A stretch of DNA of 41,363 bases from Solobacterium sp. (lineage in GTDB: Bacteria > Bacillota_I > Bacilli_A > Erysipelotrichales > Erysipelotrichaceae): the NCBI GenBank assembly GCA_017421125.1, contig JAFOMZ010000142.1, positions 1 to 41,363 of the forward strand. The letters run 5' to 3'. Positions 1-41,363 of this stretch are shown here, piece after piece (within the stretch, counting starts at the first letter, position 1; every line of letters starts with the position of its first letter). The translations under genes were made by a program, and so were the position numbers. The notes below the pieces were generated by a model, which worked only from the letters and a program-made list of their open reading frames with translations, had not been told where the DNA came from and did no database searches.

Positions 1-2
1 AA

Positions 3-155
3 CGTCTGATCAGGCGCCTGCTTGAATATCAGCAGTTCAAGGAGGTCAGCTCACAGCTCAATGAACTGTATGAACAGCGTCAGAAGATGATGTCAAAGCC
101 ACTGTCGCAGGAAGCGGATCAATGGATCAACAGTACGGACGACCTGCATTATTAA
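3..155 (+). CDS. scpA: ScpA, central part (5' end outside window), ends at in-frame TAA
   Basis: This frame is open from the window edge to the TAA at 153-155. It encodes a segment (RLIRRLLEYQQFKEVSSQL) typical of the middle of the kleisin subunit ScpA, which bridges the SMC heads and binds ScpB in the condensin complex that compacts and segregates the chromosome. Translation continues in the same frame straight after the TAA with the ScpA C-terminal domain, so the gene looks complete apart from this one stop codon. It may be a recent nonsense mutation, a base-call error, or a true split gene. Identity rests on the fragment together with the downstream half and the adjacent scpB. Confidence 0.75.
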   Translation, partial: RLIRRLLEYQQFKEVSSQLNELYEQRQKMMSKPLSQEADQWINSTDDLHY

Positions 156-470
156 GTGAATCCGAATGATCTGTTCAAGGCAATGCGCAAATGCATGATG
201 CGTCTGCGTCTTGCCAGACCGATCGAAACGAAGTACACTGCCCGTGAGATCTCCATGGAGGATCGTGAACTGGAAGTACGTGCCAAGCTTGACCGGCTTG
301 GTCCGACATTCCGGTTTGAGGCACTGCTGGATGACTGCCATGATATCCCGATGTTTATCGCGACATTCCTGGCTGTGCTCGATCTTGCCCGACAGCATGT
401 TCTCGCTTTTACGATCGATGAAAACGAAACGATCTGGTTTTCCAGAGGTATAGGTATAAGCAATGGATGA
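156..470 (+). CDS. scpA: ScpA C-terminal domain, separate reading frame after the stop (GTG start)
   Basis: This 104-residue frame begins with GTG directly abutting the upstream TAA (TAAGTG), in the same frame as the first half. It carries the ScpA C-terminal winged-helix region that contacts the SMC head: KAMRKCMMRLRLARPIETKYT, then FRFEALL and FLAVLDLARQ. No Shine-Dalgarno stands before the GTG, so separate translation would need termination-reinitiation; otherwise the product needs readthrough. The stop overlaps the scpB start by 8 nt, a normal scpA-scpB coupling, and codon use downstream of the TAA shows no decay. Alternatively the whole 3-470 region is a pseudogene or holds a sequencing error. 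Confidence 0.7.
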   Translation: MNPNDLFKAMRKCMMRLRLARPIETKYTAREISMEDRELEVRAKLDRLGPTFRFEALLDDCHDIPMFIATFLAVLDLARQHVLAFTIDENETIWFSRGIGISNG

Positions 471-1116
471 AGAAAAGAAAGAAATCAATCTGAAGATCGT
501 AACGGAACAGAAACCCGTCCAGCTGCAGGATCCCGAACTGGCTAAGGCACTGTATCCGGAAGGATATATTGAAACAGGAATGGCGCAGGCGATCCTGGAA
601 GGACTGCTGTTTATCGTCGGTGATGAAGGACTGACGGCAGAACAGGCTGCCAGAAGCCTGGAAATACCGGAAGAACGCGTGAAGCAGCTCATGGATGATC
701 TGCAGGTCAAATACCTGGATGACCAGTACGGCATCGAGATCGCAAACTATGGGGGAACGTACCGGTTCCTTTCCAAGGCGGTCGTTCATCCGTACGCAAA
801 AAAGCTGTTCCAGCTGTCCAAAACATCGACATTATCACAGGCAGCTCTTGAAACGCTTGCGATCATTGCCTATAAACAGCCGATCACCCGTGTCGAGATC
901 GAAGAGATCCGCGGGGTAGGAGCTGATATGATGCTGAGAAAACTGGAAGCCAGGGATCTGATCAGGGTATCCGGCCGTTCGGATGCGCCGGGGCGTCCGA
1001 TCCTCTATGAAGTGACCGATGAGTTCATGGATTCATTCAAGCTGCTGAGTCTGGATGAACTGCCGGCGCTTCCCCAGTTTGAAAATGAAGAAAGTGATGA
1101 GCTGTTCGACCAATGA
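463..1116 (+). CDS. scpB: Segregation and condensation protein ScpB
   Basis: This 217-residue protein is the winged-helix partner of ScpA in the SMC-ScpAB condensin, acting on the nucleoid. The family core starts near residue 37 (MAQAILEGLLFIVGDEGL) and includes the hallmark LETLAIIAYKQPITRVEIEEIRGV at about 130-153 and GRPILYEVT near 178. The N-terminus has about 35 extra polar residues compared with usual ScpB, so a shorter start is possible, but the ATG at 463 overlaps the scpA stop as expected for coupling. Its own stop overlaps the next ATG (ATGA). Confidence 0.95.
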   Translation: MDEEKKEINLKIVTEQKPVQLQDPELAKALYPEGYIETGMAQAILEGLLFIVGDEGLTAEQAARSLEIPEERVKQLMDDLQVKYLDDQYGIEIANYGGTYRFLSKAVVHPYAKKLFQLSKTSTLSQAALETLAIIAYKQPITRVEIEEIRGVGADMMLRKLEARDLIRVSGRSDAPGRPILYEVTDEFMDSFKLLSLDELPALPQFENEESDELFDQ

Positions 1117-1874
1117 AGAAACTGATGATATTATGCATGGGTGCAGTACTGCTGTTGGGCTGCTCGGCACCGGAAAAGAAAGAAGATCCGGACGCGACAC
1201 CGGAACCGGTGACATATGCCTGCCGGTATATCGACAAGTACGATTATTCCCAGCCTGCCGGTTTTTCCGACATGGTCAGCGATGACTGGTATGATACGGC
1301 ACTATTTGCCGGGGATTCCCGTATGGGTTCGATCGCGCTGTACGGCACACATGACAACGCCCAGGTGGAATATGTGACTTCCCTGAACCTGATGAGGATC
1401 GGCAATATGCCGGTCGACGGCAGGGATGACGGAAAGACACTGATGGACATCCTTGAAGAGACGGAAAAGGACAATATCTACCTGCTGTTCGGCATCAATG
1501 AGATCCGCAATCCGAATTTCGATGCGTTCGGCGAAAAACTGCAGGAGATCGTGGATATGCTGATGAAGGATCATCCGACACGCAGCATTTACCTGATCCT
1601 GTCGTACCACCCCGATAAGATCGACGGCCTGCCTGAACCGGCACTGACCGAGCATCTGAACAATCTGAATACGACGATCTCGGAGATCGCCAAAAAGAGC
1701 CATATATACTTCGTCAATCCGGATGACGGGCTTGACGATGAAGCAGGGACAGTGATAGATGATTATGTATGGGACGGCCTGCACTTCAATGTGCCGGGTG
1801 CCCGTGCTTTTGAAGAATATCTTGGATATCATGTTGTAAGGAGAGAGAAATATGTTCAGGAAATTTGTGAGTAG
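1113..1874 (+). CDS. SGNH/GDSL hydrolase-like lipoprotein
   Basis: A lipoprotein signal peptide with lipobox LLGC (Cys17) is followed by an SGNH-type fold. The nucleophile block is FAGDSRMGS (Ser69), a block III-like GINE lies at 127-130, and the Asp-His block is WDGLHF (Asp221, His224). The protein should sit on the outer face of the cytoplasmic membrane. SGNH proteins of this kind usually act as esterases or acyl transferases on cell-surface glycans, but the substrate here is unknown. Its ATG overlaps the scpB stop and its 3' end overlaps the next lipoprotein gene by 23 nt, so the three are likely co-transcribed. Confidence 0.8.
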   Translation: MKKLMILCMGAVLLLGCSAPEKKEDPDATPEPVTYACRYIDKYDYSQPAGFSDMVSDDWYDTALFAGDSRMGSIALYGTHDNAQVEYVTSLNLMRIGNMPVDGRDDGKTLMDILEETEKDNIYLLFGINEIRNPNFDAFGEKLQEIVDMLMKDHPTRSIYLILSYHPDKIDGLPEPALTEHLNNLNTTISEIAKKSHIYFVNPDDGLDDEAGTVIDDYVWDGLHFNVPGARAFEEYLGYHVVRREKYVQEICE

Positions 1875-2301
1875 TCTGGCAGCGCTTGTGCTGCTTGCAG
1901 GATGCAGCGGCGGAGGTTCTTCAGCCAGCCCTACATCGACAGGAGAAAAGATCGTCAAAAATCTGAATCTGACGGAAAAGATGGATGTGATGGATGAAAG
2001 CCAGATCAACGGGCTGTTCTTCTTTGAAGACGGAACTGTCAAGTCCTCCAGCCTGTATCTTGCCAATGATCAGACGGCGGATGTAGTAGGCGTATTTGAG
2101 GCCGAGAATATGGACTCTGTCAAGCAGTGTGTCCGCACATATCTGGAAACGACAAAGCTTCAGAACCAGAATTATAACCCGGAAGAGGTATTTAAGATCG
2201 ATAACGCTGTCATTGATGATAACGGAAAGACACTGATCCTGGTCGTATGCGACGATCTGGAGAGTGCAAAGAAGGAAGTTAAGTCAGCACTAGGCAAATA
2301 A
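1852..2301 (+). CDS. DUF4358-like lipoprotein
   Basis: This 149-residue protein begins with a signal peptide and lipobox LLAGC (Cys18), then a Gly/Ser-rich linker. The remainder resembles DUF4358: a domain of about 110 residues with the pattern VVGVFEAENMDSVKQCV, an NYNPEEVFKIDNAV segment and a terminal ILVVCDD strand. DUF4358 proteins are exported, of unknown function, and in gut Firmicutes often sit beside SGNH or acyl-transfer genes, as here. GGAGAGAG precedes the start inside the upstream gene. An intrinsic terminator follows directly. Confidence 0.75.
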   Translation: MFRKFVSSLAALVLLAGCSGGGSSASPTSTGEKIVKNLNLTEKMDVMDESQINGLFFFEDGTVKSSSLYLANDQTADVVGVFEAENMDSVKQCVRTYLETTKLQNQNYNPEEVFKIDNAVIDDNGKTLILVVCDDLESAKKEVKSALGK

Positions 2302-2326
2302 GGTACCTGTTCAGGTATCTTTTTTC
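2301..2326 (+). terminator. Intrinsic terminator after the scpAB-lipoprotein operon
   Basis: AGGTACCTG pairs with CAGGTATCT (one G-T pair), followed by TTTTTT. The hairpin begins at the last base of the stop codon of the DUF4358-like gene. Confidence 0.8.
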
Positions 2327-2349
2327 ATGAACAGAACTGATTATATGAA

Positions 2350-2383
2350 TTGAGAGAGGACCGTACGTCAGATAAAATATCTG
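2350..2383 (+). promoter_or_regulatory. purB promoter with overlapping palindrome
   Basis: TTGAGA (2350-2355) lies 17 bp upstream of TAAAAT (2373-2378). The -10 lies within a perfect inverted repeat CAGATA-AAA-TATCTG (2369-2383), which could be an operator. A good Shine-Dalgarno (AAAGGAG) follows ahead of the purB ATG. Confidence 0.6.
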
Positions 2384-2404
2384 CGTCGGAAAGGAGTACA
2401 TACC

Positions 2405-3700
2405 ATGATCGAACGTTATTCCCGCAAAGCAATGCGCGATGTCTGGAGCGAAGAAGCCAAATTCCGGGCATGGCTTGAAGTAGAGATCCTGATCGATGAA
2501 GCCTGGAGCATCCTCGGGGAGATCCCCGCAGAAGATGTGGAACTGATCCGGAAGAATGCTAAATTCGATGTTGACCGTATCCTTGAGATCGAACAGGAGA
2601 CAAGACATGATGTTGTCGCATTTACCAGATGCGTATCTGAAAGTCTCGGAGAAGAAAAGAAATGGATCCATTACGGCGTCACAAGCACCGACGTTGTCGA
2701 TACAGCTAATGGTGTACGTTTCAAACAAGCTGACGGGATCCTGCGTCAGGATATTCTTGACTTTATGGAGATCCTCAAGGAAAACGCACTGAAATACAAG
2801 GATACCGTATGCATGGGAAGGACTCATGGCGTACATGCTGAGATCACGACATTCGGCATGAAGTTCGCGCTCTGGTATGAAGAAATGAAGCGCAACCTGG
2901 ATCGCTTTGATCTTGCGCGCAGGGATGTGGAAGCAGGCAAGATCTCAGGAGCAGTCGGAACATTCGCGAATATTCCTCCGTTCGTACAGGACTATGTATG
3001 CGAACATCTCGGGATCCAGTCTGCCCCGATCTCTACGCAGATCCTGCAGAGAGACAGACATGCCTTCTATTTTGCGACTCTGGCTGTGATCGGTGCTTCC
3101 CTGGAACAGATGGCAACAGAGATCAGACATCTGCAGAGAACAGAAGTACGTGAAGCGGAAGAACGTTTCCGTGCCGGCCAGAAGGGTTCCAGCGCAATGC
3201 CGCACAAGCGCAATCCGATCGGCAGTGAAAACATCTGCGGATGCGCACGCGTCTTGAAGGGATATATGGTAACAGCTTATGAGGATGTAGCGCTCTGGCA
3301 TGAGCGTGACATCTCGCATTCTTCTGTTGAACGGATCATTGCGCCTGATGCGACGGAGCTCCTGGACTATATGCTTAACAGGTTCGGTAATATTCTGAAA
3401 AACCTGACCGTTTTCCCGGAACAGATGGAAAAGAACATCTGGCTGACAGACGGCGTAATCTTCTCACAGCGATTCATGCTGAAGCTGGTCGAGAAGGGAT
3501 GGTCACGTGAAAAAGCATATGATACGGTACAGCCCCAGGCGATCTATGCATGGACGAACCATGTGTCTTTCAGAAAACTGATGGAAAATGTACCGGAAGT
3601 AACGGCAGTCCTGACACCCGAAGAGATCGATGACTGCTTTGATACGGCGTACCACATCAGAAATGTTGACGAGGTCTTTCGGAGAGTAGGGATCCTTTAA
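2405..3700 (+). CDS. purB: Adenylosuccinate lyase
   Basis: The 431-residue cytosolic enzyme cleaves SAICAR to AICAR and adenylosuccinate to AMP, releasing fumarate, in purine synthesis. The fumarase/aspartase superfamily signature [11 protein letters not shown] lies near residue 263, with the catalytic-region motifs [11 protein letters not shown] near 93 and [11 protein letters not shown] near 138. Full family length and the AAAGGAG Shine-Dalgarno support the start. It has its own promoter and probably carries the transporter gene 29 bp downstream. PurA, which makes its substrate adenylosuccinate, lies 3.3 kb away on the other strand. Confidence 0.97.
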
Positions 3701-3729
3701 TTCACACACTTCATACTTTCAGGAGTTAT

Positions 3730-4647
3730 ATGAACAGAAAAAGCACACTGGCCAGACTGGCACTGCTCACAACGGCGGTCATATGGGGAAGTTCACTGAC
3801 AGTAGTCAAACGCTCGACGGATACCATTCCGCCGCTTTTTCTGCTTGCCCTTAGGTTTTCCATAGCAGCTGCAGTATTGCTGATCTGTTTCCGGAAAAGA
3901 CTGAAACTGATCGACCGGGATCACTTACGGAGCGGCATCGTGATCGGCTTTTTCCTCTTTCTTGCCTACTGTTCACAAACGATCGGTGTTACGACGGCAA
4001 TGCCGGGGAAGAGTTCATTTCTGTCCGCATCCTACTGTGTCATCGTGCCGTTTCTATGTATCTTTACGGAAGACAGACTTCCGTCCGTCCACAATGTGAT
4101 CGCAGCTCTGCTCTGTACCTGCGGGATCTGTATGGCGGTATTCTCACAGGGCATATGGCTCAGCAGAGGGGATGGTCTTGCAGTCCTGTCGGCTTTCCTG
4201 TTCGCTTCCCATATCGCATCCGTGTCAGCCTGCGGGAAAGGAAAGGACCCTGTTCTGATCACGATCCTGCAGTTTCTTTCCGCTGCGTTCTTTTCCTGGA
4301 CCGGCGCGTTTCTGTTTGAATCAATGGATATTACTGCCTTGAGCGGGAATGCCCTGTACGGCACGCTGTACCTTGCGCTTGCATGTACGGCATTATCATT
4401 ACTGTTCCAGAACATCGGACAGAAGTATACCGATCCTTCCGTGGCTTCATTGATCCTGAGCCTTGAATCGGTATTCGGCGTGATCTTCGGTGTGATCTTT
4501 TACCGGGAAGTGCTGGATCTTCCGATGATCCTGGGCTTTGTGCTGATCTTTGCAGCGATCCTCATCACAGAAACAAGACCGTCGTTTCTGAATATGAAAA
4601 AAACGCGCACAAGCGCGCTCGATCAGATATCAGACAGACTTCAGTGA
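3730..4647 (+). CDS. EamA/DMT-superfamily permease
   Basis: A 305-residue integral membrane protein with about ten hydrophobic helices arranged as two EamA repeats. The N-terminal signature AVIWGSSLTVVKRSTDTIPPL and the second-repeat LILSLESVFGVIFG are typical of drug/metabolite transporters. The substrate cannot be read from sequence. The start has a clear AGGAG. The last 18 nt overlap the convergent cutC gene, and the last ~50 nt also contain the hairpin that would terminate cutC transcription. Confidence 0.9.
   Translation: MNRKSTLARLALLTTAVIWGSSLTVVKRSTDTIPPLFLLALRFSIAAAVLLICFRKRLKLIDRDHLRSGIVIGFFLFLAYCSQTIGVTTAMPGKSSFLSASYCVIVPFLCIFTEDRLPSVHNVIAALLCTCGICMAVFSQGIWLSRGDGLAVLSAFLFASHIASVSACGKGKDPVLITILQFLSAAFFSWTGAFLFESMDITALSGNALYGTLYLALACTALSLLFQNIGQKYTDPSVASLILSLESVFGVIFGVIFYREVLDLPMILGFVLIFAAILITETRPSFLNMKKTRTSALDQISDRLQ
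4597..4619 (-). terminator. Intrinsic terminator for cutC, inside the EamA gene
   Basis: On the minus strand AGCGCGC-TTGT-GCGCGTT runs into a T-tract (complement of the A-run at 4597-4603). It lies just past the cutC stop and is embedded in EamA coding sequence. Confidence 0.7.
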
Positions 4648-5334
4648 ATCAAAGATCGCCGTGATCTTCCGTTCATCGCAGGCATAATAGGTTCCGTGGT
4701 CCTCAAATGCTGATTTTGCGGAGAAATGGATCTGTCCTGCACCGGTCTGCCTGATGATGTCTTTCACGTTATCACCTGATACGCCGCCGCCCGGCAGGAT
4801 CTGGATGTCCTGCCCGTATAAAGCGATGAGGTTGGCAAGCAGGGGAATGCCTTCAACAGCATTTGCGGCGTGTCCTTTTGTCAGGACACGGTCTATGCCG
4901 CACCCGATCAGAACTTCGATCGCTTCAAAGGGATCAGGTGTCAGGTCAAAAGCCATGTGGAAGACCGCTTCTTTCTGATAGGAATGGACAAGCTCTGCCA
5001 TATCACGGACAAGTGCTTTATCGACCGTATCATTCGGGTTCAGGAATCCGAACACGATGCCGTCTGCTTTGTTTTCCAGAAATGTTTCTGCATCATCGAA
5101 CATGGTCCGGATCTCTTCTGCCCGGTAAACAAAACCGGCAGCTCTCGGTCTGACCATGCAGATGATCTTTTTTGTACTGCGCCTGCGGGCATTCATGAAT
5201 TCATGAAAAGAAGGCGTCAGTCCGTCAAGCTCAAGCGCGCAGTTCAGCTCGATCCTGTCGATCGGAAATCTTTCTGCCAGCAGACAGTCACGGATACTTC
5301 CAGCGCACAGTTCTGTTGTGATCCCTCTAATCAT
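4630..5334 (-). CDS. cutC: CutC family protein
   Basis: This 234-residue TIM-barrel protein belongs to the CutC family, once linked to copper homeostasis in E. coli; the biochemical role is still uncertain. Family motifs are all present: ELCAGS near the N-terminus, MVRPRAAGFVYR, FHMAFD, RVLTKGHA, ILPGGGVSGDNV and IHFSAKS. GAGGT precedes the ATG. The gene is convergent with and overlaps the EamA gene, and is divergent from the GNAT gene, with a short shared upstream region. Confidence 0.9.
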   Translation of the reverse strand: MIRGITTELCAGSIRDCLLAERFPIDRIELNCALELDGLTPSFHEFMNARRRSTKKIICMVRPRAAGFVYRAEEIRTMFDDAETFLENKADGIVFGFLNPNDTVDKALVRDMAELVHSYQKEAVFHMAFDLTPDPFEAIEVLIGCGIDRVLTKGHAANAVEGIPLLANLIALYGQDIQILPGGGVSGDNVKDIIRQTGAGQIHFSAKSAFEDHGTYYACDERKITAIFDSLKSV

Positions 5335-5359
5335 AATGCATACCTCACATTCTGTTCCC

Positions 5360-5368
5360 TGCTATAAT
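5360..5368 (+). promoter_or_regulatory. Extended -10 promoter of the GNAT gene
   Basis: TGCTATAAT is an extended -10 box. No good -35 is seen 17 bp upstream. It leads the GNAT-phosphoesterase pair. Confidence 0.6.
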
Positions 5369-5392
5369 ACTATACATTGAGAGGAGTTTCAT

Positions 5393-5872
5393 ATGATCGT
5401 ACGCAGAGCTGAGGAACGTGATATTCCGAAAATACTGGATATGCTAGTGCAGGTGCTGAATATACATGCGGAAGGCAGACCGGACCTGTTTATTCCGAAT
5501 ACAACAAAATATACGATCGATGAACTGAAGGTCATGATCAGGGACGACAATGCCCCGATATTTGTCGCTGATGAGGACGGTGAAGTGCTCGGCTACGCTT
5601 TTACCTTGATGCAGAGACGCCTTCACAACAATAACATGACCGATATCAAAACACTGTTTATCGATGATCTGTGCGTTGATGAGAACGCAAGGGGAAAACA
5701 TGTCGGCAGAACGATCTTTGATCATGTAAAGGAATATGCCAGGTCAGAGAACGTATACCATATTACACTCAACGTCTGGTCATTCAATGACAAGGCGATC
5801 AGCTTCTATGAAAATGTTGGGCTGAGACCGATGGAGACCGTAATGGAGCTGATACTGGATGAACAGAAATAG
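5393..5872 (+). CDS. GNAT-family N-acetyltransferase
   Basis: A 159-residue Gcn5-related acetyltransferase. The acetyl-CoA-binding motif A is visible as IDDLCVDENARGKHVGRTIFDHV (about residues 90-112), followed by NVWSFNDKAISFYENVGLRP, the usual motif B region. The acceptor is not predictable. GAGAGGAG precedes the ATG. The last 14 nt overlap the start of the phosphoesterase gene, which suggests a two-gene operon. Confidence 0.9.
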   Translation: MIVRRAEERDIPKILDMLVQVLNIHAEGRPDLFIPNTTKYTIDELKVMIRDDNAPIFVADEDGEVLGYAFTLMQRRLHNNNMTDIKTLFIDDLCVDENARGKHVGRTIFDHVKEYARSENVYHITLNVWSFNDKAISFYENVGLRPMETVMELILDEQK

Positions 5873-7016
5873 GTTTATTATCTTATTTGCAAGTCTGTTT
5901 CTGATCCTTTCCGGCTGCAGCAAACCCGAGGAAAGACCCAGGGATACCACAGAGTTCAGGGCTGTTGTTGTATCCGATCTGCATTATACGGAAAACAAAG
6001 GTACTGTCAGCACGATCGTTCCGCTCATCCGGGAATCCCGTGCCTGCTATGAAGCGCTTTTCAGGGAAGTCCTTGATCAGCATCCGGATGTTCTGATCAT
6101 AACCGGTGATAATACAAACAGCGGAAACGCTGATGATGTACAGGCACTGTTGGCAATGCTCGGGCAGATCAGGGATGCGGGCATCAGTATCGTGATGACC
6201 ACCGGCAACCATGATTTCAACAATATGCTGCCGGTTGCCTATGAAGAAGCCTATTTCCCGCTGTTTGATATCCACAGCAGGGATCAGTCTTCTCTCAGTT
6301 TCAGTGTTCTGAAAAACGGCGTGCTGATGCTGGGAATGGATGACTGTACCGACAGCAATAACACCGGTGCATCTTTCGGCAAAGAAACCATGAAATGGCT
6401 CAAAGGACAGCTGAAGGAAGCAGAAGAAAACGGCTGGCGCGTTCTGTTCTGTTCGCACCACAGTGTTCTGAGCAGTGCGGGCGGTTCCTATACGATCGCC
6501 AATCAGGATCTGGCTGATACACTGAAAAAAGGCGGAGTACAGCTGTGCCTGACAGGACACCAGCACTCCCAGCATATCCTCACGGACGGGTCATTGTATG
6601 AGATCATCTCTGCTATGCCGCTGACAGGCGCGCACCTGTACGGCACTCTTGTTATGAATGATACGGGCATCCATTATCATACAAGGTCCATCGATTTTGA
6701 AAAATACGGGTCAGATGAACTGAAAATATTTATCGCAGATGCTGAACAGCGTTCATCCGAAAGCTTCCGGACAACATTTACTTCTATGTTTGAAGCGGAC
6801 GGTGTCAAAGCGGAAGAAATGGAAGACTGCCTGGAATGCGCTGCGATCCTGATGCAGGCACAGTCCGAAGGAAAACTCGGGTCACAGGCAGAAACGATCA
6901 AAGCACATCCAGGATACGAAAGAATGCTGAAGGCACTCCAGCCGACTAATTACGGTCCCTGGATCAACAGTATGATGCAGCATCCTTCAGATTCTGATCA
7001 TCTTGATATCCATTGA
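5859..7016 (+). CDS. Calcineurin-like metallophosphoesterase lipoprotein
   Basis: The N-terminus is a lipoprotein signal with lipobox LSGC (Cys20). The metal-binding blocks of the calcineurin-like superfamily follow: VSDLHY (Asp40, His42), ITGDNTN, TTGNHDF, SHHS and TGHQHSQH. The 385-residue protein would be anchored outside the membrane and hydrolyse a phosphoester. The C-terminal third (after about residue 285) is helical and not recognised. A bidirectional hairpin at its stop codon separates it from the convergent purA. Confidence 0.88.
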   Translation: MNRNRFIILFASLFLILSGCSKPEERPRDTTEFRAVVVSDLHYTENKGTVSTIVPLIRESRACYEALFREVLDQHPDVLIITGDNTNSGNADDVQALLAMLGQIRDAGISIVMTTGNHDFNNMLPVAYEEAYFPLFDIHSRDQSSLSFSVLKNGVLMLGMDDCTDSNNTGASFGKETMKWLKGQLKEAEENGWRVLFCSHHSVLSSAGGSYTIANQDLADTLKKGGVQLCLTGHQHSQHILTDGSLYEIISAMPLTGAHLYGTLVMNDTGIHYHTRSIDFEKYGSDELKIFIADAEQRSSESFRTTFTSMFEADGVKAEEMEDCLECAAILMQAQSEGKLGSQAETIKAHPGYERMLKALQPTNYGPWINSMMQHPSDSDHLDIH

Positions 7017-7041
7017 AAAAGCAGGGGATGACCCTGCTTTG
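7015..7041. terminator. Bidirectional terminator between phosphoesterase gene and purA
   Basis: AAAGCAGGG-GATGA-CCCTGCTTT. The minus-strand reading runs into TTTTTC, so it is the better terminator for purA; the plus strand has only TTT. Confidence 0.7.
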
Positions 7042-7045
7042 ATGG

Positions 7046-8362
<1,317 letters not shown>

Positions 8363-8432
8363 CCATCTGCGCAGTTTGCATTATAAATGCTTGAAAATCA
8401 AAATGCATTTCGGGCATTCATTGAAACAAATG

Positions 8433-8441
8433 TGCTATGAT
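8433..8441 (+). promoter_or_regulatory. Extended -10 promoter of the Mrp-type ATPase gene
   Basis: TGCTATGAT, about 40 nt before the ATG. The -35 position has no good match. Confidence 0.45.
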
Positions 8442-8481
8442 CTTTCATATTTGGTAGAATAATGCAGAAGGAGTGATAACT

Positions 8482-9324
8482 ATGAGTCAAAATCAGAACC
8501 CTGAAAACTGCAACCACAAGTGCGAAGGATGCACTGCGGACTGCAGCTCGAGACAGGGAGCGGACAGTTTCAGGATCGATCCGAGTCCTCGTTCGTCTAT
8601 TAAAAAGATCATCGGTGTTGTATCAGGCAAAGGCGGAGTCGGCAAGTCATTCGTGACATCTGTACTGGCTTCTGAAATGCAGAGAAGAGGCTACAGAACT
8701 GCTGTACTTGACGGAGATATTACCGGTCCCAGCATGGGCAAGGCATTCGGGATCAATGAAAAAGCTACAAGTGACGGTCAGCTGATCTATCCGTATGTTA
8801 CGGAAAACGGCATGCAGATCATCACAGCAAACATGCTGCTGGACAGGGATGACCAGCCGATCATCTGGAGAGGACCGATGGTAGCGGGTATCCTCAAACA
8901 GTTCTATCAGGAAGTATTCTGGGATGATGTCGATTTCATGTTCATCGATATGCCTCCGGGAACAAGCGATGTACCGCTGACGATGTTCCAGAGTATTCCG
9001 CTCGACGGCATTATCGTTGTAACAAGCCCTCAGGATCTTGTTTCCATGGTCGTTGAAAAAGCGGTCAACATGGCAAAGATGATGAACATCAACGTTCTCG
9101 GCCTTGTTGAGAACATGAGCTATGTTGAATGTGACAAATGCGGAGAGAAGATGTATGTCTTCGGAAAATCGCATATTACTGAAGTATCCGGAAAAACAGG
9201 ACTGCCTGTACTGGCACAGGTCCCTCTGAGATCAGCACATGCTGAAGCTTCCGACAACGGAACGATCGAAGACCTGGAAGTACCTGAATTGAAAGAAGCA
9301 GCAGATCTTATCGAAAAACTTTAA
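8482..9324 (+). CDS. Mrp/Nbp35-type P-loop ATPase, Fe-S cluster carrier
   Basis: A 280-residue Mrp/NBP35/ApbC protein that binds and passes on Fe-S clusters in the cytosol. The deviant Walker A is GVVSGKGGVGKS, with DGDITGPS and DMPPGTSD following. Two cysteine sites are visible: an N-terminal C-x3-C-x2-C-x3-C cluster (CNHKCEGCTADC) as in Nbp35-like members, and the C-terminal CxxC (CDKCG) of cluster carriers. The ATG at 8482 is chosen over an upstream in-frame GTG because AAGGAG stands 8 nt before it. It stands alone, without suf or isc genes nearby. Confidence 0.93.
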   Translation: MSQNQNPENCNHKCEGCTADCSSRQGADSFRIDPSPRSSIKKIIGVVSGKGGVGKSFVTSVLASEMQRRGYRTAVLDGDITGPSMGKAFGINEKATSDGQLIYPYVTENGMQIITANMLLDRDDQPIIWRGPMVAGILKQFYQEVFWDDVDFMFIDMPPGTSDVPLTMFQSIPLDGIIVVTSPQDLVSMVVEKAVNMAKMMNINVLGLVENMSYVECDKCGEKMYVFGKSHITEVSGKTGLPVLAQVPLRSAHAEASDNGTIEDLEVPELKEAADLIEKL

Positions 9325-9331
9325 GACAACG

Positions 9332-9348
9332 TTCACATAAACTTCATA
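9332..9348 (+). promoter_or_regulatory. 11-bp direct repeat, possible OmpR-type operator
   Basis: TTCACA (9332-9337) and TTCATA (9343-9348) are repeated with an 11-bp period, 35-51 nt before the response-regulator ATG. OmpR/PhoB regulators bind such tandem half-sites, so this may be an autoregulatory box. Confidence 0.35.
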
Positions 9349-9382
9349 TTTGAAGCGTAGTGTAACAGCAGGAGGACAGTTT

Positions 9383-10057
9383 ATGACAAGAATACTGATT
9401 ACCGATGATGAAGCAAAGATCAGGGAGATGATCCGTAAATACGCGGAGTTCGAAGGATTTGAAGTGGATGAGGCAGTTGACGGAATGGAAGCTGTCAGCA
9501 AATGCCTGAGCAATCAGTATGACCTCGTTGTCATGGACATCATGATGCCGAATCTTGACGGCTTCAGCGCATCCAAGGAGATCCGCAAACATGATCCTTC
9601 CATGCCGATCATCCTGCTGTCAGCACTTGGTGAAGAATATGACCGTATCCACGGCTTTGATATCGGAGTCGATGACTATGTCGTAAAGCCTTTCTCCAGC
9701 AAGGAACTGATGATGCGCATTCACGCGATCCTGAAGCGCGTGCATCCGGAAACAACGGAAGCACAGGTCTACCGTCTGGAAGGACTGGAGATCGATTATT
9801 CAGCCAGGATCGTCAGGATCGACGGAGAAAAGATCCAGCTTTCACCGAAGGAATATGACCTGCTTGTTTATCTTGTAAAGAATGCCGGCATTGCCCTGAC
9901 AAGGGAACAGATCCTTCAGACAGTCTGGGGATATGATTTCTTCGGCGATGACCGTACACTTGATACGCATATCAAGCTTTTGAGGAAAAATCTCGGGGAT
10001 TACAGCAAATATGTCGTCACCCTGAGAGGGGTAGGATACCGCTTTGAAAAAGACTAG
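9383..10057 (+). CDS. OmpR/PhoB-family response regulator
   Basis: A 224-residue regulator. The receiver domain has the acidic pocket Asp8-Asp9, phospho-acceptor Asp52 (VVMDIMMP) and the KPF lysine. The C-terminal winged helix has LSPKEYDLLVYL and the closing LRGVGYRFE. The ATG at 9383 is chosen because AGGAGG stands 7 nt before it; the frame is open further upstream. The stop overlaps the kinase start, so the two form a cognate pair. The inducing signal is unknown. Confidence 0.95.
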   Translation: MTRILITDDEAKIREMIRKYAEFEGFEVDEAVDGMEAVSKCLSNQYDLVVMDIMMPNLDGFSASKEIRKHDPSMPIILLSALGEEYDRIHGFDIGVDDYVVKPFSSKELMMRIHAILKRVHPETTEAQVYRLEGLEIDYSARIVRIDGEKIQLSPKEYDLLVYLVKNAGIALTREQILQTVWGYDFFGDDRTLDTHIKLLRKNLGDYSKYVVTLRGVGYRFEKD

Positions 10058-11447
10058 TCTGAAATGGCAGATAGCGTTCTATCTCGGAGCGTTCGCAGCT
10101 GTCCTGATCGCTGTGATCTGGATCTTTCAGATGTTCCTGCTGCAGCCGATGTTTGAGAAATCAAAGATATCTTCAGTCAGGAAAACAGCTGATACGGTCT
10201 CGGAAGCGATCCTCAGCAGCAGTGATGACCTGAACGAAGCGATCTATGACATCTCTGTTCAGAACGAGACATGCGTGAGGATCCTGACGAGCAATATGAA
10301 TGTGATCGCCGGCAACTCAGGCTGTGCGCTGTACAGGATGTCCGGCCGTGAGCTGAGGGAAAACATCGACAGTGCCGTGAAAAACGGAGGGTCGTATCTG
10401 AATACCAGTACTGATCCTGGGTTTGAGATGGACGGCAGGGAACTGAAGGAGATCACCTACACGAAGATCGTGGAAAAGGATGATGAACTGAACGTCGTCA
10501 TGGTATATACGGGGATCACGCCGCTGAATGCAACGACAAATACATTGCGTTCCCAGCTGAAGTGGATCACACTGATCGTGATCGTCCTGATCTCATTGAT
10601 CATCATCGTGCTGAACAGGAAGATTGCGCTTCCGCTCAGCAGTATCACCAAAGAAGCAGCCAGACTGCCGGACGGTGCCTTCCATGCGGATGAGAAGAAC
10701 AACCAGTATCTGGAGGCACAGCAACTGAACGAAACGCTTGAACAGGCGGCAGATGATATCAGGAAAGCCGATCAGGCAAAACGTGATCTGATCGCCAATG
10801 TTTCCCATGACCTCAGAACGCCGCTGACAATGATCTCCGGATACGGTGAAATGATGCAGGACCTGCCGGGTGAAAACAATGAAGAAAACCTCCAGGTCAT
10901 CATCGATGAGTCAAAACGGCTGACCGTCCTGGTGAATGATCTGCTTGATCTTTCCAAGATGCAGGCAGGCAGGATCACACTGGATCTGAAAGACTTCGAT
11001 CTGGCGGAACTCGTCAGCAGTGAGATCAGAAAATACGATGTCTATCAGTACAACGAGTCATTCGAGTTCGAAGTACATCTGCCTGAAAAGGCAATGGTGC
11101 ATGCGGATGAGAAGCGGATCGAGCAGGTATTCAACAACTTTATGACCAATGCCATCAACTATTCCGGCAATTCCAGGAAGATCATCATTACGATGACCGA
11201 AGAAAATGGTTCTGTCAGGACTTCTGTCAGGGATTTCGGAGAAGGCATTGATGAAAAAGATCTGAAGAATATCTGGGACAGGTACTATAAGGTCGATAAA
11301 CAGCATGTACGCTTCAGCAGCGGAAGCGGCCTCGGCCTGTCGATCGTCAAGGAGATCCTTGATCTGCATGACGCAAGATACGGTGTCAGTTCCAATAAGA
11401 ATGAAGGCAGTACGTTCTGGTTTGAACTGCCGCTCATTCAGAAATAA
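10044..11447 (+). CDS. Sensor histidine kinase
   Basis: A 467-residue membrane kinase partner of the preceding regulator. TM1 (about 9-33) and TM2 (about 173-191) enclose a 140-residue extracytoplasmic sensor, followed by a HAMP-like linker and HisKA with phospho-acceptor His255 (NVSHDLRTPL). The ATPase N-box is NNFMTNAINYS, with G-boxes DFGEGI and SGSGLGLSIV. The start is TTG at 10044, 7 nt after AGGA; no good ATG is available. The C-terminus overlaps the convergent prepilin-peptidase-like gene by 14 nt. Confidence 0.93.
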   Translation: MKKTSLKWQIAFYLGAFAAVLIAVIWIFQMFLLQPMFEKSKISSVRKTADTVSEAILSSSDDLNEAIYDISVQNETCVRILTSNMNVIAGNSGCALYRMSGRELRENIDSAVKNGGSYLNTSTDPGFEMDGRELKEITYTKIVEKDDELNVVMVYTGITPLNATTNTLRSQLKWITLIVIVLISLIIIVLNRKIALPLSSITKEAARLPDGAFHADEKNNQYLEAQQLNETLEQAADDIRKADQAKRDLIANVSHDLRTPLTMISGYGEMMQDLPGENNEENLQVIIDESKRLTVLVNDLLDLSKMQAGRITLDLKDFDLAELVSSEIRKYDVYQYNESFEFEVHLPEKAMVHADEKRIEQVFNNFMTNAINYSGNSRKIIITMTEENGSVRTSVRDFGEGIDEKDLKNIWDRYYKVDKQHVRFSSGSGLGLSIVKEILDLHDARYGVSSNKNEGSTFWFELPLIQK

Positions 11448-11928
11448 GACAGAACAGAAAACCAATGCACAGAAACGGGGCAAAAACGATCTGCCTCGTT
11501 TTTCTGTTTAGCAGGGCAAAAGGAAGTGCTGTAAATGAAGCAATAGAAACAGCTTTCCAGGTGCTGAGCCCGAACAGTATGGACCAGCATGTCAGAAGCT
11601 TTGTATCGCCCCAACCCAGCAGTTTATTGATCGATAACAGTGTTGTGACAAAAAGAATAAAAAGACAACCGGTATCAAATGTCCTGCAAAAGACAGCGTA
11701 AGCTATCAGAAGGATATTGCAGAGATCGGGGATCTCACCGGTACGGCTGTCAGATACTGCCGCAAACAGACAGACCGGTATTAAAAAGGAATGCTTTACA
11801 TGACAGCCCAGCAGAAAAGATAAGAGAACAAAGAAAACACCGGCAATCACATCATGTTCAGATCCGGTCCGGTATGAAGGATAGCGGACACTCAGGATCC
11901 CGAGTATAAACGCAAACACATACTGCAT
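11434..11928 (-). CDS. Prepilin-peptidase-like (A24) membrane protease, orphan
   Basis: A 164-residue polytopic protein with the two catalytic aspartate sites of the type IV prepilin peptidase family: SDSRTGEIPD (Asp60) and the GxGD motif GWGDTKLL (Asp108). It is short and lacks the N-terminal methylase/zinc region of classical PilD, resembling minimal TadV/CpaA-like enzymes. The ATG at 11928 is preferred because GGAGG stands 6 nt before it, although the frame is open for 27 codons upstream. No pilin, ATPase or secretin genes are in the window. Both ends touch neighbours: its 3' end overlaps the kinase gene. Confidence 0.75.
   Translation of the reverse strand: MQYVFAFILGILSVRYPSYRTGSEHDVIAGVFFVLLSFLLGCHVKHSFLIPVCLFAAVSDSRTGEIPDLCNILLIAYAVFCRTFDTGCLFILFVTTLLSINKLLGWGDTKLLTCWSILFGLSTWKAVSIASFTALPFALLNRKTRQIVFAPFLCIGFLFCLISE
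11473..11504 (+). terminator. Terminator of the two-component operon, inside the antisense peptidase gene
   Basis: AAACGGGGCA pairs with TGCCTCGTTT (one G-T), followed by T-rich sequence, about 25 nt after the kinase stop. Confidence 0.6.
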
Positions 11929-12008
11929 GATCTTCCTCCGGTACAATATACGGTCATCTGCCGCATCTTCCCCTGAGTGTATGTCTTTTCTAACCGGTGC
12001 TGGGGACA

Positions 12009-12014
12009 TATAAT
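12009..12014 (+). promoter_or_regulatory. -10 box of rubrerythrin gene
   Basis: A consensus TATAAT stands 19 nt before the ATG. The -35 is weak (TTTTCT about 17 bp upstream). Confidence 0.5.
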
Positions 12015-12033
12015 GGTCACAGGAGGCATTATC

Positions 12034-12576
12034 ATGAAGGACTTAAAAGGAACAGAAACTTACAAGAATCTTGAAACTGCATTTGCCGGGGAAAGCATGG
12101 CCAGAAACAAGTATGACTATTGGGCAAGCAAAGCAAAAAAGGAAGGATTTGAACAGATCGCTGAATTCTTCACACTGACAGCCGGAAACGAAAAGGAACA
12201 CGCCAAGATGTGGTTCAAACTTCTGCAGGGCGGAGCGATCCATGATACAGAAGATAACCTGAACCAGGCAGCTGCAGGCGAAAACTTTGAATGGACAGAT
12301 ATGTATGCCAAATTTGCGGAAACTGCTGAAAAAGAAGGTTTCCCTGAGATCGCTGAAAGTTTCAGAGGTGTTGCGGCAATCGAAAAAGAACACGAAGAAC
12401 GCTATCGCAAACTTCTTGAAAACCTGACCGGTAAGACTGTATTCGCAAAGAGCGAACCGGTCGTATGGCAGTGCAGAAACTGCGGTTATACGGTAGTCGC
12501 TGCTGAAGCACCGTCTGTATGTCCTGTATGCGCACATCCTCAGGCATATTTCGAGATCAAGCGCGATAATTACTGA
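12034..12576 (+). CDS. rbr: Rubrerythrin
   Basis: A 180-residue non-haem di-iron protein that reduces hydrogen peroxide in anaerobes. The ferritin-like domain has the two Glu/His iron motifs NEKEHAKMW and IEKEHEERY plus [12 protein letters not shown]. The C-terminal rubredoxin-like domain has CRNCGYTV and CPVCAHPQ. The ATG at 12034 is chosen over upstream in-frame starts because AGGAGG stands 7 nt before it. It is monocistronic: TATAAT ahead and a terminator behind. No regulator site such as a PerR box was recognised. Confidence 0.97.
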
Positions 12577-12589
12577 TCCTGTTTCACCG

Positions 12590-12619
12590 GCCTGTATGTC
12601 CTGCATACAGGTCTTTTTT
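12590..12619 (+). terminator. Rubrerythrin terminator
   Basis: CCTGTATG-TCCTG-CATACAGG followed by TCTTTTTT. Confidence 0.85.
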
Positions 12620-12625
12620 GCGCAT

Positions 12626-12648
12626 GAAAAGCCGGCAGACTGCCGGCT
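12626..12648 (-). terminator. DEAD-box helicase terminator
   Basis: On the minus strand AGCCGGCA-GTC-TGCCGGCT runs into TTTT. It sits back-to-back with the rubrerythrin terminator. Confidence 0.75.
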
Positions 12649-12654
12649 GAAGGG

Positions 12655-13797
12655 TTATTTACGTTTGGACTTCCTGCTGGTACGCAGTTCTATCTTTTCA
12701 GAAGAAAGACCTGTTTCTTTCTGCATGACCGCCAGAACAGGCAGTTCTTTTTCTGTAAACAGGGAAATGACTGTGCCTTCGGTATTGGACCTGCCTGTGC
12801 GGCCGATTCTGTGAACGAATGACCTGATATCCTGCGGACAGTCATAATTGATGACAAGGCTGATATCTGTGATGTCGATGCCTCTGGCCGCGACATCGGT
12901 AGCGGTCAGTATCCGAATACGGTGATCCTTGAATGATCTCATGATCCGTTTGCGGACATTGGGATCCATTTCACTGTGAACGGTATCACAGCTGTATCCC
13001 AGACTTCCGAGCATGGAACTGACACGGTCACACGTATTTCTCATACCGCAGAAGATCAGGATCTGCGGCGCTTCGTTCTGATAAAGCAGTTCCTTCAGGA
13101 CAGCAGGTTTCTCATCCTCTTTGCAGATACAGTGGAACAGGCGGATCCTGTGTTTGAGCAGGGGATCGGAACTGATTCTGAACTCCGCAGGGTCCTTCAG
13201 TATTTCCGATGCGAGTTTTCTTGTCTGTGCGGTATCTGTTGCCGAAAACAGCATGATCTGACAGCCCGCAAGCGCGTTTACAACATTCATGACATCTTCA
13301 TAAAATCCCATCGACAGCATTTCGTCCGCTTCATCGATGATCAGATATCTGATCTCGTCCGTCTTGATCGTATGCCGTCTCAGGTGATCGCAGATCCTGG
13401 CAGGCGTTCCCACGATGATATCCGCGGAATTGCGGAAAGAACGTACCTGTCTGTTCATATCGACGCCTCCGGTCAGCAGTGCCGTACGGATACCTTCTCT
13501 GGTCGAAAGAAGCTTTCTGGACACATCCGCGATCTGGGAAGCCAGTTCCCTTGTCGGGGACAGGATGACGGCAGCCGGCTTATGCTTTGCTTTCATCTGT
13601 TGTTCCATATGTTCCAGAACAGGCACCAGATAGGCGATCGTTTTGCCGGTACCTGTAGGCGCACAGGCATAGATGTCTTTTCCTTCCAGTGCCGCAGGGA
13701 TACATGATCCCTGTATCCCGGATAGTTCACTGATCCCCATTTTTGTCAGTGCTTCATATGTTTCGTTTCTTAACTGATCGATCCTGAATTCTGTCAT
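12655..13797 (-). CDS. DEAD-box RNA helicase
   Basis: A 380-residue ATP-dependent RNA helicase, close to the minimal two-RecA-domain core with a short basic tail (SRKSKRK). Motifs in order: Q-motif GISELSGIQ, I APTGTGKT, Ia SPTRELASQ, GG, Ib GTPAR, II IDEADEML, III FSATD, IV LIFCGM, V ATDVAARGID and VI HRIGRTGRS. CshA/DeaD-like proteins act in RNA decay, ribosome assembly and cold response; which applies here is unknown. There is no Shine-Dalgarno, and a -10-like box ends 6 nt before the ATG, so the mRNA may be leaderless. Confidence 0.93.
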   Translation of the reverse strand: MTEFRIDQLRNETYEALTKMGISELSGIQGSCIPAALEGKDIYACAPTGTGKTIAYLVPVLEHMEQQMKAKHKPAAVILSPTRELASQIADVSRKLLSTREGIRTALLTGGVDMNRQVRSFRNSADIIVGTPARICDHLRRHTIKTDEIRYLIIDEADEMLSMGFYEDVMNVVNALAGCQIMLFSATDTAQTRKLASEILKDPAEFRISSDPLLKHRIRLFHCICKEDEKPAVLKELLYQNEAPQILIFCGMRNTCDRVSSMLGSLGYSCDTVHSEMDPNVRKRIMRSFKDHRIRILTATDVAARGIDITDISLVINYDCPQDIRSFVHRIGRTGRSNTEGTVISLFTEKELPVLAVMQKETGLSSEKIELRTSRKSKRK

Positions 13798-13803
13798 AAG
13801 TTG

Positions 13804-13812
13804 TATATATCA
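13804..13812 (-). promoter_or_regulatory. Putative extended -10 box of helicase gene (leaderless layout)
   Basis: The minus strand reads TGATATATA, then CAACTT, then the ATG. The match to TATAAT is only 4/6. Confidence 0.35.
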
Positions 13813-13854
13813 CACAAATCAGGATGTAAAACAATAGGAAAACAAAAAAATAAA

Positions 13855-13863
13855 TGCTAAAAT
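13855..13863 (+). promoter_or_regulatory. Extended -10 promoter of TSCPD gene
   Basis: TGCTAAAAT, 25 nt before the ATG; no clear -35. Confidence 0.45.
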
Positions 13864-13888
13864 ACGTTGCGTGAAGGAGAAAAGAACG

Positions 13889-14149
13889 ATGAGTGAACAT
13901 TTTACTTATACACCGCAGGGAGTCTGCTCCAAGAAAATGGACTTTGATCTCAACGACGGGAAGATAGAAAAAGTTGTTGTAACAGGCGGATGCAACGGCA
14001 ACCTGAAAGGTATCGCAAACCTGCTGAAAGGCATGGAAGTCAGCGAGGTCATCGAACGTCTTGACGGCATCAAGTGCGGATACAAGAGCACATCCTGCCC
14101 TGACCAGATCGCGCGTGCCCTCAAGGAATACACCGTTTCAAAGAACTGA
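13889..14149 (+). CDS. TSCPD domain protein (TIGR03905-like)
   Basis: A small 86-residue protein matching the stand-alone TSCPD family: YTPQGVCSKKM at the start, GGCNGNLKGIANLLKGM in the middle and CGYKSTSCPDQIARAL near the end. The same domain occurs at the C-terminus of some vitamin B12-dependent ribonucleotide reductases, where its cysteines are thought to bind metal or serve in electron transfer. The stand-alone form has no established function. The ATG at 13889 follows AAGGAG by 9 nt. It is a single-gene unit with its own promoter and terminator. Confidence 0.88.
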   Translation: MSEHFTYTPQGVCSKKMDFDLNDGKIEKVVVTGGCNGNLKGIANLLKGMEVSEVIERLDGIKCGYKSTSCPDQIARALKEYTVSKN

Positions 14150-14164
14150 TCCTGTTGAAAACAG

Positions 14165-14194
14165 TCTGCATCTTAAAACAATGCAGATTTTTTT
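14165..14194 (+). terminator. Terminator after TSCPD gene
   Basis: TCTGCAT with a 9-nt loop, ATGCAGA, then TTTTTTT. Confidence 0.85.
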
Positions 14195-14249
14195 GACTGG
14201 TCAACGGACCTGATTACGGCTAATATTATTTAGCAGACAGGAGTTGGAT

Positions 14250-14732
14250 ATGCGTTATATTTTGATGATAGCTGTCCTGGTGATCGATCAGCTGAGCAAA
14301 TACCTGATCGCTGCTTCACCGATGCAGTATGCACATATGGAACTGATACCGGGTTTCTTCTACCTGACATACGCGAAGAATACCGGTGTCGCCTGGAGCA
14401 TGTTCTCAGGCGGACAGGCAACTGCCGCTCTTTGTGTCGTTGCGGCAGTGGCATTTATCGGACTGTCCTACCTGATGGAACGTGCTCACAAAAACGGAAA
14501 CAAGCTTCAGACGATCGTATTTGCCCTGATGGCAAGCGGCGCGCTCGGAAACCTGATCGACAGGCTGATGCTTGGATACGTACGTGATTTTCTTGATTTT
14601 ATTATCTTCGGGTATGATTTCCCGATCTTTAACATAGCGGACAGCGCACTTTGCATCGGGGTCGGACTGATGATCATAGAGATGATCATTGAAGAACGGA
14701 AGGAGAAGGCAGATGGCAAAACTCAGGTTTGA
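14250..14732 (+). CDS. lspA: Lipoprotein signal peptidase II
   Basis: A 160-residue polytopic membrane aspartyl protease that removes signal peptides from prolipoproteins such as the three encoded in this window. Conserved boxes are VIDQLSKYLI, NTGVAWSMFSG, GNLIDRL (catalytic Asp104) and FNIADS (catalytic Asp131). The ATG at 14250 follows AGGAG by 6 nt; an in-frame TTG two codons earlier is less likely. The 3' end overlaps the pseudouridine synthase gene by 20 nt, the common lspA-rluD pairing of Firmicutes. Confidence 0.96.
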   Translation: MRYILMIAVLVIDQLSKYLIAASPMQYAHMELIPGFFYLTYAKNTGVAWSMFSGGQATAALCVVAAVAFIGLSYLMERAHKNGNKLQTIVFALMASGALGNLIDRLMLGYVRDFLDFIIFGYDFPIFNIADSALCIGVGLMIIEMIIEERKEKADGKTQV

Positions 14733-15627
14733 AGCAGCTGAAGATTCAGGTGTCCGGATCGACCGGTATCTGAGTGATGTCAGCGATCTTTCCCGCAGCC
14801 GGGTACAGGCGCTCGTCAAAGACGGACTGATCACGGTCAACGGAAAAGCCGTGAAAAGCAGCTATGCTGTTTGTGCTGGCGACGTGATCGAAGCTGATGT
14901 CCCGGAAGACCAGCCGATGGATCTTCTGCCGGAAAACATCCCGCTTGATATCCTGTATGAAGATGAGGATGTCATCGTCATCAACAAACCGAAGGGGATG
15001 ATCGTTCATCCTGCTTCCGGTATCTATACAGGCACACTTGTCAACGCACTGCTGTATCACTGCAAAGACCTGTCAGGCATCAACGGCGTGATCCGTCCGG
15101 GCATCGTCCACAGGATCGACAAGGATACCACCGGCTGCATCGTTGCCTGCAAGAATGACTTTGCGCACACAGCGATCGCTGCCCAGCTTGAAAGCAAGAC
15201 ATGCCGGAGAGACTATCTGGCAGTCGTCATGGGCAATATCGTCCATGATGACGGACTGATCGACGCACCGATCGGACGTGATCCGGCAGACCGTCAGAAA
15301 ATGAAGGTAACAGACAAAGCATCACGTGAAGCACGTACGCACTTCCATGTACTGAAGCGCTTCAAGAACAGTACGTATGTTGAATGCAGGCTGGATACCG
15401 GCAGGACACATCAGATCCGTGTTCATATGAAATATATCAACCATCCTGTGATGGGCGATCTCAAATACGGTAAACCGTGCCGCTATATGGATACTCAGGG
15501 CCAGGTGCTCCATGCGCACAGGCTGACATTCGTACATCCCCGTACGAATGAAACGATGGTGTTCGAAGCACCGCTTCCCGAATACTTCCGGAAGCTTCTG
15601 ACGATACTGGAAGAGGAGACATTATGA
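14713..15627 (+). CDS. RluA/RluD-family pseudouridine synthase
   Basis: A 304-residue RNA-modifying enzyme of the RluD type, which isomerises uridines in 23S rRNA helix 69 in characterised members. An N-terminal S4 RNA-binding domain (IDRYLSDVSDLSRSRVQALVK) precedes the catalytic domain with HRIDKDTTG (Asp136), and the RTHQIRVHM motif lies near residue 235. The ATG at 14713 has a GGAAGGAG upstream. It is translationally coupled on both sides: overlapping lspA and sharing ATGA with the rhomboid gene. Confidence 0.95.
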   Translation: MAKLRFEAAEDSGVRIDRYLSDVSDLSRSRVQALVKDGLITVNGKAVKSSYAVCAGDVIEADVPEDQPMDLLPENIPLDILYEDEDVIVINKPKGMIVHPASGIYTGTLVNALLYHCKDLSGINGVIRPGIVHRIDKDTTGCIVACKNDFAHTAIAAQLESKTCRRDYLAVVMGNIVHDDGLIDAPIGRDPADRQKMKVTDKASREARTHFHVLKRFKNSTYVECRLDTGRTHQIRVHMKYINHPVMGDLKYGKPCRYMDTQGQVLHAHRLTFVHPRTNETMVFEAPLPEYFRKLLTILEEETL

Positions 15628-16427
15628 AGTTCCTCAAACAGATCCCACGTACGACACTGACAATCATGGTGATCTGCTGCGCGGTATGCCTGGTGATCAA
15701 TCTGTTTCCGTTCTCCGGCAATCTGACGGAGAAAGCGATCCTGTTCGGGGCGTATTACAAAGCCATGATCATAGCCGGGGAATACTGGCGCATCCTGACT
15801 GCCGGACTGGTACATGTCAGTATCTGGCATCTGGTGATGAACATGTACAGCATGATGTACATCGGTGTCGTACTGGAACGCATTCTTGGCTGGAAGAACT
15901 ATCTGATGACTCTGGTCATCTCGGTCGTGATCGGCAATCTGTTTCTGTTTGTCCTTTCCGGCAATACGGTGGCAGTCGGTATCTCCGGAGGACTGTACGG
16001 TCTGATGGCCTGTGAGATCTATATTCTCTACCGAAAAGGAATCCTGAAAAACCAGTCAGTCCAGCGGGCGATCATGCAGACGGTATTTATGAACCTGCTG
16101 ATCAACTTCATGCCTACGGTAGCCTGGCAGGCTCATCTTGGCGGAGCGATCGGCGGACTGCTGTGCGCTTCGGTCATTACGGCAGAAAACCGTACGCAGA
16201 AGATCACAGGATACACGGCACTGCCGATCCTGTGCGTGATCCTTGCTGTGATGTGTATGCAGAAAACAACGGTACGGCCTTCTGAAACATATGCGGGAAC
16301 CGACGCTAAGATCCTCAAATATGAATATGACCACGGCCTTCCGAAGCATGCAATGAATATTGCCAGGAATCTTGATGAATTATATGATATTGATTATCTT
16401 GAAGCATATCTGAAACAGGAGAACTGA
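15624..16427 (+). CDS. Rhomboid family intramembrane serine protease
   Basis: A 267-residue membrane protein with about seven hydrophobic helices. The rhomboid catalytic dyad is present: Ser121 in GISGGLYG and His171 in AHLGGAIGG, along with His69/Asn73 in HLVMN that form the oxyanion site. The C-terminal 60 residues are soluble. It may cleave membrane protein substrates, none of which can be named. The ATGA overlap with the rluD-like gene and the 2-nt gap to the deaminase gene place it in the lspA operon. Confidence 0.93.
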   Translation: MKFLKQIPRTTLTIMVICCAVCLVINLFPFSGNLTEKAILFGAYYKAMIIAGEYWRILTAGLVHVSIWHLVMNMYSMMYIGVVLERILGWKNYLMTLVISVVIGNLFLFVLSGNTVAVGISGGLYGLMACEIYILYRKGILKNQSVQRAIMQTVFMNLLINFMPTVAWQAHLGGAIGGLLCASVITAENRTQKITGYTALPILCVILAVMCMQKTTVRPSETYAGTDAKILKYEYDHGLPKHAMNIARNLDELYDIDYLEAYLKQEN

Positions 16428-16429
16428 AT

Positions 16430-16930
16430 ATGACAAAACGACTTGATACACTCAGCTGGGATGAGTACTTCATGGGACTTGCTCATCTGTCCGCACTTCG
16501 GTCCAAGGATCCCAACACCCAGGTGGGTGCTGCCATCATCGATGAAAACAACCGTGTCGTATCGGTCGGATATAACGGTTTTCCGCGCGGATGCAGTGAT
16601 GACGAATTTCCCTGGGACAGGGAAGGCGGCTTCCTCATCAGCAAATATGCCTATGTTGTGCATGCTGAACTCAATGCCATCCTGAACAGCCCGCGTCCCG
16701 TACGCGGATGCACGCTCTACGTTTCACTATTCCCGTGCAATGAATGCGCCAAAGCGATCATTCAGGCAGGTATTGCAAAGATCGTGTATGAAAGCGATAA
16801 ATATGATGGAACAGACGCGAACATCGTATCCAAGCGCATGCTGAGAGCAGCAGGCGTTGAACTGGTACAGGTCGACAACACGATCAGACTGAGTGTAGAA
16901 CGCCGGACAAACAGCGAAAAAAACAAATAA
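16430..16930 (+). CDS. Deoxycytidylate deaminase (ComEB-like)
   Basis: A 166-residue zinc enzyme converting dCMP to dUMP for thymidylate synthesis. Zinc ligands and the catalytic Glu are visible in HAELNAI (His78, Glu80) and PCNECAK (Cys103, Cys106). DPNTQVGAAIID and GYNGFPRG are typical of dCMP deaminases and of the ComEB annotation in competence loci, though no competence genes are nearby. CAGGAG lies at the end of the rhomboid gene. It is the last gene of the lspA operon. Confidence 0.94.
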   Translation: MTKRLDTLSWDEYFMGLAHLSALRSKDPNTQVGAAIIDENNRVVSVGYNGFPRGCSDDEFPWDREGGFLISKYAYVVHAELNAILNSPRPVRGCTLYVSLFPCNECAKAIIQAGIAKIVYESDKYDGTDANIVSKRMLRAAGVELVQVDNTIRLSVERRTNSEKNK

Positions 16931-16932
16931 CA

Positions 16933-16970
16933 TAAATACCGGCCAATACAGCCGGTATCATAGTTTTTCC
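16933..16970. terminator. Bidirectional terminator between deaminase gene and rnhC
   Basis: ATACCGGC-CAATACA-GCCGGTAT with T-rich sequence on both sides; it overlaps the rnhC 3' end. Confidence 0.65.
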
Positions 16971-17803
16971 GTATTCTTGAAGTGAAGCTTGGCAACATCG
17001 CCGAGCTTTTCAATACCATAACGCTTCACGAACTTTCTGGCACATTCATCAACGGCTGAAGAAGCGCCTTTGACGAATTCCATGTCATATTCCCGTTCCA
17101 TCGCTTCCATGCTTTTCAGGAAGGCGTACCTGGCGATCATGCTGGAAGCCGCAACGCTGAGATATTTATTCTCAGCTTTGGTCTCAAAACGGATCTGTCC
17201 GATCACATTCCTGTCACCCTGAAGATAGCGGTAATAGGAAGCCTCAGGCGTGAACTGGTCGATGACGCGGAGATCAGGCAGTACAGTCTTGGCAGACAGA
17301 TTGAAATATGCCTGGTTATGGAGCTTTGCCTTGATCGCGTTCATGTTCGTCGTTTTATGAACTTCGTTGTATTTCCGGTTATTGACGATCAGCAGACTGT
17401 GCTGCAGCCGTTCCATGACGGCCGGGGCATGCTGAAGGATATAAGCGTCGGTGATCTGCTTGGAGTCCTTCACGCCCAGTTCTTCCAGAAAGGGTACGTC
17501 CTTCTTCTGAACGATGCTGGCACAGACACAGACAGGCCCGAAATAATCACCGGTACCGACTTCATCGGACCCGGCCTGGGGATACAGGCTCTCATCCGGC
17601 TTCATAAAAGCAGATGCGTATACTTCCGCGTCTTTTCCCTGAAAGACGCATTTCCCGGATTCATAGCAGGTGATCACACAGTTTTCCGCCCTCAGCTGAA
17701 ACCTGGCATAAGCAGGGGGGGTCACAGAACACTCCCTGAATGATCCGTACAGACGGTCCTGCTGTTCCGGCGTCAATTTTAATGTAATTGTTTGATTTGC
17801 CAT
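16958..17803 (-). CDS. rnhC: Ribonuclease HIII
   Basis: The 281-residue enzyme cleaves RNA in RNA-DNA hybrids. It has the HIII-type N-terminal TBP-like domain (residues ~1-75) and the catalytic motif GSDEVGTGDYFGP, with KDSKQITD and the later VDECARKF region. The start matches the family N-terminus (MANQTITLKLTPEQ). There is no Shine-Dalgarno: TGTTAGAAT stands only 6 nt before the ATG, which suggests a leaderless mRNA. It faces cvpA; the zapA gene usually found between rnhC and cvpA in Firmicutes is absent. Confidence 0.95.
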   Translation of the reverse strand: MANQTITLKLTPEQQDRLYGSFRECSVTPPAYARFQLRAENCVITCYESGKCVFQGKDAEVYASAFMKPDESLYPQAGSDEVGTGDYFGPVCVCASIVQKKDVPFLEELGVKDSKQITDAYILQHAPAVMERLQHSLLIVNNRKYNEVHKTTNMNAIKAKLHNQAYFNLSAKTVLPDLRVIDQFTPEASYYRYLQGDRNVIGQIRFETKAENKYLSVAASSMIARYAFLKSMEAMEREYDMEFVKGASSAVDECARKFVKRYGIEKLGDVAKLHFKNTEKL

Positions 17804-17809
17804 GCAACA

Positions 17810-17818
17810 ATTCTAACA
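17810..17818 (-). promoter_or_regulatory. Extended -10 of rnhC, leaderless layout
   Basis: The minus strand reads TGTTAGAAT, then TGTTGC, then ATG. A transcript starting about 7 nt after the -10 would begin at or next to the ATG. Confidence 0.5.
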
Positions 17819-17824
17819 TACGAT

Positions 17825-17853
17825 TTGCGTAAATAATTTGATTTGAGTATGAT
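17825..17853 (+). promoter_or_regulatory. Promoter of cvpA-mutS2-uvrC
   Basis: TTGCGT (17825-17830), 17 bp, TATGAT (17848-17853), then GGAGG and the ATG. Confidence 0.6.
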
Positions 17854-17875
17854 ATTGCAATAGACGGAGGTAGAT

Positions 17876-18529
17876 ATGATTTCAATACCTGTTGACTGGA
17901 TTACTTATATAAATATCGGACTTGTAGTCTTTTATATTGCCATGATGGTGGTGGGCGCTTCCAAAGGCTTCCTGAGACAGGTCGTCTCACTGATCGGCGT
18001 ATGTCTTTCCCTGTTTGCTTCATGGCGCTACTATGACGTAGCTGCAGCGTATCTCAGGCTCTGGCCGAAGGAATGGACTCCGCTCCAGGATACGCTTCTC
18101 AAAGACAGTGTCTATACATTCGCCAATCAGGCAATGTGGTTTCTGATCATCTTCATTGTATGCAGGATCATTCTGATGATCCTTGAAAGTCTCCTGAAGG
18201 AGATCGAAAGCACGCCGGTAATACGCGAAGTATCGGGACTGCTGGGCGGCGCGATCGGAGTTATCAGCGCGACTGTCTGGGTCATGGTGCTTTTCACAGT
18301 GCTGCATACACCGTTCTTTTCCAACGGCGTGAATATTTCCAACAAGACGTGGATCTCCATGATCCATAATACAGTGGTCTCAACTGCAGATAATGCAGGT
18401 ATTAAACTCGATACATCGGATATGATCGATAAGATCTATTCTGAAGCAAAAGCACTGGATGATTCAGACCGTGAAGCCGTAGCTGAATGGCTGGAAGCGC
18501 AGGGTTTTGATAAACTCGGAGAGGAATAA
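17876..18529 (+). CDS. cvpA: CvpA family membrane protein
   Basis: A 217-residue protein with four hydrophobic helices and the family segment ASKGFLRQVVSLIGV at about 29-43. CvpA was named for colicin V production in E. coli, and its exact molecular role is unsettled. The C-terminal 60 residues are soluble. GGAGG precedes the ATG by 5 nt, and mutS2 follows after 2 nt, a widely conserved Firmicute arrangement. Confidence 0.9.
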   Translation: MISIPVDWITYINIGLVVFYIAMMVVGASKGFLRQVVSLIGVCLSLFASWRYYDVAAAYLRLWPKEWTPLQDTLLKDSVYTFANQAMWFLIIFIVCRIILMILESLLKEIESTPVIREVSGLLGGAIGVISATVWVMVLFTVLHTPFFSNGVNISNKTWISMIHNTVVSTADNAGIKLDTSDMIDKIYSEAKALDDSDREAVAEWLEAQGFDKLGEE

Positions 18530-18531
18530 CG

Positions 18532-20853
18532 ATGAGTACTGAAAGCAGTCTTGAGCTGGATGTAATTCTGCAGGAAATGGAGAATTCCTGCTCTTTTTCT
18601 CTTGGCAGGGAACTGATGCGCAGGACTGTTCCGAGCTTTGATCCGCTTGTCATCAGAAGGGATCATGCCCTGATCAGCGAAGCACTGGAAGCCACTGTCC
18701 GGTTCGGAGAAATGCCTTTCGGAGGGATCACAGACCAGACAATGATGCTGGAAGGCGCAAGAAGACAGAGGGTCCTGACAGCTGCAGAACTGAACAATGA
18801 AGTACGGCTGATCCAGGGGATCCGGGCGATCAAAAGCTACGAAAAGAATCTGGAATCAGACCATCCGTATATCCATGATCTTGTATCTACGATGGTCGTT
18901 CATGATCACTGTGAAGCAAAGCTGACACAGTGCATCAGCCCGTACGGTGAAGTGCTTGATGATGCTTCTGCGGAACTCAGGACGATCCGTAAAGACCTGA
19001 GAAATGCGGATGCGGTGATCGCTTCCGCAGTCAATCATTTCCTTTCGACCCACGCGTCCAGTGTTGTGGACGGCATCGTTACATACAGGGGCGGCAGGGC
19101 GATGGTGCTTGTCAGGGCGGCAGAAAAGAACAACTTCGGAGGCATGGTCTACGGTGACTCTGCCAGCGGACAGGCGTCCTACGTCGAGCCGGCATCCCTG
19201 CTCAACGCAAACAACCGGAAGCAGGAACTGCTTGCCAGGGAAGCGGAAGAAGTTCAGCGGATCCTGGAGGAATGTTCCTATGAAGTATCCCTGGTAGCTG
19301 AGGAAGAACTGGCGAATCTTGAAACATGCGCGATCCTCGACTGTCTGTATGCCAAAGCCTTATGGGGCAAACAGCGCGACGCAGTCGTAGCAGAGCTGAC
19401 CGAAGACCGCAGACTGATCATTGAAAAAGGACGTCATCCTCTGATCGAACGATCAAAAGTCGTTGCCAATACATATCACCTGGAAGATCCGAAGCACCTG
19501 CTTCTGATCACAGGTCCCAATACCGGCGGCAAGACCGTCTCGATGAAGATCATCGGTCTGTTCGTACTGATGACTTACTGCGGTATGCCGGTAACTGCCG
19601 ATCATGCTGTGATCCCGTACTTTGATCATGTCTTTGTCGACATCGGTGATGACCAGTCGGTCGTCAGTTCTCTTTCAAGCTTCTCGGCACAGATCGTCAA
19701 GATCGCTGAGGTCATGCGTGATGCGACTGACAGAAGTCTTGCGCTGCTCGATGAGATCGGATCAGGTACTGACCCGAGAGAAGGTGAAGCGCTCGCCATA
19801 TCCATACTGAATGAACTGAGAAAACGCGAATGCATGACTGTAGCGACGACACACTACGGCAGACTGAAAGCATACGGTAAACGTCATGATGATATCCTGA
19901 CAGCCAGTGTGGAATTCGATATGGAAAAGCTGCAGCCTACATTCAGATATATGGAAGGCACTACAGGCCAGTCCAATGCCTTTGAAGTTGCACAGCGCTA
20001 TGGCCTGCCAAACGGAATTATCAAATACGCCAGATTCCTGAAGGACCAGGCAAGGACACAGGAAGATAAACTGATCGAACAGCTGGAAACACAGGTGGCG
20101 GAAAACCGTCAGCTCAAAGAACAGCTGGAACAGGAACAGCAGGAACTGGATGCCAGGAAAAAGGAAACAGAAGAACTGCTGAACCGTCTTGAACAGGAGA
20201 AAGACCAGTGGAAAGCAAAGGCCGAGGCAGAGATCAGTGCCTACCGGCAGAATGCCTACGAAGAAGCTGATGAGATCCTGCGCCAGATGCGTGAGATGCA
20301 GAGCAATGCCAAATATCATGAAGTGCTGGCAGTCCGTCAGAAGCTGAACCGGAAAGAAGAGATCAGACCGCAGAGCAGTGAACCTCTCAGGGACGACCGC
20401 AGCTTTGCGGTAGGTGATGTCGTTGAACTCAGGGTCAACAATCAGGTGGCCAGGATCACGGCGATCCGCCGGAAAGATATAACGATCGAACTGAACGGCA
20501 GACAGATGCATGTGAAAGAGGATCAGATCCGTCACAGCCTGAGGATCCTGCCCGAAAAGAAGAAAGAAGCGTTTGTAAAATTCGGCGGAAATGTCCTGAC
20601 ACAGACGATGTCTCCCGAATGCAACCTGATCGGTATGCGTGTGGATGAAGCGATGGAAGAACTGTCAGACTACCTGGATTCTGCCAAGATGAACAGTCTG
20701 CTGACTTTCCGCATCATACACGGAGACGGAACCGGAGCACTCCGCAAGGCAGTCCATAACAAGCTGGACCATGACCGTGATGTAGACAGCTATCGTCTGG
20801 GCATGCCCAATGAAGGCGGTACAGGTGCTACTGTGGTAACACTGAAGGGGTGA
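18532..20853 (+). CDS. mutS2: Endonuclease MutS2
   Basis: A 773-residue MutS homologue without the mismatch-recognition domain. In characterised members it acts on branched DNA or on collided ribosomes, depending on species. The ATPase domain has Walker A GPNTGGKT near residue 328, Walker B LLDEIGSGTDP and the TTHYGRLKAY region. A long Glu/Gln-rich coiled coil (about 510-595) follows, and the C-terminal Smr nuclease domain has the motif IHGDGTGALRKAV. Length and domain order are complete. Confidence 0.96.
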   Translation: MSTESSLELDVILQEMENSCSFSLGRELMRRTVPSFDPLVIRRDHALISEALEATVRFGEMPFGGITDQTMMLEGARRQRVLTAAELNNEVRLIQGIRAIKSYEKNLESDHPYIHDLVSTMVVHDHCEAKLTQCISPYGEVLDDASAELRTIRKDLRNADAVIASAVNHFLSTHASSVVDGIVTYRGGRAMVLVRAAEKNNFGGMVYGDSASGQASYVEPASLLNANNRKQELLAREAEEVQRILEECSYEVSLVAEEELANLETCAILDCLYAKALWGKQRDAVVAELTEDRRLIIEKGRHPLIERSKVVANTYHLEDPKHLLLITGPNTGGKTVSMKIIGLFVLMTYCGMPVTADHAVIPYFDHVFVDIGDDQSVVSSLSSFSAQIVKIAEVMRDATDRSLALLDEIGSGTDPREGEALAISILNELRKRECMTVATTHYGRLKAYGKRHDDILTASVEFDMEKLQPTFRYMEGTTGQSNAFEVAQRYGLPNGIIKYARFLKDQARTQEDKLIEQLETQVAENRQLKEQLEQEQQELDARKKETEELLNRLEQEKDQWKAKAEAEISAYRQNAYEEADEILRQMREMQSNAKYHEVLAVRQKLNRKEEIRPQSSEPLRDDRSFAVGDVVELRVNNQVARITAIRRKDITIELNGRQMHVKEDQIRHSLRILPEKKKEAFVKFGGNVLTQTMSPECNLIGMRVDEAMEELSDYLDSAKMNSLLTFRIIHGDGTGALRKAVHNKLDHDRDVDSYRLGMPNEGGTGATVVTLKG

Positions 20854-20857
20854 TCTC

Positions 20858-22624
20858 ATGGACCGTGAATATTTAAAGGCAAAACTTGCAAATCTGCCGG
20901 ATGAGCCGGGCAGCTATCAGATGAAGGATAAAAGCGGGGAGATCATCTATGTCGGCAAAGCAAAGAATCTCCATAACCGCGTGAACCAGTACTTTACTGG
21001 AGCACATGACTTCAAGACGACCAAGCTTGTATCCAATATCGATGACTTTGATTTCATAGTTACCAGAAGTGAAAAAGAAGCCCTGATCCTTGAAATCAAC
21101 CTGATCAAGAAATACAGGCCGAAATACAACATCATGTTCATCGATGACTCGAGCTATCCTTACATCAAGCTGACGAAGGAAAAGTATCCGAGACTGATGA
21201 TCGCGCGTGATATGAAGAAGGACAGACATGCAAGATACTTCGGACCGTTTCCCGACGCGAGTGCAGCGAGAAACACACTGAAGATCCTGCAGACGCTCTA
21301 TCCGTTCAGAAGATGCACAAAGATCCCGGACAAAGTATGTCTGTATTATCACCTCGGACAGTGTCTTGGACCGTGCCAGTATGAGATCAGTCCGGAAGAA
21401 TACGAAAAGATGTCGGACGGAGTCAATTCGTTCCTGAACGGGGATACGAAGGAGATCACGAAAGAACTGAATAGAAAGATGCTGGAAGCCAGTGAAAACC
21501 TCGAATTTGAAAAGGCCGCCCAGTATCATGAAATGATCACCAGTATTGAACGAGTCATAGACCGCCAGATGATCGAAACAGATAAGAAAGGAACCCGTGA
21601 TGTTTTCGCGTGGTATGAAGACCGCGGATATCTGGCGATCACCGGATTCCTGGTCAGAAACGGAACTGTATTGAACAAGGAATTCCGTCTGAAGCCGCTT
21701 TATGGCGATGCCTCGGAAGAATTCCAGTCATTCCTGCTGCAGTTTTATGAGGATCATCCTAAACCGAAAGAACTGGTGCTTCCCGCTGAATGTGAACCGT
21801 TCCAGCAGGATCTGCAGGATACGCTCGGAATGGCAGTGTTCATTCCGAAGAAGGGCTACCGACAGAAACTTGTCGATATGTGCATTGAGAACGCGAAACA
21901 GCAGCTCAATCTGAAATTCGACGCAGCCGAGCAGCAGAACAGCATGACCGAAAATGCCGTGCAGCAGCTTTCCGAACTGGCAGGACGTCCGATGAAACGT
22001 GTTGAGCTCTTCGATAACAGCCATATTTCAGGACAGTTCACCGTCGCAAGCTGTGTCGTATATGAAGACGGCGTACCTGACCGTAAGAGCTACCGTCTTT
22101 ATAAACTGCATACAGGCAACTCTGATGTCGATTCCATGAAAGAAGTTGTTTACCGCAGGTACTTCAGACTGCTGAAAGAAAACGGAAGGATGCCCGACGG
22201 GATCCTCGTCGATGGCGGCAGAACACAGATCGAAGCCGCAAAAGAGATCATTGACTCGCTCGGGATCGATATCAAGATCATGGGTCTGGTCAAGGATGAC
22301 AGGCATAACACGAATGCCCTGATGGATACGGATTACAGGACATTCGATATCGACCGCGACTCAGGACTGTTCTTCCTGCTGACAAGGATGCAGGATGAGG
22401 TCCATAGAAGGGCGATCTCATATCACCGGAAACTCCGCTCCAAAGCACAGACCAAATCGATCCTTGATGAAGTGGAAGGTGTCGGACCGAAACGGAAACA
22501 GAAACTGCTGAAAGCATTCGGAAACTTCACGAATCTCAAAAACGCGGACGTTGAAGCGATCGCGGAAGTCGTTCCGATGGAAACTGCTGCAAAAGTATAT
22601 GCGGCATTGCATGATGAAGGATGA
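20858..22624 (+). CDS. uvrC: Excinuclease ABC subunit C
   Basis: The 588-residue nuclease makes both incisions in nucleotide excision repair with UvrA/UvrB, which are not in the window. The N-terminal GIY-YIG-type domain reads PGSYQMKDKSGEIIYVGKAKNL, so the usual GIY is SYQ-like while the IYVGKAK half is intact. Next come a UVR helix pair (ENLEFEKAAQYHEMI), the RNase H-like C-terminal nuclease (FDNSHISG, VDGGRTQ) and a terminal helix-hairpin-helix (VEGVGPKRKQKLLKAFG). It starts 4 nt after mutS2 within one operon. Confidence 0.96.
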   Translation: MDREYLKAKLANLPDEPGSYQMKDKSGEIIYVGKAKNLHNRVNQYFTGAHDFKTTKLVSNIDDFDFIVTRSEKEALILEINLIKKYRPKYNIMFIDDSSYPYIKLTKEKYPRLMIARDMKKDRHARYFGPFPDASAARNTLKILQTLYPFRRCTKIPDKVCLYYHLGQCLGPCQYEISPEEYEKMSDGVNSFLNGDTKEITKELNRKMLEASENLEFEKAAQYHEMITSIERVIDRQMIETDKKGTRDVFAWYEDRGYLAITGFLVRNGTVLNKEFRLKPLYGDASEEFQSFLLQFYEDHPKPKELVLPAECEPFQQDLQDTLGMAVFIPKKGYRQKLVDMCIENAKQQLNLKFDAAEQQNSMTENAVQQLSELAGRPMKRVELFDNSHISGQFTVASCVVYEDGVPDRKSYRLYKLHTGNSDVDSMKEVVYRRYFRLLKENGRMPDGILVDGGRTQIEAAKEIIDSLGIDIKIMGLVKDDRHNTNALMDTDYRTFDIDRDSGLFFLLTRMQDEVHRRAISYHRKLRSKAQTKSILDEVEGVGPKRKQKLLKAFGNFTNLKNADVEAIAEVVPMETAAKVYAALHDEG

Positions 22625-22630
22625 TATAAT
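22622..22630 (+). promoter_or_regulatory. Extended -10 of the VanY-like gene, leaderless layout
   Basis: TGATATAAT; its TGA is the uvrC stop codon. The ATG follows after 7 nt. Confidence 0.5.
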
Positions 22631-22637
22631 ATCAGGT

Positions 22638-23669
22638 ATGAGTGAAATAAACCGTAACAGCCTTAAGATCCGGATCCTGACAGCATTGTTTGTTTTCAGC
22701 GTCGCTATACTCGGTTCCGTATGTATCGGTATACTCAACAGCAAATATGATTCACTCTCAAGGTATCCGTATACAGACCAGAAGAGCCGTGAACTGATCA
22801 AAGAGTACCTGACGCCGGATGAGATCGATTATATTATTGAATACTCCATCGCACCGAACGTCTTCATTGCCTTTATCCGTGAAGAAGGATTCAATATTTA
22901 CAATGCGGCAGAGTACAAGCGTCTCTCCACATACCAATGGGACAGAACACCGGCCCAGATCGTACGAATGGTCGAGGATACAAGAGATGTCATGGATATC
23001 GATACACTGATCATCCTGCTGTCCCAGTATTCTTATGAAGAGATCAAGGATTACCTGGATAACGGTGATCCGTACAAACAGGACAGTGTTCTGGTCATGA
23101 ACGCTTCAAGTCTTGATGCATGGGTGGACGCGAGCAATACGATCGTCAGACGTACTCCGACACAGCTGCGCGTCGTATCTGAGGAAGTTCCCAGTGACAA
23201 GCAGATCCTGATGCAGGATGAAGCAAAGACGCATCTGGAAGAGATGTGCCAGGGCATACAGACCGGTCTGAAAACAGAAAAGGCATGTGCCGGACTGATC
23301 GTGACCGAAGGCTATGTTTCATATGATAAACAGAAGGAACTGTTCGATGAAGCAAAACTGAGATACGGCAAAGAAGTACTCAGGTATGAACAGTATCCCG
23401 GTCACTGCGAACGGCAGCTCGGACTGACAGTTGACTTCCGGGTAGACGGCATCAGCAACGCTTCCTTCGAACAGACGCTGCAGAGCCTATGGCTGCAGGA
23501 AAACGCATATAAATACGGATTTGTATGTACCTGGGACCATGAAAGCCAGAAGGTCACCGGGATCGGAGCCCAGATGTACCATTACCGCTATGTCGGCAAC
23601 CAGCTGTCCACACAGCTTCATCTGAACCACCAGACATTCGCTGATTACATCGCTTCTGCTAATCGATAG
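22638..23669 (+). CDS. VanY-like (M15B) protein with altered catalytic residues
   Basis: A 343-residue protein with one N-terminal membrane anchor (about 11-32), a helical region of about 150 residues and a C-terminal D-alanyl-D-alanine carboxypeptidase fold. The fold is shown by IVTEGYVSYDKQKELFD, WLQENAYKYGF and YHYRYVG. Two key residues are changed: the zinc His of the SxHxxGxAxD motif is Arg259 (CERQLGLTVD, with Asp266 kept), and the Glu of the E-P-W-H motif is Gln312 (QMYH, with His315 kept). Catalysis is therefore doubtful; it may bind peptidoglycan instead. No Shine-Dalgarno is present. Confidence 0.82.
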   Translation: MSEINRNSLKIRILTALFVFSVAILGSVCIGILNSKYDSLSRYPYTDQKSRELIKEYLTPDEIDYIIEYSIAPNVFIAFIREEGFNIYNAAEYKRLSTYQWDRTPAQIVRMVEDTRDVMDIDTLIILLSQYSYEEIKDYLDNGDPYKQDSVLVMNASSLDAWVDASNTIVRRTPTQLRVVSEEVPSDKQILMQDEAKTHLEEMCQGIQTGLKTEKACAGLIVTEGYVSYDKQKELFDEAKLRYGKEVLRYEQYPGHCERQLGLTVDFRVDGISNASFEQTLQSLWLQENAYKYGFVCTWDHESQKVTGIGAQMYHYRYVGNQLSTQLHLNHQTFADYIASANR

Positions 23670-23684
23670 CAGAAGCTTTTTTTT
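23652..23684 (+). terminator. Terminator of the uvrC / VanY-like unit
   Basis: GCTTCTGCT-AATCGAT-AGCAGAAGC then eight T. The stop codon TAG overlaps the loop and right arm. Confidence 0.9.
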
Positions 23685-23768
23685 CTTTTTCTGCATATTA
23701 ATACCGGACAGGGGAGCAGAACGAACAGCTTCTTTTTCATATATAAAAGGCAAAAAGAGCCGGAATGG

Positions 23769-23797
23769 TTGACATTCGTAAACTTAGGTAATACGAT
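23769..23797 (+). promoter_or_regulatory. Promoter of the BlaI-type regulator and M23 peptidase
   Basis: A consensus TTGACA (23769-23774), 17 bp, then TACGAT (23792-23797). This is the only consensus -35 in the window besides that of tig. Confidence 0.7.
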
Positions 23798-23802
23798 AGA
23801 AG

Positions 23803-23820
23803 GGACTACATATGTAGTCC
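23803..23820 (+). promoter_or_regulatory. Palindromic operator, BlaI/MecI type
   Basis: GGACTACATATGTAGTCC is a perfect 18-bp palindrome containing TACATATGTA, matching the TACA-N2-TGTA core of known BlaI/MecI operators. It starts 6 nt after the -10, over the expected transcription start, so repressor binding would block initiation. Confidence 0.7.
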
Positions 23821-23833
23821 TTTTGGGGGGATC

Positions 23834-24202
23834 ATGGAAGGACTAAGCGAAGCCGAAAACAGAGTGGCAAGAATCATCTGGGATCAGCCGGGTATTTCTT
23901 CAATGGATGTCTGGCATATCTGTGAAGAATTATACGGATGGAAAAAATCTACCGTGTTTACTTTGATCCGTAGGATCAGGGACAAGGGGTACCTGCTTCC
24001 GCAGAGGAGCGGTCTGACGATGGTCATCAGCAAAGACGAGTATTACAGTCATAAGACCAAGAAACTGGTGGAAGAAGAATTCAATGATTCATTGGGTGAC
24101 TTTATCACAAGTTATCTGAAAGACAGAAAACTGACTGTTAATGAAACGCAGCAGCTGACAGCTCTGCTGGAAAGCGTATCGGAGAAAGAAACAGGAAAAT
24201 GA
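23834..24202 (+). CDS. BlaI/MecI/CopY-family transcriptional repressor
   Basis: A 122-residue regulator. The N-terminal winged helix (about 1-75) matches the penicillinase-repressor family: SEAENRVARIIWDQPGISSMDVW, recognition helix KKSTVFTLIRRIRDKGYL and the wing. The C-terminal helices form the dimer domain. The start follows an unusual GGGGGG Shine-Dalgarno. A matching palindrome at the promoter points to autoregulation. No BlaR1/MecR1-like receptor or beta-lactamase is in the window; the co-transcribed partner is a peptidoglycan hydrolase. Confidence 0.9.
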   Translation: MEGLSEAENRVARIIWDQPGISSMDVWHICEELYGWKKSTVFTLIRRIRDKGYLLPQRSGLTMVISKDEYYSHKTKKLVEEEFNDSLGDFITSYLKDRKLTVNETQQLTALLESVSEKETGK

Positions 24203-24203
24203 T

Positions 24204-25610
24204 ATGAAGACAGTAAGGAAAAAACTGATCCAGTTCTCTGCTGCTGTCATGACCGGTATCTGCTTTACGATCTATCCGTCCAGTGCCGAGGAACCTGATT
24301 ACTCAGATTCCAAATACTGGTCGAATCTGTGTTCGGGGCTTCTGCCGCTGACGCAGTCTGAAAAGAAAAGCTGCAGTGCTTATATGGACTATATGTCCGC
24401 GCAGAGTGATGTGCTGAAAAAGCAGCTTGAGGAGATCGAAGCACAGCGTGCAGCGATCGCCGAGAACGTTGTGTACTACGCGCGTCAGGTCAGCGGATAC
24501 CAGTCACAGGCAGATGCATTGAACGGCGAGATCTACGATCTGAATTATAAGATCGAGACAAAGCAGGCAGAGATCGACGAAAAACAGGCTGATATCGATC
24601 AGAGAGAAGCTGACATTACAGAGACTGAAGAGAAGATCCAAAAACGAATGGAGATCTCACAGGAGACGATGAGACTCAACCAGTTTCTGGATGTCATCAT
24701 GGGTGTACGGAAATTCTCAGACCTGATCAGGGTGATCAACGGTCTGTCAGATATCACCGGTTATGATGAAGAAGTCATGCGCGAACTGGCTGAAGAGATC
24801 GCAAAACTCAATGAAGACAAAGAAGAACTTGAAAAAGCAAAGGCGGAACTTGATGTAGCAAAGCAGGATGTCGTTGCACGTCAGAATTCGATCCTTGCAC
24901 TGAAATATCAGGCACAGGTCATCCAGGAAGAATACAGGAAACAGAGTGCCAACCTTGAAGCGCAGGGAAATACGATCGCAGGCGATATCGAAAGTATCCG
25001 TGAAATGATGCGCAGCATTACGGAGAAGCTGAACCAGGTAACTGCCAGCAGCGGCTGGAATTATCCGGTACCGGGTGTGGGCATCAATCCTGAAGCTGGG
25101 ACCTGGCACTACGCATCAGGCGGCGTGCATCTCGGGGCAGACTTTGCCGGACCGCTCGGCTCAACAGTCGTAGCGATCGGCAACGGCGTTGTCCTGAAGA
25201 GCCAGGACGGATGTCCGTACGGTGAGCTTGGAAGTTCCTGCGGAGCCCAGAACCGCAACGGTTCACAGGGCGGCGGCAACCAGGTCTATCTGCTGACAAA
25301 GGTCAACGGAGGACTCTACGCGATCAAATATCTGCATCTGCTTGCAGGAACACCGATCGCTACAGGAAGTATCGTAATGGCTGGAGATGCCATAGGAGCT
25401 TTGGGAAGTTCGGGCAACAGTACAGGTCCGCACTGTCATATAGAGATATTCTTCCTCGGAAGTGCAGCTGACTTTACAAACTATGCACAGACATGGAACG
25501 GTGATTTCTCATTCGGATGCGGATGGGGCTCTGCCGCACTGAACAGACTTTGCGAAAACGGTGCCGGAGCACCATGCAGAGTCAAACCGGAAAGCATTTA
25601 CGGCGGCTAA
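24204..25610 (+). CDS. Secreted coiled-coil M23 peptidase (murein hydrolase)
   Basis: A 468-residue exported protein. A signal peptide (about 1-28, ending PSSA) is followed by long coiled coils (about 65-280, interrupted near 155-190) as in EnvC/PcsB-type cell-separation proteins. The C-terminal M23 endopeptidase domain has zinc site GVHLGADF (His309, Asp313), His378 in YLHL and GPHCHIE (His410, His412), so it looks active. Eight cysteines in the mature protein (43, 57, 337, 346, 411, 439, 450, 458) are unusual for a Firmicute surface protein. It starts 1 nt after the repressor stop. Confidence 0.92.
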   Translation: MKTVRKKLIQFSAAVMTGICFTIYPSSAEEPDYSDSKYWSNLCSGLLPLTQSEKKSCSAYMDYMSAQSDVLKKQLEEIEAQRAAIAENVVYYARQVSGYQSQADALNGEIYDLNYKIETKQAEIDEKQADIDQREADITETEEKIQKRMEISQETMRLNQFLDVIMGVRKFSDLIRVINGLSDITGYDEEVMRELAEEIAKLNEDKEELEKAKAELDVAKQDVVARQNSILALKYQAQVIQEEYRKQSANLEAQGNTIAGDIESIREMMRSITEKLNQVTASSGWNYPVPGVGINPEAGTWHYASGGVHLGADFAGPLGSTVVAIGNGVVLKSQDGCPYGELGSSCGAQNRNGSQGGGNQVYLLTKVNGGLYAIKYLHLLAGTPIATGSIVMAGDAIGALGSSGNSTGPHCHIEIFFLGSAADFTNYAQTWNGDFSFGCGWGSAALNRLCENGAGAPCRVKPESIYGG

Positions 25611-25618
25611 ACGTCAAC

Positions 25619-25656
25619 AGCCGGTATTCGCGCGAATACCGGTTTTTATTTTTTTT
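25619..25656 (+). terminator. Terminator of the repressor-peptidase operon
   Basis: A perfect 22-bp palindrome (25621-25642, arms CCGGTATTCGC) is followed by TTTTTATTTTTTTT. The insertion sequence abuts the end of this T-tract. Confidence 0.9.
25649..25656. repeat. Left target-site duplication of the IS (T8)
   Basis: Eight T residues abut the left inverted repeat and match the eight T after the right one. Confidence 0.65.
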
Positions 25657-25681
25657 AAGTCCTAATTTGCACTGCGTTGGT
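25657..25681 (+). repeat. Left terminal inverted repeat of the IS
   Basis: 25 bp, identical to the reverse complement of 26855-26879. Its inner end supplies part of the transposase -35. Confidence 0.9.
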
Positions 25682-25705
25682 AAACAACGTTGTTAGGGAT
25701 ATAAT
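25677..25705 (+). promoter_or_regulatory. Transposase promoter with palindrome in the spacer
   Basis: TTGGTA (25677-25682, mostly inside the inverted repeat), 17 bp, TATAAT (25700-25705). The spacer holds the perfect palindrome AACAACGTTGTT (25683-25694), a possible operator or transposase site. Confidence 0.6.
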
Positions 25706-25738
25706 TAATTCGTTCTTTGAAAGGGAACACCTAGGAAC

Positions 25739-25807
25739 CTTTCAGGAATGAATTAATGCTAGGGCTTGGCGGTCCGTTAATTCATTCCTGAAAGCTCCGA
25801 CCGCCAA
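25739..25807 (+). promoter_or_regulatory. Transposase mRNA leader: 18-bp hairpin and predicted pseudoknot
   Basis: CTTTCAGGAATGAATTAA (25739-25756) is perfectly complementary to 25777-25794 across a 20-nt loop. Loop bases TTGGCGGTC (25766-25774) are complementary to GACCGCCAA (25799-25807), which ends 3 nt before the transposase ATG. Together they would form an H-type pseudoknot covering the initiation region. Confidence 0.6.
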
Positions 25808-25810
25808 ACT

Positions 25811-26965
25811 ATGTGTAAATATAAGGACGACGCTTCCTCTTGGGGAAGCTCTTTGAAGTATCTCCCGTGGGATCATACACAGGGGGATTCTCTGTCTCGG
25901 AAACTGATCAGCGCAACCGTACACGAATGGTATGATGCCAAACACAGATCTTCGTCAATCGAAGAAGTGGCTTTGATCAATTCTGTTGAAGTGATTTCCT
26001 GTCGGCTGTGTGGCTCAGTGAAAGTCATTTCTTACGGCAAATACAGAAATGGAATTAAGCGTTATTTCTGTAAGGATTGTTGCCATTCTTTCTCTGCTTT
26101 GACAGGAACGATCTTTGAAGATCGGAAAATACCGGTCTCCGAATGGATTGAGTATCTGATCCATCTGTTTGAATTTCATTCAATTACCACCAGCGCCAGG
26201 GATAATCGGAATGCATATTCTACAGGCAGATATTGGCTTTTTAAGGTTTTTGCAGTTCTGGAAGACTTACAGAAGGACATAGTCCTTGAAGGCAATGTAT
26301 TTCTGGATGAGACATTCTTCACTGTTGTTGAATCAAAGAAGAGACTGAAAGAGAACGGTAAGGAATACAGGGGCATATCCAGAAACAAGTTGTGTGTGGC
26401 TGCAGCTTATGATGAAGCAGGTCATATTCTTCTAATATGTGAGAGCACATCCAAACCTTCATTCAAAAGCACCTGGAGCGCATTGGGAACTCATATCAAG
26501 CCCGAATCCCATTTGATACATGACGGAGAAAAGTCGCATCGCATCCTGATTGAGAGACTGAATCTGACACATGAAGAATATGACTCCGATCTGTTGAAGA
26601 AGCTGCCGGATGATGAGAATCCGTTGGATCCGATCAATGAGATCCACTCACTTGCTAAACGTTTCATGCGATCACATGGTGGATATAACAGAGACAATCT
26701 TCAGCACTGGATGAATCTGATTTCATTCATACTGACAGAGCCAAAAGATCGATACGAGAAGATCGATTTATTCATCAATATGGCACTAAATTCGCCACGC
26801 GTGGTGAAATATCGCAATGTAATGTCAAAAAACTCAGCAAATAAACGGTTTATCACCAACGCAGTGCAAATTAGGACTTTTTTTTTTCAATTTTTATGTG
26901 ACGTGACCCACCAAAAATCCGTGTTTCAGTATGAAGGCAGAATTAAGCCTGGAGGTGAAATATGA
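25811..26965 (+). CDS. IS1595-like transposase
   Basis: A 384-residue frame. A zinc ribbon (Cys64, Cys67, Cys87, Cys90; CRLCGS...FCKDCCHSF) precedes a DDE-type catalytic domain with FLDETFF (Asp166), IHDGEKSH (Asp238) and a third-residue region near QHWMNLISF, which looks DDN-like. The right inverted repeat is translated (through Thr356) without a stop; the last 28 residues and the TGA come from flanking host DNA. The stop overlaps the next gene's ATG (ATGA). No Shine-Dalgarno precedes the ATG, which sits behind the leader pseudoknot. Confidence 0.85.
   Translation: MCKYKDDASSWGSSLKYLPWDHTQGDSLSRKLISATVHEWYDAKHRSSSIEEVALINSVEVISCRLCGSVKVISYGKYRNGIKRYFCKDCCHSFSALTGTIFEDRKIPVSEWIEYLIHLFEFHSITTSARDNRNAYSTGRYWLFKVFAVLEDLQKDIVLEGNVFLDETFFTVVESKKRLKENGKEYRGISRNKLCVAAAYDEAGHILLICESTSKPSFKSTWSALGTHIKPESHLIHDGEKSHRILIERLNLTHEEYDSDLLKKLPDDENPLDPINEIHSLAKRFMRSHGGYNRDNLQHWMNLISFILTEPKDRYEKIDLFINMALNSPRVVKYRNVMSKNSANKRFITNAVQIRTFFFQFLCDVTHQKSVFQYEGRIKPGGEI
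26855..26879 (-). repeat. Right terminal inverted repeat of the IS
   Basis: 25 bp, perfect partner of 25657-25681. Confidence 0.9.
26880..26887. repeat. Right target-site duplication of the IS (T8)
   Basis: Eight T immediately after the right repeat, then CAATTTTTATG of the former intergenic region. Confidence 0.65.
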
Positions 26966-27249
26966 ACATTATTCTCAATCACGACAGCCGTACAGCTGAA
27001 ACACCGCAGGGAACAGTTCATCTGACTCCCAGGGAATTCGACATCCTTGATTACCTGATCGGCCATTCCGAAACATGTGTTTCCCCGGAAGAACTGTACC
27101 AGTATGTCTGGCAGGCAGTTCCGTTTGAATGCCGTCCGGTGATCGCCGTGCACATCAGGCACATCAGAGAAAAGATCGAACACGATCCCTCACGTCCCGA
27201 ATTTGTCAAAAGACGCTGGGGAAGGGGATATCAGTTCAACAACGCATGA
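26962..27249 (+). CDS. Stand-alone OmpR/PhoB-type winged-helix DNA-binding protein
   Basis: This 95-residue protein consists only of the C-terminal DNA-binding module of OmpR/PhoB regulators: VHLTPREFDILDYLI, recognition-helix region VIAVHIRHIREKIE and wing RRWGRGYQFNN. It has no receiver domain, so it cannot be controlled by phosphorylation of its own chain. GGAGG stands 6 nt before the ATG. Only about 75 bp of native upstream DNA separates it from the right end of the IS, and no convincing promoter is seen there. Targets are unknown. Confidence 0.82.
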   Translation: MNIILNHDSRTAETPQGTVHLTPREFDILDYLIGHSETCVSPEELYQYVWQAVPFECRPVIAVHIRHIREKIEHDPSRPEFVKRRWGRGYQFNNA

Positions 27250-27279
27250 GTAAATACTCATTATAAGAACCGGATAAAC

Positions 27280-27313
27280 AAAAAAAAGCACTCAGGCCGC
27301 AATGTCTGAGTGC
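27280..27313 (-). terminator. Terminator of the small membrane protein gene
   Basis: The minus strand reads GCACTCAG, a 10-nt loop, CTGAGTGC, then TTTTTTT. Confidence 0.8.
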
Positions 27314-27340
27314 ATTGTTTATATATAAGAACGATTACAG

Positions 27341-27724
27341 TTATTTCAGAAGCTTGGCAATGCTCTTGGCAAGTTTCTTTTCGTCCTGCTGTTTCTGGAT
27401 CGCTTTGACAGTGCTCTTGCCGAATTCCTTGATACCGTCTTCATCAGAGTCCTGGTAGATCTCATTTGCCAGGCTCAGGAGTACGAGCACAGGCACGACT
27501 TTTTTGACAGTGGAAACGATGCCGTTGATCATGGAGGTAACTTTGCCAGCCTTGTCGCTGACATCAGCAACCCTGAGTGACATCTGGTCAAGCGGCTGTT
27601 TCAGATTACCTACAGCCCTCAGCAGAGGCATAGCTTTTACTACAGTCAGGATCAGAAAAACGATCAGCAGAACGATCGCTGCATAGAGGATATATATATT
27701 AAACGGATATAAATTCAAGTTCAT
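27341..27724 (-). CDS. Small membrane protein, function unknown
   Basis: A 127-residue protein with a strong transmembrane helix at about 10-32, an amphipathic stretch (40-75) and a second hydrophobic segment (76-88). The tail is charged, ending with the basic KKLAKSIAKLLK. The layout resembles DUF948-type membrane proteins, but I do not recognise the family firmly. The ATG at 27724 follows AGGTG by 6 nt; earlier in-frame GTG/ATG codons at 27733/27730 are possible. It is a single-gene unit with its own promoter and terminator. Confidence 0.7.
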   Translation of the reverse strand: MNLNLYPFNIYILYAAIVLLIVFLILTVVKAMPLLRAVGNLKQPLDQMSLRVADVSDKAGKVTSMINGIVSTVKKVVPVLVLLSLANEIYQDSDEDGIKEFGKSTVKAIQKQQDEKKLAKSIAKLLK

Positions 27725-27743
27725 AATCATCACCTGTAATCAT

Positions 27744-27752
27744 TTTATAACA
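27744..27752 (-). promoter_or_regulatory. Extended -10 promoter of the small membrane protein gene
   Basis: The minus strand reads TGTTATAAA, about 20 nt before the ATG. Confidence 0.45.
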
Positions 27753-28224
27753 AAACACAGATGATTTACATAAGAATGATGACACGGTTTTTCAAAATAT
27801 TTCGTGGAAACTGCCGATCCATATATGTATATTAAAGTACCTGAGAAAAAGCAGAATGATACTCAGAAGATCAATACAGGAGGCAGCCTGATGAAAACTC
27901 GTCGTCAAATAAGCATCAAAACATAAGATATCCTGCTGCAGTGCAGCAGGAAGCTGTCTGTAGACAGTACAGCAATCATTCACATACATAATTGATCAAC
28001 TGATCAGGATATGTGAAATCAGCAGACTGACCATACGGTGAGGCCACTTCGGAATCGGTCAGTCTTACAAACTCAAGCCTGCGGAGACAGCTATGTCGGG
28101 CATTACAGTACGTAATGCAGTTATCTGTCGATGAAGCAGGAAGCATGTTCAGACGGAAATGTGTTAGATCACAGCCTGTGACAGAGGTTTTCCGAAAAAG
28201 ATAGCAGCCTAATGCATTTTGGGT
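27753..28224. other. Gene-free, hairpin-rich stretch
   Basis: I see no convincing gene here. Several inverted repeats are clustered: CCTGCTGCA-G-TGCAGCAGG (27932-27950), CTGTCT-GT-AGACAG (27954-27967), AGACTGACC...GGTCAGTCT with a 24-nt loop (28024-28065), GCATTAC-AGTAC-GTAATGC (28100-28118) and TCACAG-C-CTGTGA (28169-28181). None has a T-tract. It could hold a structured RNA or a decayed element. Confidence 0.5.
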
Positions 28225-28230
28225 TATAAT
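28225..28230 (+). promoter_or_regulatory. -10 box of the YfcE-like gene, leaderless layout
   Basis: A consensus TATAAT, with the preferred ATG 7 nt downstream and no Shine-Dalgarno. Confidence 0.5.
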
Positions 28231-28237
28231 GTCTGCC

Positions 28238-28738
28238 ATGAAATGGCCCGTTAAAATCGTCGCTGTCAGCGACAATCATGGTTTGGAAGAACCGATCGTC
28301 AGACTCAGGCAGGTATATTCCAAGGAAGCAGACTATTTTTTCCACCTTGGAGACAGTGAGTTTCCCAAGCGGATGCTTCAGGGATATGCGTGTGTCCGGG
28401 GAAACAATGACTACTACGGTGACCTGCCTGAGTATCTGACTGTTCAGATCGGCAAGTACAGGATACTTTTATGCCATGGACATCATGATATGTATTGGCG
28501 CAATGTTGCGCCGTTGGTAAAGCGCGCAAAGAATATGGGCTGCCAGATCGTGTTTTTCGGTCATACCCATATGTATACTGAAATTGAATCGGACGGTATC
28601 ATTCTGCTCAATCCCGGGAGTGTCCGCTATAACCGTGACGGTTCAAGACCTACCTATATGATCGTCAAACTATACGAAGACCATATAGAAACAAAAAGAA
28701 TGGAATATGAAACGCTTGAAATCAGAAAACACTTCTGA
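28238..28738 (+). CDS. YfcE/MJ0936-family phosphodiesterase
   Basis: A 166-residue metallophosphoesterase. Metal sites are visible in AVSDNHG, HLGDSE, VRGNNDYYG, CHGHHD and FGHTHMY, the full set for YfcE-type enzymes that hydrolyse phosphodiesters. The natural substrate is unknown. The ATG at 28238 (MKWPVKIVAVSDNHG) fits the family N-terminus; an in-frame ATG at 28229 overlaps the -10 box and is unlikely. tRNA-Arg follows after 15 nt and may be co-transcribed. Confidence 0.9.
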   Translation: MKWPVKIVAVSDNHGLEEPIVRLRQVYSKEADYFFHLGDSEFPKRMLQGYACVRGNNDYYGDLPEYLTVQIGKYRILLCHGHHDMYWRNVAPLVKRAKNMGCQIVFFGHTHMYTEIESDGIILLNPGSVRYNRDGSRPTYMIVKLYEDHIETKRMEYETLEIRKHF

Positions 28739-28753
28739 TATTATAGTTCTGCT

Positions 28754-28827
28754 GTCCTGGTAGCTCAGTTGGATAGAGCACTCGCCTTCTAAGCGAGTGG
28801 TCGCGGGTTCGAATCCCTCCCAGGACG
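28754..28827 (+). tRNA. tRNA-Arg (anticodon TCT)
   Basis: A 74-nt cloverleaf. The acceptor stem GTCCTGG pairs with CCAGGAC, followed by discriminator G. The D arm is GCTC...GAGC, the anticodon stem CTCGC/GCGAG with loop CTTCTAA gives anticodon TCT, and the T arm is GCGGG-TTCGAAT-CCC-like. No CCA is encoded. It reads AGA codons, which are common in this window. Confidence 0.96.
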
Positions 28828-28852
28828 CTTTTTCTTTATTTGCGAGGTTATT

Positions 28853-29539
28853 ATGAGCGGCTATTATGATGAGATCCTTGATGAGATCAGACAGCTGACA
28901 AAGAACGGCGAAGCAGATGAAGCTCTGTTCCTGATCCGGAAAGAAATGGCAATGCCCTATATTCCGCCGGAAATTGAACAGGAGCTCAGGAAACTGCAGA
29001 AGGATGCCGTTTACGCGAAAACCGACAAAAAAACATCCTATGAAAGATCTGAGGATGAACTGCTGAGCATGCTGAAGGGCAGACCCGTCAGCCAGCTGAC
29101 TGCCGCACAGCAGCTCTCTGACAGGAATCTGCGCGGATGCAGTGAAGAGATCAGAGCGTATCTCAGGGAAGATCCGCTTCCGGAAGCTGCCGCGCTTCTC
29201 ATTGACGCGATCGCCGAACAGGAGATCCAGGAAGAATTCATTATCGTCAAAGACGGTATGGAATATACATTCTGGGGCGACGCTGTAACTCCCGTCAGCA
29301 AAAGTTCCGGCTTCCGTGAAGCCCTTGGCATGCTGGATGAGCTGATCGGAAAAGATCCCGCAATGCTGGAAATGGCAAGGTCTGTGCTCGTACATCAGGC
29401 ATATCTCTATCTTCCGCTCTCCTACGAAACAGAAGAGGCATCATACATCGCACTGGAAGCGATCCGCCAGGTCAGTGAACTGATGGATGACGGAGAGACA
29501 TACCGCAGGGCAGAACAGATCATACATGCAAGGTCATAA
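28853..29539 (+). CDS. DUF3196-like protein, function unknown
   Basis: This 228-residue, strongly acidic, helix-rich soluble protein lacks a signal peptide or membrane segment. The N-terminus MSGYYDEILDEIRQLTKNGEADEALFLIRKEMAMPYIPPEIEQEL and the later segment FREALGMLDELIGKDPAMLEMARSV suggest TPR-like helical repeats. It resembles the DUF3196 family of Firmicutes; the assignment is from memory of the pattern and is tentative. GAGG precedes the ATG. It lies directly behind tRNA-Arg without a clear terminator between. Confidence 0.75.
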   Translation: MSGYYDEILDEIRQLTKNGEADEALFLIRKEMAMPYIPPEIEQELRKLQKDAVYAKTDKKTSYERSEDELLSMLKGRPVSQLTAAQQLSDRNLRGCSEEIRAYLREDPLPEAAALLIDAIAEQEIQEEFIIVKDGMEYTFWGDAVTPVSKSSGFREALGMLDELIGKDPAMLEMARSVLVHQAYLYLPLSYETEEASYIALEAIRQVSELMDDGETYRRAEQIIHARS

Positions 29540-29620
29540 TGACCTAACGAAATATCAATTCAGAAACAAAAATTCATCAGAACAGCAGGGAAACGGATCT
29601 TCTGCAAAAAATATGAAAAT

Positions 29621-29647
29621 TTAGCAGTCAACTGTTGACAGTGCTAA
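29621..29647 (+). promoter_or_regulatory. CIRCE element 1 (HrcA operator)
   Basis: TTAGCAGTC-N9-CAGTGCTAA matches the CIRCE consensus TTAGCACTC-N9-GAGTGCTAA at 16 of 18 arm positions with exact 9-bp spacing. It overlaps the -35 of the trigger factor promoter. Confidence 0.8.
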
Positions 29648-29663
29648 AACCATTGTGTATGAT
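29635..29663 (+). promoter_or_regulatory. Trigger factor promoter P1
   Basis: TTGACA (29635-29640), exactly 17 bp, TATGAT (29658-29663), placed between two CIRCE elements. Confidence 0.75.
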
Positions 29664-29664
29664 T

Positions 29665-29691
29665 TTAGCAGGTTTCAGGTGCGAGTGCTAA
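29665..29691 (+). promoter_or_regulatory. CIRCE element 2 (HrcA operator)
   Basis: TTAGCAGGT-N9-GAGTGCTAA matches the consensus at 15 of 18 arm positions; the right arm is perfect. It covers the expected start of transcription from P1. Confidence 0.78.
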
Positions 29692-29739
29692 ATGAAAGCA
29701 GATATCGCTGTTAAAAGTGTAGCAGTTCATGATGAATTT

Positions 29740-29748
29740 TGTTATACT
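29740..29748 (+). promoter_or_regulatory. Trigger factor promoter P2 (extended -10)
   Basis: TGTTATACT, 36 nt before the ATG and downstream of both CIRCE elements; it could give HrcA-independent expression. Confidence 0.4.
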
Positions 29749-29784
29749 TGGACAGGTAATTATAGATGAAAGGAGCTTCAACAA

Positions 29785-31107
29785 ATGTCAACTTGGACAC
29801 TGAAAGAGAATTCAACCGGCGAGCTCGTCGCTAAAGTAGAGGGAGAGGTCTGGACAAAGGCTTGTGATAAGGCATTCAACAAGATCGCAAAGACGATCGA
29901 ACTGCCCGGATTCAGAAAAGGAAAAGCACCCAGAAAGATGCTTGAAAAAAGGATCCCCAGACAGCAGGTATATTACGAAGCAGTCGATGCAGTCGCAAAT
30001 GATGTACTGCAGGCAGAAGTCAAAGCAAACAATCTGGAACTGGTCGCAAGACCCGAACTGGATCTCGGAACATTGAATGATGAATGTGCAGAACTGATCT
30101 TCAAGCTCACAGTCAAGCCTGAAGTCAAGCTCGGCGAATACAAAGGCCTTGATTACAACATGGGCGATACAACAGTTACGGATGAGGACTTCGATAAGGA
30201 GATCAACCGTATGCGTGAACAGTATTCCGATATCGTTACAAAAGAAGGTCCCGCAGCAATGGGTGACACAGTCAACATTGATTATAAGGGATTCAAAGGC
30301 GAGGAAGCATTCGAAGGCGGCTCCGCTGAAGGATACAAGCTTGTGCTGGGCAGCGGAAGCTTCATCCCAGGTTTCGAAGAGCAGCTGGTAGGTGTTAAGG
30401 CAGGCGAAGAAAAAGATCTGAACCTGACATTCCCCGAAGACTACCATGCTGAAGATCTTGCAGGCGCAGAAGTCGTATTCAAGGTCAAGGTCAATGAAGT
30501 AACAGAAAAGGTTCTTCCTGAACTGGATGACGATTTTGCTCAGGATGTCAACGCTCCGGGCGTGGAAACAGTTGATGATCTGAAAGCACTTGTCAGAAAA
30601 CGTCTCGAAGACAGCAAAAAACAGATCGCTACAAGAGATGCAGATGAAGATCTGTTCAGACGTGTCAGCGACAACGCTGAAGTCAATATCCCTGAAGTCA
30701 TGATCGAGGATGAGATCCAGAATCATGTACAGCAGCTCCAGTCACAGCTGCAGCAGTATAACATGTCTCTGACAGGCTATCTGCAGATGATGGGACAGAC
30801 AGCTGAACAGCTGAAGGAAAGCTTCCGTGAGGAATCCGAGAAGTCCGTCAAGATGCGCCTTGTCCTTGAAGCGATCGGAAAAGCTGAAAACCTCGAACTG
30901 ACAGATGAAGAAGTCGACAAAGAATATCAGAATCTGTCTGAAATGTATCAGATGCCGGTCGAACGTGTCAAAGAACTCGTTGACCGTGACATGCTGGTGA
31001 CAGATATCAGATCTCAGAAGGCATATGACTTCGTTAAGAAGAACGCAAAGGGTGTGCCTGCTGAAGAACCTGAAACACCTGCCGAAGCACCTGCTGAAGC
31101 AGAATAA
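29785..31107 (+). CDS. tig: Trigger factor
   Basis: The 440-residue ribosome-bound chaperone has the usual three parts: an N-terminal ribosome-docking domain with signature GFRKGKAPRKMLEKR (near residue 43), an FKBP-type prolyl isomerase domain (GDTVNIDYKGFKGE...GSGSFIPGFEEQLVG, about 165-225) and the helical C-terminal chaperone arms. The tail is a Pro/Glu/Ala-rich extension (EEPETPAEAPAEAE). AAAGGAG precedes the ATG. Two CIRCE operators suggest heat-shock control by HrcA. The clpX gene often found between tig and lon is absent. Confidence 0.97.
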   Translation: MSTWTLKENSTGELVAKVEGEVWTKACDKAFNKIAKTIELPGFRKGKAPRKMLEKRIPRQQVYYEAVDAVANDVLQAEVKANNLELVARPELDLGTLNDECAELIFKLTVKPEVKLGEYKGLDYNMGDTTVTDEDFDKEINRMREQYSDIVTKEGPAAMGDTVNIDYKGFKGEEAFEGGSAEGYKLVLGSGSFIPGFEEQLVGVKAGEEKDLNLTFPEDYHAEDLAGAEVVFKVKVNEVTEKVLPELDDDFAQDVNAPGVETVDDLKALVRKRLEDSKKQIATRDADEDLFRRVSDNAEVNIPEVMIEDEIQNHVQQLQSQLQQYNMSLTGYLQMMGQTAEQLKESFREESEKSVKMRLVLEAIGKAENLELTDEEVDKEYQNLSEMYQMPVERVKELVDRDMLVTDIRSQKAYDFVKKNAKGVPAEEPETPAEAPAEAE

Positions 31108-31120
31108 AACCGAATTTAAT

Positions 31121-31147
31121 AAAATAAGACGCCCGGCGTCTTATTTT
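31121..31147 (+). terminator. Hairpin between tig and lon
   Basis: AAAATAAGACGC-CCG-GCGTCTTATTTT, a 12-bp stem whose right arm ends in TTATTTT. The T-rich part is inside the stem, so termination may be partial. Confidence 0.55.
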
Positions 31148-31188
31148 ATCCAAAAGGGTTATTGTTTATCGATAACAGGAGGTACTCA

Positions 31189-33504
31189 ATGAGTAATGAA
31201 TCTATTGTAAGAGTTCCTGTCGTTGCGACGAGAGGGATCATCCTGTTCCCCGGTCTTGATTCCATGATCGAGGTCGGACGTACGAAATCGATCAATGCTG
31301 TGAATACTTCTTCACAGTCCTTTGATTCCATGGTATGGGTCGTATGCCAGAATGACATCATGGTTGATGATCCCAAGGAAGAAAATCTCTACCGCATGGG
31401 AACACTCAGCAAGATCAAGATCGTCCGCCGCAAGGAAGGATTCATGCGTGTTACATTCACCGGAATGAAGCGTGCAAGACTTGTCAAGCTGGACAACAAC
31501 AGTGACATGATGGTGGCTGATGTTGAAGTATTGAATGATGTCCAGGGCAGTCAGATGGAAGAAATGGCGCTCGTCAAACGGATCATTTCCGAGTTTGAAC
31601 GCTTCAGCAACCTGAGCAGTTCATTCCCTGCAGAGGTCATTTCACAGCTGACACGCGGCGTATCCGCGATCACGCTGACAGATCAGATCTCCCAGTATTT
31701 CCCGATGGATACATCCGTCAGGCAGAAGCTTCTGGAAACACTTGATGTCAACGAAAGAATGCTGATGATCATTGCCGAACTGGAAAAGCAGCAGCGCTTC
31801 AGCCAGATCGAAGCGACGATCAACGACAGGGTCAAGGAACACATCGATGACGGCCAGAAGGAATACTACCTGAGGGAAAAGCTCAAGGCGATCAAAGAAG
31901 AACTCGGTGATACGACCAGCATGTCCGATGACACCGAACAGATGCGGGAAATGATCGAAAAGAACCCGTATCCGGATCATGTCAAGGAAAAGGCAAGAGA
32001 AGAACTGAGACGCTATGAAATGCTGCCTCCGGGATCCGGCGAAGCATCCGTTTCCCGTACATATCTTGACTGGCTCCTGAAGGTTCCCTGGTGGCAGAGC
32101 ACGGAAGACAATCAGGATCTGAAGGAAGTCAAGAAGATCCTTGATGAAGATCACTACGGCCTGAAAAAGGTCAAGGAACGCATCATGGAGTATCTTGCCG
32201 TCAAACAGATGACAGGAAACCTGAACAGCCCGATCCTTTGTCTTGTAGGTCCTCCGGGCGTCGGCAAAACATCACTTGCCAAGAGCATTGCCAGAAGTCT
32301 TGACAGAAAGTTTGTCAAGATGAGCCTGGGCGGTGTCCGTGACGAAGCAGAGATCAGAGGCCACAGAAGAACATATCTCGGTTCACTTCCGGGACGTGTC
32401 ATCCAGGGCATGAAAAAGGCAGGCGTCATCAATCCGCTGTTCCTGATCGATGAGATCGATAAAATGGGAGCTGACTATAAAGGCGACCCGAGTGATGCGC
32501 TTCTGGAAGTACTTGATCCCGAGCAGAATTCATTCTTCTCCGATCATTATCTGGAAGAACCGTATGATCTTTCAAAGGTCATGTTCATCGCAACAGCCAA
32601 CTATCTCGACAACATTCCCGCACCTCTGCAGGATCGTCTTGAGATCATCGAGCTTCCTTCCTATACAGAGATCGACAAAGTCCATATTGCCCAGGATCAC
32701 CTGATCCCGAAACAGCTGAAGGCAAATGGCCTGCACGCATCACAGTTCAAGCTCAGAGAAAAGGAGATCCTCTATCTGATCCGTCACTACACCAGAGAAG
32801 CAGGTGTAAGACAGCTGGAACGTACGATCGCATCACTGTGCAGAAAGACTGTTCTTGCCATCCTGAACGATGACAAGAAGAGTGTCACAGTTAACCAGAA
32901 GCTGATCAATCAGTGGCTTGGAAAAGAGATCTTTGAATACGGTGTCAAAGAAAAGAACGACCAGGTAGGCGTTGTTACAGGTCTTGCATATACATCATTC
33001 GGCGGTGACGTTCTTTCCATCGAAGTCAATTACTTTGAAGGCAAAGGAAATATGGTACTGACGGGAAAACTCGGAGATGTCATGAAAGAATCCGCAGCGA
33101 TCGCGCTTGACTATGTAAAGGCACATGCCAAAGAACTCGGTATCGATCCGAAATTCTTCGATTCACATGACATCCATATCCACATTCCGGAAGGGGCTGT
33201 TCCCAAGGACGGACCTTCAGCCGGTGTTACACTGACGACAGCACTTGTTTCCGCTCTGAGGGATACACCCGTCCATGCGGATCTCGCGATGACCGGTGAA
33301 GTCACACTGAGAGGCAATGTACTGCCGATCGGCGGCCTGAGAGAAAAATCTCTGGCTGCCCACAGAGCAGGCATCAAGAAGATCCTGATTCCGAAGATGA
33401 ATGTCAGGGATCTGGATGACGTGCCTGAAGCAGTCCGTGAAAGCATCAAATTCGTACCTGTTGAGACGATGTCCCAGGTTCTGAAAGAAGCATTGGTGCG
33501 CTGA
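31189..33504 (+). CDS. lon: ATP-dependent protease Lon
   Basis: A 771-residue LonA-type AAA+ protease degrading damaged and regulatory proteins in the cytosol. It has the N-terminal LON substrate domain (VPVVATRGIILFPG), Walker A GPPGVGKT near residue 354, Walker B FLIDEIDK, and a protease domain with catalytic Ser in KDGPSAGV (near 677) and Lys in EKSLAAHRAG (near 720). The ATG at 31189 is chosen because AGGAGG stands 6 nt before it; an upstream in-frame TTG is disfavoured. The stop overlaps the engB start by 1 nt. Confidence 0.97.
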   Translation: MSNESIVRVPVVATRGIILFPGLDSMIEVGRTKSINAVNTSSQSFDSMVWVVCQNDIMVDDPKEENLYRMGTLSKIKIVRRKEGFMRVTFTGMKRARLVKLDNNSDMMVADVEVLNDVQGSQMEEMALVKRIISEFERFSNLSSSFPAEVISQLTRGVSAITLTDQISQYFPMDTSVRQKLLETLDVNERMLMIIAELEKQQRFSQIEATINDRVKEHIDDGQKEYYLREKLKAIKEELGDTTSMSDDTEQMREMIEKNPYPDHVKEKAREELRRYEMLPPGSGEASVSRTYLDWLLKVPWWQSTEDNQDLKEVKKILDEDHYGLKKVKERIMEYLAVKQMTGNLNSPILCLVGPPGVGKTSLAKSIARSLDRKFVKMSLGGVRDEAEIRGHRRTYLGSLPGRVIQGMKKAGVINPLFLIDEIDKMGADYKGDPSDALLEVLDPEQNSFFSDHYLEEPYDLSKVMFIATANYLDNIPAPLQDRLEIIELPSYTEIDKVHIAQDHLIPKQLKANGLHASQFKLREKEILYLIRHYTREAGVRQLERTIASLCRKTVLAILNDDKKSVTVNQKLINQWLGKEIFEYGVKEKNDQVGVVTGLAYTSFGGDVLSIEVNYFEGKGNMVLTGKLGDVMKESAAIALDYVKAHAKELGIDPKFFDSHDIHIHIPEGAVPKDGPSAGVTLTTALVSALRDTPVHADLAMTGEVTLRGNVLPIGGLREKSLAAHRAGIKKILIPKMNVRDLDDVPEAVRESIKFVPVETMSQVLKEALVR

Positions 33505-34091
33505 TGGAATATCATGAGATCAGATTTCTGAACAGTGCTGCGAAAGCATCGCAGTGGCCTGATTCAGAGCTGCCTGAGATCATCTTTGCCGGCAGGTCAA
33601 ATGCCGGCAAGAGTTCCCTGATCAATTCACTGACGAACAGGAAGAATGTAGCATATGCCGGAAAGACACCCGGCAAGACAAAGCTGCTGAACTTCTTTGA
33701 GGTCGACGGAAAGGTCATATTCACGGACGCGCCTGGTTACGGATATGCTTCCGGCGGTACGAGAAGCGTACTGTCATTCTCCGATATCCTGGAGCCGTAT
33801 TTCAACGAAAGGAAACAGCTCAAAGGCATGGTCCTGGTGCTGGATGCCAGAAGAATCCCGAACAGCGATGATCTGACAATGATCGAGTTTGCCAGAGCAG
33901 TCCATCTGCCGGTGATCGCAGCCTGTGTGAAATGTGACAAGCTCAGCTATTCACAGCAGCTGAAAAGCATCAAGCAGATCTGCGAGACACTGAATATTGC
34001 AAAAAGCAGCGCATATGCCGCCAGCAACCTCAACCGGACAGGCATCGACAAACTGCGTGAAGCTATCTTCAGAATGGCAGGAATAGAATAA
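33504..34091 (+). CDS. engB: Ribosome biogenesis GTPase (EngB/YsxC/YihA)
   Basis: A 195-residue single-domain GTPase needed for 50S subunit assembly in characterised bacteria. G motifs: G1 GRSNAGKSS, G2 around GKTKLLNFF, G3 DAPGYGYA, G4 VKCDK and G5 SSAYAAS. The start overlaps the lon stop (TGATG), and lon-ysxC coupling is a widespread Firmicute order. Confidence 0.96.
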   Translation: MEYHEIRFLNSAAKASQWPDSELPEIIFAGRSNAGKSSLINSLTNRKNVAYAGKTPGKTKLLNFFEVDGKVIFTDAPGYGYASGGTRSVLSFSDILEPYFNERKQLKGMVLVLDARRIPNSDDLTMIEFARAVHLPVIAACVKCDKLSYSQQLKSIKQICETLNIAKSSAYAASNLNRTGIDKLREAIFRMAGIE

Positions 34092-34097
34092 AAGACG

Positions 34098-34131
34098 ATG
34101 GAGATCAGTCCTCAGGCTGACTCCATTTTCT
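34098..34131 (+). terminator. Terminator after engB
   Basis: ATGGAG-A-TCAG, an 8-nt loop, CTGA-CTCCAT then TTTC; a 10-bp stem with one bulge and a short T-tract. Confidence 0.55.
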
Positions 34132-34155
34132 GTATAGCCCTTCAGACAATATGTG

Positions 34156-34164
34156 TGCTATAAT
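34156..34164 (+). promoter_or_regulatory. Possible murG promoter P1 (extended -10)
   Basis: TGCTATAAT, the same 9-mer as at the GNAT gene, about 80 nt before murG. Confidence 0.5.
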
Positions 34165-34224
34165 CGCTATCTGTCAGAATGTTGAACGTTTTGACGGTAT
34201 GGTCAGTTTCTGTAAACTGATCTG

Positions 34225-34233
34225 TGATAGAAT
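34225..34233 (+). promoter_or_regulatory. Possible murG promoter P2 (extended -10)
   Basis: TGATAGAAT, 13 nt before the murG ATG, which would give a leader of only about 6-7 nt. Confidence 0.4.
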
Positions 34234-34246
34234 GAATTAACAGGTT

Positions 34247-35320
34247 ATGAAAAAAGTAATGATAGCGACAGGCGGTACCGGCGGACATATCTATCCGGCG
34301 ACGGCGCTTGCTGAAATATTGAAAAAAGTATATCCGGACTGTGAGATCATGTTTTTCGGATCCTCTAACAGGATGGAAGCCAGAATGATCCCGGAACTCG
34401 GATACCGGTTTACCGGACTGGAAATGACCGGGATGAACGGCGGGATCAGTGCTAAACTGAAGTCTTTTCTGTCTCTTGTAAAGGCAGAGCGCTACTGCAG
34501 AAAGCTGCTGAAAGAAGAGAAGCCCGACATCTGCGTAGGTTTCGGAAACTATATCAGTGTTCCTTTGATCATGGCAGCACACCGGCTGCATATTCCTACG
34601 ATGATCCATGAGCAGAATTCCTATGCAGGAAAAGCAAATGCGCTGCTGGGAAGATATGCAGATGGGATCGTAGGATGCTATGAGACATCTTTGAAGCAGT
34701 TCCCGGAAAAGAAGACAAGATTATACGGGAATCCGGAAGCGACGCTTGCATGTGAAAAGGAAACGGACTGCACGATCCTTGAACGCTATGGTCTGAAGCA
34801 GGAACCGTTTGTTGTGATGATGATGGGTTCGCTCGGATCATCCAGCGTATCCAAAGTCATCGATGAAGCCTGTGCGCTGTTTGATGATTATCAGGTCGTG
34901 ATCGCGGCAGGCAAGGCAAATGACTATGTATATCAGAATGCCGGCAGGGAAAATATCCATGTAATGGAATATGTTGACGGCGTGCAGATGCTGAAGCAGT
35001 GCGATTGTGCTGTGGTCAGGGCAGGGGCGACTACGATGTGTGAGATCACGGCGATCGGAACACCGGCGATCCTGATACCAAGTCCCTATGTTCCGAACAA
35101 CCACCAGGTCATGAATGCCCTTGAGCTGGTGAATAAGAATGCTGCGGTCATGATCGAGGAAAAGGATCTGAGTGCGCAGAAACTTGCCAGGACACTGAAC
35201 GGACTGATGGCAGACCGTGAAAAACGGGCAAAACTGAGTGAACAGGCGAAATCCCTCGGAAAAAGGGACGCCGCTTATCGTATGATTGAATGGATGGAGG
35301 AGCTGAGCGTACATGGATGA
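34247..35320 (+). CDS. murG: UDP-GlcNAc:lipid I GlcNAc transferase MurG
   Basis: The 357-residue peripheral membrane enzyme turns lipid I into lipid II, the last cytoplasmic step of peptidoglycan synthesis. Motifs: GGTGGHIYPA at residues 8-17, the HEQNSYAGKANALLG region near 124, MMGSLGSSS near 192 and the sugar-nucleotide site RAGATTMCEIT with PYVPNNHQ. The weak AGG before the ATG suits a short leader. The 3' end overlaps murB by 8 nt. Confidence 0.96.
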   Translation: MKKVMIATGGTGGHIYPATALAEILKKVYPDCEIMFFGSSNRMEARMIPELGYRFTGLEMTGMNGGISAKLKSFLSLVKAERYCRKLLKEEKPDICVGFGNYISVPLIMAAHRLHIPTMIHEQNSYAGKANALLGRYADGIVGCYETSLKQFPEKKTRLYGNPEATLACEKETDCTILERYGLKQEPFVVMMMGSLGSSSVSKVIDEACALFDDYQVVIAAGKANDYVYQNAGRENIHVMEYVDGVQMLKQCDCAVVRAGATTMCEITAIGTPAILIPSPYVPNNHQVMNALELVNKNAAVMIEEKDLSAQKLARTLNGLMADREKRAKLSEQAKSLGKRDAAYRMIEWMEELSVHG

Positions 35321-36212
35321 ATTGTTAAAAGAACTTTCAGAATATGCCATTGTTGAAACTGAGGTTCCGATGTCCAGCATGACAACACTTCATATCGGCG
35401 GACCGGCTAAGTACGTCGTTTATCCTGAGAATACGATCGCTCTGGATGCCATTATGAAGATGCTGAAGGAAAAGAACGTTCCTTTTAAGGTGTTCGGGAA
35501 AGGCTCGAACCTCTTATGTTCCGACCAGCCGTTTAACGGTGTTGTCCTCCGTCTGGACAGACATATGGACGCATATTATTTCAGTGATGATGAGGTGACA
35601 GCTGAAGCAGGCTGCTCCCTGATCGCATTGTCATATGCAGCCGCCAAACACGGCCTTTCAGGACTGGAATTCGCAAGCGGAATTCCAGGAACGATCGGCG
35701 GTGCAGTATTTATGAATGCCGGCGCCTATAAGAGCTCAATGAGCGAAGTACTGAAAGAAGTATTTGTATACCGTGATGGTGTACTTGAATGGATCAAAGC
35801 AGAAGACTGCATGTTCGGATACCGCTCAAGCATATTCCAGAAGCACAATGACTGGATCGTAGCCGGTGTGAAGATGAAGCTGGTACCGGGCAATATTGAT
35901 GAGATCCGTTCACTGATGGATAACAGACGGGAACGCAGGATCTCCTCACAGCCGCTTGACAAACCAAGCGCAGGAAGCGTATTCCGCAATCCGGAGAACA
36001 GCGCAGCATGGAAGCTGATCGAAGGGATCGGCTACCGCGGAAGAACGATCGGCGGCGCAAAGGTCTCCGAAAAGCATGTCAATTTCATTGTTAACGAGAA
36101 CTGTGCGAAAGCATCCGATTATCTTGAACTTGTACAGGAGATCCAGGAAAAAGTCCGCAGTCAGTTCGGCATCGATCTTCATATGGAAGTGGAGAAATTC
36201 AATTGGGATTAG
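35313..36212 (+). CDS. murB: UDP-N-acetylenolpyruvoylglucosamine reductase
   Basis: The 299-residue flavoenzyme reduces enolpyruvyl-UDP-GlcNAc to UDP-MurNAc. The FAD-binding motifs TTLHIGGPAKYVVYP, GKGSNLLCSD and ASGIPGTIGGAVFMNAGAY are intact. The catalytic Ser lies in SAGSVFRNPE, and GGAKVSEKHVNFIVN marks the type II (short) MurB of Firmicutes. It overlaps murG at the start and ftsQ at the end, so the three genes form one cell-wall/division unit. Confidence 0.97.
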   Translation: MDELLKELSEYAIVETEVPMSSMTTLHIGGPAKYVVYPENTIALDAIMKMLKEKNVPFKVFGKGSNLLCSDQPFNGVVLRLDRHMDAYYFSDDEVTAEAGCSLIALSYAAAKHGLSGLEFASGIPGTIGGAVFMNAGAYKSSMSEVLKEVFVYRDGVLEWIKAEDCMFGYRSSIFQKHNDWIVAGVKMKLVPGNIDEIRSLMDNRRERRISSQPLDKPSAGSVFRNPENSAAWKLIEGIGYRGRTIGGAKVSEKHVNFIVNENCAKASDYLELVQEIQEKVRSQFGIDLHMEVEKFNWD

Positions 36213-37384
36213 ATAAGACAAAAACACTCGAAGATTTCAGGAATATCCCCAACGGCGTAGAACAGCTGTTCAGGGAACGTGAGATCAAAAATGACAACGA
36301 AGGATTTGAAGCCGCGCGCGGGAAACTGTTTGCCGGTGCGCTGTTCTTATCTGTTTTTCTCATTGTCGTGATCTATTACCTGTCACCCGCCAGCAGGGTC
36401 CGGGCGATCTCGGTCAGCGGAAACAAATATCTTGAGTCGAAGTATATCGAATCTCTCGCAGGGATCAGTTCCGATTCCAGATATTACTTGACATTCCCGT
36501 TTACCGTTGAAAAGCGGATCAAGGCAGATCCGATGATCGATTCCGTGAATATCAAAATGATGGACAGCAATGCCATTCATATTTCCGTCACCGAAAAACG
36601 TCCGCTTGGATACAGATATTCCGGTGATGTTGCGTACATCCTGTTTGATGACGAGACACAGACAGAGCTGACATCCAATTATATGCCGGTCGTTTCCAGG
36701 ATCCCTTATATCACCGGATTTGAAGAAGAGGAACAGACGCATCTTCTTGTCAACGCGCTCAAGGCGATCGATCAGATGATCATTGAAGATGTCGCTGAGA
36801 TCCACCAGTATGCGCTGAAATATGATGATGAAGCCATCCAGTTCCAGATGCGTGACGGCACATATGTATTCTCCGGATATTTCTATACAAAACCGCTGAA
36901 TGAATATTACCGCATGATCAGCCAGGTAGAGAACAAGGATTACTGCCTGTACACGGTAGAAAGCGGCAAGGCTGATGAACGGATGATGGTCTCCGCCAGA
37001 GCATGTCCCTGGGACGAAGTGCCGATCGAGCATGAGTACTGGATGAACGCGGACGGTGACTACATCCTGAATAAATACGGCGACCGTGTGGTCAAGCATT
37101 ATTATCAGGATGCCAACGGATTCTATTTCCTGGATGAGAACGGAAATTATATCCTGATCCCGATCAACGAAAAAGGTGAAGACCAGCGTGATCCTGACTT
37201 TGACGCAAACTATCATGCAGGATATTACAAGACCGGCGAACTGGTGATCCCTACTGAAGAGCCGGAAGAAACTACTGAAGAAGGCGGGGAAGAAACCGGT
37301 GAAGAAGCCGGTGAAGAGTCCGGAGAAACAGGAGAAGAAACACAGACAGAAGAAAACGGAGAATCAGGCGGAGAACAGGGCTGA
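36203..37384 (+). CDS. FtsQ/DivIB-type division protein with long acidic tail
   Basis: A 393-residue bitopic protein: cytoplasmic N-terminus, one TM helix at about 42-62, then a POTRA domain (VRAISVSGNKYLESKYIESLAG) and the beta domain typical of FtsQ/DivIB, which links divisome assembly to septal wall synthesis with FtsL/FtsB. It starts with TTG, 8 nt after GGAG inside murB. Two unusual parts lie at the C-terminus: a Tyr-rich repeated segment (about 278-326, DGDYILN and NGNYILI) and a low-complexity Glu/Gly/Thr tail (350-393). Confidence 0.88.
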   Translation: MGLDKTKTLEDFRNIPNGVEQLFREREIKNDNEGFEAARGKLFAGALFLSVFLIVVIYYLSPASRVRAISVSGNKYLESKYIESLAGISSDSRYYLTFPFTVEKRIKADPMIDSVNIKMMDSNAIHISVTEKRPLGYRYSGDVAYILFDDETQTELTSNYMPVVSRIPYITGFEEEEQTHLLVNALKAIDQMIIEDVAEIHQYALKYDDEAIQFQMRDGTYVFSGYFYTKPLNEYYRMISQVENKDYCLYTVESGKADERMMVSARACPWDEVPIEHEYWMNADGDYILNKYGDRVVKHYYQDANGFYFLDENGNYILIPINEKGEDQRDPDFDANYHAGYYKTGELVIPTEEPEETTEEGGEETGEEAGEESGETGEETQTEENGESGGEQG

Positions 37385-37388
37385 TATT

Positions 37389-37416
37389 TTGAAAACATCG
37401 TGTCTTCTGATATAAT
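37389..37416 (+). promoter_or_regulatory. Promoter of yloU-fakA
   Basis: TTGAAA (37389-37394), 16 bp, TATAAT (37411-37416), also with the TGA extension. Confidence 0.65.
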
Positions 37417-37441
37417 ATTTTTTCGAATAAGGAGTATAACC

Positions 37442-37801
37442 ATGACAGTCGAAAAGAAAACAGATTACGGCAATATCACAGTATCATCGGAAGCTGTAGC
37501 TACATTGGTAGGCAGTGTGATCACGGAATGCTACGGTGTTGTCGGTATGGCTTCAAAACAGGTTCTCAAAGACGGTTGGGCAGAACTGCTGAAAAAGGGC
37601 AGTTATACAAAAGGCGTTGTCGTACGTCATGAAGAAGGCGGTCTGGCAATCGACCTTTACATTATCGTAAGCTTCGGCGTAAAGATCTCCGAAGTTGTAC
37701 AGGAAGCACAGAAAAAAGTGAAATATGTACTTGAAAACTCGCTTGCGGAGAATATTTCCTCTGTCAACGTGTTTGTTCAGGGCGTTCAGGTAATGAACTG
37801 A
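37442..37801 (+). CDS. Asp23/Gls24 family envelope-stress-like protein (YloU)
   Basis: A 119-residue member of the Asp23/Gls24 family, with GNITVSSEAVATLVGSVITECYGVVGM at the start, VVVRHEEGGLAIDLYIIVSFG in the middle and ISSVNVFVQGV at the end. YloU-type members are encoded next to fakA in most Firmicutes; the cellular role is not settled. The ATG at 37442 follows AAGGAG; the frame is open 14 codons upstream, but those codons overlap the promoter. Confidence 0.93.
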   Translation: MTVEKKTDYGNITVSSEAVATLVGSVITECYGVVGMASKQVLKDGWAELLKKGSYTKGVVVRHEEGGLAIDLYIIVSFGVKISEVVQEAQKKVKYVLENSLAENISSVNVFVQGVQVMN

Positions 37802-37814
37802 AAGGTGATCGATT

Positions 37815-39431
37815 ATGGATAAGTTAAACGGTACAACCCTGCTGGAAATGCTTGAGTCCGGCAATAATAACCTGAATAATCATCAGTCAGAGATCAATGC
37901 GCTGAATGTATTCCCGGTACCTGACGGAGATACCGGCACAAATATGTCTCTGACAAGTTCCAACGGTATCGCTGAAGCCGTCAAGAGCGGCAGCAAATCT
38001 TTACCGGTCGTCGCGAAAACATTCTCCAGAGGACTCCTGATGGGTGCACGCGGCAATTCCGGTGTCATCCTTTCACAGATCTTCCGCGGCTTCTCCAAGG
38101 AAGTACAGTCACTGGATGAACTGAGTGTCAGGGATCTTTCTAATGCTTTCCTTTCCGGTTCCAAGATGGCTTACAAGGCTGTCATGAGACCTGTTGAAGG
38201 TACGATCCTGACAGTCGTCAGAGAATCGACGGAACAGGCTGATGCATATCTGAATGAGAATCCTGAAGCTGCGCTTGTTGACTATATGGATACATTATGC
38301 GCGGCTGCCAAGGTATCGCTTGACCATACACCGGAACTGCTCCCCGTACTGAAGGAAGCACGTGTTGTTGACTCAGGCGGCAGCGGTCTTCTCTGTGTAT
38401 TTGAAGGCTTCCGGGCTTATCTGCACGGAAATCCTGTCCGCTCTGAAAAAGAAGGCGGTCAGAAGACATCCGGTACAGCAGTACAGGAATCCGGATACTG
38501 TGTTGAATTCATCGTCAATCTGTCAGAGCGCGGCGCTGTTCAGTACAACGATGATAAAGTCCGCAGCGTACTGGAAAAACTCGGCAACGAGCTGACATTG
38601 ATCAGGGATGACAATACAGTCAAAGTCAGGATCAATACAAGGCTTCCCGGTGATGTTCTGAACCAGGGACAGCGCTATGGTGAATTCGAAGAAGTACAGG
38701 TCTACGGACTCTCAAAACAGGCAAGACCTTCCATCTTCGAGATCAGAAAAGAAGCACCTGAAGTACAGGAAGAAAAGGAATACGGCATTATTACTGTCGC
38801 AGCCGGAGATGGTCTGAAAAAGCTGTTTACAGACTACAGAGCTGATGTCGTCGTATCCGGCGGCCAGACGATGAATCCTTCAACCGAGGATTTTGTCAGC
38901 GCGATCAGTTCACTCAATGCAAGACACGTATTCATCCTCCCGAACAACTCGAACATTATCATGGCTGCCAAGCAGGCTGCAGAAGTGTCCGAAGGCAAGG
39001 ACGTCATCGTCATTGAGACAAAGTCGATCCCTCAGGGACTCAGCGCATGCATGGCGTTCAATCCGGAAGGTGATACGGAAACAAACCTCAATACGATGAG
39101 CGAGGCAGTAGCTTCTGTTAAAACTGGACAGGTCACTTATTCCATCAAGGATACAGTCGTTGAAGGCAGGGAGATCCATGAAGGAGACTTCATGGGACTG
39201 CTTGAGAAGGATATCGTCCTGACGGATCCGGACAAGGTCACTGCCACAAAGAAGCTGCTCGATCAGATCTGTGACGAAGACACTGAGATCATCACACTGA
39301 TCAAAGGTGAAGATGTCACGGAAGAAGAATTTGAGGCAGTACAGGCATACATCGAAGAAACATTCGAAGTCGATCTGGATGCTGAAGACGGCGGACAGCC
39401 GGTATATTCCTTCATCATCGGAGCTGAATAA
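37815..39431 (+). CDS. fakA: Fatty acid kinase FakA-like (DAK2/DhaL, YloV)
   Basis: This 538-residue protein resembles FakA, which with a DegV-family FakB phosphorylates fatty acids for phospholipid synthesis. The N-terminal DhaL ATP-binding domain has NVFPVPDGDTGTNM and LLMGARGNSGVILSQIFRGF (residues ~27-100). A middle domain carries the VEFIVNLSE segment, and a C-terminal EDD-like domain includes VVSGGQTMNPSTEDF and ILPNNSNI. It starts 13 nt after yloU, the standard Firmicute pair. Confidence 0.92.
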   Translation: MDKLNGTTLLEMLESGNNNLNNHQSEINALNVFPVPDGDTGTNMSLTSSNGIAEAVKSGSKSLPVVAKTFSRGLLMGARGNSGVILSQIFRGFSKEVQSLDELSVRDLSNAFLSGSKMAYKAVMRPVEGTILTVVRESTEQADAYLNENPEAALVDYMDTLCAAAKVSLDHTPELLPVLKEARVVDSGGSGLLCVFEGFRAYLHGNPVRSEKEGGQKTSGTAVQESGYCVEFIVNLSERGAVQYNDDKVRSVLEKLGNELTLIRDDNTVKVRINTRLPGDVLNQGQRYGEFEEVQVYGLSKQARPSIFEIRKEAPEVQEEKEYGIITVAAGDGLKKLFTDYRADVVVSGGQTMNPSTEDFVSAISSLNARHVFILPNNSNIIMAAKQAAEVSEGKDVIVIETKSIPQGLSACMAFNPEGDTETNLNTMSEAVASVKTGQVTYSIKDTVVEGREIHEGDFMGLLEKDIVLTDPDKVTATKKLLDQICDEDTEIITLIKGEDVTEEEFEAVQAYIEETFEVDLDAEDGGQPVYSFIIGAE

Positions 39432-39444
39432 GACAAATGTACAG

Positions 39445-39468
39445 AACGGTCGGAAACGGCCGTTTTTC
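39445..39468 (+). terminator. Terminator after fakA
   Basis: AACGGTCG-GAAA-CGGCCGTT followed by TTTC; an 8-bp stem closed by a GNRA tetraloop. Confidence 0.75.
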
Positions 39469-39498
39469 ATTGTTCATTCATCAGGATAATTGAGTATT

Positions 39499-39507
39499 TG
39501 GTATAAT
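39499..39507 (+). promoter_or_regulatory. Extended -10 of recG, leaderless layout
   Basis: TGGTATAAT with the ATG 6 nt downstream and no Shine-Dalgarno. Confidence 0.55.
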
Positions 39508-39513
39508 GTTCAT

Positions 39514-41363
39514 ATGGATCTGAACGCAAAACAGCTGAAGCTGACAAAGAAACAGATTGAAAAACTGAACGCACTTCATATTTATGACAGTGAGGATGTA
39601 CTGAGGTACTATCCCTACAGATATGAAATGATGAAACAGGATGACTATTCCCAATGGAAGATCAAAGACAAGGTGACATTTGAAGCAGAAGTCATCAGCA
39701 GTGTACGGACATTCCGTTTCGGCGTGAAAAAGAGTGTATGCAGCTTTGACGTCATGGCATTTGACAGGATCCTGCATGTATCGATCTTTAACCGTCCATG
39801 GGCAAAGCAGCTTCCATTGAATAAGATCATTACGATCTCCGGTGTGTATAACGGCAAGGACAAAGTCACAGCCATGAGCTATCAGGAAAAGCCGATGGCA
39901 GAGATCGATCCGATCACACCTGTATACTCCGTGAAAGAAGGCATCACGCAGAAAGATATCCGCAACATCATCCGGAAAGTAATGAGTGCTGTGGAGATCA
40001 GGGATATCGTTCCCGGAGAGCTGATGGACAGATACCGTCTGCTGGAACGGAAAGATGCGCTGCGCTTTGTACATGAGCCGCGCAGTGAAGAAGATGTCCA
40101 GAAAGCATACAGAACACTGAAATATGAAGAATTCCTGATCTTTTTTGTCAGCATCCTCCTGAACAGGGAAACTCAGTTTGTCATGATGAAACAGGGCAAA
40201 TCATTTGATACGGCAAAAATACAGCAGCTGATCGACAGACTTCCTTACAAAATGACGGAGGACCAGATCAAAGTGCTGCAGGATATCTTCCTTGATATGA
40301 CCAGCGACCGCTGCATGTACCGGCTTCTGCAGGGAGATGTCGGATGCGGGAAAACACTTGTAGCGGCGATCGCCATGTATGCCTGTGTATTATCGGGACA
40401 GCAGGCAGCGCTGCTTGCACCGACTGAGATCCTTGCCTCCCAGCATGAAGCAAACATCTCTTCTTTATTGAGCAGTGCAGGTGTCAGAGTCAGGGCATTG
40501 TATGCAGGAATGAACGCAAAACAGCAGCTGGAAGTTCTGGAAGAAGTCAGAACAGGTACGGCAGACATCCTGATCGGGACGCACAGCCTGATACAGGAAC
40601 GCGTAGAATTCGCCGATCTCGGTCTTGTGATTGCGGACGAACAGCAGCGCTTCGGCGTGGAACAGCGCAAGGCACTGCGGGCAAAAGGAGAGAAAGCTGA
40701 TTTCCTGCTGATGAGCGCTACGCCGATCCCGCGTACGCTTGCCTCGACACTCTATGGGGACATGGATATCAGTACGATCGAAACGATGCCGGCAGGCAGG
40801 AAACAGGTCATCACAAAACTGATCAGGGAGAACAGTTTCCGTTCTGTTCTCGATGATATATATCAGCTCCTTGAACGCGGCAGACAGTTGTATGTGATCT
40901 GTGCCGCGGTAGAAAAAAATGAAGAATTCAATGCCAGGAACGTGAACGATACGGCTGCCAGTCTGGAGAAACTGTTCGGTGAAAAGTACCGTGTCGGATT
41001 GCTGCATGGAAGAATGTCTTCCGAAGAGAAGCAGCAGATCATGAATGATTTTGAATCAGGCAGGATCTCGGTTCTTGTGTCCACAACAGTCGTTGAGGTA
41101 GGTGTGAATGTCGTCAATGCGACCGGCATGATCATCTATGATGCTGACCGTTTCGGCATGTCCCAGATCCATCAGCTGCGCGGCAGGGTCCAGCGAGGCT
41201 CCGAGCAGGGATACTGCTGGCTGCTGACTGGTTCACAGGATGAGAAAGTCCTGGAACGTCTTGAAATCCTGGAAAAAACGACAAACGGTTTTGAAATCTC
41301 TTATCAGGATTTACGGTTAAGAGGACCCGGTGATATACTTGGAACGAAACAAAGCGGTCTTCC
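39514..41363 (+). CDS. recG: ATP-dependent DNA helicase RecG (3' end outside window)
   Basis: The frame is open from the ATG at 39514 to the window end (616 codons visible of a usual ~670-700). RecG remodels stalled replication forks and branched DNA. The N-terminal OB/wedge domain is followed by superfamily 2 helicase motifs: I GDVGCGKT, Ia APTEILASQH, Ib GTHSLIQE, II ADEQQRFGV (the DEQQ box of RecG), III SATPIPRTLA, V VSTTVVEVGVNV and VI QLRGRVQRG. The N-terminus (DLNAKQLKLTKKQIEKLNALHIYDSEDVL) fits family starts. It follows fakA behind a terminator, so it uses its own promoter. Confidence 0.95.
   Translation, partial: MDLNAKQLKLTKKQIEKLNALHIYDSEDVLRYYPYRYEMMKQDDYSQWKIKDKVTFEAEVISSVRTFRFGVKKSVCSFDVMAFDRILHVSIFNRPWAKQLPLNKIITISGVYNGKDKVTAMSYQEKPMAEIDPITPVYSVKEGITQKDIRNIIRKVMSAVEIRDIVPGELMDRYRLLERKDALRFVHEPRSEEDVQKAYRTLKYEEFLIFFVSILLNRETQFVMMKQGKSFDTAKIQQLIDRLPYKMTEDQIKVLQDIFLDMTSDRCMYRLLQGDVGCGKTLVAAIAMYACVLSGQQAALLAPTEILASQHEANISSLLSSAGVRVRALYAGMNAKQQLEVLEEVRTGTADILIGTHSLIQERVEFADLGLVIADEQQRFGVEQRKALRAKGEKADFLLMSATPIPRTLASTLYGDMDISTIETMPAGRKQVITKLIRENSFRSVLDDIYQLLERGRQLYVICAAVEKNEEFNARNVNDTAASLEKLFGEKYRVGLLHGRMSSEEKQQIMNDFESGRISVLVSTTVVEVGVNVVNATGMIIYDADRFGMSQIHQLRGRVQRGSEQGYCWLLTGSQDEKVLERLEILEKTTNGFEISYQDLRLRGPGDILGTKQSGL

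Follow-up and report, generated by a model that had tools for sequence, protein, structure and literature searches.

Trigger factor is usually viewed as a housekeeping chaperone for nascent chains. In Bacillus subtilis, which has CtsR, regulation is divided between HrcA, acting on the chaperones, and CtsR, acting on the clp genes. The class I system of HrcA and its operator CIRCE is described for B. subtilis and Lactobacillus plantarum, where the targets are groESL and hrcA-grpE-dnaK-dnaJ; in B. subtilis, HrcA represses the hrcA-dnaK and groE operons (PMC8957991). Two CIRCEs have been reported before hrcA of L. plantarum (PMC3842655), and double CIRCEs before dnaK and clpB of Spiroplasma (PMC5138195). 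In the Mollicutes, CIRCE also lies in the tig-lon region and the control of lon is predicted or used: it is found before lon in Mycoplasma gallisepticum (PMC4245973) and Spiroplasma melliferum (PMC5138195), and directly before lon, behind tig, in Mycoplasma pneumoniae (PMC7737663).

The locus described here lies in a window of 41,363 nucleotides, the whole stretch of DNA that was analysed, from a gut-type member of the family Erysipelotrichaceae. It shares the operator consensus and the repressor family with the class I system, and the kind of system is therefore known. It differs from that system in its predicted target, since tig is absent from the HrcA targets in the cited literature; in its operators, which enclose the promoter, with the -35 box within CIRCE 1; and in the presence of CIRCE before htpG and ftsH in the same genome. 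Unlike in M. pneumoniae, CIRCE stands ahead of tig, and, unlike in B. subtilis, the HrcA sites of this family cover clpB, hsp20, htpG, ftsH, tig and lon. No report of CIRCE ahead of tig was found in the open-access literature. CIRCE on lon is already known in the Mollicutes, and only the tig part looks new; what is added is tig as a target, together with the conserved layout in which the promoter is enclosed.

The tig control region

The region contains the following features:

28754-28827: tRNA gene (Rfam RF00005, 67 bits), preceding the tig region
29621-29647, plus strand: CIRCE 1, predicted HrcA operator, TTAGCAGTC-AACTGTTGA-CAGTGCTAA, 16/18 arm positions
29635-29663, plus strand: promoter P1, TTGACA (29635-29640), 17 bp, TATGAT (29658-29663)
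29665-29691, plus strand: CIRCE 2, predicted HrcA operator, TTAGCAGGT-TTCAGGTGC-GAGTGCTAA, 15/18, right arm perfect
29740-29748, plus strand: P2, predicted basal promoter, extended -10 TGTTATACT, clear of both operators
29785-31107, plus strand: tig, trigger factor, 440 aa (Pfam Trigger_N, FKBP_C and Trigger_C; TIGR00115 equivalog, 410 bits)
31119-31149, plus strand: terminator-like hairpin in the tig-lon gap, ATAAAATAAGACGC-CCG-GCGTCTTATTTTAT, stem -15 kcal/mol
31189-33504, plus strand: lon, ATP-dependent protease La, 771 aa from ATG (TIGR00763 equivalog, 932 bits)

The operators were compared with the CIRCE consensus TTAGCACTC-N9-GAGTGCTAA, counting mismatches over the 18 arm positions. CIRCE 1 has two mismatches and CIRCE 2 has three; they lie 44 bp apart, centre to centre, and are the only sites with ≤3 mismatches across the 41-kb window. 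In 100 dinucleotide shuffles of the window the mean was 0.02 CIRCE sites, and no shuffle presented two. P1 is the top-scoring promoter-like site of the region (11/12) and lies 122 nt upstream of the tig ATG. Its -35 box is inside CIRCE 1, and CIRCE 2 starts 2 bp past its -10, so that the predicted P1 start point would be covered by CIRCE 2. These results bear out the earlier note, which had described a CIRCE pair with these scores and one perfect arm, the overlap of CIRCE 1 with the -35 box, and a TTGACA-17-TATGAT promoter. The TTGAC of the P1 -35 and GAGTGCTA of CIRCE 2 are both unchanged in the 9/9 genus-level loci aligned.

The second promoter, P2, lies 45 nt ahead of the tig ATG, and a good -35 is absent. 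Downstream of the last CIRCE, 39-45 nt from the tig ATG, 11/11 members of the genus have a TGnTATA[AC]T motif (shuffle rate 0.010), and this conservation supports the basal promoter that had been suggested at 29740. Many sister genera without CIRCE present an extended -10 of the P2 type at a similar distance from tig. Read most simply, the genus would have retained its old basal promoter and acquired, ahead of it, one that can be repressed.

The lon gene is directly behind tig in 115/115 family loci and 18/18 sister-family loci (133/133), and is followed in the window by the GTPase gene ysxC/engB. The hairpin between tig and lon has the core GACGC-CCG-GCGTC, with a T-rich 3' arm, and the whole gap folds at z -3.85. 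Across the order, 91/132 tig-lon gaps contain a similar terminator-like element (0.45 in shuffles), conserved as GACGC..GCGTC with a T tail. The median gap is 49 nt, and the element also occurs in 33 gaps of ≤45 nt, down to ~40 nt, where there is scant room for a lon promoter. Because a conserved hairpin separates the two genes, transcription of lon probably depends on read-through alone and would stay below the level of tig; the hairpin may set the tig:lon ratio. The earlier claim of tig control with lon downstream has to be qualified by the conserved terminator-like hairpin that intervenes. In two relatives (G054 and G128; loci L039 and L075), a double-CIRCE cassette is found after the hairpin, between tig and lon, instead of before tig, a position like that of the Mollicutes.

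HrcA in the genome and the proposed control

The genome assembly has 2.83 Mb in 299 contigs and is 84.6% complete. It contains hrcA (PF01628, E 1e-46; TIGR00331, 311 bits, above the cut-off), which excludes the absence of the repressor gene, named at the outset as an argument against HrcA control, and the encoded protein aligns with the solved HrcA of Thermotoga maritima (1stz). Nine CIRCE sites were found in the assembly, against none for the reversed control pattern, and all nine precede chaperone or protease genes: ftsH (1), groES-groEL (2), hrcA-grpE (2), htpG (2) and tig-lon (2). The hrcA gene has its own double CIRCE with the 44-bp spacing observed at tig, and the layout of the tig control region is that of the hrcA promoter in the same genome. 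The following sequence features of a class I operator are found at tig: a consensus repeat, an hrcA gene in the genome, the canonical targets groESL and hrcA-grpE with CIRCE, overlap with the promoter and its predicted start, and conservation before orthologous tig genes.

In relatives, CIRCE is also found before clpB, hsp20 and a second lon-like gene. The latter, which encodes a divergent substrate-binding domain, was observed with CIRCE upstream in G125 and G075 (L234 1-1977, minus strand; L240). A search for CtsR (PF05848, PF17727) found none in 145 family genomes; the search control matched Lactococcus lactis and missed B. subtilis, so that the likely absence of CtsR from the family is provisional. 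Two nearly complete family genomes (G016 and G055) yielded no candidate for CIRCE, hrcA or tig, which may be a data problem.

Based on this arrangement, we propose with high confidence a two-promoter control region, in which P1 would be under two HrcA operators, P2 would be the basal promoter, and lon would be fed by read-through of the hairpin. At normal temperature, HrcA would occupy CIRCE 1 and CIRCE 2 and P1 would be off, the repressor presumably being held active by GroEL/ES, as in B. subtilis. When GroEL is occupied by misfolded proteins, HrcA would be released and P1 would fire. Basal trigger factor would come from P2, which is clear of both operators; most transcripts would end at the hairpin after tig, and those reading through would feed lon. 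The CIRCE arrangement is conserved in relatives, and tig and lon are therefore most likely members of the heat-shock response. Counting against this model are the three mismatches of CIRCE 2, though its altered left arm recurs in relatives; functional CIRCEs of the Mollicutes have been reported with ≤2 mismatches (PMC5138195). In its favour are the CIRCE elements already known at lon in the Mollicutes and the ~100-fold rise on heat of the HrcA promoters of Acholeplasma (PMC5138195).

Conservation in relatives and alternative readings

The spread of the arrangement was counted as a CIRCE with ≤3 mismatches, ≤250 nt ahead of tig, in 115 family genomes (53 genera), sampled from a larger group, and in 18 sister-family genomes. 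Such an operator was found in 37/115 family genomes (14/53 genera), in 11/11 tested members of the genus of the window and in 12/18 sister-family genomes, while the permuted-motif control gave 0.013 of 115 family genomes. Counting against the model, most family genomes do without such an operator: 76/115 have no CIRCE ahead of tig and none in the tig-lon gap. No CIRCE directly before tig was found in the sampled loci of Bacillales, Paenibacillus, Staphylococcus, Listeria and Clostridia. On a FastTree trigger factor tree of 133 rows, with some weak deep branches, the trait changes state 4 times, a count blind to gain versus loss, against at least 32 changes (mean 39.7) in 200 label shuffles. 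In two other genera, CIRCE was observed ~820-850 nt upstream of tig (L027 653-679, L031 651-677, L080 124-150), where it probably belongs to another gene.

The double element itself, which the earlier note expected to recur ahead of tig in other Erysipelotrichia, does so. The closest named trigger factors, from Solobacterium sp. MAGs (55 and 53% identity), have a double CIRCE in the 44-bp register, and an Erysipelotrichaceae MAG (49% identity) has one at 43 bp; Longibaculum muris has a single CIRCE at tig. Within the genus, both operators are kept at tig in 5/11 members, and some members retain one recognisable operator only, either CIRCE 2, with TTGAC retained (G031, G075, G125), or CIRCE 1 (G102, G186, G190). 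The pair is therefore not obligatory in the genus.

These single-operator members, together with the additional mismatch of CIRCE 2 relative to CIRCE 1, agree with a different reading, in which one element is the working operator and the other is a decaying copy, partly preserved by the promoter sequence that it carries. We consider this rather unlikely, since nearly half of the genus members maintain both operators and since pairs spaced by 43-49 bp around a promoter recur in the family before hrcA, groES, htpG, clpB and lon. In a non-random sample, 31/32 distinct CIRCE pairs have a spacing of 43-49 bp, and most pairs flank a -10. The cassette with the enclosed promoter, TTGACAGTGCTAA-N8-12-TA-N4-10-TTAGCA, is present in 91/145 family genomes, against one match for the reversed control, and its copies are often just upstream of hrcA.

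In addition, the TTGAC of the -35 is at exactly +14 of the first CIRCE in 33/37 family tig loci, a position that makes the right arm begin with C and not G. As judged from this fixed register, the commonest CIRCE mismatch, in the right arm of the first operator, is a constraint imposed by the promoter and not decay. In the second CIRCE, it is the left arm that was observed to be repeatedly changed in the family, to TTAGCAGGC, GAC or GGT, with a near-perfect right arm; the altered arm is common to tig, hrcA, htpG and lon loci, and may represent a weaker site or the avoidance of a transcript hairpin.

Three layouts of operator and promoter were distinguished ahead of tig. The genus of the window combines P2 with the enclosed P1, whose operators lie ~60-180 nt from the ATG. 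Two other clades of the family present a single operator, which ends 42-50 nt before the ATG and contains the -35 of a TTGACA-16-TATAAT promoter; this promoter looks like the sole tig promoter there. In the sister family, the distance from the end of the operator to the ATG is 65-72 nt, and in several genomes the operator is directly upstream of a TTGCAA-TATAAT promoter.

The second of these layouts bears on the reading that HrcA binds, but P2 drives nearly all tig transcription, so that the effect of heat on tig and lon would be tiny and the operators would fine-tune a minor promoter. P2 is indeed present throughout the genus and resembles the sole visible promoter of many CIRCE-free sister genera. 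However, the -35 of P1 is perfect and its spacing is 17 bp, and the operator on the sole visible tig promoter of the two other clades argues that they tolerate strong control of tig; we regard a minor role for P1 as unlikely.

A transcribed CIRCE is able to fold, and the predicted P1 start is inside CIRCE 2, which could then act as an RNA hairpin altering mRNA stability and not as a DNA operator. This is very improbable, because the predicted fold of the leader from 29665 is no stronger than that of shuffled sequences (z -0.83), the arms of CIRCE 2 are unpaired with each other in it, and the alteration that recurs in the left arm (TTAGCAGGC and the like) would weaken such a hairpin. The Rfam scan returned the tRNA only; no RNA thermometer or riboswitch was found near tig. 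Finally, the view that the CIRCEs match by chance, or are relics that have fallen out of use in this genome, is rejected despite the draft state and incompleteness of the assembly, given the shuffle expectation, an intact hrcA and conservation in all 11 genus members at 52-57% protein identity.

Wider reading and neighbouring features

If HrcA controls tig directly, nascent-chain folding and Lon proteolysis would be tied to GroEL load in these gut-associated Erysipelotrichales, with P1 predicted to be heat-inducible and P2 constant. The layout in which two CIRCEs enclose a promoter, the first of them containing its -35, is suggested as a template for the recognition of HrcA targets in the order.

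More tentatively, and with slightly less than even confidence, we suggest that in Erysipelotrichales HrcA replaced CtsR as the main regulator of proteostasis and captured tig-lon several times independently, with a different layout each time. These would be the enclosed P1 above the old basal promoter in this genus, the operator on a single promoter in two clades, the sister-family operator placed immediately ahead of the promoter, and the mycoplasma-like tig-lon cassette in two genomes.

Elsewhere in the window, at 25811-27249, a zinc-ribbon-type transposase-like ORF runs straight into an ORF of 95 aa. The latter resembles the DNA-binding half alone of a response regulator, and is possibly a gene cut by insertion.
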